Position numbers and translations under genes: made by a program
Shown: one piece after another, positions 1 through 36,558 of the stretch
Layout: each line of letters begins with the position of its first letter
Position numbering within the stretch: the stretch's first letter is position 1
The notes under the pieces: model-generated
The model's input: the letters and a program-made list of their open reading frames with translations, nothing else
Databases searched by the model: none
Told to the model about the DNA's origin: nothing
NCBI RefSeq assembly: GCF_001482285.1
Contig: NZ_LOEP01000011.1
Location: 1 to 36,558 of the forward strand
Reading direction: 5' to 3'
Length of the DNA: 36,558 bases
Source: Haloferax sp. Q22
GTDB taxonomy: Archaea; Halobacteriota; Halobacteria; Halobacteriales; Haloferacaceae

Positions 1-924
1 AACGGGAGTCCACGCGAAAGCCTCGGGGTCGTCCGAAACGGCTGCGCCGTTTCGTGATGACGAGAGACCGCAGGTCTCTCGAACCACTTGGCCCCGAGGC
101 AATTTACGAAAGAGCGGCTGTACGAACTCGACAGCAACCTCCACCTCGTCGACCCCGCGTGGGTGTCCACGCAGGACAACTGGAACCAGTCCGACATCGA
201 CGAGGTCGCGGACAACATCGGCCCGTGGTTCGGCAACTACTACAGCAACTTCAACTCCGCGCCCCCGGAGGCGTGGGCCGACGGTTACCAGTACTACGAC
301 CTCTGGGAACTGTTCGACCGCGTCGCGTCGCTGTACGGCGAGCGCGAACGCTACGAGGCCCTGCAGTCCGTCCACGACGACCAGCTCACCACCGTCGAAG
401 ACGGGCTTCCGGCCGAGTCCGAGCGGCCGACCGCCGCGTATCTCTCCGTCTCGACGGACCTCTCGAGCATCTACCTCCTTCGCCTGAACGCGCCCGGCTA
501 CTGGAACGCCCACACCCGGCCGCTCGGCGCGGTCGACGCCTTCGGCGACGAGGAGTTCACGGGGCCGTTCCAGGAGGTCGACATGGAGGCGCTCCTCGAA
601 GCCGACCCCGACGTGATTCTCGCGCTGTGGACGGTCACGGAGACGTTCGACTTCGACGGGCTGAAACAGAACCTCCGGGACGACCCGGTCGGCCGCGAAC
701 TGGCCGCCGTCCAGAACGACCGCGTCTACCCGCAGGGGACGCGGTGGCAGGGGCCGCTCATGAACCTGTTCCAGACCGAGATGACGGCCAAACAGCTCTA
801 CCCCGACCAGTTCGGCGACTGGCCGACCTACGAGGACGGCGACGACTACCCCGACTTCGGGGCCGAAGAGCAGTTGTTCGACCACGAGCGGGTCGAAGAA
901 ATCATCGCGGGCGAGAATCTGTAA
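1..924 (+). pseudogene. Substrate-binding protein (siderophore/cobalamin type), 5'-truncated and interrupted
   Basis: The frame open from 61 to 924 encodes the C-terminal two lobes of a haloarchaeal periplasmic-binding-protein (PeriPla_BP_2/BtuF-like) subunit of a metal-chelate ABC importer. Typical features are the segment around YELDSNLHLVDP, the later AAVQNDRVYPQG and the C-terminal QLYPDQFGDW. Family members run to about 380-400 residues and begin with a signal peptide, and both the signal and the first domain are missing here. The only possible start in this frame is a TTG at 88, in mid-domain. A stop at 58-60 lies inside a 48-base double hairpin at 34-81. Upstream of it, a different frame (from base 2) gives family-like sequence (TGVHAKASG), so the hairpin seems to have broken the gene. 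The true 5' end is outside the window. An assembly artefact cannot be excluded. Confidence 0.65.
34..81. repeat. Paired perfect hairpins (48 bp) inside a coding sequence
   Basis: Two perfect 9-bp stems, each with a 3-base loop, stand side by side: 34-42/46-54 (cgaaacggc, loop tgc) and 61-69/73-81 (cgagagacc, loop gca). They are separated by the six bases tgatga. The unit sits in the middle of a substrate-binding protein gene and changes its reading frame. A second unit with the same design is at 33085-33125 in a transposase gene. This looks like a small mobile palindromic unit rather than a terminator, because it lies within coding sequence. Confidence 0.7.
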
Positions 925-997
925 CCGCGTCGCTGGGGCGAGCGACTCGGGTCGTCTCGCGTTCGACGTCCGCGAGGCGACACGCTACCCGGTTGGG

Positions 998-1756
998 TCA
1001 CCGCGTCAGGTCGACCTGAATCGATTTCGCGGTGCTGATGACCTGCCCGGTGATGTCCTCTTCGAGATACCGACCGGTGAGTCGACTCGACGGCCCGCAG
1101 ACGCCGATGGCCGCGGCTGGCGCGCGCTCAGTCAGGGCAATCGACGACGCCACCCCGATAACCCCCGCAGATTGTTCTTCTCTGCAAAACGAGATGCCGT
1201 TCTCGCGAATCGTTCGGAGTTCGCCGCGGAGCACGTTGCGGTCGGTAATCGTCTCGCCGGTCCGTGCGTCGAGGCCGTGTTCGTCGAGGATGTCGTCGAC
1301 GCGTTCGCGGCCGAGCGACGCGAGCATGGCCTTGCCGGGGGCCGTGACGTGGAGCGGGATGCGGGTTCCACACGCGTACGCGGGCGCCCAGTCGTTTGGC
1401 CCGTGAGCCATGTACGCGCAGATGCCGACGCCGTCTTCCTCGACGAACAGCGTCGAGACCTCTCCGGTGACCCGCGCCAAGTTATCGAGGTGCTGTCTCG
1501 CGGCGGTGAATACGCCGAGGTGGGACCGAACCTCCTCGCCGAGGGCCAACAGCCCCATCGACGCGAGGTACTTCCGGTCTCGCTTCGTCACGTAGCCGAG
1601 TTCCGCGAGCGTGTTGAGGTGCGTGTGTACGACGCCCTTCGAGAGCCCGACGTCGGCCGCGAGTTCGGTGACCCCGAGCGCCTCGTCGGACGCGACCAGT
1701 CGCTCGAGGATGCGAAACGAGTTCATCGTCGCGTCGACCGTCGTTGTCCCCGTCAT
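998..1756 (-). CDS. IclR-family transcriptional regulator
   Basis: A 252-residue protein with the usual IclR layout and length. A winged helix-turn-helix covers about residues 12-60 (VTELAADVGLSKGVVHTHL is the recognition region), followed by the IclR effector domain with the LHVTAPGKAML and GISFCREEQ motifs. The start at 1756 was chosen because the family normally begins shortly before the HTH, and a TATA-like ctatatag (1783-1790) lies about 27 bases upstream, giving an almost leaderless transcript. The gene diverges from the zinc dehydrogenase and its sugar-acid operon, so it most likely controls that operon in response to a pathway metabolite. Whether it activates or represses cannot be read from the sequence. 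The longer open frame to 1843 is not supported by family alignment. Confidence 0.9.
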   Translation of the reverse strand: MTGTTTVDATMNSFRILERLVASDEALGVTELAADVGLSKGVVHTHLNTLAELGYVTKRDRKYLASMGLLALGEEVRSHLGVFTAARQHLDNLARVTGEVSTLFVEEDGVGICAYMAHGPNDWAPAYACGTRIPLHVTAPGKAMLASLGRERVDDILDEHGLDARTGETITDRNVLRGELRTIRENGISFCREEQSAGVIGVASSIALTERAPAAAIGVCGPSSRLTGRYLEEDITGQVISTAKSIQVDLTR

Positions 1757-1782
1757 CTCTGTAGTGCCACGAGGTGACACGG

Positions 1783-1790
1783 CTATATAG
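1783..1790 (-). promoter_or_regulatory. TATA box of the IclR gene
   Basis: ctatatag lies about 27 bases before the chosen IclR start, the normal haloarchaeal spacing for a leaderless gene. Directly upstream (on the minus strand) is tcgttctgctctgaaa (1799-1814), which resembles one half of the palindrome at 1903-1918. This suggests autoregulation. Confidence 0.6.
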
Positions 1791-1902
1791 AAATTGTTTT
1801 TCAGAGCAGAACGATGCCCCGCGCCGCACACGCCCCAGTACACGCCTGATTGTTAATTATTATAGCTTATACAACAAATGGGGCGGCAATAGCTACCTCG
1901 TT

Positions 1903-1918
1903 TTGCTCTGCAGAACAA
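1903..1918. promoter_or_regulatory. Candidate IclR operator, 16-bp palindrome
   Basis: ttgctctgcagaacaa is an inverted repeat with one mismatched pair, centred at 1910/1911 between the divergent IclR and dehydrogenase promoters. Related half-sites occur next to the IclR TATA box and within the IclR coding region (1171-1189, 15 of 19 positions the same as 1901-1919 on the other strand). The position and symmetry fit binding by an IclR dimer. Assignment to this regulator is inference. Confidence 0.55.
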
Positions 1919-1983
1919 TCTGAATCGGCCGATATTCGGTGGTATAGATCTCTAAACGAGCGGTTTTGATTCTTGCCATGGGG

Positions 1984-1990
1984 TTTTATC
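1984..1990 (+). promoter_or_regulatory. TATA box of the dehydrogenase/ABC operon
   Basis: ttttatc sits about 40 bases before the dehydrogenase ATG, so transcription would start roughly a dozen bases upstream of the codon. The palindrome at 1903-1918 lies about 70 bases further upstream, a typical activator position. Confidence 0.45.
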
Positions 1991-2025
1991 AATCAGTTTT
2001 TGAACGGATTGTCACGGTCGAACCA

Positions 2026-3051
2026 ATGAAATCTGCCCAACTGACGGACACCCACACCGTAGCGATAACCGACACGGCCCGACCGCGCCCCGACGCGGAC
2101 GAGGTGCTGGTCGAGATACACGCCTGTGGCGTCTGCACCACCGACCTGCACATGTATCACGGCAACCTCGATGTCGACTTCCCGACGGTGCCCGGCCACG
2201 AGAGCGCGGGCGAAGTCGTCGATGTCGGGTCGGACGTCGACGGCTACGAAGTGGGCGACCGGGTCGCCATCAACCCGTCGGTGCCGTGCCACGAGTGTCG
2301 CGCCTGTAAGGCCGGCCGGGAGAACCTCTGTCACGACCTCACTTCGCTCGGCGGGGCCGCGAAACACGTCATCGACGGCGCGTTCGCGGAGTACGCGGCC
2401 GTTCCCGTGGGGAACGTCGAGGCGATTGGCGACCTCGACTACCGGACGGCCGCGTTCGCCGAGCCCCTCGGCTGCGTCATCAACGGCATCGACCAGACCG
2501 ACCTGACGAGCGGCGAGACCGTCGTCGTAGTCGGTGCGGGGTTCATCGGCCTGCTTCTCGTCCAGGCGCTCCGAGCGAGCGGCGCGGGGACCATCGTCGT
2601 CTCCGAACCCGTCGACGAGCGTCGAGCGGTGGCGAAGTCGGTCGGTGCCGACCACACCATCGACCCGACCGTCACGGACCCGACGACGGTGATTCCGAAT
2701 CTCGTCGGCGACGTGGACATCGCCGTCGAGGCCGTCGGCCTCCCACAGACCATCGCACAGGCGCACTCGCTCACGGGACCGGGAGGCCGGACGCTCATCT
2801 TCGGCGTCCCCCCGAAAGACGCCGAGATCGAACTCTCGCCGTACGACCTGTTCTTCGAGGAACGCGAGGTCGTCACGAGCTACTCGCTCACGCCGGACAC
2901 GTTCGCACGGGCAGTGCGACTGCTCCAGAACGGCCGTATCGACGTGGACACCCTCGTCACCGACGAGTTCGGTCTCGCCGGTCTCGAAACCGCGTTCGAC
3001 CAGATGGAGGACAACCGCGGGCTGAAGAAGATCATCTACCCGGCCCGGTAA
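2026..3051 (+). CDS. Zinc-dependent medium-chain alcohol/sugar dehydrogenase
   Basis: A 341-residue MDR-family dehydrogenase. The catalytic zinc site is Cys37 in CGVCTTD with the His58-Glu59 pair in PGHESAGE. The structural zinc ligands are Cys88, Cys91, Cys94 and Cys102. An NAD(P)-binding Rossmann motif GAGFIG follows in the second domain. ATG 2026 is chosen because the conserved N-terminus begins there and a TATA-like ttttatc lies at 1984-1990. The TTG at 1966 would add an unlikely leader peptide. It heads the sugar-acid locus 53 bases before the binding protein, so it probably oxidises a polyol, sugar or sugar acid entering the same route as the DgoD-like dehydratase downstream. The exact substrate is not deducible. 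Confidence 0.88.
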   Translation: MKSAQLTDTHTVAITDTARPRPDADEVLVEIHACGVCTTDLHMYHGNLDVDFPTVPGHESAGEVVDVGSDVDGYEVGDRVAINPSVPCHECRACKAGRENLCHDLTSLGGAAKHVIDGAFAEYAAVPVGNVEAIGDLDYRTAAFAEPLGCVINGIDQTDLTSGETVVVVGAGFIGLLLVQALRASGAGTIVVSEPVDERRAVAKSVGADHTIDPTVTDPTTVIPNLVGDVDIAVEAVGLPQTIAQAHSLTGPGGRTLIFGVPPKDAEIELSPYDLFFEEREVVTSYSLTPDTFARAVRLLQNGRIDVDTLVTDEFGLAGLETAFDQMEDNRGLKKIIYPAR

Positions 3052-3104
3052 CGCGGCACAGCGCGACTGACCACACAGACACAGCACACACCACACTACT
3101 CCCA

Positions 3105-4544
3105 ATGACGAACGACCACAACCGACGAAGCTTCATCAAGACGGCAGCGACTGCGGGTCTCCTCGGCGGCCTCGCGGGCTGTACCCGCGGCGGCGACCAG
3201 GCACAGAACAGCGGCGGCTCGACTGACGGCGACGGCGATGGCACCGACGGCGACACCTCGACTGCGTCGTCGTCCGAACCCGCCATCCCGCTCAGCGAGT
3301 ACGACGCCGACATCGACTGGGCGCAGTTCGAGGGCTCCCAGATCAACATCGGTGCCGTCCAGCACCCGTGGGTCTCGGCCATCAAGCCGGCGATTCCGGT
3401 GTTCGAGGAACTCACCGGTATCGACGTCGTCTGGAACATCCTGCCCGAAAACCAGTTCCGGACGAAGCGCCAGACCGACGTGAGCACCGGGGCCGGCCAG
3501 TTCGACGTCTTCTTCATGGATCAGGTGGTCAACCAGTACCGAAACGAAGGCTGGCTTCAGCCGCTCGACCCCTACTTCGAAGACGAGAGCCTGTACGACG
3601 AAGACTGGTACCAGCCGAACGACCTCTTCGAGGCGTCGCGGTGGCAAGCCCACGGCGGCGGCTTCAGCGACGAGTGGACCGGCCTGCCCATCACCGTCGA
3701 AGTCCAAACCCAGTTCTACCGGACGGACCTCTACGAGAAACACGACCTCGAAGTCGCAGAGACGCTTGAGGAGTTCCGACAGAACGCCCAGACGATTCAC
3801 GAAAACGAGTCGGAGGTCGTCGGCACCGTCGGCCGCGGGCAGAAGGGCTACGGGATGAACATCTTCATCCTGAACATGCTCCTCCGCGAGATGGGGTCGT
3901 CGCTCTGGACGGAGTTCCCGACCGACTCCGGACTCGACTCGTCGGGCGTCATCGACGCGGCGACGTGGTACACGAACCTCCTGCGTGAGTTCGGCCCCGA
4001 GGGCGCGTCCACCCAGTCGTGGTCCGACGTGCTCTCGACGATGCAGGAGGGCCGCGCAGGCCATATCGTCGCCGACGCGAACCTGTTTTGGCCCGGCCTG
4101 ACCGGTTCGGAATCGTCGATTTCCGATACCGTCGGCATCGCGAAGGTTCCGAAGCCGGCCGACGGCGAGTTCGCCCCCAACGCGTACAACTGGCAGATTT
4201 CGACGTCGAAGAACGCGGCGAACTCGAAGGAGGCGTTCCTGTTCATGCTCTGGGCCACCTCGGAGCCGACGAACACGTGGATGCACCTCGAAAGCGACGC
4301 CGCCTTCTCCGTCCGCCAGTCGGTCTGGGAGAACGACGAGTTCCGCTCGCAGGTCGGCGAGGAGTTCGCGCAGGTGACCCTCGAATCGCTGCAGTCGGCG
4401 TCGCCCGACCCGTTCGACCGGAAGTATCCCGAGTGGGGACAGCGCTACTCCGAGGAACTCCAGCGCGCGCTCGCGGGCCAGAAGTCCCCCGAGGCCGCGA
4501 TGACGACAGCCGCCGAGGTCGCAGAGGAGATCTACAGCGAGTGA
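3105..4544 (+). CDS. Sugar ABC transporter substrate-binding lipoprotein (family 1)
   Basis: A 479-residue extracellular solute-binding protein of the MalE/UgpB type. The N-terminus carries a Tat signal (RRSFIK, residues 7-12) and a lipobox LAGC with Cys26, so it is exported folded and anchored by lipid, as usual in haloarchaea. A Ser/Gly/Asp-rich linker (about 28-60) precedes the binding domain, which contains the family-typical NFDVF-like stretch (GQFDVFFMDQ) and aromatic-rich ligand lobes. It follows the dehydrogenase and belongs with the permeases and ATPase at 6108-9248, giving a full CUT1-type importer. The likely ligand is a sugar or sugar acid linked to galactonate. A TnpB element now lies directly after the stop codon and separates it from its permeases. 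Confidence 0.92.
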   Translation: MTNDHNRRSFIKTAATAGLLGGLAGCTRGGDQAQNSGGSTDGDGDGTDGDTSTASSSEPAIPLSEYDADIDWAQFEGSQINIGAVQHPWVSAIKPAIPVFEELTGIDVVWNILPENQFRTKRQTDVSTGAGQFDVFFMDQVVNQYRNEGWLQPLDPYFEDESLYDEDWYQPNDLFEASRWQAHGGGFSDEWTGLPITVEVQTQFYRTDLYEKHDLEVAETLEEFRQNAQTIHENESEVVGTVGRGQKGYGMNIFILNMLLREMGSSLWTEFPTDSGLDSSGVIDAATWYTNLLREFGPEGASTQSWSDVLSTMQEGRAGHIVADANLFWPGLTGSESSISDTVGIAKVPKPADGEFAPNAYNWQISTSKNAANSKEAFLFMLWATSEPTNTWMHLESDAAFSVRQSVWENDEFRSQVGEEFAQVTLESLQSASPDPFDRKYPEWGQRYSEELQRALAGQKSPEAAMTTAAEVAEEIYSE

Positions 4545-4547
4545 CGC

Positions 4548-4720
4548 CGTGACATCCTCACCCGCCCTAAATGGCGGGGCTTCCTACAAGGGAAGCCTCG
4601 TCGTCGGAGGTTTCAGAACTGAAGTCCTCGAGCGTCGTCTGTCGGGATTGCCGACTCTGCTCGCGGTGTCCTGTGGTGCTGTCACAAGCACTCCCGTCCT
4701 GTGGCGAGTCATCGGTGTGC
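4548..4720 (-). ncRNA. Presumed omega (re)RNA overlapping the 3' end of tnpB
   Basis: In characterised TnpB systems the guide RNA overlaps the end of tnpB and runs into the element's right end, with the flanking host DNA as guide. Here the minus-strand region ends in the hairpin at 4561-4578. Sense overlapping transcripts of tnpB genes are known in Halobacterium. The guide would then be read from the bases just below 4548, at the stop codon of the binding-protein gene. The RNA boundaries are inferred. Confidence 0.4.
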
Positions 4721-5844
4721 AGTTTCAACGCGCACCTCTCTCCCCACGGGTTGACGCGACGTGCGATGTTCACACTCGCGTTAATGTCTGCTTGGTACTC
4801 CGTCACCCAACACTCGCCGTTCGTACAGCGGAACATGGCTTGGGTACCACGAGAGCCGATATGTCCACACTCATGGCACGTCTGACTGGTGTACGCGGGA
4901 TTCACGAATCGGACACAGATACCCGCGTCGCGGGCTTTGTCCTCGATTCGGCCAGTAAGTCGTGCGAACGCCCAGTTGTGGAGGCGGCGATTCATCCACT
5001 TACCGTAGTCAAGATGTTCGCGGATGTACGACAGGTCTTCGAGAACGATAACGGGGCTCTCGAACTGTTGGGCGTACTCGATAGCCTGTCGAGACGCTTT
5101 CTCAACAATATCCGTGAGAGCGTTTTGATAATGGTCGAATCGCTCTTGAATACGCCACTCGGCGTCTCGCTCTTGGAGGCGACGGAGGGTCGTGAACATC
5201 TCTTTACGGAGGTGTCGGGCACGACCACCGTTGTAGATGTACGGTTGGGTTGGAGTACCGTCCCGAAGGGCACAGCCCGTCAGGAGTTTGGATTCCCCAA
5301 TATCGAAGCCGATGTACGTCGGCTCGTCTGGTTCAGTTGGCTCCGCGACCTCGTACTCGACAGTGACGTGAAGCACCCAATTCGTTCGATGCTCTTGCAG
5401 TCGAAACTCTCCGACCGATACGTCGTCGTCGAGGAGGTCGTCCCACAACTCACTCTGTGCGGGATTGATACGGAGCGGAATCCAGAACGCATTGCCACGT
5501 CCTGCCTGTGGGACGCGCCAGCAGAACTCGTGTCGTCGCTCCGCAGAGTGGTCGAGACGCCACCCACGGTTCGTGAATCGAACAGGGTGGTCGTCCTTCA
5601 ACTCCGAAGCGTTGTACGTGTCCCGCAGTTTCGGGACGTAGGACTTGAGCGCGTCTTTCGCGTAGGACGTGAGCGTGTACGGCGTCACAACGTCGTTAAC
5701 CGCGGTCTGTGTTGTCGCGCCACTCTCGAACGATTCGGAGAGGGCGCGACGGTAGGTAGCCACAGTTCGTTGAAGCCGGCGCTCTTTGTGCGCCGTGGGG
5801 GGCGCGAGCGTGGCCTGCAACGTCTTGGTGGCAGTAGCGGTCAC
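4567..5844 (-). CDS. tnpB: TnpB, RNA-guided nuclease of an IS1341-type element
   Basis: A 425-residue TnpB (OrfB_IS605 plus OrfB_Zn_ribbon). The RuvC catalytic residues are visible as Asp181 (GFDIGES), Glu269 (VLEDLSY) and Asp353 (QADINAS). The zinc ribbon is formed by Cys323, Cys326, Cys340 and Cys345 between the second and third RuvC motifs. All key residues are intact, so it is potentially an active omega-RNA-guided DNA nuclease that favours retention of the element. The C-terminal 50 residues are a Ser/Asp/Gln-rich tail. The stop codon falls in the loop of the end hairpin. It is divergent from the small companion gene at 5903. Confidence 0.93.
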   Translation of the reverse strand: MTATATKTLQATLAPPTAHKERRLQRTVATYRRALSESFESGATTQTAVNDVVTPYTLTSYAKDALKSYVPKLRDTYNASELKDDHPVRFTNRGWRLDHSAERRHEFCWRVPQAGRGNAFWIPLRINPAQSELWDDLLDDDVSVGEFRLQEHRTNWVLHVTVEYEVAEPTEPDEPTYIGFDIGESKLLTGCALRDGTPTQPYIYNGGRARHLRKEMFTTLRRLQERDAEWRIQERFDHYQNALTDIVEKASRQAIEYAQQFESPVIVLEDLSYIREHLDYGKWMNRRLHNWAFARLTGRIEDKARDAGICVRFVNPAYTSQTCHECGHIGSRGTQAMFRCTNGECWVTEYQADINASVNIARRVNPWGERCALKLHTDDSPQDGSACDSTTGHREQSRQSRQTTLEDFSSETSDDEASLVGSPAI

Positions 5845-5902
5845 AGTAGAACACTCGAAACCATGAAAGTTAAAACTAATGAATTACTAAGCACAAGTAG
5901 AA

Positions 5903-6037
5903 ATGCCGAACCTGAACATCGAAGTGAGCGACGAAGAATACGAGAAACTGAGCGAAGTAAAAGAGGCCCACGGGCTGACGTGGCGAGGACTCGTCATTCA
6001 GGGTGCGAAAGCACTAGACACCGAGGGGCCACTGTAA
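5903..6037 (+). CDS. 44-residue companion protein of the TnpB element
   Basis: A short gene, ATG 5903 to TAA 6037, starting MPNLNIEVSDEEYEKLSEVK and ending KALDTEGPL. It lies divergently upstream of tnpB within the element, with 58 bases between the starts. The sequence begins with a beta-strand-like stretch and continues with one amphipathic helix (DEEYEKLSEVKEAHG) and a second helix (WRGLVIQGAKAL). This recalls a minimal ribbon-helix-helix/Arc-like DNA-binding protein. Small proteins of this kind are, to my knowledge, common beside haloarchaeal tnpB genes. A role as repressor of tnpB, or in transposition, is inference. Codon use is typical for a real gene. Confidence 0.72.
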   Translation: MPNLNIEVSDEEYEKLSEVKEAHGLTWRGLVIQGAKALDTEGPL

Positions 6038-6107
6038 GTCAAGGGGTACTGTGTACGAACGCGATTTCTCCCCGTCCTAAAGGACAGGGTTTCCTCGCTA
6101 TCCCAAG

Positions 6108-7046
6108 ATGAGCACGCAAACACAGACCGAAACGACGACGACGAGCGAGACGGGGGTCGCCAGGCTCCGGGAGCTGTGGAACGACTACCTCCCGTACTGG
6201 TTCATCGCGCCGATGGTGCTGGTGATGCTGCTTATCACCTTCTTCCCCGGCGCGTACGACCTCTACCTCAGCGTCATCGAGGAACCCACGTTCGACGTCT
6301 TCGCAGCCGAGTTCGTCGGCCTGCAGAACTACGCGACTGCGTTCGGCCGCGGCGGCGCGCTGCACTCGTTTATCATCACGGTGACCGTCGTCGTCAGCGC
6401 GCTCGCGCTCGAAAGCGTCCTCGGGTTCGGCCTCGCCGCGCTCGTCGCCGGCGTGGAGTCCGAGCGACTGCAGTCGTTCTACCGGGTGCTGTTTATCATC
6501 CCGATGGCCGTCGCGCCCGTCTCGCTCGCGACTATCGGCCGCATCATGCTGAACAGCGAAATCGGTGTCATCCCGTATCTCATCGAGGCGACGACGCCCT
6601 TCGCGGCCCCGGCGTTCCTCTCTGAGATTCCGCTGTTGACGGTGGTGCTTCTCGACACGTGGAACTGGACGCCGTTCATGTTCATCATCTTCTACGCCGG
6701 CCTCTCGTCGGTGCCCGACACGCTCATTGAAGCGTCGCGCGTCGACGGCGCGCCGCTGTGGCGTCGGTACCTCCACGTCGTCATCCCGTACATGAAGCCC
6801 GTGGTGTTCGTCGCCACGCTCATCCGGCTCATCGACCTCTTCCGGACGTTCGGCGTCGTCTACGGCCTGACGCAGGGCGGCCCGGGGACGGCCACCCAAC
6901 TCGTGAGCATCAACATCTACGAACAGATGTTCATCAACAACTCACCGGGCGTGGCGGCCGCGATTGCGGTCGTCTACCTCGTCTTCGTCGTCGCCATCGC
7001 GAACATCGTCATCGCCAAGGTCGGCTTCGAGGGGGTGTGGGACTGA
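6108..7046 (+). CDS. Sugar ABC transporter permease (MalF/UgpA type)
   Basis: A 312-residue inner-membrane permease of the binding-protein-dependent transport family (BPD_transp_1). About six membrane segments can be seen, the first around residues 31-48. The cytoplasmic EAA loop that contacts the ATPase is at about 207-226 (EASRVDGAPLWRRYL). Its ATG overlaps nothing upstream but starts only a few bases after the TnpB element. Its stop codon overlaps the start of the second permease (TGATG), so translation of the two is probably coupled. It pairs with the binding protein at 3105. The inserted element may affect its transcription from the upstream promoter. Confidence 0.93.
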   Translation: MSTQTQTETTTTSETGVARLRELWNDYLPYWFIAPMVLVMLLITFFPGAYDLYLSVIEEPTFDVFAAEFVGLQNYATAFGRGGALHSFIITVTVVVSALALESVLGFGLAALVAGVESERLQSFYRVLFIIPMAVAPVSLATIGRIMLNSEIGVIPYLIEATTPFAAPAFLSEIPLLTVVLLDTWNWTPFMFIIFYAGLSSVPDTLIEASRVDGAPLWRRYLHVVIPYMKPVVFVATLIRLIDLFRTFGVVYGLTQGGPGTATQLVSINIYEQMFINNSPGVAAAIAVVYLVFVVAIANIVIAKVGFEGVWD

Positions 7047-7951
7047 TGGCGTCCCAGAACCCGTCGCAGTCTCCGTCCCAGTCGCAGTCGCCCGTGGACA
7101 CCGGGTCCCAGCGCCTCGACAAAGACACCCGAGAGACGCTCGTGAGCGTCGCCCGCCACGGCCTCCTGTTGGGGTGGTCGTTCGTCGTGTTGTTCCCGCT
7201 GTACTGGCTGGCGTCGATGTCGCTGAAGCCACCGGGGCAAGCCAACGCGCTGCCGCCGGACTGGCTTTTCCTGCCGACGGTGTACAACTACATCCGGCTC
7301 GCACAGGACGGCGCGTTCCTCGCGGCGTTCGCCAACAGCGTCGTCATGGTGTCGGCGTCGGTCGTCCTCGTGTTGCTCATCGGCGTGCCCGCGGCGTACG
7401 TGCTCTCACGGTACGACATCCCGATGGAGCGGGACGTGCTCGTGTGGATTCTCTCCTCGCGGATGCTCCCGCCCATCGCCGTCGTCATCCCGTTTTTCGT
7501 CATCTTCCGGGAGCTCAACCTCTTCGACAGCCGCATCGGGATGGTGTTCATGTACGTCAGCATCAACCTCTCGCTCGTCGTCTGGGTGATGAAGGCGTTC
7601 TTCGACGGCATCCCCGAGACGCTCGAAGAGGCCGCCCGCGTCGACGGCGCGACCCGGTTCCAGGGCTTCCGCAAGGTCGTCTTGCCGGCGGCGAAACCGG
7701 GCATCTTCTCGGTCGCGATTATCAGCTTCATCTTCGCGTGGATCGAGCTCCTGTTCGGCCTCGTCCTGACGAACTTCAAGGCGGTCCCGGTGACGCTGTT
7801 CGTCTACTCGTTTATCGGCTCGCGCTCCATCGAGTGGGGGATGCTCGCCGCGGCCTCGATGGCGATGATTCTCCCGGTCGTCATCTTCCTCATCGCGGTG
7901 AACAAGTACCTCGCCGCGGGGCTGAGCTTCGGCGTGGTGATCAAAGAATGA
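7046..7951 (+). CDS. Sugar ABC transporter permease (MalG/UgpE type)
   Basis: A 301-residue second permease subunit. The N-terminal tail is rich in Ser/Gln/Pro (repeated SQSP-like units, residues 3-16), followed by six predicted membrane helices beginning near residue 38. The EAA loop is at about 195-214 (EAARVDGATRFQGF). The start at 7046 shares the A of the preceding TGA stop and fits the family N-terminus. Longer open frames reaching upstream only overlap the first permease in another frame. It forms the heterodimeric channel with the previous gene product. Confidence 0.93.
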   Translation: MASQNPSQSPSQSQSPVDTGSQRLDKDTRETLVSVARHGLLLGWSFVVLFPLYWLASMSLKPPGQANALPPDWLFLPTVYNYIRLAQDGAFLAAFANSVVMVSASVVLVLLIGVPAAYVLSRYDIPMERDVLVWILSSRMLPPIAVVIPFFVIFRELNLFDSRIGMVFMYVSINLSLVVWVMKAFFDGIPETLEEAARVDGATRFQGFRKVVLPAAKPGIFSVAIISFIFAWIELLFGLVLTNFKAVPVTLFVYSFIGSRSIEWGMLAAASMAMILPVVIFLIAVNKYLAAGLSFGVVIKE

Positions 7952-8078
7952 CACTGACCGACCCAGCACACCGCCGACGACCGTCGGCACGACAGCACGC
8001 ATCGCTCGCGAACCACACCCGTACCCACACCCACGCGGCGGGGACACACAGCCGCACCACGAACACGGAGACACACTC

Positions 8079-9248
8079 ATGGCCAGTATCACACTCGACG
8101 ACGTAACGAAGGAGTTCGGCGAGGGCGGCGACGCGGTCGTCGCCGTCGACGACGTGTCGCTCGACATCGAAGACGGCGAGTTCGTCGTCTTCGTCGGCCC
8201 GTCGGGCAGCGGCAAATCGACCCTGATGCGGATGGTCGCCGGCCTCGAAACGCAGACCGACGGTGACGTGTCCATCGGCGACACGGTCGTCAACCAACTC
8301 GGCCCGCGGGCGCGTGACATCGCGATGGTGTTCCAGAACTACGCGCTGTACCCCAACATGACCGTCGAGGAGAACATGTCGTTCGGGCTCAAGATGTCGA
8401 CCGACCTCTCGGCCGACGAAATCGAACGGACGGTGACCGAGACGGCCGAGATGATGGGTATCGAGTCGCTCTTGGACAACACGCCCGGCGAACTTTCCGG
8501 TGGCCAACAGCAGCGCGTCGCGCTCGGCCGCGCCATCGTCCGCGACCCGAACGTGTTCTTGATGGACGAGCCGCTGTCGAACCTCGACGCGAAGCTCCGG
8601 ACGACGATGCGCACCGAAATCAATCGCCTCCAGAGCGACCTCGGCGTGACGACGCTGTACGTCACCCACGACCAGACCGAGGCGATGACGATGGGCGACC
8701 GGCTGGTCGTCCTCAACTACGGCGAACTCCAGCAGGTCGGCACGCCCTTGGAGTGTTTCTACCGGCCCGCAAACCGGTTCGTCGCCGGCTTCATCGGGTC
8801 GCCGTCGATGAACTTCTTCGAGGGCGAGGTCACAGACGGCACGCTCGTCGCCGACGGCTTCGAGTACGATCTCTCCGAGCGCATGCAAGCGAACGTCGGC
8901 GACCGGACCGCGGTGACTCTCGGCGCACGTCCGGAGGATTACACCCTCTCCGACGAACCCACAGACAACGGCTTCGAGGTCGTCGTCGACGTCGTCGAAC
9001 CGATGGGCAGCGTCTCGTACGTGTACGTCCGGTCGGTCGCGGCGTCTCACGACGAGACGTTCGTCGTCGAAGTCGACGGCCAACAGCCCATCAGCGAAGG
9101 TGAGCGACTGCACGCGCACGTCGCAGCGACGGATGTGCACCTGTTCGACACCCAGTCCGGCGAGACGATTCACCAGCGAGAACTCACCGACGACGCGGAG
9201 AACGCGCTCTCGAAGCCGCTCGAAAACGCGAGCGCTGGGGCTGACTGA
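8079..9248 (+). CDS. Sugar ABC transporter ATP-binding protein (MalK/UgpC type)
   Basis: A 389-residue ATPase. Walker A GPSGSGKST is at 40-48, the Q-loop Gln86 in MVFQNYAL, signature LSGGQ at 139-143, Walker B with Asp163-Glu164 (LMDEP) and the switch His197 (VTHDQT). The C-terminal third is the OB-fold/TOBE regulatory domain characteristic of MalK-like subunits. It is separated from the second permease by 127 bases of CA-rich sequence with no gene. It energises the importer made of the binding protein and two permeases, and such subunits can serve several sugar importers. Confidence 0.95.
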   Translation: MASITLDDVTKEFGEGGDAVVAVDDVSLDIEDGEFVVFVGPSGSGKSTLMRMVAGLETQTDGDVSIGDTVVNQLGPRARDIAMVFQNYALYPNMTVEENMSFGLKMSTDLSADEIERTVTETAEMMGIESLLDNTPGELSGGQQQRVALGRAIVRDPNVFLMDEPLSNLDAKLRTTMRTEINRLQSDLGVTTLYVTHDQTEAMTMGDRLVVLNYGELQQVGTPLECFYRPANRFVAGFIGSPSMNFFEGEVTDGTLVADGFEYDLSERMQANVGDRTAVTLGARPEDYTLSDEPTDNGFEVVVDVVEPMGSVSYVYVRSVAASHDETFVVEVDGQQPISEGERLHAHVAATDVHLFDTQSGETIHQRELTDDAENALSKPLENASAGAD

Positions 9249-9369
9249 CCACGCTCGCTTGACCCCCCTCGCGCCGACAGCGCCAGTCTCATGCTCACGG
9301 CCCGGGCGCTGTCGTCAACACGCGGTAGTTCCCCCGCGCATTGAAGTATCCACTCCGGATTGTGCGACC

Positions 9370-10521
9370 ATGCACATCACGGATTACGAGCTGTTCGCGG
9401 TGCCCCCGCGGTGGCTGCTGCTCAAACTGGAGACGAGCGACGGCCTCGTCGGCTGGGGCGAGCCCATCGTGCAGGGTCGTCTCCGGACGGTCCGGGCTGC
9501 GGTCGAAGAACTCGTGGAGGTGTACCTGCTGGGCGAAGACCCGCTTCGGACCGAGTACCACTGGCGGAAACTGTACCAAAGCGGGTACTATCGCGGTGGC
9601 CCGGTTCTGATGAGCGCGCTGTCCGGTATCGACCACGCGCTGTGGGACATCAAAGGCAAGCACTACGACACACCGGTGTACGACCTCCTCGGTGGCCACG
9701 TCCGCGACCGGATGCCCGTCCACCAGTGGGTCGGCGGCGAGACGCCGGAAGAAGTCGCCAAAGAGGCGATTCAGCGTCGCGACCAGGGCTACACGGCGCT
9801 CAAGATGAACGCCACCAACGAGTTCGGCCCGCTGGAACCGCCGGCCGCCGTCGAGACCGCCCGCAAGCGCGTCGCCGCCGTCCGCGAGGCGCTCGGCGAC
9901 GACCTCAACCTCGGCGTCGACTTCCACGGACGCGTCTCCAAGTCGATGGCGTCGCAGTTGGTCGACGCGCTCGAACCCTACGGCCTGATGTTCATCGACC
10001 AGCCCGTCCGCCCCGAACACTCCGAGGCGCTCGCCGCGCTCGCCGAGGGGACGACCACCCCGCTCGCGACCGGCGAGCGGTTCTACTCCCGATACGACTT
10101 CAAGCCGCTGTTGACCGACGGGTCGGTGTCGGTGCTCCAGCCGGACGTCACTCACGTCGGCGGGATTACCGAACTCCGGAAGGTGATGACGATGGCCGAG
10201 GCGTTCGACGTGTCCGTCGTCCCGCATTGTCCGTTGAGCCCGGTCGCCTTCGCCGCGAACCTCCAGGCCGGCTTCGCCTCCCACAGCGCGGTCATGCAGG
10301 AACAGGACCTCGGCCTCCACGACCCGGACGAGAGCGTCGGCCTCGCGTATCTCGATGACCCCCACCAGTTCGACTTCGACGACGGCTTCGTCACGCGACC
10401 GACCGGCCCGGGGCTGGGTATCGACGTGGACGAAGCGTACGTCCGCGAGCGCTCCCAAGGCGAGGTCAACTGGTACAACCCCGTCTGGCACCACGACGAC
10501 GGCCGGCTCGCCGAGTGGTGA
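9370..10521 (+). CDS. dgoD: D-galactonate dehydratase (DgoD-like, enolase superfamily)
   Basis: A 383-residue protein closely collinear with E. coli DgoD (offset of one residue), from the start MHITDYELFAVPPRW to the C-terminal RLAEW. It would dehydrate D-galactonate to 2-keto-3-deoxygalactonate, the second step of the DeLey-Doudoroff route used for galactose by Haloferax. Metal ligands are Asp184, Asp210 and Glu236, and the acid/base pair is His186 and His286, with Glu311 also conserved. Position 210 is Asp (FIDQPV) where DgoD has Glu209. Galactonate as substrate fits the overall match, but another sugar acid remains possible. It ends the operon. No KDGal kinase or aldolase gene is nearby. 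Confidence 0.87.
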   Translation: MHITDYELFAVPPRWLLLKLETSDGLVGWGEPIVQGRLRTVRAAVEELVEVYLLGEDPLRTEYHWRKLYQSGYYRGGPVLMSALSGIDHALWDIKGKHYDTPVYDLLGGHVRDRMPVHQWVGGETPEEVAKEAIQRRDQGYTALKMNATNEFGPLEPPAAVETARKRVAAVREALGDDLNLGVDFHGRVSKSMASQLVDALEPYGLMFIDQPVRPEHSEALAALAEGTTTPLATGERFYSRYDFKPLLTDGSVSVLQPDVTHVGGITELRKVMTMAEAFDVSVVPHCPLSPVAFAANLQAGFASHSAVMQEQDLGLHDPDESVGLAYLDDPHQFDFDDGFVTRPTGPGLGIDVDEAYVRERSQGEVNWYNPVWHHDDGRLAEW

Positions 10522-10736
10522 CCGGGGTGTCGACTGGCCATCCGTGGACCAGACTACCCACGTTCGAATCGAAACCCACTCTGAAACGGCTACAGGGCAT
10601 GAGACTGTCTAGAAATACTTTTGCGGATAAGGTTAGCTAGGCAACATGATTGGCATGTTGCAACAACCCGAACCGCACGTGGACTGGACCGTACGTGGCC
10701 TCCGAACGACTCGTGGCGAGATACGCACCAGGGGCG

Positions 10737-10883
10737 ATGAGTGAGCCGTTGTCGTTCGTCGAGCAGACGAAAGTCCATCTGCACAAAGCCCTCGAAACAG
10801 ACGACCCTGACGAGAGAAACTTCCATATCCGGACTGCGCTGCAACTCTGCTCGTGTGACAGCGTGACCGAACAGTCGGACTAG
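10737..10883 (+). CDS. Small conserved-type haloarchaeal protein (48 residues)
   Basis: ATG 10737 opens a 48-residue frame starting MSEPLSFVEQTKVHLHKALE and containing ERNFHIRTALQL. It looks like a compact pair of helices rich in acidic residues, resembling small uncharacterised haloarchaeal proteins with a similar FHIRxALQL core. The open frame extends upstream to 10650, but that part is unlike protein sequence in this genome. No function can be given. It stands alone after dgoD, with a possible promoter near 10613-10625. Confidence 0.6.
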   Translation: MSEPLSFVEQTKVHLHKALETDDPDERNFHIRTALQLCSCDSVTEQSD

Positions 10884-10904
10884 CACCGCCGAGTGACGCC
10901 GTTC

Positions 10905-11033
10905 TCAGTTCTCGAGCACCACACCCTCCGAGCGATGGGCCACCCTGACAGCGACGCCCAGTTCGTGTTCGTGGTCGATCAGTATGCAGACGATAATATT
11001 ATCGTCTGCATAGAACCTCCGAGGGAGCGTCAT
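10905..11033 (-). CDS. Doubtful small ORF spanning a perfect palindrome
   Basis: A 42-residue frame (MTLPRRFYADDNII at its start, SEGVVLEN at its end) with mostly G/C third positions. It may be the tail of a decayed gene, since the open frame continues to 11174 with less gene-like composition. The 30-bp palindrome at 10983-11012 lies within it and encodes YADDNIIVCI. No family is recognised. It could equally be non-coding DNA around a regulatory site. Confidence 0.25.
   Translation of the reverse strand: MTLPRRFYADDNIIVCILIDHEHELGVAVRVAHRSEGVVLEN
10983..11012. repeat. Perfect 30-bp palindrome
   Basis: The arms tatgcagacgataat and attatcgtctgcata are exact reverse complements with no loop (15 + 15 bp), centred at 10997/10998. 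A loop-less perfect dyad of this size suggests a binding site for a dimeric protein or a recombination site, rather than a terminator. It has AT-rich sequence at its centre and lies between two small ORFs. Confidence 0.8.
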
Positions 11034-11339
11034 CCAGACGCACTCGCCTGGGGAAGCAGTTCGCAGTAGACTATGTATGGTCTGTTCAATGACTCGAATA
11101 TAATACGTTGCTCGATATATTTTTGATCGAGGGTTGCCGATGTCTTTCCTCTGTATACTGTGACAAATTTCCACTAAGTGTGGTTTAAATTGTCTTACTA
11201 CCGAATTTGTTGAGGTATTTTATTGTGCTACTGTGGTTATCCAAGTCGGGCTCGTCACCGCCGATTCAATTTACTCAGTTGTCGAGAATATATTTTGATC
11301 TGATGAGTCGACACCATAATCCGGGTTCGATCTGGGGAC
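11034..11339. other. Non-coding, AT-rich stretch
   Basis: About 300 bases with lower GC than the neighbours. I see no gene, RNA or clear repeat here. Open frames are short and have no protein-like composition. Confidence 0.5.
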
Positions 11340-11531
11340 TCACCGCACGCCGAGTCGGCGCGCGGCGGTCGCCGACAGATACACGCCGTTCGCGCCGACC
11401 GAGACGGGTTCGTCCGTCACTCGCGAGACGAGCGCCGCGAGGTCGCGCCGGAACGCTTCGTTGTTTGAGTAATGGTGTGGTCCGCCCTCCCGTTGGGTTC
11501 CGTCTGTTGTGTATGTCTTTCTCGACGACAT
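11340..11531 (-). pseudogene. C-terminal fragment of the HTH-type protein found at 13961
   Basis: The last 40 or so codons (EAFRRDLAALVSRVTDEP, then LSATAARRLGVR) match the C-terminus of the complete 259-residue protein encoded at 13961-14740 (TTFRRELAAFLSSLTDEA and LSAAAARRLGVR). Everything upstream of this C-terminal piece is missing. The fragment and the complete gene have the same orientation and bracket the two pilin genes. That arrangement suggests a duplicated HTH-pilin module in which this copy has decayed. Confidence 0.75.
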
Positions 11532-11893
11532 CGTCTTGCACTAGGAGTGAGAGGCGTCGTCGAGAGATCTGACTAACTGCAAACCAGAGTAAGTGTATTA
11601 TCGAATTTGTGGGGAAGGCTGGAATATCGGGCCATCGCCGTATTCTGATTGAGTACCCTTGTCGACCGTCTCGTGGACAGGTCCCGATTCAAGCTTCGTT
11701 TGGACCTGTTTGCCCTCGGCGTTGGGTGCTGTATCCTGTGGTACGAACTACCGGTGGAAGTGGTACATCTTTATCGTGGAGTCTCAATGAGCGAGTGTTT
11801 GCTGGGTCGGCAGGCGAACTTACGTGGTATGGTTGTAACTCAACGAGGAGTCAGTATTCAAAAAACGTTCAAAGGTCGGTCTCTCGAATCGCG
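11532..11893. other. Region downstream of the pilin gene, nothing recognised
   Basis: About 360 bases between the HTH-gene fragment and the pilin stop codon. The open frames on the plus strand here are shadows without family features. No clear terminator hairpin or RNA is seen. Confidence 0.4.
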
Positions 11894-12526
11894 TTACTTG
11901 ACCGTGTACTTCGCGATCGTTGCGGTACTGCCACCACCAGGGGACTCCCAGATCACACGGATGACGTCACCCTCTGCGAGAGCGTGTGCACCGGCAGCGG
12001 TTGCGTCACCATTAGTTGTACGAGGTGCTTGGATCTTGTCTTCTTGAGCAGTTCCTGCTGCGTCCTCATAGTTGAGTTTGGTGATAGAACCGGCGGTAGT
12101 GACTACCTCGTCTCCATCGTCATCGTAGAGCCCCACAGTAACTGAAGAGCCGGCAGAGATCGTGTCAGAGCCAGACCAAAGTGCTGTCGGGTCATCTGCA
12201 CTTGCACCGTTGTCTGCAATACCGTATGCAGGGTGTCCGTTAACCGTGACGCTCACTGTCCCTTCCTCAATGGACGCTCCATTTGAATGAGTGATTTCAA
12301 CCATTATGAGTTCTACAGAGTCAGGGGTCGTGTCTGCATCAGTATACGCCGAATTTGACTGCGAGAATTCGAAACTCGCTTGCGGTGCACTATTTCCAAC
12401 CTGGTCGCCAAGCCCGAGGACGAACGTCCCAATCACGGCCGCTAGAATCACCGTTATTGCGACCATAAGGATGACACCGATCACGGGTGAGACTGCATCT
12501 TCTTCGCGTATGAATTTCTTTATCAT
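11894..12526 (-). CDS. pilA: Type IV pilin (PilA-like)
   Basis: A 210-residue prepilin. The short charged leader ([10 protein letters not shown]) is followed by [15 protein letters not shown] and the rest of the hydrophobic domain, which runs to about residue 41 (VLGLGD). This is the H-domain shared by Haloferax PilA proteins (Pilin_N). PibD-type prepilin peptidase should cut before the AVSPVIG segment. The remainder is a beta-rich, Ser/Thr/Asp-rich head ending [14 protein letters not shown]. It is the second of two tandem pilin genes, 32 bases behind the disrupted one. In H. volcanii a pilin gene (pilA2, from memory) also adjoins agl6. The product would form adhesion pili, which are N-glycosylated in haloarchaea. 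Confidence 0.92.
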
Positions 12527-12558
12527 CTCTATTGTTCTTTGAAAGAATTTATTCGGAG

Positions 12559-13035
12559 TTAGTTCGGCACGGTTGCCTTTGCGATCGTTGCAGTGCTACC
12601 GCCACTAGGCGAGCTCCACGTGAGACGAATTTCGGAGCCCTCGTCGATCTCAAGTGAACCGTCACCACTGGTAACAATGGTGTCGCCAGCAGAGTAGGTC
12701 GTTCCTGTGGTGAGACTGAATGGTGCGTCGGTTAGGTCACCCGAGGCAGTTGTCCCATCCTGCAGAGTGTACGCGAGGCCAAGTTCGTCAACGGAAAGCT
12801 GAGCCCCTCCCTCATGGATGATCTGGAAATCATAGCCACCTGCAGTGGCGTCATCACCAGGGGTAAACTCGAAACTAACCGATGCTTGCGGCGCACTGTT
12901 ACCCACCTAATCGCCAAGCCCGAGGACGAATGTCCCGATGACGGCCGCGAGGATGACCGTGATTGCGACCATCAGAATGACGCCGATGACCGGGCTCACC
13001 GCGGTGTCGTCTTTGAATAGATTTTGAATGTTCAT
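12559..13035 (-). pseudogene. Type IV pilin gene with an in-frame stop after the H-domain
   Basis: Starting at ATG 13035 the frame reads MNIQNLFKDDTAVSPVIG and continues through a hydrophobic domain identical to that of the next pilin, to GLGD. Then a TAG at 12907-12909 stands where the neighbour has Gln. The same frame stays open afterwards, with VGNSAPQAS directly following and the end [17 protein letters not shown], for 115 more codons. A single CAG-to-TAG change explains this. As read, only a 42-residue leader plus H-domain would be made. The intact downstream reading frame indicates that the mutation is recent. Restart at the GTG at 12906 would give a pilin head without an H-domain. Confidence 0.88.
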
Positions 13036-13150
13036 GGTGTTTCACCCGACACGCATCTCTCAGGGATCACATAGCGAGCCACAGCGAGTAGCCACCCTCT
13101 GTTTCCCTCGTATTGCGCGACGTGTCTATTACACTAACCGTCGCGAGAGG

Positions 13151-13160
13151 ATAAATAAGT
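13151..13160 (-). promoter_or_regulatory. TATA box upstream of the pilin pair
   Basis: acttatttat (minus strand) lies about 120 bases before the ATG at 13035, in an otherwise gene-free 288-base stretch (13036-13323). This implies a leader of roughly 90 bases for the pilin mRNA, unusual in a genome where many starts appear leaderless. The rest of this stretch shows no gene. Confidence 0.5.
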
Positions 13161-13323
13161 TTAGCTGAATTCTACGGTTCAGAGAATTACTGCTTCTTTG
13201 GATTAAACAACTGATTAACATGAGTTGATCGACGTGACGACGAGATTCTCTGGACCGAGAGCCAGCTGCTGAACATCAGTTTATTCAGCAATCTTATCAT
13301 GGTTATTCGTATACGGTGAGTCA

Positions 13324-13845
13324 ATGAATCATCCTCGAGACGAGATTTTTGCTCACGGTGCTGTGCATCGCTGTTGTGACAGGAGTGAGTGGACCACTCG
13401 TTCCGGGGATTGACCTGACACCAGTACAGGGCTCACAGGCGGGTAACTTCGAGTCGTTCAATAACCACACAGGTGACCTGGAAGCAACTAGCATCCAGAT
13501 TCCGGAACGGGCTATCGCTTAGAACATGGGGTTCGTGGGTCAGGCATCTACACGACGCGGTTCCCCGCCACGACCGTCGAAATTGAGACCGTCTCTGGTT
13601 CGGCGCTACTAATCTACGGGGTGGATATTCCGTCTCTGGGCTACGGGATACAGTCGACCTACGTCGTGAACCAGACTTCTCCACGAACGCTGAAAATGAC
13701 GCTGCCACAGAGTCAGCTCAAGGCAACAGAGATCTCCCAAGATTCCTACCCGGCAGTTGCAACGGTCTACGTTCGGACAAATGGAACGAAACGGGCACTC
13801 ACCAACAAAACCGTCACCGTCACCGTGAGTGGAGGTGGCCAGTAG
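13324..13845 (+). pseudogene. Decayed gene for a secreted protein
   Basis: Reading in pieces recovers one protein. A hydrophobic signal-like segment (LLTVLCIAVVTGVSGP) is followed by LEATSIQIPERA, then after a shift of one base near 13518 by RLEHGVRGSGIYTTRF and a continuous C-terminal part ending TVTVSGGGQ at 13845. A stop (tag at 13522-13524) ends the first frame, and another shift is needed near the ATG. The product was probably an exported beta-rich protein. Its family is not recognised. It diverges from the pilin genes, so it may have belonged to the same surface system. Confidence 0.6.
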
Positions 13846-13950
13846 ATGTCGTCGTTGACAGACTCAAAGGTGGGGCAAGCGACACCGGCCCGCGACGCCT
13901 CGATTCTCTCAACTGGCTCTAATCGACAGGAGAACATTCTTCGGGCGTGT
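13846..13950 (+). pseudogene. 5' stub of a following gene
   Basis: An ATG directly abuts the stop codon of the decayed secreted-protein gene (tagatg), and the first 30 or so codons (MSSLTDSKVGQATPARDAS) look plausible. After about 13950 the same DNA is the 3' end of the oppositely oriented HTH-type gene. The gene therefore seems cut off at this point, probably by the rearrangement that brought the HTH-pilin module together. No family is recognised. Confidence 0.3.
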
Positions 13951-13960
13951 TCCGATGGCG

Positions 13961-14740
13961 TTACCGAACGCCAAGTCGTCGCGCGGCAGCGGCCGACAGA
14001 AAGACACCGGTCGTCCCGACCGAGACCGCTTCATCAGTAAGCGACGAAAGAAACGCCGCAAGCTCCCGACGAAACGTAGTGCTTCGTTGTTCGATAAGTG
14101 GGGTCGTATCCTTTGACTCGAATTTCGTCCCACGACTCCGTACGTACACCTCTGCGAACTCACGTTTGACCGGCATCGGTGCGTCAGACAGGTAGGAGGG
14201 CAACGAGAGGTCCTTGACACGCACTTTCGCCCCGGTCGGCGCACCGGCCGCAGCGAGGACGCGTCCAAGAACAACGGCATCACGTCGAGGGCGAAGTTCG
14301 GTCGTTCGTTTGGTATCCGTTTCGTGAGACATCCGAACCCCCGTTCCAAGCACGGTGAGTGCCTGTTCGAGTTGGTCTGCTGTCTCATCGTCCACAACGA
14401 ACGACGGTGAGTAGCTTTCCGTGCTAATACTCCCCGTTGCAAAGACCGCTGCGACCAGTATGTTCAGCGCCCGCGCGTGTTCTGATTGAAACGTCTCTGG
14501 AAACCATCCGTTCTCCACAGCAGTCGTCAGCCCACGAACAACATCCGGGATTCTGCCGTTCATCCACTCGCGGACGCGACTCCGTGGGAGGCCGACTGCC
14601 GTTCCGACTGCGGTTGACCCCTTATCGGGGTTCGCTGCGACGTAGTCCATCGTCTCGCGGTACTGCAGGACGTACTCCCACGGGTCATCAACCGGCGTCG
14701 CGTACGTCCGCGCGACTGCTGGCTGCGTCGCAAGCGGCAT
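13961..14740 (-). CDS. HTH protein with possible LAGLIDADG/WhiA-like domain
   Basis: A 259-residue protein. Residues about 35-70 (STAVGTAVGLPRSRVREWMN) look like a helix-turn-helix. Two later segments (FATGSISTESYSPSFVV and LSLPSYLSDAPMPVKREFAEVYVRSRG) recall the paired core of LAGLIDADG/WhiA-like folds, though the acidic catalytic residues of homing endonucleases are not obvious. The C-terminus ends AAARRLGVR. A TATA-like gttatatc (14763-14770) about 27 bases before the ATG indicates a leaderless mRNA. A truncated paralogue lies at 11340-11531 beyond the pilin genes. A role in control or rearrangement of pilin genes is an inference from position only. Confidence 0.65.
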   Translation of the reverse strand: MPLATQPAVARTYATPVDDPWEYVLQYRETMDYVAANPDKGSTAVGTAVGLPRSRVREWMNGRIPDVVRGLTTAVENGWFPETFQSEHARALNILVAAVFATGSISTESYSPSFVVDDETADQLEQALTVLGTGVRMSHETDTKRTTELRPRRDAVVLGRVLAAAGAPTGAKVRVKDLSLPSYLSDAPMPVKREFAEVYVRSRGTKFESKDTTPLIEQRSTTFRRELAAFLSSLTDEAVSVGTTGVFLSAAAARRLGVR

Positions 14741-14762
14741 AGACGTGAGAACGTGTTTCTCC

Positions 14763-14770
14763 GATATAAC
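14763..14770 (-). promoter_or_regulatory. TATA box of the HTH-type gene
   Basis: gttatatc on the minus strand is centred about 26 bases before the ATG at 14740. This is the normal spacing for a leaderless haloarchaeal transcript and supports that start. Confidence 0.55.
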
Positions 14771-14940
14771 TATCTCGATTCAAGACATTCTATTTACCAA
14801 CTATATCGGTACGTGGTCTGCGATGTGCTCGCAACGGACTAGCTGTGCAGTCAGACATTCGTGCTATGCGACGACCTAATTCGAGCTATTTTTGAAAACT
14901 ACGTATGCTGTTCGAGTCTGACTACAGTACGTTCGAGCAA

Positions 14941-15096
14941 TTACCGATTCAGGCGAACGACATCATCACACTCGGGACAGTCCGCGAACACGCCGGTCCC
15001 GCCGTCTTCCGTCTCGAACTCGATTAGCACGTGATACTCGTGAAGCTCCGTCTCGCAGTCCGGACAACGGCCAATCGTCGTCGACTCGTTGGTCAT
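14941..15096 (-). CDS. Small zinc-ribbon protein (51 residues)
   Basis: The protein starts MTNESTTIGRCPDC and ends CPECDDVVRLNR. Two CPxC knuckles (CPDC near residue 11 and CPEC near residue 40) would bind one zinc ion, as in the many small CPxCG-type proteins of haloarchaea. ATG 15096 is chosen because the upstream open frame to 15231 reads like non-coding DNA. Such proteins are often regulators or adaptors, but no partner can be named here. Confidence 0.72.
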   Translation of the reverse strand: MTNESTTIGRCPDCETELHEYHVLIEFETEDGGTGVFADCPECDDVVRLNR

Positions 15097-15491
15097 AGCG
15101 GGAAGTGGGAGTGTACGTGTGCTCGCAACTGTGCTTCTAGTCGCACTTACGATAAGCACGAAAATAATGATTGGTATTGCTTCAATGCGCGGCTGGGTCA
15201 ATGAGCGCCACGAGCTAACCAGAATACTCACGGTGGCAGCAGGAACGTCACAACAACCGACGAGTGTTGAAGAGGTGATCGAGCCACCAAACCTCTCAAG
15301 CCGTACCCGGCTCGTTCCCCTGGTGACTCAATCGAGTGGTGGGGTATCTATGGTTCTCGGGTGCCGATCTGACATCGTCGACCCCAATCATGACACATGT
15401 GGGCATTATCCATAGTAGTTGGGATTCCAACCATTCTCTCCTCTCGGATTGTAGAACATACATATGTTCGTTATACTATGCGGGCGATAGG
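15097..15491. other. No gene recognised
   Basis: About 395 bases between the zinc-ribbon gene and the membrane hydrolase gene. Short open frames occur on both strands but none shows family features or convincing composition. No repeat or RNA was seen. Confidence 0.4.
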
Positions 15492-16064
15492 TCAGGTTAC
15501 TGGCCGCCGGCGTCGTCGATAGACGCTCACGAGCCAGATTGCTGCGGCACCGACGAACAGCAGATACTGGAACTGCAGGTGCGGGCTGTCGAAGCCGGCG
15601 TTGAGAATCCGAATCCACGGGGCGATGTCGTCGCCTGGGTACTGGAGGCCGGGGACGACGGGCCACAACAGAAAGCCGAGTTCGCGCCACTCTTGGCGCA
15701 AGACGAGGAGATACGAGTCACCGACAATATGTGACCCGATTGCGACCGCGAGGGCGCGCGCCTCGTACTGGTAGCCACGACGGGTGAGATACCGGACGCC
15801 CAGGAACACGACGGGGACGACGATGAGGAGTGAATGCGCGAGCGACCGCCCGTTCGGAAGCACGCCCGCGTAGGCCAGCGGCTTGTCGATCAGATCGGGG
15901 AGTTGCGTCCCGACCGCGAGGATGAGGAGCGTCAGGCCGTGGGGGAACCGTGGTTTCCAGTCACGCACACGCGCGAGGGCCACGACGAGCAGATAGCCGA
16001 GTGCGAGGTGGCCAAGGGGATACACACGCCGATGGAGGCGCGTCCCACGCATAAACTCACTCAT
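15492..16064 (-). CDS. Membrane-bound metal-dependent hydrolase (DUF457/YdjM-like)
   Basis: A 190-residue multi-pass protein. The N-terminal PLGHLALGYLL and the following GTQLPDLIDKPLA, SLAHSLL and GSHIVGD motifs supply the His and Asp residues typical of this putative hydrolase family. Several hydrophobic helices cover most of the length, and a basic tail (RRRRRP) ends it. It is divergent from the agl6-like gene. A second ATG at 16052 may be the true start, since the AT-rich promoter core around 16081-16090 lies about 30 bases before it. The substrate is unknown, and the position suggests a link to cell-surface biogenesis. Confidence 0.78.
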   Translation of the reverse strand: MSEFMRGTRLHRRVYPLGHLALGYLLVVALARVRDWKPRFPHGLTLLILAVGTQLPDLIDKPLAYAGVLPNGRSLAHSLLIVVPVVFLGVRYLTRRGYQYEARALAVAIGSHIVGDSYLLVLRQEWRELGFLLWPVVPGLQYPGDDIAPWIRILNAGFDSPHLQFQYLLFVGAAAIWLVSVYRRRRRPVT

Positions 16065-16075
16065 CGAAATTGTTT

Positions 16076-16103
16076 TCGCATATATATTATCAATATTATA
16101 TTC
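16076..16103. promoter_or_regulatory. AT-rich divergent promoter core
   Basis: A run of overlapping TATA-like sequences (tatatatt and tattatat) between the membrane hydrolase and agl6-like genes. For the minus-strand gene the spacing fits a leaderless start. For the agl6-like gene (ATG 16238) it implies a long leader of about 100 bases, unless another promoter closer to the gene is used. Confidence 0.4.
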
Positions 16104-16237
16104 TGTCTACCCAGACTGCTCAGACGATAAACTCTTTACCCGCCTGTCCGACTCTCTCAGATAGAAACCGTTCGTGGGGTCCACCGAACTACTGCAATCC
16201 AGTCTCAACGGTGCTCACAAACAGGTGGTCAATCTCT

Positions 16238-17482
16238 ATGGGAACGTCAAGCGCACACAACGACACTCAGCATGCAAAACAGCTGGGTAACGGCAAAGAC
16301 GGTACGTCGGAATCGGACATCAGACTAAGCGGCGAGGAGCTACTCCTCCCCGCAGACAGTGAGGTCACGCCGACGCTCTCGGTCGTGATGCCCACGCTCA
16401 ACGAAGAAGGCGGCATCGCCCAGTGTATCGAGTGGGTCAAAGCCGCGCTCGAGGACATGCAGATCTACGGCGAGGTCGTCGTCGCCGACAGTTCGACCGA
16501 CCGCACGCCCGAGATCGCAGCAGAACACGGTGCCGTCGTCATCGAACCCGACGGCAAGGGCTACGGATACGCCTACCTCTACGCCTTCGATCAGGTCCGC
16601 GGTGACTACATCGCCATGGGCGACGCCGACTGCACCTACGACTTCAAGGAACTCCCGAAACTCCTGAACCTCGTTCGGTCGGGTGAGGCCGACATGGCCA
16701 TGGGCTCGCGGCTTGAAGGTGAGATCTTGCCCGGCTCGATGCCGCCCCTGCACGAACACGTCGGGAATCCCTTGTTGACGAAGTTCCTCAACGTGTTCTA
16801 CGGCGCTGGCGTGAGTGACGCGCATAGTGGTATGCGTGTCTTTACTCGGGACGCCTGGGAGACCATGGACTGCTCGTCGACGGGCATGGAGTTCGCCAGC
16901 GAGATGATCATGGAAGCAGGTGCGAAGGACCTCGAGATCGAGGAAAAGCCGATTACCTACCACCCGCGCGAGGGTGAGGCCAACCTCGAGAGCTTCCCCG
17001 ATGGCTGGCGACACGTTCGGTTTATGCTGGTCAACGCGCCGGGGTACCTGTTCTCTGCGCCTGGCTTCGGGCTGTCTGTGATTGGTGTGTTGGCGCTGTT
17101 GTTAGCGTGGACTGGGACCGAGATCGGTGGGGCGACGTTCGGCATCCACACCGGCATCGGTGGCGGTCTGCTGACGCTCGCTGGCTTCCAGTTGATGCTG
17201 TTCGGGGCGTTCTCGACGGTGTCGTCTGATCCGGTTCGTGGCGCGTCGGATCCGTTTACCACCTGGTTCACGAAGCGGATCTCGCTTGAACGCGGTGCGA
17301 CGATTGGCTCGCTCGTGTTCCTCGGTGGGCTTGCCTACGGTGGCTTCCTGGCCGTCACGTGGGTGACGAGCGGGTTCAGTGCGCTGCCGATCGCGGTTGC
17401 AGACATCGTGGCGACCGTGGCCGTGGTGATTGGCCTGCAGATGGTGTTCGGGTCGTTCCTGTTGGGTTCGCTCAGCGAGTAA
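16238..17482 (+). CDS. agl6: GT2 glycosyltransferase with membrane anchor (Agl6-like)
   Basis: A 414-residue dolichol-phosphate-mannose-synthase-like GT2. The catalytic domain begins at about residue 47 (LSVVMPTLNEEGG), has the metal-binding DAD in MGDADCTYD and continues to about residue 270. Four hydrophobic helices follow in the C-terminal third. ATG 16238 is chosen because the upstream 56 codons of open frame do not resemble the family. It would transfer a sugar from a nucleotide donor to a dolichol phosphate at the cytoplasmic face. Gene order (pilin, then this gene, then the dTDP-rhamnose genes) matches the H. volcanii low-salt N-glycosylation cluster, where agl6 occupies this place. 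The symbol rests on that synteny. Confidence 0.85.
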   Translation: MGTSSAHNDTQHAKQLGNGKDGTSESDIRLSGEELLLPADSEVTPTLSVVMPTLNEEGGIAQCIEWVKAALEDMQIYGEVVVADSSTDRTPEIAAEHGAVVIEPDGKGYGYAYLYAFDQVRGDYIAMGDADCTYDFKELPKLLNLVRSGEADMAMGSRLEGEILPGSMPPLHEHVGNPLLTKFLNVFYGAGVSDAHSGMRVFTRDAWETMDCSSTGMEFASEMIMEAGAKDLEIEEKPITYHPREGEANLESFPDGWRHVRFMLVNAPGYLFSAPGFGLSVIGVLALLLAWTGTEIGGATFGIHTGIGGGLLTLAGFQLMLFGAFSTVSSDPVRGASDPFTTWFTKRISLERGATIGSLVFLGGLAYGGFLAVTWVTSGFSALPIAVADIVATVAVVIGLQMVFGSFLLGSLSE

Positions 17483-17554
17483 TCCGACACAGTTTCTCTC
17501 GCTTCTCTCTCGACCTTCCCATCGAAAACTGAAGACGCGTTATCGCTGCTGTTC

Positions 17555-18025
17555 TTAATCGAGCGCGTTGAGATATCGCTCGACGTACGGATGGAGGTCT
17601 TCGTACGGTGGTTCAAAAACCGCCAGTTTGCTGTGTTGGGCGTCCTTCTGGAGCGTATCGTCGTTGAGCGTCACTTCGAACGCAGTCGCAAGATAGTGCT
17701 TCGAGTCGACGCCCTCGACCTCCGAGGTGTCGTAGAAGTGTTCGAACGTCCCCAGTCGCGACTCGATGGTCACGTCGACGCCTAACTCCTCTTCGGCGAC
17801 ACGGTGGACCGCATCCGTCAGCGTCTCGTTTTTGAACACGGTCCCACCGGGAACGAACCACTCGCCACGCGCGGGCTCGTTCTCACGGAGACCGAGGACG
17901 ACGCCACCCTCGTGACGAATCACGAGGTCGACGGAGACCAGCGGGACGTTCGCGACGATTGCCTCCCACTCGTCGTCGGGGATCCACGTGTCCTGTTCGT
18001 CCGGCTGGTTGCGCTGGTCGGCCAT
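17555..18025 (-). CDS. Nudix hydrolase, GDP-mannose mannosyl hydrolase-like
   Basis: A 156-residue Nudix protein. The Nudix box is at about residues 60-82, but in place of the usual REUxEE it reads HRVAEEELG. This altered box, together with GGTVFKNETL, recalls the GDP-mannose hydrolase (Gmm) branch, which hydrolyses a sugar-nucleotide by a different geometry. It starts directly next to the stop codon of the dTDP-glucose dehydratase gene and is surely co-transcribed with it. A role in trimming the pool of a nucleotide sugar, or in making a free sugar, is likely, though the sugar is uncertain. Confidence 0.82.
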   Translation of the reverse strand: MADQRNQPDEQDTWIPDDEWEAIVANVPLVSVDLVIRHEGGVVLGLRENEPARGEWFVPGGTVFKNETLTDAVHRVAEEELGVDVTIESRLGTFEHFYDTSEVEGVDSKHYLATAFEVTLNDDTLQKDAQHSKLAVFEPPYEDLHPYVERYLNALD

Positions 18026-18958
18026 CTATTCGTCGTCGCCGAGGTAGTAGTCGACGCAGGCTTCGAGGCCGTCTTCGAAGCTCCACGTGGGTTCCCACCC
18101 GAGCGCCTTCGTCTTCGTCGCATCGATGGCGTAGCGCTGGTCGTGCCCCGCGCGGTCTTCGACGAACTCGATTTGGTCTTCCGACCCACCCACGGCTTCG
18201 AGAATCTTCTCCGTCGTTTCGAGGTTCGACAGTTCGACGCCGCTGCCGATGTTGTACACCTCACCGATATCGCCCTCACGGAGGACGACATCGAGGGCCG
18301 CACAGTTGTCTTCGACGAAAATCCATTCGCGGACGTTCGAGCCGTCACCGTAGACCGGGAGCGTCTCGCCGTTCGCAGCGCGCTGAATGAACTTCGGAAT
18401 GAGTTTCTCCGGGTGCTGCCGCGGACCGAAGTTGTTGCACGTCCGCGTGATGAGCGTGGGCAGGTCGTGGGTCTCCCGATAGCTCTGGACGAGCAGGTCT
18501 GCACCGGCTTTCGTCGCCGAGTAGGGATTCCGCGGCGCGAGTGGGTCGTCTTCCGTGAACTTCCCTTCGTGAATCTCGCCGTACACCTCGTCAGTCGAAA
18601 TCTGGAGGAACCGGTCGATACCCGCGTCGAGAGCGGCGTCGAGGAGCGTCTGCGTCCCCTGGACGTTCGTCGAGACGAACGGTTCTGCCCCGCCGATGGA
18701 GCGGTCGACGTGCGACTCCGCGGCGAAGTTCACGATGACGTCGGCATCAGCCACGAGGTCGTCAACGAGGTCGCGGTCGCGGATGTCGCCCTCGACGAAC
18801 CGATGGTTCGGGTGGTCGAGGTACCCGGTGAGGTTGTCACGCGACCCGGCGTACGTGAGCGCGTCGAGCGTGACGACGGAATCGTCGCTATTGTCGAGTA
18901 GATACCGAACATAATTCGAACCGATGAATCCGGCACCGCCTGTAACGAGTACGTCCAT
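18026..18958 (-). CDS. agl12: dTDP-glucose 4,6-dehydratase (RmlB/Agl12)
   Basis: A 310-residue extended short-chain dehydrogenase. It has the NAD-binding TGGAGFIG at residues 6-13, the active-site ISTDEVYGE (Thr-Asp-Glu), YSATK with the catalytic Tyr and Lys, and the RTCNNFGPRQ stretch of RmlB enzymes. It converts dTDP-glucose to dTDP-4-keto-6-deoxyglucose, the second step to dTDP-rhamnose. ATG 18958 fits both the conserved N-terminus and a TATA core about 26 bases upstream. It diverges from agl14, and the Nudix gene follows with no gap. The Agl12 name follows the characterised H. volcanii pathway. Confidence 0.94.
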   Translation of the reverse strand: MDVLVTGGAGFIGSNYVRYLLDNSDDSVVTLDALTYAGSRDNLTGYLDHPNHRFVEGDIRDRDLVDDLVADADVIVNFAAESHVDRSIGGAEPFVSTNVQGTQTLLDAALDAGIDRFLQISTDEVYGEIHEGKFTEDDPLAPRNPYSATKAGADLLVQSYRETHDLPTLITRTCNNFGPRQHPEKLIPKFIQRAANGETLPVYGDGSNVREWIFVEDNCAALDVVLREGDIGEVYNIGSGVELSNLETTEKILEAVGGSEDQIEFVEDRAGHDQRYAIDATKTKALGWEPTWSFEDGLEACVDYYLGDDE

Positions 18959-18979
18959 ATGCCACCAACAGAGGCAGCA

Positions 18980-18987
18980 TATATTTA
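18980..18987. promoter_or_regulatory. Single TATA core shared by agl12 and agl14
   Basis: tatattta (taaatata on the other strand) is the only TATA-like sequence in the 53 bases between the divergent starts. Its centre is about 26 bases from the agl12 ATG (18958) and about 28 bases from the agl14 ATG (19012). Both are ideal distances for leaderless transcripts, so one site may serve both directions. Confidence 0.6.
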
Positions 18988-19011
18988 CATTTTCATCAAC
19001 ACAACGAGTAC

Positions 19012-19914
19012 ATGTACGCACTCGTCACCGGTGCTAACGGCTTGCTCGGGAGTGTCGTCGTCCGGACGCTCCGCGAGCAGGGCCACGAGGTCGTCGGCGG
19101 CTATCACTCCGAGGAACCTGCCTTCGACTGCCCACTCCACCAAGTCGATATCACAGATACTGAGCGAGTCGTGGAGTTACTCGACGAGTACGACGTTGAT
19201 GTCGTTATCAACTGCGCCGCCTATACTGACGTGGATGGCTGTGAATCAGATTCCGAATTGGCGAACGCCGTGAATGCCGTCGCTCCCAGTACGATTGCGG
19301 GAATCTGTGGCGACCGTGAGATTCCGTTCGTTCATTACTCCACAGATTACGTCTTCGACGGCGAAACAGACTCTTTCTACGAAGAAGCTGACGACACTGC
19401 ACCGATTCAGGAGTACGGCCGCTCGAAGCTTGCGGGTGAACACGCTGTCCGTGAGGTGAATGCTGACGCCCTCATTCTTCGTCTGTCGTTCGTCTACGGC
19501 GCACGTGGCGATACGGGCGACCTCGTCGGCTTCCCCCAGTGGGTCGCCTCGACGCTCGCCGCGGGCGACACCGTCCCGCTGTTCACCGACCAGACGATGA
19601 CGCCCAGTCGGGCCGGCAACGTCGCCACGACGACGCTGGAACTCCTCGATGCCGGTGTGTCGGGGACGTACCACGTGGCTAGTCAGTCGGCCGTCACGCC
19701 TTCCGACTTCGGTGCGGAAATCTGTGAGGTAATTGGTGGCGATCCGTCGCTCATCGAGTCGTCGGTCATGGCCGACCTCGACCGCCCGGCGGCGAGGCCG
19801 CAACGCTCGTGTCTCGATGTGTCGAAGGTAGAAGGCGAACTCGGTCGACCCCAACCGACGTTAGAAGCCGACCTTGAAGCGCTTGAAGCTGCGTTCAGCG
19901 ACTACAGTTCGTAG
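19012..19914 (+). CDS. agl14: dTDP-4-dehydrorhamnose reductase (RmlD/Agl14)
   Basis: A 300-residue protein with the nucleotide-binding TGANGLLG at residues 6-13, INCAAYTDVDGCE, the active-site HYSTDYVFDGE and YGRSKLAGE with the catalytic Tyr and Lys, all typical of RmlD. It reduces dTDP-4-keto-L-rhamnose to dTDP-L-rhamnose, the final step. It is transcribed away from agl12 from what looks like a shared promoter core, and its 3' end overlaps by 13 bases the end of the small zinc-ribbon gene on the other strand. Confidence 0.93.
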   Translation: MYALVTGANGLLGSVVVRTLREQGHEVVGGYHSEEPAFDCPLHQVDITDTERVVELLDEYDVDVVINCAAYTDVDGCESDSELANAVNAVAPSTIAGICGDREIPFVHYSTDYVFDGETDSFYEEADDTAPIQEYGRSKLAGEHAVREVNADALILRLSFVYGARGDTGDLVGFPQWVASTLAAGDTVPLFTDQTMTPSRAGNVATTTLELLDAGVSGTYHVASQSAVTPSDFGAEICEVIGGDPSLIESSVMADLDRPAARPQRSCLDVSKVEGELGRPQPTLEADLEALEAAFSDYSS

Positions 19915-20081
19915 CTGGCTTTGTTGTCGAGGAAGTGCTCCTGGTCGGACTCGTCGAGGTCCGTAAAGCGGAGGACGTTCTCACAGTCCAGACCGGGACA
20001 CTTCATCACGCGGTTCGATTCGAGTTCGTTCGCGGAGACGACGGTCCCGCATTGCGTGCAGGCGTGGGTGATGATGTGCAT
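19902..20081 (-). CDS. 59-residue zinc-ribbon protein within the rhamnose genes
   Basis: From ATG 20081 to TAG 19902 the frame starts MHIITHACTQCGTVVSANEL and ends FLDNKASYEL. Cys8-x2-Cys11 and Cys28-x4-Cys33 (MKCPGLDCENV) form a likely zinc ribbon. It begins two bases after the stop codon of agl11 and is probably co-translated with it. Its last 13 bases overlap the 3' end of the convergent agl14. Codon use is clearly gene-like. The function is unknown. Its tight packing between two pathway enzymes suggests that it may aid or control dTDP-rhamnose synthesis. Confidence 0.82.
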   Translation of the reverse strand: MHIITHACTQCGTVVSANELESNRVMKCPGLDCENVLRFTDLDESDQEHFLDNKASYEL

Positions 20082-20083
20082 GA

Positions 20084-21157
20084 TTAGAGTTTCAGTTGGG
20101 AGTTCTCGCCGACGACGAGGCGACGACCCTCCGGGAGGAAGTCGTCCGCGCTGCCGATGTTCGCGCCCTTGCCGAGGAGGCTGTCGACGATGCGCCCGGA
20201 CGTGTTGATGTTCGACTCACCGATGACGACCGAGTTCTCGATGTGAACGCCTTCGAGCGTCGAGTCCGGGCCGACAGCGGTGTACGGGCCGACATAGGTG
20301 CCAGACTTGATGACCGCCCCGTCCGCGATTGAAACCGGTCCACGGACGACTGCGCCGTCTTCGATGGTCGCCGACTCAGCGAGTTCGACGCGGCCATCGA
20401 CGGTTGCATCGTCACCGATGGTCCCCCGCTTTTTGAGCGACTTGTCTTCGAGGACGAGTTGGTTCGCCTCGAGGATGTCTTCGGGCTTGCCCGTGTCTTT
20501 CCACCAGCCTTCGACGACGTGCGAGTCGATTGCGTAGCCGTCTTCGAGGAGTAACTGAATCGCGTCCGTGATTTCGAGTTCGCCACGCCACGAGGGTTCG
20601 AGTTTCTCGATGGCGTCGAAGACCGCGGGCGAGAAGACGTACATTCCGATGAGTGCGAGGTTCGTCGGTGGCTCGTCGGGCTTCTCGATGAGCTGGGTGA
20701 CGTTGCCCTGGTCGTCGACGTCCGCAATCCCGAACTGCTGTGGGTTGTCGACTTCCTGAAGGGCGATGCCTGCACCGAAGTCGCCCGATTCGAAGCTCTC
20801 GACGAGGTCGACGACGCCCTCTTTGAGGATGTTGTCGCCAAGGTACATCACGAAGTCATCGTCGCCGACGAAGTCCTTCGCACAGCCTGCTGCGTGGGCG
20901 AGGCCGAGCGGGTTACCCTGGACGATGTAGGTAATTTCGACGCCGTAGTCGGAGCCGTTGCCGAGGAGGTCCTGGATTTCCTCGCGGCCCTTGTGACCGA
21001 GAATGACGCCGATTTCGGTGATCCCCGCTTCTTTGAGATCCTCGACCGCATATTCGAGGACGGGTTTATTCGCGACCGGAACGAGTTGCTTCGGCCCGGT
21101 GTGAGTAATGGGTCGGAGACGGGAGCCCGTGCCTCCTGAGAGAAGTACGCCTTTCAT
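20084..21157 (-). CDS. agl11: Glucose-1-phosphate thymidylyltransferase (RmlA/Agl11)
   Basis: A 357-residue nucleotidyltransferase. The N-terminal 240 residues carry the NTP-binding signature LSGGTGSRLRPITHTGPKQ, the YLGDNI metal-binding segment and EKPDEPPTNLALIGMY. The C-terminal 110 residues form hexapeptide repeats of a left-handed beta-helix (for example GPVSIADGAVIKSGTYVGPY), as in the long archaeal form of RmlA. It makes dTDP-glucose from dTTP and glucose-1-phosphate. A TATA-like acttatttag at 21185-21194 lies about 30 bases before the ATG, so it has its own promoter rather than depending on agl13. Confidence 0.93.
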   Translation of the reverse strand: MKGVLLSGGTGSRLRPITHTGPKQLVPVANKPVLEYAVEDLKEAGITEIGVILGHKGREEIQDLLGNGSDYGVEITYIVQGNPLGLAHAAGCAKDFVGDDDFVMYLGDNILKEGVVDLVESFESGDFGAGIALQEVDNPQQFGIADVDDQGNVTQLIEKPDEPPTNLALIGMYVFSPAVFDAIEKLEPSWRGELEITDAIQLLLEDGYAIDSHVVEGWWKDTGKPEDILEANQLVLEDKSLKKRGTIGDDATVDGRVELAESATIEDGAVVRGPVSIADGAVIKSGTYVGPYTAVGPDSTLEGVHIENSVVIGESNINTSGRIVDSLLGKGANIGSADDFLPEGRRLVVGENSQLKL

Positions 21158-21183
21158 CGATATGAGACGATACCTTACACGGT

Positions 21184-21194
21184 ACTAAATAAGT
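21184..21194 (-). promoter_or_regulatory. TATA box of agl11
   Basis: acttatttagt on the minus strand is centred about 32 bases before the agl11 ATG, in the 63-base gap after the agl13 stop. It gives agl11 and the zinc-ribbon gene a transcript of their own. Confidence 0.5.
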
Positions 21195-21220
21195 TTGTGC
21201 TCTGCTGACAGACCGACTCG

Positions 21221-21691
21221 TTAGCCGTGAATCTCCGCGTTCCAGTCGTACGGAATCCGCTCGTCGTCGTACGGAATCCGCTCTTCGTCGGGGTCTTCGT
21301 AGTCGTAGAGGTTCGTCGGATAGTTGATGAGGAGTGATGGCTCGTCGCCGATGGCTTTGAATCCGTGCCAGCAGTCACCCGGGATGCGGATGACCTGCTG
21401 GTTGTGCTCGCCGATGACGAACGTGTCGAGTTCTCCCTGAGTGGGTGAGTCTTCTCGGTCGTCGTAGATGCCCACCGTAATGCGGCCCTTCGGACAGACG
21501 AAGTGGTCGATCTGGCCTTCGAGATGGCGATGCCAAGCCCTGACGACGCCGGGGTACGTCATTGAGTAGTAGGACATCTCCGGGTTGATTTCGTATTCGT
21601 CCCAGTCGCTTCGGAACACTTCGACCAAGTGGCCGCGCTGGTCGGCATTGACTTGGAGGTCGTGGACTTCGACGTCGTGGATGTTTGGCAT
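21221..21691 (-). CDS. agl13: dTDP-4-keto-6-deoxyglucose 3,5-epimerase-like cupin (RmlC/Agl13)
   Basis: A 156-residue RmlC-like cupin. Residues RGHLVEVFRSDW at about 19-30, the TYPGVVRAWHRH metal/His region at about 45-56, GQIDHFVCPKG and the C-terminal VIRIPGDCWHGFKAI correspond to the epimerase core, though it is shorter than bacterial RmlC (about 180 residues). It would epimerise carbons 3 and 5 before reduction by Agl14, which completes the dTDP-rhamnose set. A 21-base tandem duplication near the 3' end repeats ERIPYDD. TATA-like atatag (21717-21722) about 27 bases before the ATG supports this start. Confidence 0.86.
   Translation of the reverse strand: MPNIHDVEVHDLQVNADQRGHLVEVFRSDWDEYEINPEMSYYSMTYPGVVRAWHRHLEGQIDHFVCPKGRITVGIYDDREDSPTQGELDTFVIGEHNQQVIRIPGDCWHGFKAIGDEPSLLINYPTNLYDYEDPDEERIPYDDERIPYDWNAEIHG
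21246..21287. repeat. 21-bp tandem duplication in agl13
   Basis: Two copies of a 21-base unit beginning tcgtacggaatccgctc (21246-21266 and 21267-21287) differ at one base. They add seven residues (ERIPYDD) in frame to the C-terminal tail of the epimerase-like protein. Confidence 0.85.
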
Positions 21692-22004
21692 GTCTATCTA
21701 TTGGTTTGCCCAATCACTATATCTGTAATGGTACACTTCTATCCAATCACCTTGTCTGGGAACTTAACCAGATATGCCGATTTTTCTGTTCATAATGAGT
21801 TCACGTAACCGATAACATTGTTACTTCATCGATATTCTGATTAATTTTGGTTGACCAATTTTGCCGCACTTTGAGCAGCCAGTATTAACGAGATCTGTTT
21901 ATTTTATACAATTATTATATTGTGTGATTCTTCTCAATAGGTACCTGTAGAAAGATTCATACATCACCGATAGAAATTCTGCAGAGGTGAATTAGCTCAT
22001 AACT
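21692..22004. other. AT-rich intergenic boundary
   Basis: This 313-base stretch holds the agl13 promoter at its left end and no gene. Base composition changes here from GC-rich on the left to much AT-richer DNA on the right, marking the edge between the conserved rhamnose core and the variable part of the glycan cluster. Confidence 0.6.
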
Positions 22005-22805
22005 ATGACTGAAAATATAAGCTCTGCACGGGCTGATAATCTTACTGCAATAGTAACTGGCTCAGCTCGCGGAATCGGTGAAGCGATCGCTCGACGACTG
22101 GCTTCAGAAGGTGTGTCTGTTGTTGTAACTGATAAGAACGAATCAGACGGCAAGGCAGTAGCTCAATCAATTAGAGATGCTGGCCGATCTGCAGTTTTTA
22201 TCAAAACCGATTTGCGCTCGCCAGATGAGGTCTCAGCCCTATTCGAGGCAACATTTGAAAGATTTGAATCCATAGACATCCTCGTCAACAACGCTGCTGT
22301 CCATACTTCTGATAGTGTTGGCGATGTGTCCATTGATGAGTGGGATTCTGTTCTCGAAACAGACTTTCGCTCTTACTGGCTTTGTGCGAAGTATGCACAA
22401 GAATATATGGATGAGGGAAGTATAATCAATATCTCCTCAAACCATGCGTTTAGCACGATGCCAGCACATTTTCCGTACAATGCTGTCAAAGCTGGTATCA
22501 ATGGTATGACTCGTTCAATGGCCCTTGATTTCGGTCCTGAGATCCGTGTCAATACCATCAATCCGGGGTGGGTCGCCGTTGAGCGAACGACAGACGAAAT
22601 GGATAATGAAGAGCGCCAACATCTTGAGTCAATTCATCCAATTGGTCGAATTGGTACACCAGAAGACATCGCTGGTACTGTCGCGTTTCTTGCTAGTGAG
22701 GACGCAGCTTTCATCACAGGTGCTAGTCTTCTTGTTGACGGTGGCCGCTCCGCGGTAATGCAAGACGATGTGCTTCCCGATTACCGGGAGTCCCGTGAGC
22801 GTTGA
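22005..22805 (+). CDS. Short-chain dehydrogenase/reductase
   Basis: A 266-residue classical SDR. It has the cofactor motif TGSARGIG (residues 19-26), NNAA of the central strand, and the catalytic Ser (NISSNHAF) with YNAVK (Tyr and Lys), then NTINPGWV. The end TGASLLVDGG is also typical. It would oxidise or reduce a hydroxyl or keto group of a sugar or sugar acid using NAD(P). Its stop codon directly abuts that of the convergent 2-hydroxyacid dehydrogenase gene. Neighbours suggest a part in making a special sugar for the surface glycan. The substrate is unknown. Confidence 0.88.
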   Translation: MTENISSARADNLTAIVTGSARGIGEAIARRLASEGVSVVVTDKNESDGKAVAQSIRDAGRSAVFIKTDLRSPDEVSALFEATFERFESIDILVNNAAVHTSDSVGDVSIDEWDSVLETDFRSYWLCAKYAQEYMDEGSIINISSNHAFSTMPAHFPYNAVKAGINGMTRSMALDFGPEIRVNTINPGWVAVERTTDEMDNEERQHLESIHPIGRIGTPEDIAGTVAFLASEDAAFITGASLLVDGGRSAVMQDDVLPDYRESRER

Positions 22806-23744
22806 TTACTCTTGTTTTAGACCTGTGATGAGGTTTTCCACAGCCCGATCGTGAACCCGGTTTACTGCCTCGGTTGTATTCTGTGCATTATGTGAGCCCA
22901 GGACTACCGAGTCAAAAGTTGTAAGCGGGTCGCTATCTGATAGTGGTTCTTCTTCGAATACATCGAGTGCAGCACCCGCTATCGTGTCTTCGCGTAGTGC
23001 CTTAACTAGTGCATCTTGATCAATGAGTTGCCCTCGTGCTGTATTAATAATGTAGCCGTTCCCGCCAAGTTGTTCTAACTCATCAGCGCCGATCATGTTC
23101 CGCGTCGCCTCGGTAAGCGCACAATTAAGACTGACAACGTCCGAACGGGTGAGAAGTTCTTCCTTACTGACTCGCTTGATCCCTGTCTCCTTTACCAACT
23201 CCTCAGGGAACGGCTCAATATCCGAGCCAAGAACTTCCATTCCGAGAGCATGGGCACGCTGGGCTACTGTTGAGCCGATGTCACCTACGCCAATGACGCC
23301 AAAGGTTTTTCCTGCGAGCGAGGTTCCACGAGGACAGTACCAATCACCGTTCTGGACGGCACTGTCGATCTGGTGAAGTTGCCGAGTAAGCATAATCGTG
23401 TAGCCTACAACTACATCCGCAACCTCGTCGTTGAATGCTCCAGGGGTATTATAAACTTCAACACCGTGCTCCTCTGCGGCCTCGGTGTCGATCCCATCGA
23501 TACCAATTCCCCATTTCGAGATGACTTTCAGCTTTTCTGCCCTTGAAATAACCTGCTCAGTAAATTCATCATCTCCTGCGAGTACACCATCGTACTTATC
23601 AATAATTTCGAGAAGTTCACTCTCTGTGAGCTGCTGGTCAACGTCAGCAATATCGTATACAATATCGCGTGATTGAAACTGATCAGCGTAATCGTTGATC
23701 GAGTCCAGGATAAGTGGACATGATATCAGAACACGTTGGGACAT
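22806..23744 (-). CDS. D-2-hydroxyacid dehydrogenase (phosphoglycerate dehydrogenase-like)
   Basis: A 312-residue protein of the D-isomer 2-hydroxyacid dehydrogenase family. It has the Rossmann motif GVIGVGDIGS, catalytic Arg in NTARGQLID, Glu in DVFEEEPL and His in LGSHNAQNT. It lacks the ACT domain of true SerA and the length is that of the short form. The enzyme would interconvert a 2-keto and a 2-hydroxy acid. Among glycan genes a sugar-acid substrate is more likely than serine synthesis. It is convergent with the SDR gene and follows the GT2 gene at 23799 on the same strand. Confidence 0.87.
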   Translation of the reverse strand: MSQRVLISCPLILDSINDYADQFQSRDIVYDIADVDQQLTESELLEIIDKYDGVLAGDDEFTEQVISRAEKLKVISKWGIGIDGIDTEAAEEHGVEVYNTPGAFNDEVADVVVGYTIMLTRQLHQIDSAVQNGDWYCPRGTSLAGKTFGVIGVGDIGSTVAQRAHALGMEVLGSDIEPFPEELVKETGIKRVSKEELLTRSDVVSLNCALTEATRNMIGADELEQLGGNGYIINTARGQLIDQDALVKALREDTIAGAALDVFEEEPLSDSDPLTTFDSVVLGSHNAQNTTEAVNRVHDRAVENLITGLKQE

Positions 23745-23798
23745 TTCACTCGTGATATATAGTTAGTCTATAGAAAGGTTTGTGATTGCCGAACCGTT

Positions 23799-24845
23799 CT
23801 ACGAGGTTGCGTCCGAGCCCTTCCCTTCGCCAGCAGCACTAATGTTCCCATCTCGTTCTGTGTAGTTGATCTTCTGCGATTCCCCGCGTCTATTTGTTGT
23901 CGTGTCGTTTGATGATTGAGACTCATCCTGGTTGGACGCATTTGACTCGGGGAACGTGTCTCGGTCCGGGTAATAGAACCGTTGCCAGAGTTGTTCTGGA
24001 ATTGGTCCTTCTTTTGAGAACCCACGATATGTACCCCAAAACTGGAGTAAACGAAACTCCGGTATCTCTCGTAGATTTCCTCTTAATTCACCCTTCTGTA
24101 AAGCTGTTTTGTAGTCAGAGAGGATGTTTTTCACAGAGAGGGTTATAAAATCAGATAGAGAGAATGATTGATTTGGCATGATTTGTTTATGAGCGTATGC
24201 TTCCCTACGGTACCGGTTGAATATCTCTTTTGCTGTCTCATCATGGACATGAATTATCTCCGCCTCCGATGCATAGGAAATATCGTATCCATCTTTTTGT
24301 ACCCGCTTGGCCCAGTCAACGTCTTCAAGCCCGGTTAACTGCTCATCGTAAGGATAGTCTTCCCAGATCTCACGGCGAATCGCAGCGTTCGCGTTGTTAC
24401 AGAAAGGATAGTCCTGTCGCTCAATATCTTCATTGGGGAACCACTGCTTGAATATCTGGTTCTCAGCAAAGGTTGTCACTTCGTTTCCCCTCTGTTTCCC
24501 GTAGACTAAGGCAACTTCCTCGTCAAACTTGGCTAGTATTTGTTCCAGCCAATCGCTCCGTGTTGGATAGACATGAGCGCTCGCAATTACGCAGAATTCG
24601 CCCTTAGCCGCCTCACAACCGTAATTAAGGGCACGGCCGAAGGAAAATTCTTCAGGATCAATATATACAATTTCTTCTACGTCGAACTGTTTCGCAATTT
24701 CTATCGTACCGTCAGTAGACCCCGAATCCACAAGGATAACCTCAAAATCCTGCATTGACTGTTTTGATAAACCGTGGAGTAACTTCCCGAGATGGTCGGC
24801 CTCGTTATAACAGCGGATAACGAGCGATGCGCGTGGTGAATCCAT
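23799..24845 (-). CDS. GT2 family glycosyltransferase
   Basis: A 348-residue GT-A enzyme. The start MDSPRASLVIRCYNEADHLG and VILVDSGSTDGT form the nucleotide-binding half. SAHVYPT replaces the usual DxD region, and LEDVDWAKRV is the ED motif of the catalytic base. The last 50 residues are polar and low in complexity (Asn/Ser/Gln/Asp). No membrane helix is seen, so it acts as a soluble or peripheral enzyme at the cytoplasmic face. It probably adds one sugar to the lipid-linked glycan. The donor cannot be told. Confidence 0.87.
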   Translation of the reverse strand: MDSPRASLVIRCYNEADHLGKLLHGLSKQSMQDFEVILVDSGSTDGTIEIAKQFDVEEIVYIDPEEFSFGRALNYGCEAAKGEFCVIASAHVYPTRSDWLEQILAKFDEEVALVYGKQRGNEVTTFAENQIFKQWFPNEDIERQDYPFCNNANAAIRREIWEDYPYDEQLTGLEDVDWAKRVQKDGYDISYASEAEIIHVHDETAKEIFNRYRREAYAHKQIMPNQSFSLSDFITLSVKNILSDYKTALQKGELRGNLREIPEFRLLQFWGTYRGFSKEGPIPEQLWQRFYYPDRDTFPESNASNQDESQSSNDTTTNRRGESQKINYTERDGNISAAGEGKGSDATS

Positions 24846-24954
24846 GGCTAATCAGGTAGATGTTACCTGACTAAATTTATCTTCGGGTTTTGTTTATTCG
24901 GTTATTTCAACGGGATACACAAGTATTATGAAATCAGAAACTGCGCCTACTTGT

Positions 24955-25710
24955 ATGAAAGTCGCCGCAGTAATACCTGCACGGATGGGCTCGTCACGGT
25001 ACCCCGGTAAGCCGCTCTGTGACATTCTGGGCATGAGCATGATTGAACACGTATATCGGCGAACCCGTATGAGTAAATCAGTAGACGAGACATACATTGC
25101 CACCCCAGACGAGGAGATTCGAAAAGAAGCTGAAAAGTTTGGAGGTGATGTGATTATGACAGGGTCGCACACGCGCGCAACCGATCGAGTTGCAGAAGCT
25201 GCCGAAGATCTGGATGCAGAAATAATCGTCGTCATGCAGGGTGATGAACCACTCGTGTACCCAGACATGCTCGACGATGCAATCGCACCAGTGCGTGATG
25301 AGGAGGAGATCAAAGTAACCAACCTTGCGAAACCTATCGCAGACGAAGACGAGTACCCTGATCCAAACAACGTAAAAGTCGTTGTTGATGAGGACTGGAA
25401 CGCTCTGTATTTCTCACGGGCCCCAGTTCCGTATATTCATGAGGGAGAGTACGAGGAGGCACCCGTTTATCATCAGGTATGTGTAATTCCGTTTGAGCGG
25501 GAGTTCTTGTTCGAATTTACGTCAATGGATGAGACAAAATTAGAACAAGTTGAATCGGTCGACATGCTTCGTCTACTTGAGAATGGATATGATGTTCGAT
25601 TAGTAGAAAATGACAGGGAAACATATCCAGTAGATACGCCAGAGGATCATGAGAAAGTAATCGAAATGATGTCTGAGGATGATCTATTTAATAAATATGG
25701 TGGCACCTAG
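24955..25710 (+). CDS. KdsB-like CMP-sugar-acid synthetase (cytidylyltransferase)
   Basis: A 251-residue protein of the 3-deoxy-manno-octulosonate cytidylyltransferase family. The start MKVAAVIPARMGSSRYPGKP, then TGSHTRATDRVAEAA, VVMQGDEPL and the C-terminal YPVDTPEDHEKV match KdsB rather than the SpsF or NeuA groups. It would activate a 3-deoxy-2-keto or similar sugar acid as the CMP derivative. Archaea do not make lipopolysaccharide Kdo, so the natural sugar is probably different. An in-frame ATG at 24928 is an alternative start and may be preferred if the transcript is leaderless. It is divergent from the GT2 gene. No KdsA or KdsC partner is present in the window. Confidence 0.87.
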   Translation: MKVAAVIPARMGSSRYPGKPLCDILGMSMIEHVYRRTRMSKSVDETYIATPDEEIRKEAEKFGGDVIMTGSHTRATDRVAEAAEDLDAEIIVVMQGDEPLVYPDMLDDAIAPVRDEEEIKVTNLAKPIADEDEYPDPNNVKVVVDEDWNALYFSRAPVPYIHEGEYEEAPVYHQVCVIPFEREFLFEFTSMDETKLEQVESVDMLRLLENGYDVRLVENDRETYPVDTPEDHEKVIEMMSEDDLFNKYGGT

Positions 25711-26151
25711 TTTTCTGCGAGCAGATTCGTACAACGTACTTGTGTAGAACATTGTTGGTGTAGAGACATCTTGCGATCTTGTTCTCTGGACTTTCGACGG
25801 GTTTCGCCGTAGAACAGGAAGATGAGCGGCCAAGTGGAGTTGTCTGTTACTGGTCACCCTGTTTTGGATTGCTCACCATCGGCGGCCGACCGCCGTTTAA
25901 GTTCTAACTCAGTCTGTCGACACCGCTGTCATTCCACGCGCCGACCGATACATGCGTGTCGTAAGTCCTTGTGTTATTCCGCAACAAAGACGAATCAGGC
26001 ATCAACCGGCAATACATTTCCGTAGTTCCTGAATCAAACCCTGGCAGATATATCCAGTATATTCCGATTAAATTGGTAATAAGATGTGTCACCGGTCCTC
26101 TAACTATCATGCACCAACAGATTGATTAGCATTTGAATGCTGCCGATAGCT
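25711..26151. other. Intergenic region without recognised gene
   Basis: About 440 bases between the cytidylyltransferase and phosphodiesterase genes. Open frames of 60-70 codons exist on both strands, but their products are unlike known families and the frames do not continue. It may be worn-out coding or IS sequence, but I cannot name any. Confidence 0.4.
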
Positions 26152-27789
26152 ATGGAAACTCTTGTAATTGGGCTCGATGGTGGTGAATGGGATGTTATCG
26201 AACCCATGATTGAAGAAGGACAGCTTCCCCATCTAGCTGATCTCAAAGAATCTGGTGTATCTGGACCACTTGAGTCCATCAGACCGCCCGTTTCCCCACC
26301 TGCATGGAACTCTATTCAGACAGGTATGAATCCTGGGAAACATGGTATTTTCGACTTTAGTGATTTTGATGAGAAGTACCGTCGAACTTCGACCAATGCA
26401 TCTGATCGTTGTGCTGTCCCATTTTGGACAATTCTCAACGACTACGGAACGACAACAGGACTATTCAAAGTTCCATTCACATACCCTCCGGAAGAAGTGG
26501 ATGGATATATTGTCAGCGGGTTTCCAACACCTAATGGTACAGACGATTTTGTCCGACCTATGTCACTCCAAGAAATGATTGGCCCGGCCAAAGATCTCTT
26601 TGAGGATAAATCTCTCTACACCGGCGGTGATCAGGAGAAATTTAAAGAAAACTTGATTAAGGTGGCGGAGTATCAAACCGAGTTGTTCATTGAATTAATT
26701 GAAAGCCACGAAACTGAGTTTGGGATGTCTGTATACGATGGTAGTGACCGTATCCAACATTACTTTTGGAAATATATGGACGAATCCCATCCACGGTACG
26801 AACCTGAGTCTCCACATACTGGTGCGATTGAACAATACTACAAAATTGTAGACGACGGTATCGGCAGAATTCTGGAACGAACAGGCGATGATTGTGATGT
26901 ACTTGTTATTTCTGATCACGGTTTTGGTCCTCTATCGTATGACATTTACATTGACGAATGGTTGGCGCAGGAAGGCTTTCTAACCCGGAATAATCAGAAT
27001 AAGGCCAGACAGACTAGTACTGATGTCGCACTCTTGGCACTAAAGTCTGGGTGGCAATTAGTGAAGCAAGCTGGACTACAAGATACGGTCAAGTCGATCG
27101 TCCCTGCTTCTTGGTTTAAGACCGGCAAATCGCTTGAACATGATTCGCACCGTGGTATTGCTTGGGATGAAACAGTAGCCTTTTTTTCAACCCTATCTGG
27201 ACAAGGTATATTCATCAATCTTGAGGATAGATTCGCCAAAGGTAGAGTAACTGGCGAGGAATACGACAAAGTAATTGAACAGGTTCGTGAGTCGTTACTG
27301 TCGATTCGGCATCCGGAAACGAATGAACAACTTGTCGAAGAGGTCATTCGAAGTGATGAGGCCTACTCCGGTTGGGTTGTCGATAATGCCCCTGACCTAA
27401 TTGTCCGGACGGATCCAGAGTATACTCTAAAAAATGGTTTATCCGATGAGTTGGTTCGTTCTTCAAAGCAGTTTGATCAGGATAGATCCGGTGACCACCG
27501 AAAGAAGGGCATATTCATTGCCTCAGGACCAAGTTTCGATTCAGGCACAATAGAGAATGCAGGAATATTGGATATTGCACCAACATTATTATATTTGCAT
27601 GCATGTCCTATTCCGGAGTCTATTGATGGGGAGGTGTTACACGAAATAATCACAGATGATCTGAAAGAAAATAACCCGATTAACCATACGAGTAAATATG
27701 GTGAATTCAGCGGAGAACGACGAGAATGGAGTGAAAATGAGGAAGAGGCCTTAGAAGAGAGGCTAAGCAATATGGGTTACCTCAATTAA
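26152..27789 (+). CDS. Alkaline-phosphatase-superfamily phosphodiesterase/transferase
   Basis: A 545-residue protein of the type I phosphodiesterase/nucleotide pyrophosphatase group. The first metal-binding Asp is in VIGLDGGEW. The nucleophile region is PPVSPPAWNSIQTG followed by NPGKHGIFDF. VISDHGFG supplies Asp and His, GDHRKKGIFIASGP the third His region, and DIAPTLLYL with GEVL the C-terminal signature. No signal peptide or membrane helix is evident, so it seems cytoplasmic. It ends two bases before the flippase ATG, so the pair is tightly coupled. A role in modifying or releasing a lipid-linked glycan is inferred. ATG 26152 is chosen over 26137 from the family N-terminus. Confidence 0.85.
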   Translation: METLVIGLDGGEWDVIEPMIEEGQLPHLADLKESGVSGPLESIRPPVSPPAWNSIQTGMNPGKHGIFDFSDFDEKYRRTSTNASDRCAVPFWTILNDYGTTTGLFKVPFTYPPEEVDGYIVSGFPTPNGTDDFVRPMSLQEMIGPAKDLFEDKSLYTGGDQEKFKENLIKVAEYQTELFIELIESHETEFGMSVYDGSDRIQHYFWKYMDESHPRYEPESPHTGAIEQYYKIVDDGIGRILERTGDDCDVLVISDHGFGPLSYDIYIDEWLAQEGFLTRNNQNKARQTSTDVALLALKSGWQLVKQAGLQDTVKSIVPASWFKTGKSLEHDSHRGIAWDETVAFFSTLSGQGIFINLEDRFAKGRVTGEEYDKVIEQVRESLLSIRHPETNEQLVEEVIRSDEAYSGWVVDNAPDLIVRTDPEYTLKNGLSDELVRSSKQFDQDRSGDHRKKGIFIASGPSFDSGTIENAGILDIAPTLLYLHACPIPESIDGEVLHEIITDDLKENNPINHTSKYGEFSGERREWSENEEEALEERLSNMGYLN

Positions 27790-27791
27790 AT

Positions 27792-29321
27792 ATGGATAAA
27801 CAGACCGAAGGTGGGGTCTCCGTCCTTGCCACACAAGGTAGCATCACGCTCTTTGGCAATATTTGCGGGAAAGTTTTAGGTTTCGTATTTGCTGCCATTG
27901 CTACCAGACTCGTTGATCCGACAGATTACGGAATCTATACATTAGGCTTGTCTATTGTGATTTTCATCCAAGGATTTGCCAGTCTGAATATTTATCGATC
28001 GGTTGATTATTTCATCCCACAGTTTATTAATGAAAATGAGTACGGGAAAGCCAAGATGGCGCTTCGCAATGTAATTATAATCGGTTTATTGTCATCAATG
28101 GTTGGTTTGGCTATTTTATTATTGAGTGCTTCAACTTTAGCGGATATATTTGATAAACCTCAATTGGCATTCGTGCTTTCAATATTTGCTTTGTTAATCC
28201 CAATTCAGACAATAAACAAAATTCTAATTGCATCATTCAATAGCATTAAAAATATGACTCATAGGGTAATAATGAAGGACATTCTGAATCCATTGAGTCG
28301 GATCATTGCGATAATAATTCTCATCTCCGCTGGATTTGGGATTGTCGGCTTAATTTCTGGATATCTACTCGGAGTGGTATTCTCCGTGTTTATCGGCTTA
28401 ATATTGTTTGTTTATGAAGCAGACTGGTTCACGCATTCAGAGACAGATCAAATATCTAATCGTGATCTGTTGTCATACTCTCTGCCGTTGGTCCTTACAG
28501 GAGCAATATATGCTCTAGTCGGACAAATTGATTACTTTGTAATCGGTTACTACATAGGATCCACAGAGGTTGGTCAATACCAAATCGGATTTATTCTTGC
28601 TTCAAATATCCTTATTGGGCTCCAAGCAATCACACCAGTATTCAAACCAATTATTGCAGAAAACATCCATAATACAAAAATCATTGAGAGTCAGTTCAAA
28701 TTATCAACTCGGTGGGTTACCATCCTCACAATCCCTCCCGCTCTTACACTTGCACTAGCTCCAGATCCCTATCTTTCGATTTTGTTCACAAATCAGTATA
28801 CTGCAGCGAGCGTTGCTGTTGTCCCCCTTTCACTTGGATATCTTATTAACGCATCATTCGGACCAGAGGGGATGGTACTTGAAGGACTTGGACATACCCG
28901 TCTTACCTTATTAAACACATTCGTCCTCGTCAGTACGAACGGGGTTTTGGATCTACTTCTAGTTCCTGAGCTTGGGGTTTTGGGTGCAGGAATTGCAACC
29001 GGTACTGCACTTACAGTTGCTGGGTTGGTTGGGGTTATTGAAATATATTATATTCGGGGGGTCCATCCATACAGCGCTCAATTAATGAGAGTCTGGGTCG
29101 CGATAGCGTTCCCACTTGCTGTGGGTATAGTTATGACTTCCTTCCTCGAAGGACTGTTACTCATCATCACACTTCCGGTATTTACCTTGATCTCATTCAT
29201 CTTAGGGCTACACATAGTTGGTGGGTTTACATCTGAAGATGCAAAAGTTGCTGATCAATTTGACCAGCGAATTGGGTATCCAGTTATCAAGACTCTACTT
29301 ATGATAAGCATGAATAAGTAA
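27792..29321 (+). CDS. Flippase for lipid-linked glycan (Wzx/Agl15-like)
   Basis: A 509-residue polytopic membrane protein of the MOP/polysaccharide-export group, with about 12-14 hydrophobic helices. The N-terminus carries GSITLFGNICGKVLGFV, the typical first-helix pattern of Wzx flippases, followed by DPTDYGIYTLGLS. The later FGPEGMVLEGLGHTRL and GVLGAGIATG also fit. It would move the dolichol-linked oligosaccharide to the outer face, where the oligosaccharyltransferase acts. In H. volcanii agl15 performs this job in the low-salt pathway and lies next to the rhamnose genes. Here it is separated from them by extra genes. Its composition is clearly AT-rich. Confidence 0.9.
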   Translation: MDKQTEGGVSVLATQGSITLFGNICGKVLGFVFAAIATRLVDPTDYGIYTLGLSIVIFIQGFASLNIYRSVDYFIPQFINENEYGKAKMALRNVIIIGLLSSMVGLAILLLSASTLADIFDKPQLAFVLSIFALLIPIQTINKILIASFNSIKNMTHRVIMKDILNPLSRIIAIIILISAGFGIVGLISGYLLGVVFSVFIGLILFVYEADWFTHSETDQISNRDLLSYSLPLVLTGAIYALVGQIDYFVIGYYIGSTEVGQYQIGFILASNILIGLQAITPVFKPIIAENIHNTKIIESQFKLSTRWVTILTIPPALTLALAPDPYLSILFTNQYTAASVAVVPLSLGYLINASFGPEGMVLEGLGHTRLTLLNTFVLVSTNGVLDLLLVPELGVLGAGIATGTALTVAGLVGVIEIYYIRGVHPYSAQLMRVWVAIAFPLAVGIVMTSFLEGLLLIITLPVFTLISFILGLHIVGGFTSEDAKVADQFDQRIGYPVIKTLLMISMNK

Positions 29322-29357
29322 GTCAAAACTATTGTATTTGAAAACCTGTTCGTAGAT

Positions 29358-29850
29358 ATGGCTCAAAAAGTGATAAGTGAAGTACAGCACTCAGATAATG
29401 TCACAGAAGACCTGCGAGATCCTAAGTCTACGCGCGGGTCGACGACCTTGATCTCGAAGCTCTGTGAGGAACAGTACTGATTTACTTCGTGCAAACGCTA
29501 TTATCTATTATCTTCGGACGAGGTTCGATCTGGAACAGCTTGAACGGGTCGGACTAAGGACAAAGACGGCACAGAGGGGGCCTACCATTCGGAAGCAGTA
29601 TGGGATAATCACGTTTCACGCGTACGCGAGAATTGAGGAACAAACGGTACAGGCTAGCGATTCGCCATTTGATTGTCGTTGATACCACCAACAGTATCCT
29701 TGCGGAGTTTCTTGGCGTCTTCGACATCAAGGCCCTCTATCTTGACTGCGAATTCTGCGAAAGTAGGTAGTCCTGCTACAGGCACACAACCACGTGTTCA
29801 TCATCTCGATCACCCGACGGCCACCGAACGGCCAGGTCGTCCAGCAACGA
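29358..29850 (+). pseudogene. Remnant of an ISH3-family (ISH51-like) transposase
   Basis: Scattered frames match this haloarchaeal transposase in order. First is a stub beginning MAQKVISEVQHSDN (29358-29480), then IIYYLRTRFDLEQLERVG, FHAYARIEEQ, NSILAEFLGVFDIKALYLD with CEF, and LLQAHNH near 29775. The pieces are in different frames and separated by stops, and the C-terminal half with the remaining catalytic residue is missing. It is a heavily decayed copy that cannot be functional. No inverted repeats could be identified. Confidence 0.72.
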
Positions 29851-29942
29851 CCAAATAAATTTCTTTAGTAGATAACAAGGCTGTCGCGTCGGTGGGGGTC
29901 GCTGCCAACAACGATGGTTTTGACAACTTTTTGTGACTACTA

Positions 29943-30098
29943 CATCAAGGGCAGAACGGTACCGATCCGAACCAGATCTCAGACATCAGAGAGGGTCAAC
30001 AGAGGATACTTCGTGAAGTATTGATCTTAGGCTATGATTTCAATATGCTACTTACAGAACTCGGAATAGGTTCGAATGAAATGTTCGGAGAGTTATGA
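29943..30098 (+). pseudogene. C-terminal fragment of an unknown gene
   Basis: A frame without usable start codon reads QISDIREGQQRILREVLILG and ends NEMFGEL at TGA 30098. The pattern is strongly protein-like (amphipathic helices). It looks like the surviving end of a small protein or regulator whose front part was lost. No family is recognised. It lies between the ISH3 remnant and the polytopic membrane protein gene. Confidence 0.35.
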
Positions 30099-30601
30099 CT
30101 CCGAATTGAGACGCCTACAATCGCTTCAATCACTCCAAAACCAGAATCGTAGAATCGCGGCTTCAAGCGTTTTCTGTCTGCTTGAATCAGCTAATCTTAA
30201 CAATGAGTATATACATAAGGTCGAGTTTTGACACATACTGGCTATTTTGACTGATAAGTGTAGCTGCTGTGTAATACCCATCACTATAAATGTAATAAAA
30301 ATCCGATAGTTAACATATTGTTCAATAGCTGAATAGTCTTAACTCACGATTAGCGTAGTTTGGCAACCGATTGGTAATACCGCAATTAGCCATAGTTTGA
30401 GCGATTTCATTGCGTCCACTTTTGAAGAGCGAGAGGGTGTTCTTCCACAACTATTTTATATATTCTGTCTCTTATATAGTGTATAGTTGTCAAATTCACG
30501 CTTGACCGAGTCTGGCTATTTTAAGCATTAAGTTATAACAACAGATCTGCTTTCTACCTCTATCACGTGACTACCAATAGTAAATTAATTCCCTACATCA
30601 A
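30099..30601. other. AT-rich gene-free stretch
   Basis: About 500 bases of AT-rich sequence with many chance TATA-like runs (for example around 30453-30485). I see no gene or defined repeat. It probably contains the promoter of the membrane protein gene at 30602 and eroded IS sequence. Confidence 0.45.
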
Positions 30602-32152
30602 ATGAAGTCAACTCAAAAATCAAAACTGGCTCTGTCTCTCTCGATATTACTCTTAGCTGCACTTTTTGTTAACTTTGTAGGGCCGCGCAAGTATTTCGGG
30701 CCGTGGGCTTTCGGTTTCATCATTGAGCCATTTACTACTAATATCAGTAGCATCACAGCAACAGAAAGTTTCGTCAAATCCACACATGCTCGAAGCCAAT
30801 TCTACATAGCCTTTGTAGATATAATTCAATTATTCACAAACGATGATATGATGTTGTATCCGGGAATTATTATTATAGGCATATTCGTATACTCGTTCCT
30901 TCAGGGGTTACCGCGCTTCTCGAGAATCATCGCTACGACGGTCACGATCTCTGGACCAATCGCAATGATACTCTACGCGTATTCCCTGAGTCGGGGTGCA
31001 GTAGATATTATACTTTTACAGACAATCATTCTATTACTGATAGTATCTCTCCGAAACAAGAAGTATAACCTAATGGCGGTGACAGTTGGTAGCGGTGGAA
31101 TTATTATTTGGACACTCCATCAATCAGTGTACCCTTTCCTCGTTATATTACTCTGCTCACTCACGATCTTTAACTGGACCGATAGTGGAAAAAGACAATT
31201 TCCAATAACGGTTGCTGCGCTAACTGTACCTATAACAATTTTTCCCGAACCATTCAGAGTATACGTAAGCTCTGCCATAGCTGTGTCCCGCGCATTGCTG
31301 GACCCGACTACTGGTATTTCTCTCTATGGGTCAAATCTTGATGCTGTTGAAATGGTGGTATCTAGTCCCCCATCACTTCCACCAGCCTGGTTAGGACCAA
31401 TCATATATGTGAACTTATCCATTTGTACAGGTTTGTTAATTGTTACTTGGGCCATTATCCGACATTTCAAACCTGAATCAATCCTGACGCAGTTGAGTGA
31501 ACACCGTACTCAAGTAACCATCGCTGTGGCAATAGCTACTGGTGGGACGGCTATATTGTACATTATCCGAGGTTTTACATTCCGAGCGTTCGTGTTCTGG
31601 CCAATTGTCTTCCCAGTCTTCCTTAATGACCTCTGGTATGTAAGTAAAAGGGTGGATGATATTGCATTTCCGATACCTAATGTCGATAGGCTGAGAACAA
31701 TATTCATTGTACTATTGATCGCAGTTGCTGTTACAAATAGTATTCCTTTATTGTATCCAAATTATGTTGATAACCAACCTAATGTTGTCTCAAACCCCCA
31801 ATATAGTAGTGCAGTATTCGCCGATAATATGAATGATGATATTCCAATATACACAGATCTACTCCACTCAAACGCTATTCTTATAGAGACCGATCACCGG
31901 AGTCTGCGGAATCCACGTATTGTCGCAAGTATCAACGGAGAACCGGGACTCGATCAAATTGGCAAAACGTTGTATAACCCTGAGTGTGGCCCTCATCGGT
32001 ACCATATTATCTCCAGTAATTCACAATATGGTACAACTACTTGGGGTGGGAATATCCCATCTATTGATTCTGAGTCATATATCGGTTCGGATATTATATA
32101 TGACAACAGATATGACTCTATACATTTATTTTATAAATGCAAAAGTTCATAA
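30602..32152 (+). CDS. Polytopic membrane protein, possible glycan polymerase or GT-C enzyme
   Basis: A 516-residue protein. Ten or more hydrophobic helices fill the first 390 residues, with an extracytoplasmic loop after the first helix (GPRKYFGPWAFGFIIEPF). The last 120 residues form a soluble, Asn/Ser/Asp-rich domain outside the membrane. This plan resembles GT-C glycosyltransferases and O-antigen-polymerase-like proteins, but no diagnostic motif such as an early Asp-Asp or Asp-Glu pair is certain. Context beside the flippase and glycosyltransferases supports a role in glycan assembly outside the cell. IS6-family remnants follow it directly. Confidence 0.72.
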   Translation: MKSTQKSKLALSLSILLLAALFVNFVGPRKYFGPWAFGFIIEPFTTNISSITATESFVKSTHARSQFYIAFVDIIQLFTNDDMMLYPGIIIIGIFVYSFLQGLPRFSRIIATTVTISGPIAMILYAYSLSRGAVDIILLQTIILLLIVSLRNKKYNLMAVTVGSGGIIIWTLHQSVYPFLVILLCSLTIFNWTDSGKRQFPITVAALTVPITIFPEPFRVYVSSAIAVSRALLDPTTGISLYGSNLDAVEMVVSSPPSLPPAWLGPIIYVNLSICTGLLIVTWAIIRHFKPESILTQLSEHRTQVTIAVAIATGGTAILYIIRGFTFRAFVFWPIVFPVFLNDLWYVSKRVDDIAFPIPNVDRLRTIFIVLLIAVAVTNSIPLLYPNYVDNQPNVVSNPQYSSAVFADNMNDDIPIYTDLLHSNAILIETDHRSLRNPRIVASINGEPGLDQIGKTLYNPECGPHRYHIISSNSQYGTTTWGGNIPSIDSESYIGSDIIYDNRYDSIHLFYKCKSS

Positions 32153-32210
32153 AAAGCAATGATTTGGATATTTTGTCTGCGGGTTGCCCTGTCAACCAAT
32201 GTGCGTCATC

Positions 32211-32917
32211 GGCATCTAGTCAAGTCAGTTTGGGAGGCGAGCAGATCATTGAGTTAGTTGGAATAATGATCGAAGATCTGCCCAGCGGTGTCTTCGCGAC
32301 AGAATTCAAAAATGTTCGAGCGGGGTGGTCAGCGAACGCCCTGACAGCCGTCTGGCTCCGTGCAACTGTTCTTCTCTTTGAGAAACAGAAGCAATCATTC
32401 AGTTGCTCGGCGTAGATCGATCGTTTCAAGCAGACTCGTAGTTAGTTCAATTACTCTCTACAGTCTAAAGAGTCTGCTCAAAGAGAATTGGGGCCGATCG
32501 TGGCGGACGAGATATCTGTCAAGATCCACCGAGAACAGTCATGGTAGTATATCCAATGAATTTAATATAAAGGTTTATCTTGGCGTGCACTATCCAGTCA
32601 CATGGTCCGGCGGCTGCGTTCCTCTTCAGCGTCACCGAGAAACACGATGCTCTGAAGTAGTATTCTCACGATGCTTTGGCTCTCGGACTGCCTTCTTTCA
32701 GTTAGGTATCAACGGCCGCGTCATTACACCGACCGAAGTCTGGTTGCAAAAGCTTCACACAACTAAGACGGGAGTTGACCGTTTCGATCCCTCATGGTTT
32801 GCAGTCGGATAAGTGTCCTCTGTGACTTGCAGTATTTGTTCACTACTACAATTGCCAGTAATCGCATCAGGCGTTGGAAAATCGAACGCAAGTTCATGAG
32901 GTTATCTAGACAATACC
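32211..32917 (+). mobile_element. Decayed IS6-family (ISH15-like) element, left copy
   Basis: Left end ggcatctagtcaa (32211) and right end tatctagacaatacc (32903-32917) resemble the ends of the adjacent copy. The inside holds shattered transposase sequence with a large internal deletion. The element lies downstream of the membrane protein gene and directly next to the second copy. Confidence 0.65.
32266..32909 (+). pseudogene. IS6-family transposase remnant (left copy)
   Basis: Pieces in several frames align with the transposase of the right-hand copy: an N-terminal part with LEDLPSG-like start, LLGVDRSFQAD (compare LGVERSHQAV), then after a gap PAAAFLFSVTEKHDAL, FFQLGINGRV, GVDRFDPSW, FVHYYN and a final ENRTQVHEVI before TAG 32907. 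The central domain with the catalytic Asp is deleted. It is not functional. Confidence 0.7.
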
Positions 32918-32981
32918 GAGAAAATGGTACTGCCTAGTTAAGCCAGTTTGAGGAACGAGCAGGTCGTTGAGTGTGTTTGGG

Positions 32982-33713
32982 ATGAAGCTCGCAGACCTGC
33001 TCAGCGAGTGCTTTGAGATGGTTTAGAAGAAACTTGGGAGTGTGAGCGACACGACGTTCACGAGATCAAAGCTCTCGTCAGCCCATCAGAACGCGAAGCG
33101 TTCTGAGGACGCCCGTAAGGGCGTTCGCTGTCCATCTCCACGCGACCGGATGTTCGCTCAGAGAAACAAAACAAATTCTTCGATATCTCGGCGTTGAACG
33201 CTCTCACCAAGCGGTTTGGCAGTAGGTACATCGGCTTGCTGACAGCGGTCACAACCCGGCTGAGGCGAAGCCGAAGCGGGTTGCGGTCGATGAGACCGCG
33301 TCAAAATCAATGGCGAATGGTCTTGGTTGTACGCCACAATAGACATCGAGACAAAGCTGATTCTTGACGTCGAGTTGTTTGGACGGAATGGTACCTATCC
33401 GGCTGCTGCGTTTCTCCATCGACTCTCGGAGAAACACGATCTCACAGACGCTGTGTTTCTCGTTGATGGATACGGTTATCAGACTTCCCTCTCTCGATTA
33501 GGATTGAGCGGTCGGCTTGACTATGTCGAGCGAAACCTTATCGAAAAGTGGTTTCACACCCTCAAAATGCGAGTCGACCGCTTTCATAATTCGTGGGTGG
33601 ACAGTCACGGAAGCGTCCGCGAGTGGTTCATACAATTCACACAATACTATAATTTTCAACGACTGCATCAAGCACTCGATGGGCGAACGCCAGTTGAGGA
33701 AGTCACTAACTAG
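32982..33713 (+). pseudogene. IS6-family transposase with stops, frameshift and hairpin insertion
   Basis: The frame starts MKLADLLSECFEMV, meets a TAG, continues VHEIKALVSP, is broken by a double hairpin at 33085-33125, and resumes FAVHLHATGCSLRET and LGVERSHQAVWQ. Another TAG follows, then VAVDET. One base is missing near 33300, after which WSWLYATIDIETK to the end GRTPVEEVTN is intact (128 codons open from 33327). The catalytic Asp-Asp-Glu region can be partly followed: VAVDE, VFLVDGYG and NLIEKWFHTLKMR. It is inactive but its second half is well preserved. Confidence 0.85.
33085..33125. repeat. Paired hairpins inside the IS6 transposase
   Basis: A perfect 9-bp stem with a 3-base loop (33085-33093/33097-33105, tcagaacgc, loop gaa) is followed directly by a second stem-loop (33106-33113/33118-33125, loop gtaa, one G-T pair). 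The unit lies between codons for VHEIKALVSP and FAVHLHATG, where family members continue without interruption. It therefore seems to be an insertion of about 30-40 bases. The design matches the unit at 34-81, although the sequence differs. Confidence 0.65.
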
Positions 33714-33728
33714 ACAGTGCCGAGAAAA

Positions 33729-34715
33729 TCATTTTAGCAGATCGCGCACATTCGTTCGCGACCTCCGTTGAGATATGATAACGCCAATTTGACATGCCAG
33801 ATTATAATAAATCAAGATAAGGTACTTCAGTGAACGGACTGGCCTTGTTTTTAACCCCCGATCAAAGTACACAGTCTCTCCGTCGCGTTCAAAAAACAGG
33901 TCGATGTGACGTGCAAAAAGTAGTGGTAACCCTATTATTATCCAAGTAGCCGGATAGTTCAAAAGTATGAAATATAAATGATTTCGCTGGTAGATGTATG
34001 TGAAGTACACCTCGTCAAACTGACCGCTAGTCTGGTGACGTAGATGTTCAACCGTGGTGCCACTATCGTAAACGATTTTGAATCCCGCGTCCCAAACCCG
34101 AATACTGAAGTCGGATTCCTCAAAATACGCCGGAGAAAATGCCTCGTCCAGTTCACCCACAGATTCAAGTACCTCAGAATTAATCAAGTAGACCGCTCCA
34201 ACTACGTCGTCAATATACTCAAATTCCTCAGGTTGAAGCTCTTCTTGATATCTGTTATATTCATACTTTGATCCAAAAGTTGGAAATATATCCGTTGTGA
34301 GAGGAAAGTACCGACCGTTGTAGTGGATATCTCCGTTCGGCTCAACTACTTTACAGCCGACGACTCCGATATCGTTTTTCGACTCCGCTGTCTCGACAAG
34401 AGTTGTAAGCCAGTGCTCATCAATTATTTCTATATCATTATTGAGCATTAATACATAATCATACTCGTCTCTTTTTGCTATCTGGAAAGATTGATTATTT
34501 CCTCTCGCGAATCCTCGGTTCTCGTCGTTCTCGATCAGTTTCACCTCCGGAAAATCCGAACGAACCATTCGGACCGAACCATCGTCGCTCCCGTTATCAA
34601 TTACCACCACGGTGAAGTGTTCATAAGTTGTCAATTCAAAAATCGAATTTAGACAATCGGATAAAACTTCACGTCCATTCCAGTTGAGGATGGATATTAA
34701 AACTTTAGGAGGCAT
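33729..34715 (-). CDS. GT2 family glycosyltransferase (rhamnosyltransferase-like)
   Basis: A 328-residue GT-A enzyme resembling the WbbL/rhamnosyltransferase group. It has VLISILNWNGREVL at the start, VVVIDNGSDDGS, NRGFARGNN, the metal-binding LNNDIEI and the FSPAYFEESDFSIRV segment with the catalytic acidic residues. After residue about 250 there is a hydrophobic, amphipathic segment (TWIIIGLPLLF), probably membrane-associated. With dTDP-rhamnose genes in the window it is a good candidate for using that donor, though this is inference. Its stop codon coincides with the target duplication of the IS6 element, so the last residues may have been altered by the insertion. Confidence 0.87.
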   Translation of the reverse strand: MPPKVLISILNWNGREVLSDCLNSIFELTTYEHFTVVVIDNGSDDGSVRMVRSDFPEVKLIENDENRGFARGNNQSFQIAKRDEYDYVLMLNNDIEIIDEHWLTTLVETAESKNDIGVVGCKVVEPNGDIHYNGRYFPLTTDIFPTFGSKYEYNRYQEELQPEEFEYIDDVVGAVYLINSEVLESVGELDEAFSPAYFEESDFSIRVWDAGFKIVYDSGTTVEHLRHQTSGQFDEVYFTYIYQRNHLYFILLNYPATWIIIGLPLLFARHIDLFFERDGETVYFDRGLKTRPVRSLKYLILIYYNLACQIGVIISQRRSRTNVRDLLK

Positions 34716-34950
34716 TTAGTTTTTGTTATGAGTCGGATTCTATATAATTGCTGCGGAATATTTCAACCAATAGAGGTGTAGTCGTTAATAGATTTAAATA
34801 TTATCATTTTTTAGAATTTCATCGTGCAATGCCTAACATGCGGGGGTTGTCAATAAATTTAACAGAAGTGGATCCGATTAGTTAAGATCAAAAGTAGTCA
34901 TAACAAAATGTCAAGTTAATTATATATGCCTGGCAATTTTCATCTACCAA

Positions 34951-36219
34951 CTAGACGGGCTCTATAGAATTGAGATCACCAGTGATTTTAGCGGCCAGAT
35001 ATTCTCTTGGTGTGTTGAACTTTGATGATTCATCTAGGGAAGGCACGTAACAGAAGCGTTGAAGGTAGTCAACTTGTGTCGTCTCAGAAAGTTTCGAAGC
35101 TTGTTGTTCAAGATCGACGAAATCACTATCGATAGACAACACATGATCGTGAGTGAACGGGGAAAAGGTGTTTTGTTCCCATGGTAAATCAATGACCCCC
35201 GGCACCTTACCCCTGAGAACTGCACGTAACAGAGCAGTTGAATCAACAGTCAATACGATATCGTGATTTTCAATATCACTCTCTAGTCCAGCGCCACGGG
35301 ATAGTTGAAAGTCATTAAAGAATCTTGAAATTTTTTCTTCAGAGTCTTTTGGATGGGGTCTAACCCTAAGATTCAGGTTATTTTTTCTTTGGAATGTCTG
35401 AAGAATGTCCGCCAGTTGTTTTTGTTGTTGTTCTGTCCATGACCCTGCCTCATATTGCCACTGAGAGAGGAATAAAGCGGATTCGGCATTTGTCTCAACA
35501 GGTTTGATGGAGCCTGGATTGAATTCCGAGTATCCTACCGTAGTGACTGTTCCAGCCCCATTACATGGATATTGTTCTCTAAGTTTCCGAATCCGTTCTG
35601 TGAAGAAATCACCCATTGTTAATACTTCGTCGGCGTACGGACTACAAAAGAGAAAGGCCCCGTAATTGAAACCGAATCTACGTTTGAACTTTTCAATGGC
35701 CCATGATTGGGGTTCAATTGATGGTCTAAAGATCCCCTGCCGGTTTACAGGTTGTCCATTTCGAAATTCGAGATCCGGGCGATTGATGCCATGTTGAATA
35801 ACGATACTCTTGAAATCTGCGGTTTCTGAAAACTTCATTACATGTTTGATAAACGGGAGTCGATCATGGCCACTAACGAAAACATCCATAGATGTATCTT
35901 TAATATACGAGTGAATGTCATAGATTAGTTGCGGTGAGATGTTGTCTTCAATGACACGTTGAATAGCGACTTTCTTTTTCGATCTCGGCGTTTCATGAAA
36001 TTTGGTAGCTACTTTTGACCGAATATACTCATCTGCGAAGCGATGGGGTTTCAGTTCGTCCGCTGGTAGAGTTGAGCTCTTACTCGGATCAGCGCTTTGA
36101 AGAAGTTCATCAAAAAGAAGATACTCAACTTCGTAGTCTTCCGAGAGTTCTTCTGCGATAGGAACTAAATTTCGATATGTTGTCGTATCGTATATTGAGA
36201 ACACTATTTTTCTAACCAT
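34951..36219 (-). CDS. GT-B-type surface polysaccharide transferase
   Basis: A 422-residue protein without membrane helices. The N-terminal half starts MVRKIVFSIYDTTTYRNLVP, the middle has IVIQHGINRPD, and the C-terminal half contains LRVRPHPKD and LTVDSTALLRAVLRGKVPGV. This plan (QHG, RPHP and a late ST motif) is found in CDP-glycerol/capsule-type glycosyltransferases of GT-B fold. It probably transfers a sugar or sugar-phosphate to the glycan, with a CMP- or CDP-linked donor possible in view of the KdsB-like gene, but this cannot be decided. It stands alone between AT-rich spacers (34716-34950 and 36220-36329), which hold no gene I recognise. Confidence 0.75.
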   Translation of the reverse strand: MVRKIVFSIYDTTTYRNLVPIAEELSEDYEVEYLLFDELLQSADPSKSSTLPADELKPHRFADEYIRSKVATKFHETPRSKKKVAIQRVIEDNISPQLIYDIHSYIKDTSMDVFVSGHDRLPFIKHVMKFSETADFKSIVIQHGINRPDLEFRNGQPVNRQGIFRPSIEPQSWAIEKFKRRFGFNYGAFLFCSPYADEVLTMGDFFTERIRKLREQYPCNGAGTVTTVGYSEFNPGSIKPVETNAESALFLSQWQYEAGSWTEQQQKQLADILQTFQRKNNLNLRVRPHPKDSEEKISRFFNDFQLSRGAGLESDIENHDIVLTVDSTALLRAVLRGKVPGVIDLPWEQNTFSPFTHDHVLSIDSDFVDLEQQASKLSETTQVDYLQRFCYVPSLDESSKFNTPREYLAAKITGDLNSIEPV

Positions 36220-36329
36220 GTTTTAATGAATTTGCACCGTTTTAAGTAGGATTTTTATTATATTTATGCCTTTTCATAAAGTTTCTATGCAATCTTTGAA
36301 AGCTATTAATTAATTATGAATTCAGGATA

Positions 36330-36558
36330 TTAATTACTATCGGATCTTTCGTAGTTACTGGGCAGCGGTAAAGAAGTGACGTGCCACTCCATGAGAAGCA
36401 TAATTCCTCTCAATACAATCGTCTTGTGGCGTCGAGCCTCGAACTTGTGCAATAGATTTGCTGGTGTGACGAGGGTGTCATAGAAGAGTTCTCACACCGT
36501 GATCACGGTACTTCCCGGATTGTCTCCACGTTCGTAGTTGGTGATTGCGACGACGAGG
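36330..36558 (-). pseudogene. C-terminal gene fragment at the window edge
   Basis: On the minus strand the frame LFYDTLVTPANLLHKFEARR continues with HKTIVLRGIMLLMEWHVTS and ends PSNYERSDSN before TAA at 36330. Further upstream a different frame gives RRNHQLRTWRQSGKYRDHG, so one frameshift lies near 36495, and the rest of the gene is outside the window. The sequence is convincingly protein-like but I do not recognise its family. GC content is higher than in the spacer beside it. Confidence 0.45.

Follow-up and report, generated by a model that had tools for sequence, protein, structure and literature searches.

CMP-activated sugar acids are already known, and several described systems come close to the locus reported here. 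In the Aquifex aeolicus CMP-Kdo synthetase KdsB, CTP and two metals are bound through residues that include K19, D95 and D219 (PMC3149649), and the substrate-binding motifs of the PaKdsB enzyme are FSR and RHIGVYAYR (PMC7717453). A haloarchaeal CMP-ulosonic acid destined for a surface glycan is found in the legionaminic acid pathway of Halorubrum sp. PV6, where LegF, a NeuA homolog, is fed by a NeuB-type synthase (PMC6137143). The E. coli K3 antigen, a capsule, contains 4-deoxy-2-hexulosonic acid (Dengler 1988, cited in PMC10433991), a precedent for a hexulosonic acid in a polysaccharide; the K3 genes were unassigned as of PMC10433991, and no gene link to the locus described below was found.

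Here we describe four adjacent genes of Haloferax sp. Q22 encoding an SDR dehydrogenase, a D-2-hydroxyacid dehydrogenase (HADH), a GT2 glycosyltransferase and a KdsB-type cytidylyltransferase. The window, the whole stretch of DNA that was analysed, comprises 36,558 nucleotides of contig NZ_LOEP01000011.1. The four genes constitute a transferable module through which, we propose, a non-Kdo 2-keto sugar acid is probably made by the dehydrogenases, activated with CMP and transferred by the GT2 to a surface glycan. In contrast to the Halorubrum pathway, the activating enzyme is of the KdsB type, with no NeuB-type synthase beside it, and judged from its sequence it belongs to a separate clade that is not specifically archaeal. 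A literature search found no published description of this module.

Gene content and layout of the locus

Coordinates and open reading frames placed the four genes next to one another, with intact reading frames, where the first-pass annotation had put them (Table 1). The GT2 gene is followed leftward by the HADH gene at a distance of 54 bp, the KdsB-type gene reads rightward from the divergent gap, which is presumed to be a promoter region, and the SDR gene converges on the HADH gene. The divergent order of GT2 and KdsB recurs in two other haloarchaeal loci (L013 and L027), and comparison with orthologs suggests the ATG at 24955 as the start of the KdsB-type protein.

Table 1. Features of the module and of the adjoining glycan cluster in the window
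Feature	Position	Strand	Evidence or context
rmlB	18026-18952	-	dTDP-rhamnose-type gene beside module
rmlD	19012-19914	+	dTDP-rhamnose-type gene beside module
rmlA	20084-21157	-	dTDP-rhamnose-type gene beside module
rmlC-like	21221-21691	-	dTDP-rhamnose-type gene beside module
SDR dehydrogenase, classical, glucose-1-dehydrogenase/FabG-like	22005-22805	+	PF13561 215 bits; NF005559 231 bits vs cut-off 215
D-2-hydroxyacid dehydrogenase (HADH)	22806-23744	-	PF02826 189 bits
GT2 glycosyltransferase	23799-24845	-	PF00535 88 bits
Divergent intergenic region between GT2 and KdsB, 109 bp	24846-24954	.	gene coordinates
KdsB-type cytidylyltransferase, QVC clade	24955-25710 (called ORF 24928-25710)	+	NF009905 295 bits vs cut-off 255; TIGR00466 156 vs 155.2
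Type I phosphodiesterase / AlkP-superfamily protein	26137-27789	+	PF01663 136 bits; glycan-cluster context
Wzx-type polysaccharide flippase	27792-29321	+	PF13440 96 bits; glycan-cluster context

By inspection the catalytic S/Y/K residues of the SDR are intact, and its role is presumed to be the oxidation or reduction of a sugar or sugar acid. The HADH carries the NAD domain and conserved catalytic R/E/H residues and belongs to a module-specific subfamily with the motifs K-W-G-x-G and H-N-A-Q/N; its presumed function is the formation or reduction of a 2-keto sugar acid. The best PDB match of the KdsB-type enzyme is KpsU (1gq9, 8e-47).

The module is flanked on the left by rmlC, rmlA, rmlD and rmlB and then a GT2 gene, and on the right by the phosphodiesterase, the flippase, a membrane protein and two more glycosyltransferase-like genes. 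The rml genes are associated context and not core; they also adjoin the module in one further locus (L029), whose RmlA is 83% identical. This setting of rmlB/D/A/C, GT2 and flippase resembles the agl and rml glycosylation clusters of Haloferax, in which we know of no KdsB-type gene.

Distribution among Halobacteria

Orthologs of the KdsB-type enzyme (62-100% identity) were detected in 7 of 391 Halobacteria genomes, representing four families, and orthologs of the GT2 (E<=1e-45) in exactly the same seven; close HADH orthologs (E<=1e-75) occur in five genomes, all of them among the seven. A random draw would give the identical seven with a chance of about 1 in 10^14, a figure that ignores kinship for genomes that are scattered over families. 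The module is missing from 14 other searched species of the same genus. Gene order is kept in L013, across L027 and L126, which are the two contig ends of Halobacterium bonnevillei, in L028 and in L029 with single genes rearranged, and synteny is partial in L014 and L030; SDR orthologs adjoin KdsB in L013, L014, L028, L029 and L126. SDR, HADH, GT2 and KdsB are thus a real linked module, grouped far beyond chance. The first-pass annotation had named a lack of co-occurrence in other genomes as a ground for refuting its proposal; the genes do co-occur, and its view of a linked unit that probably converts a non-Kdo keto sugar acid to a CMP derivative is supported.

The exceptions bear on the dehydrogenases. 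In L029 the slot between GT2 and KdsB is filled by a non-orthologous HADH (31%), which suggests that HADH activity is needed. The Halobellus locus L014 has no HADH, and the surroundings of L030 revealed no SDR; a place next to KdsB is therefore not indispensable for either dehydrogenase.

The KdsB-type enzyme and Kdo

The enzyme of the window shares with the CMP-Kdo synthetases KdsB and KpsU (TIGR00466, NF009905) the fold, the CTP loop, PGKPL, QGDEP, the VDT metal aspartates and the FSR sugar-site motif, and keeps the CTP/Mg residues as K28, D106 and D236. It differs from them in the second substrate-binding motif, where the RHIGVYAYR position reads HQVCVIPFER (about 25471-25500), in forming a clade of its own, in having no KdsA, KdsC or KdsD beside it and in adjoining HADH and GT2. 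Alignment revealed xQVCxIPF in place of RHIGVYAYR across this clade, here termed the QVC clade. NeuA-type models performed no better than the KdsB models (PseF, 32 bits against a cut-off of 206).

KdsA was absent not only from the neighbourhood, as first noticed, but from the entire host genome, and from all seven module genomes (TIGR01362). The accompanying premise, that Kdo is absent from archaea, is questionable, since KdsA is present in 6 of the 391 Halobacteria, the same genomes that hold canonical-type KdsB matches; nonetheless these do not overlap with the module genomes, and KdsA and a QVC-clade KdsB were found together in 0 of 391. Two of the six (L017, L031) have a full kdsC::kdsB-kdsA-kdsD operon. 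These operons, too, encode a KdsB-family enzyme within a glycan cluster of haloarchaea, but the enzyme has the canonical motif KHIG, the genes for Kdo supply are complete, and the genomes are not those of the module.

Most bacterial genomes that encode the QVC enzyme also contain another KdsB gene, which is canonical and scores higher. Where KdsA accompanies the module a second canonical KdsB is mostly present, the exceptions being three MAGs that showed one KdsB (G427, G431, G435). Two Chloroflexota have the QVC copy only and no KdsA over the cut-off, and a Planctomycete MAG, which is small and may be incomplete, is without a second KdsB and KdsA. The possibility that the enzyme makes ordinary CMP-Kdo from Kdo of an undetected supply route has in its favour that NCBI models would name the enzyme KdsB, and automatic annotation would label it a Kdo synthetase. 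The evidence speaks against that label: with KdsA missing from the host and never found with the QVC clade in one haloarchaeal genome, the sugar motif altered and a separate canonical KdsB kept by most Kdo-making bacteria, we rejected Kdo as the substrate and consider this route highly improbable. By these sequence features the enzyme of the window is not an ordinary CMP-Kdo synthetase.

Bacterial relatives and origin

A genome scan recovered about 20 bacterial KdsB-type enzymes at 44-54% identity, most with KQVC(I/V)IPF, and beyond them canonical enzymes with KHIGLYAYR. Members of the QVC clade with an adjacent HADH and/or GT2 occur in Chloroflexota, Acidobacteriota, Desulfobacterales and Lindowbacteria. 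In the bacterial loci HADH is often the immediate next gene, followed by GT2 (L036, L039, L045, L051 and others), and across bacteria and archaea no gene directly adjoins a QVC-clade KdsB more often than HADH. Many canonical kdsB genes also have a 2-hydroxyacid dehydrogenase 2-5 kb away; nearness alone was therefore rejected as proof of the module and only immediate adjacency was counted. By this measure the canonical KdsB loci contained no immediately adjacent HADH, the nearest lying at 1.6 kb and most at more than 2 kb.

In a maximum-likelihood tree the haloarchaeal copies form one group (100/99) nested among bacterial QVC enzymes, and the canonical KdsB enzymes stand behind a 100/99 branch. 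A tblastn search against plasmids gave less than 40% among the matches listed, with kdsB as the name where one was annotated. The rml genes have a GC content of 58-62% and the four module genes one of 47-49%, with 40-44% beyond the module; the step at the SDR gene, from roughly 60% down to 47%, indicates an acquired island that starts there. Taken together with the divergent module copies in bacteria, this step points to an acquired island and not an archaeal invention. The first-pass annotation had called the pathway archaeal, a view that the tree contradicts, the clade being mainly bacterial. The module was apparently acquired horizontally and is also found in distant bacteria.

Substrate and proposed pathway

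Neighbouring genes hint at the substrate. In the Halobellus locus L014 a galactonate dehydratase gene lies on the opposite strand between KdsB and GT2 (610 bits against an equivalog cut-off of 311), the link to a dehydratase coming from that one locus. The window has a gene of the same family, 51% identical to it, at 9370-10521, 12 kb from the module and within a sugar-transport operon. HpcH/HpaI aldolase genes stand beside KdsB in L037, L041, L055 and L062, PF04199 hydrolase genes do so in bacterial loci, and L028 encodes a protein of the metallo-beta-lactamase fold that weakly resembles ascorbate-6-phosphate lactonase. These accessory enzymes all fit the making or handling of a 2-keto sugar acid. 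NeuB was rejected as the supplier of the acid; NeuB-like genes are present in some bacterial clusters, at least one of which (L052) has its own NeuA.

Since the recurring partners fit a 2-keto sugar acid, we favour a route from aldonate through 2-ulosonate and CMP-ulosonate to the glycan. The gene content is observed, and from it we infer the substrate, the order of the dehydrogenases, CMP as carrier for the GT2 and the final glycan. The SDR would oxidise a sugar towards an aldonate, which the HADH would oxidise at C2 to a hex-2-ulosonic acid; in related loci the galactonate dehydratase or HpcH-type aldolase may instead supply a 2-keto (3-deoxy) acid. The KdsB-type enzyme would then join the C2 hydroxyl of this non-Kdo acid to CMP by the known two-metal chemistry of KdsB, and the GT2 would pass the acid from CMP to the growing surface glycan.

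A point against the proposed route is that members of the HADH family usually catalyse the reduction of small keto acids. HADH relatives of known structure are for the most part phosphoglycerate, glyoxylate and hydroxypyruvate enzymes, as would suit a glycan decorated with a small hydroxy or keto acid linked to CMP, either glycerate-like or another non-sugar acid. However, KdsB-fold enzymes work via the anomeric hydroxyl of an ulosonic acid, the sugar-site motif FSR is preserved and the recurring neighbours are sugar-acid enzymes, which makes a small acid very unlikely.

The main rival draws the acid from central metabolism. Haloarchaeal sugar breakdown yields 2-keto-3-deoxygluconate (KDG), and the KdsB-type enzyme could activate this acid or 2-keto-3-deoxygalactonate straight from the Entner-Doudoroff pathway, leaving the SDR and HADH only to modify the product or to contribute to a different residue. 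The lack of HADH in L014 agrees with such a source, as does the dehydratase-family gene of the window; that gene, however, is remote from the module and has its place in a transport operon, HADH is the prevailing neighbour of the clade, and its replacement by an unrelated HADH in L029 makes it look needed. We judge this source unlikely.

We found no QVC-clade enzyme with an experimentally tested substrate. We suggest, tentatively, that in haloarchaea and bacteria alike this separate KdsB clade could make, from an aldonic acid, a class of nucleotide sugar not described before, in which CMP is linked to a hex-2-ulosonic or 2-keto-3-deoxy-hexonic acid, for use by a DxD-less GT2 of its own. If the proposed pathway is correct, CMP-sugar-acid enzymes of one clade, together with a glycosyltransferase matched to them, extend across several phyla, the clade offers a direct assay target for its nucleotide sugar, and archaeal glycans contain a second type of CMP-activated acid.

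The glycosyltransferase

The module GT2 is presumed to be the transferase for the CMP-activated acid. Where chondroitin synthase has its DxD motif, the aligned residues 89-91 of this GT2 (about 24573-24581) read SAH, and SAH was present in 13 of 13 module GT2s and in 0 of 14 other GT2-like proteins of the fetched loci, a small control set. The pair of xQVCxIPF in KdsB and SAH in GT2 offers a simple rule for finding the module. CMP donors are without a diphosphate, and GT-A sialyltransferases are without the usual motifs, so that SAH in place of DxD is compatible with a CMP donor. Against a non-Kdo CMP-acid, DxD has also been lost in the UDP-sugar-using GT14 and prokaryotic GT6 families (PMC7185993), and its loss alone is therefore no proof of a CMP donor.

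The GT2s of bacteria, and those of L014 and L030, carry a fused zinc-type dehydrogenase domain, whose catalytic Cys and His are replaced in the L014 and L030 fusions. The GT2 of the window is without this domain and an SDR is present, which may stand in for it. The first-pass annotation had left the transfer to either the GT2 or a GT-B enzyme; the presence of the GT2 in the very genomes that hold KdsB upholds the former, and the GT-B-like gene at 34951 was rejected, since the 20-kb loci around the KdsB orthologs contain no ortholog of it near KdsB. A 35% relative of this GT-B-like gene is present in L127, beyond the 20-kb range.

Among haloarchaea, some carry a kdsC::kdsB fusion gene followed by kdsA and then by kdsD. 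The complete operon was checked in two haloarchaeal loci only, L017 and L031, where these genes make up a complete predicted CMP-Kdo pathway; Kdo-type genes are also listed for loci L015, L016 and L018 and for genome G332. KdsA, the Kdo supply enzyme, was counted in 6 of 391 Halobacteria genomes, the haloarchaeal proteins scoring 381-390 bits against a cut-off of 314. In those fused KdsBs that were aligned, the metal-ligand Asp of the VDT motif is replaced by Asn. A literature search for Kdo in archaea turned up no paper.

A zinc alcohol-dehydrogenase domain is fused to GT2 in the bacterial loci L036, L039, L045, L046 and L049 and in the haloarchaeal module loci L014 and L030; both haloarchaeal copies look to have lost the dehydrogenase catalytic Cys/His residues. 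The galactonate-dehydratase-family gene of the window shares 51% identity with its counterpart inside the L014 module.

Coordinates of features in the window and the fetched loci
Feature	Source	Position	Strand	Remark
kdsC::kdsB-kdsA-kdsD	L017	7311-10312	-	full operon checked
kdsC::kdsB-kdsA-kdsD	L031	9105-12088	+	full operon checked
GT2::zinc alcohol-dehydrogenase fusion	L036	11792-13687		
GT2::zinc alcohol-dehydrogenase fusion	L014	8776-10587		
GT2::zinc alcohol-dehydrogenase fusion	L030	17979-19901		
QVC KdsB cluster	L062	10774-15320	+	Coxiellaceae
Second SDR copy	L126	535-1300	+	
Galactonate-dehydratase-family gene	window	9370-10521	+	within sugar ABC-transport region
Pilin-like protein	window	11894-12526	-	
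Pilin-like protein	window	12559-12906	-	
IS6-family transposase remnant	window	~32920-33720		

Immediately 5' of the bacterial module-type (QVC) KdsB in L042, L044, L045, L050 and L051 lies a PF04199 cyclase/arylformamidase-like gene, perhaps encoding a lactonase. The Coxiellaceae cluster contains consecutive genes for QVC KdsB, an HpcH aldolase, Gfo/Idh/MocA, SDR, dehydroquinate-synthase-like and HADH proteins. On L126, a contig end of Halobacterium bonnevillei, matches to a second SDR copy, ~3.4 kb from the intact SDR, are split over two frames, and this copy is apparently broken.

The IS6-family remnant is 88-92% identical to Haloferax plasmid copies, and one of the two pilin-like proteins has a typical archaeal pilin N-terminus.
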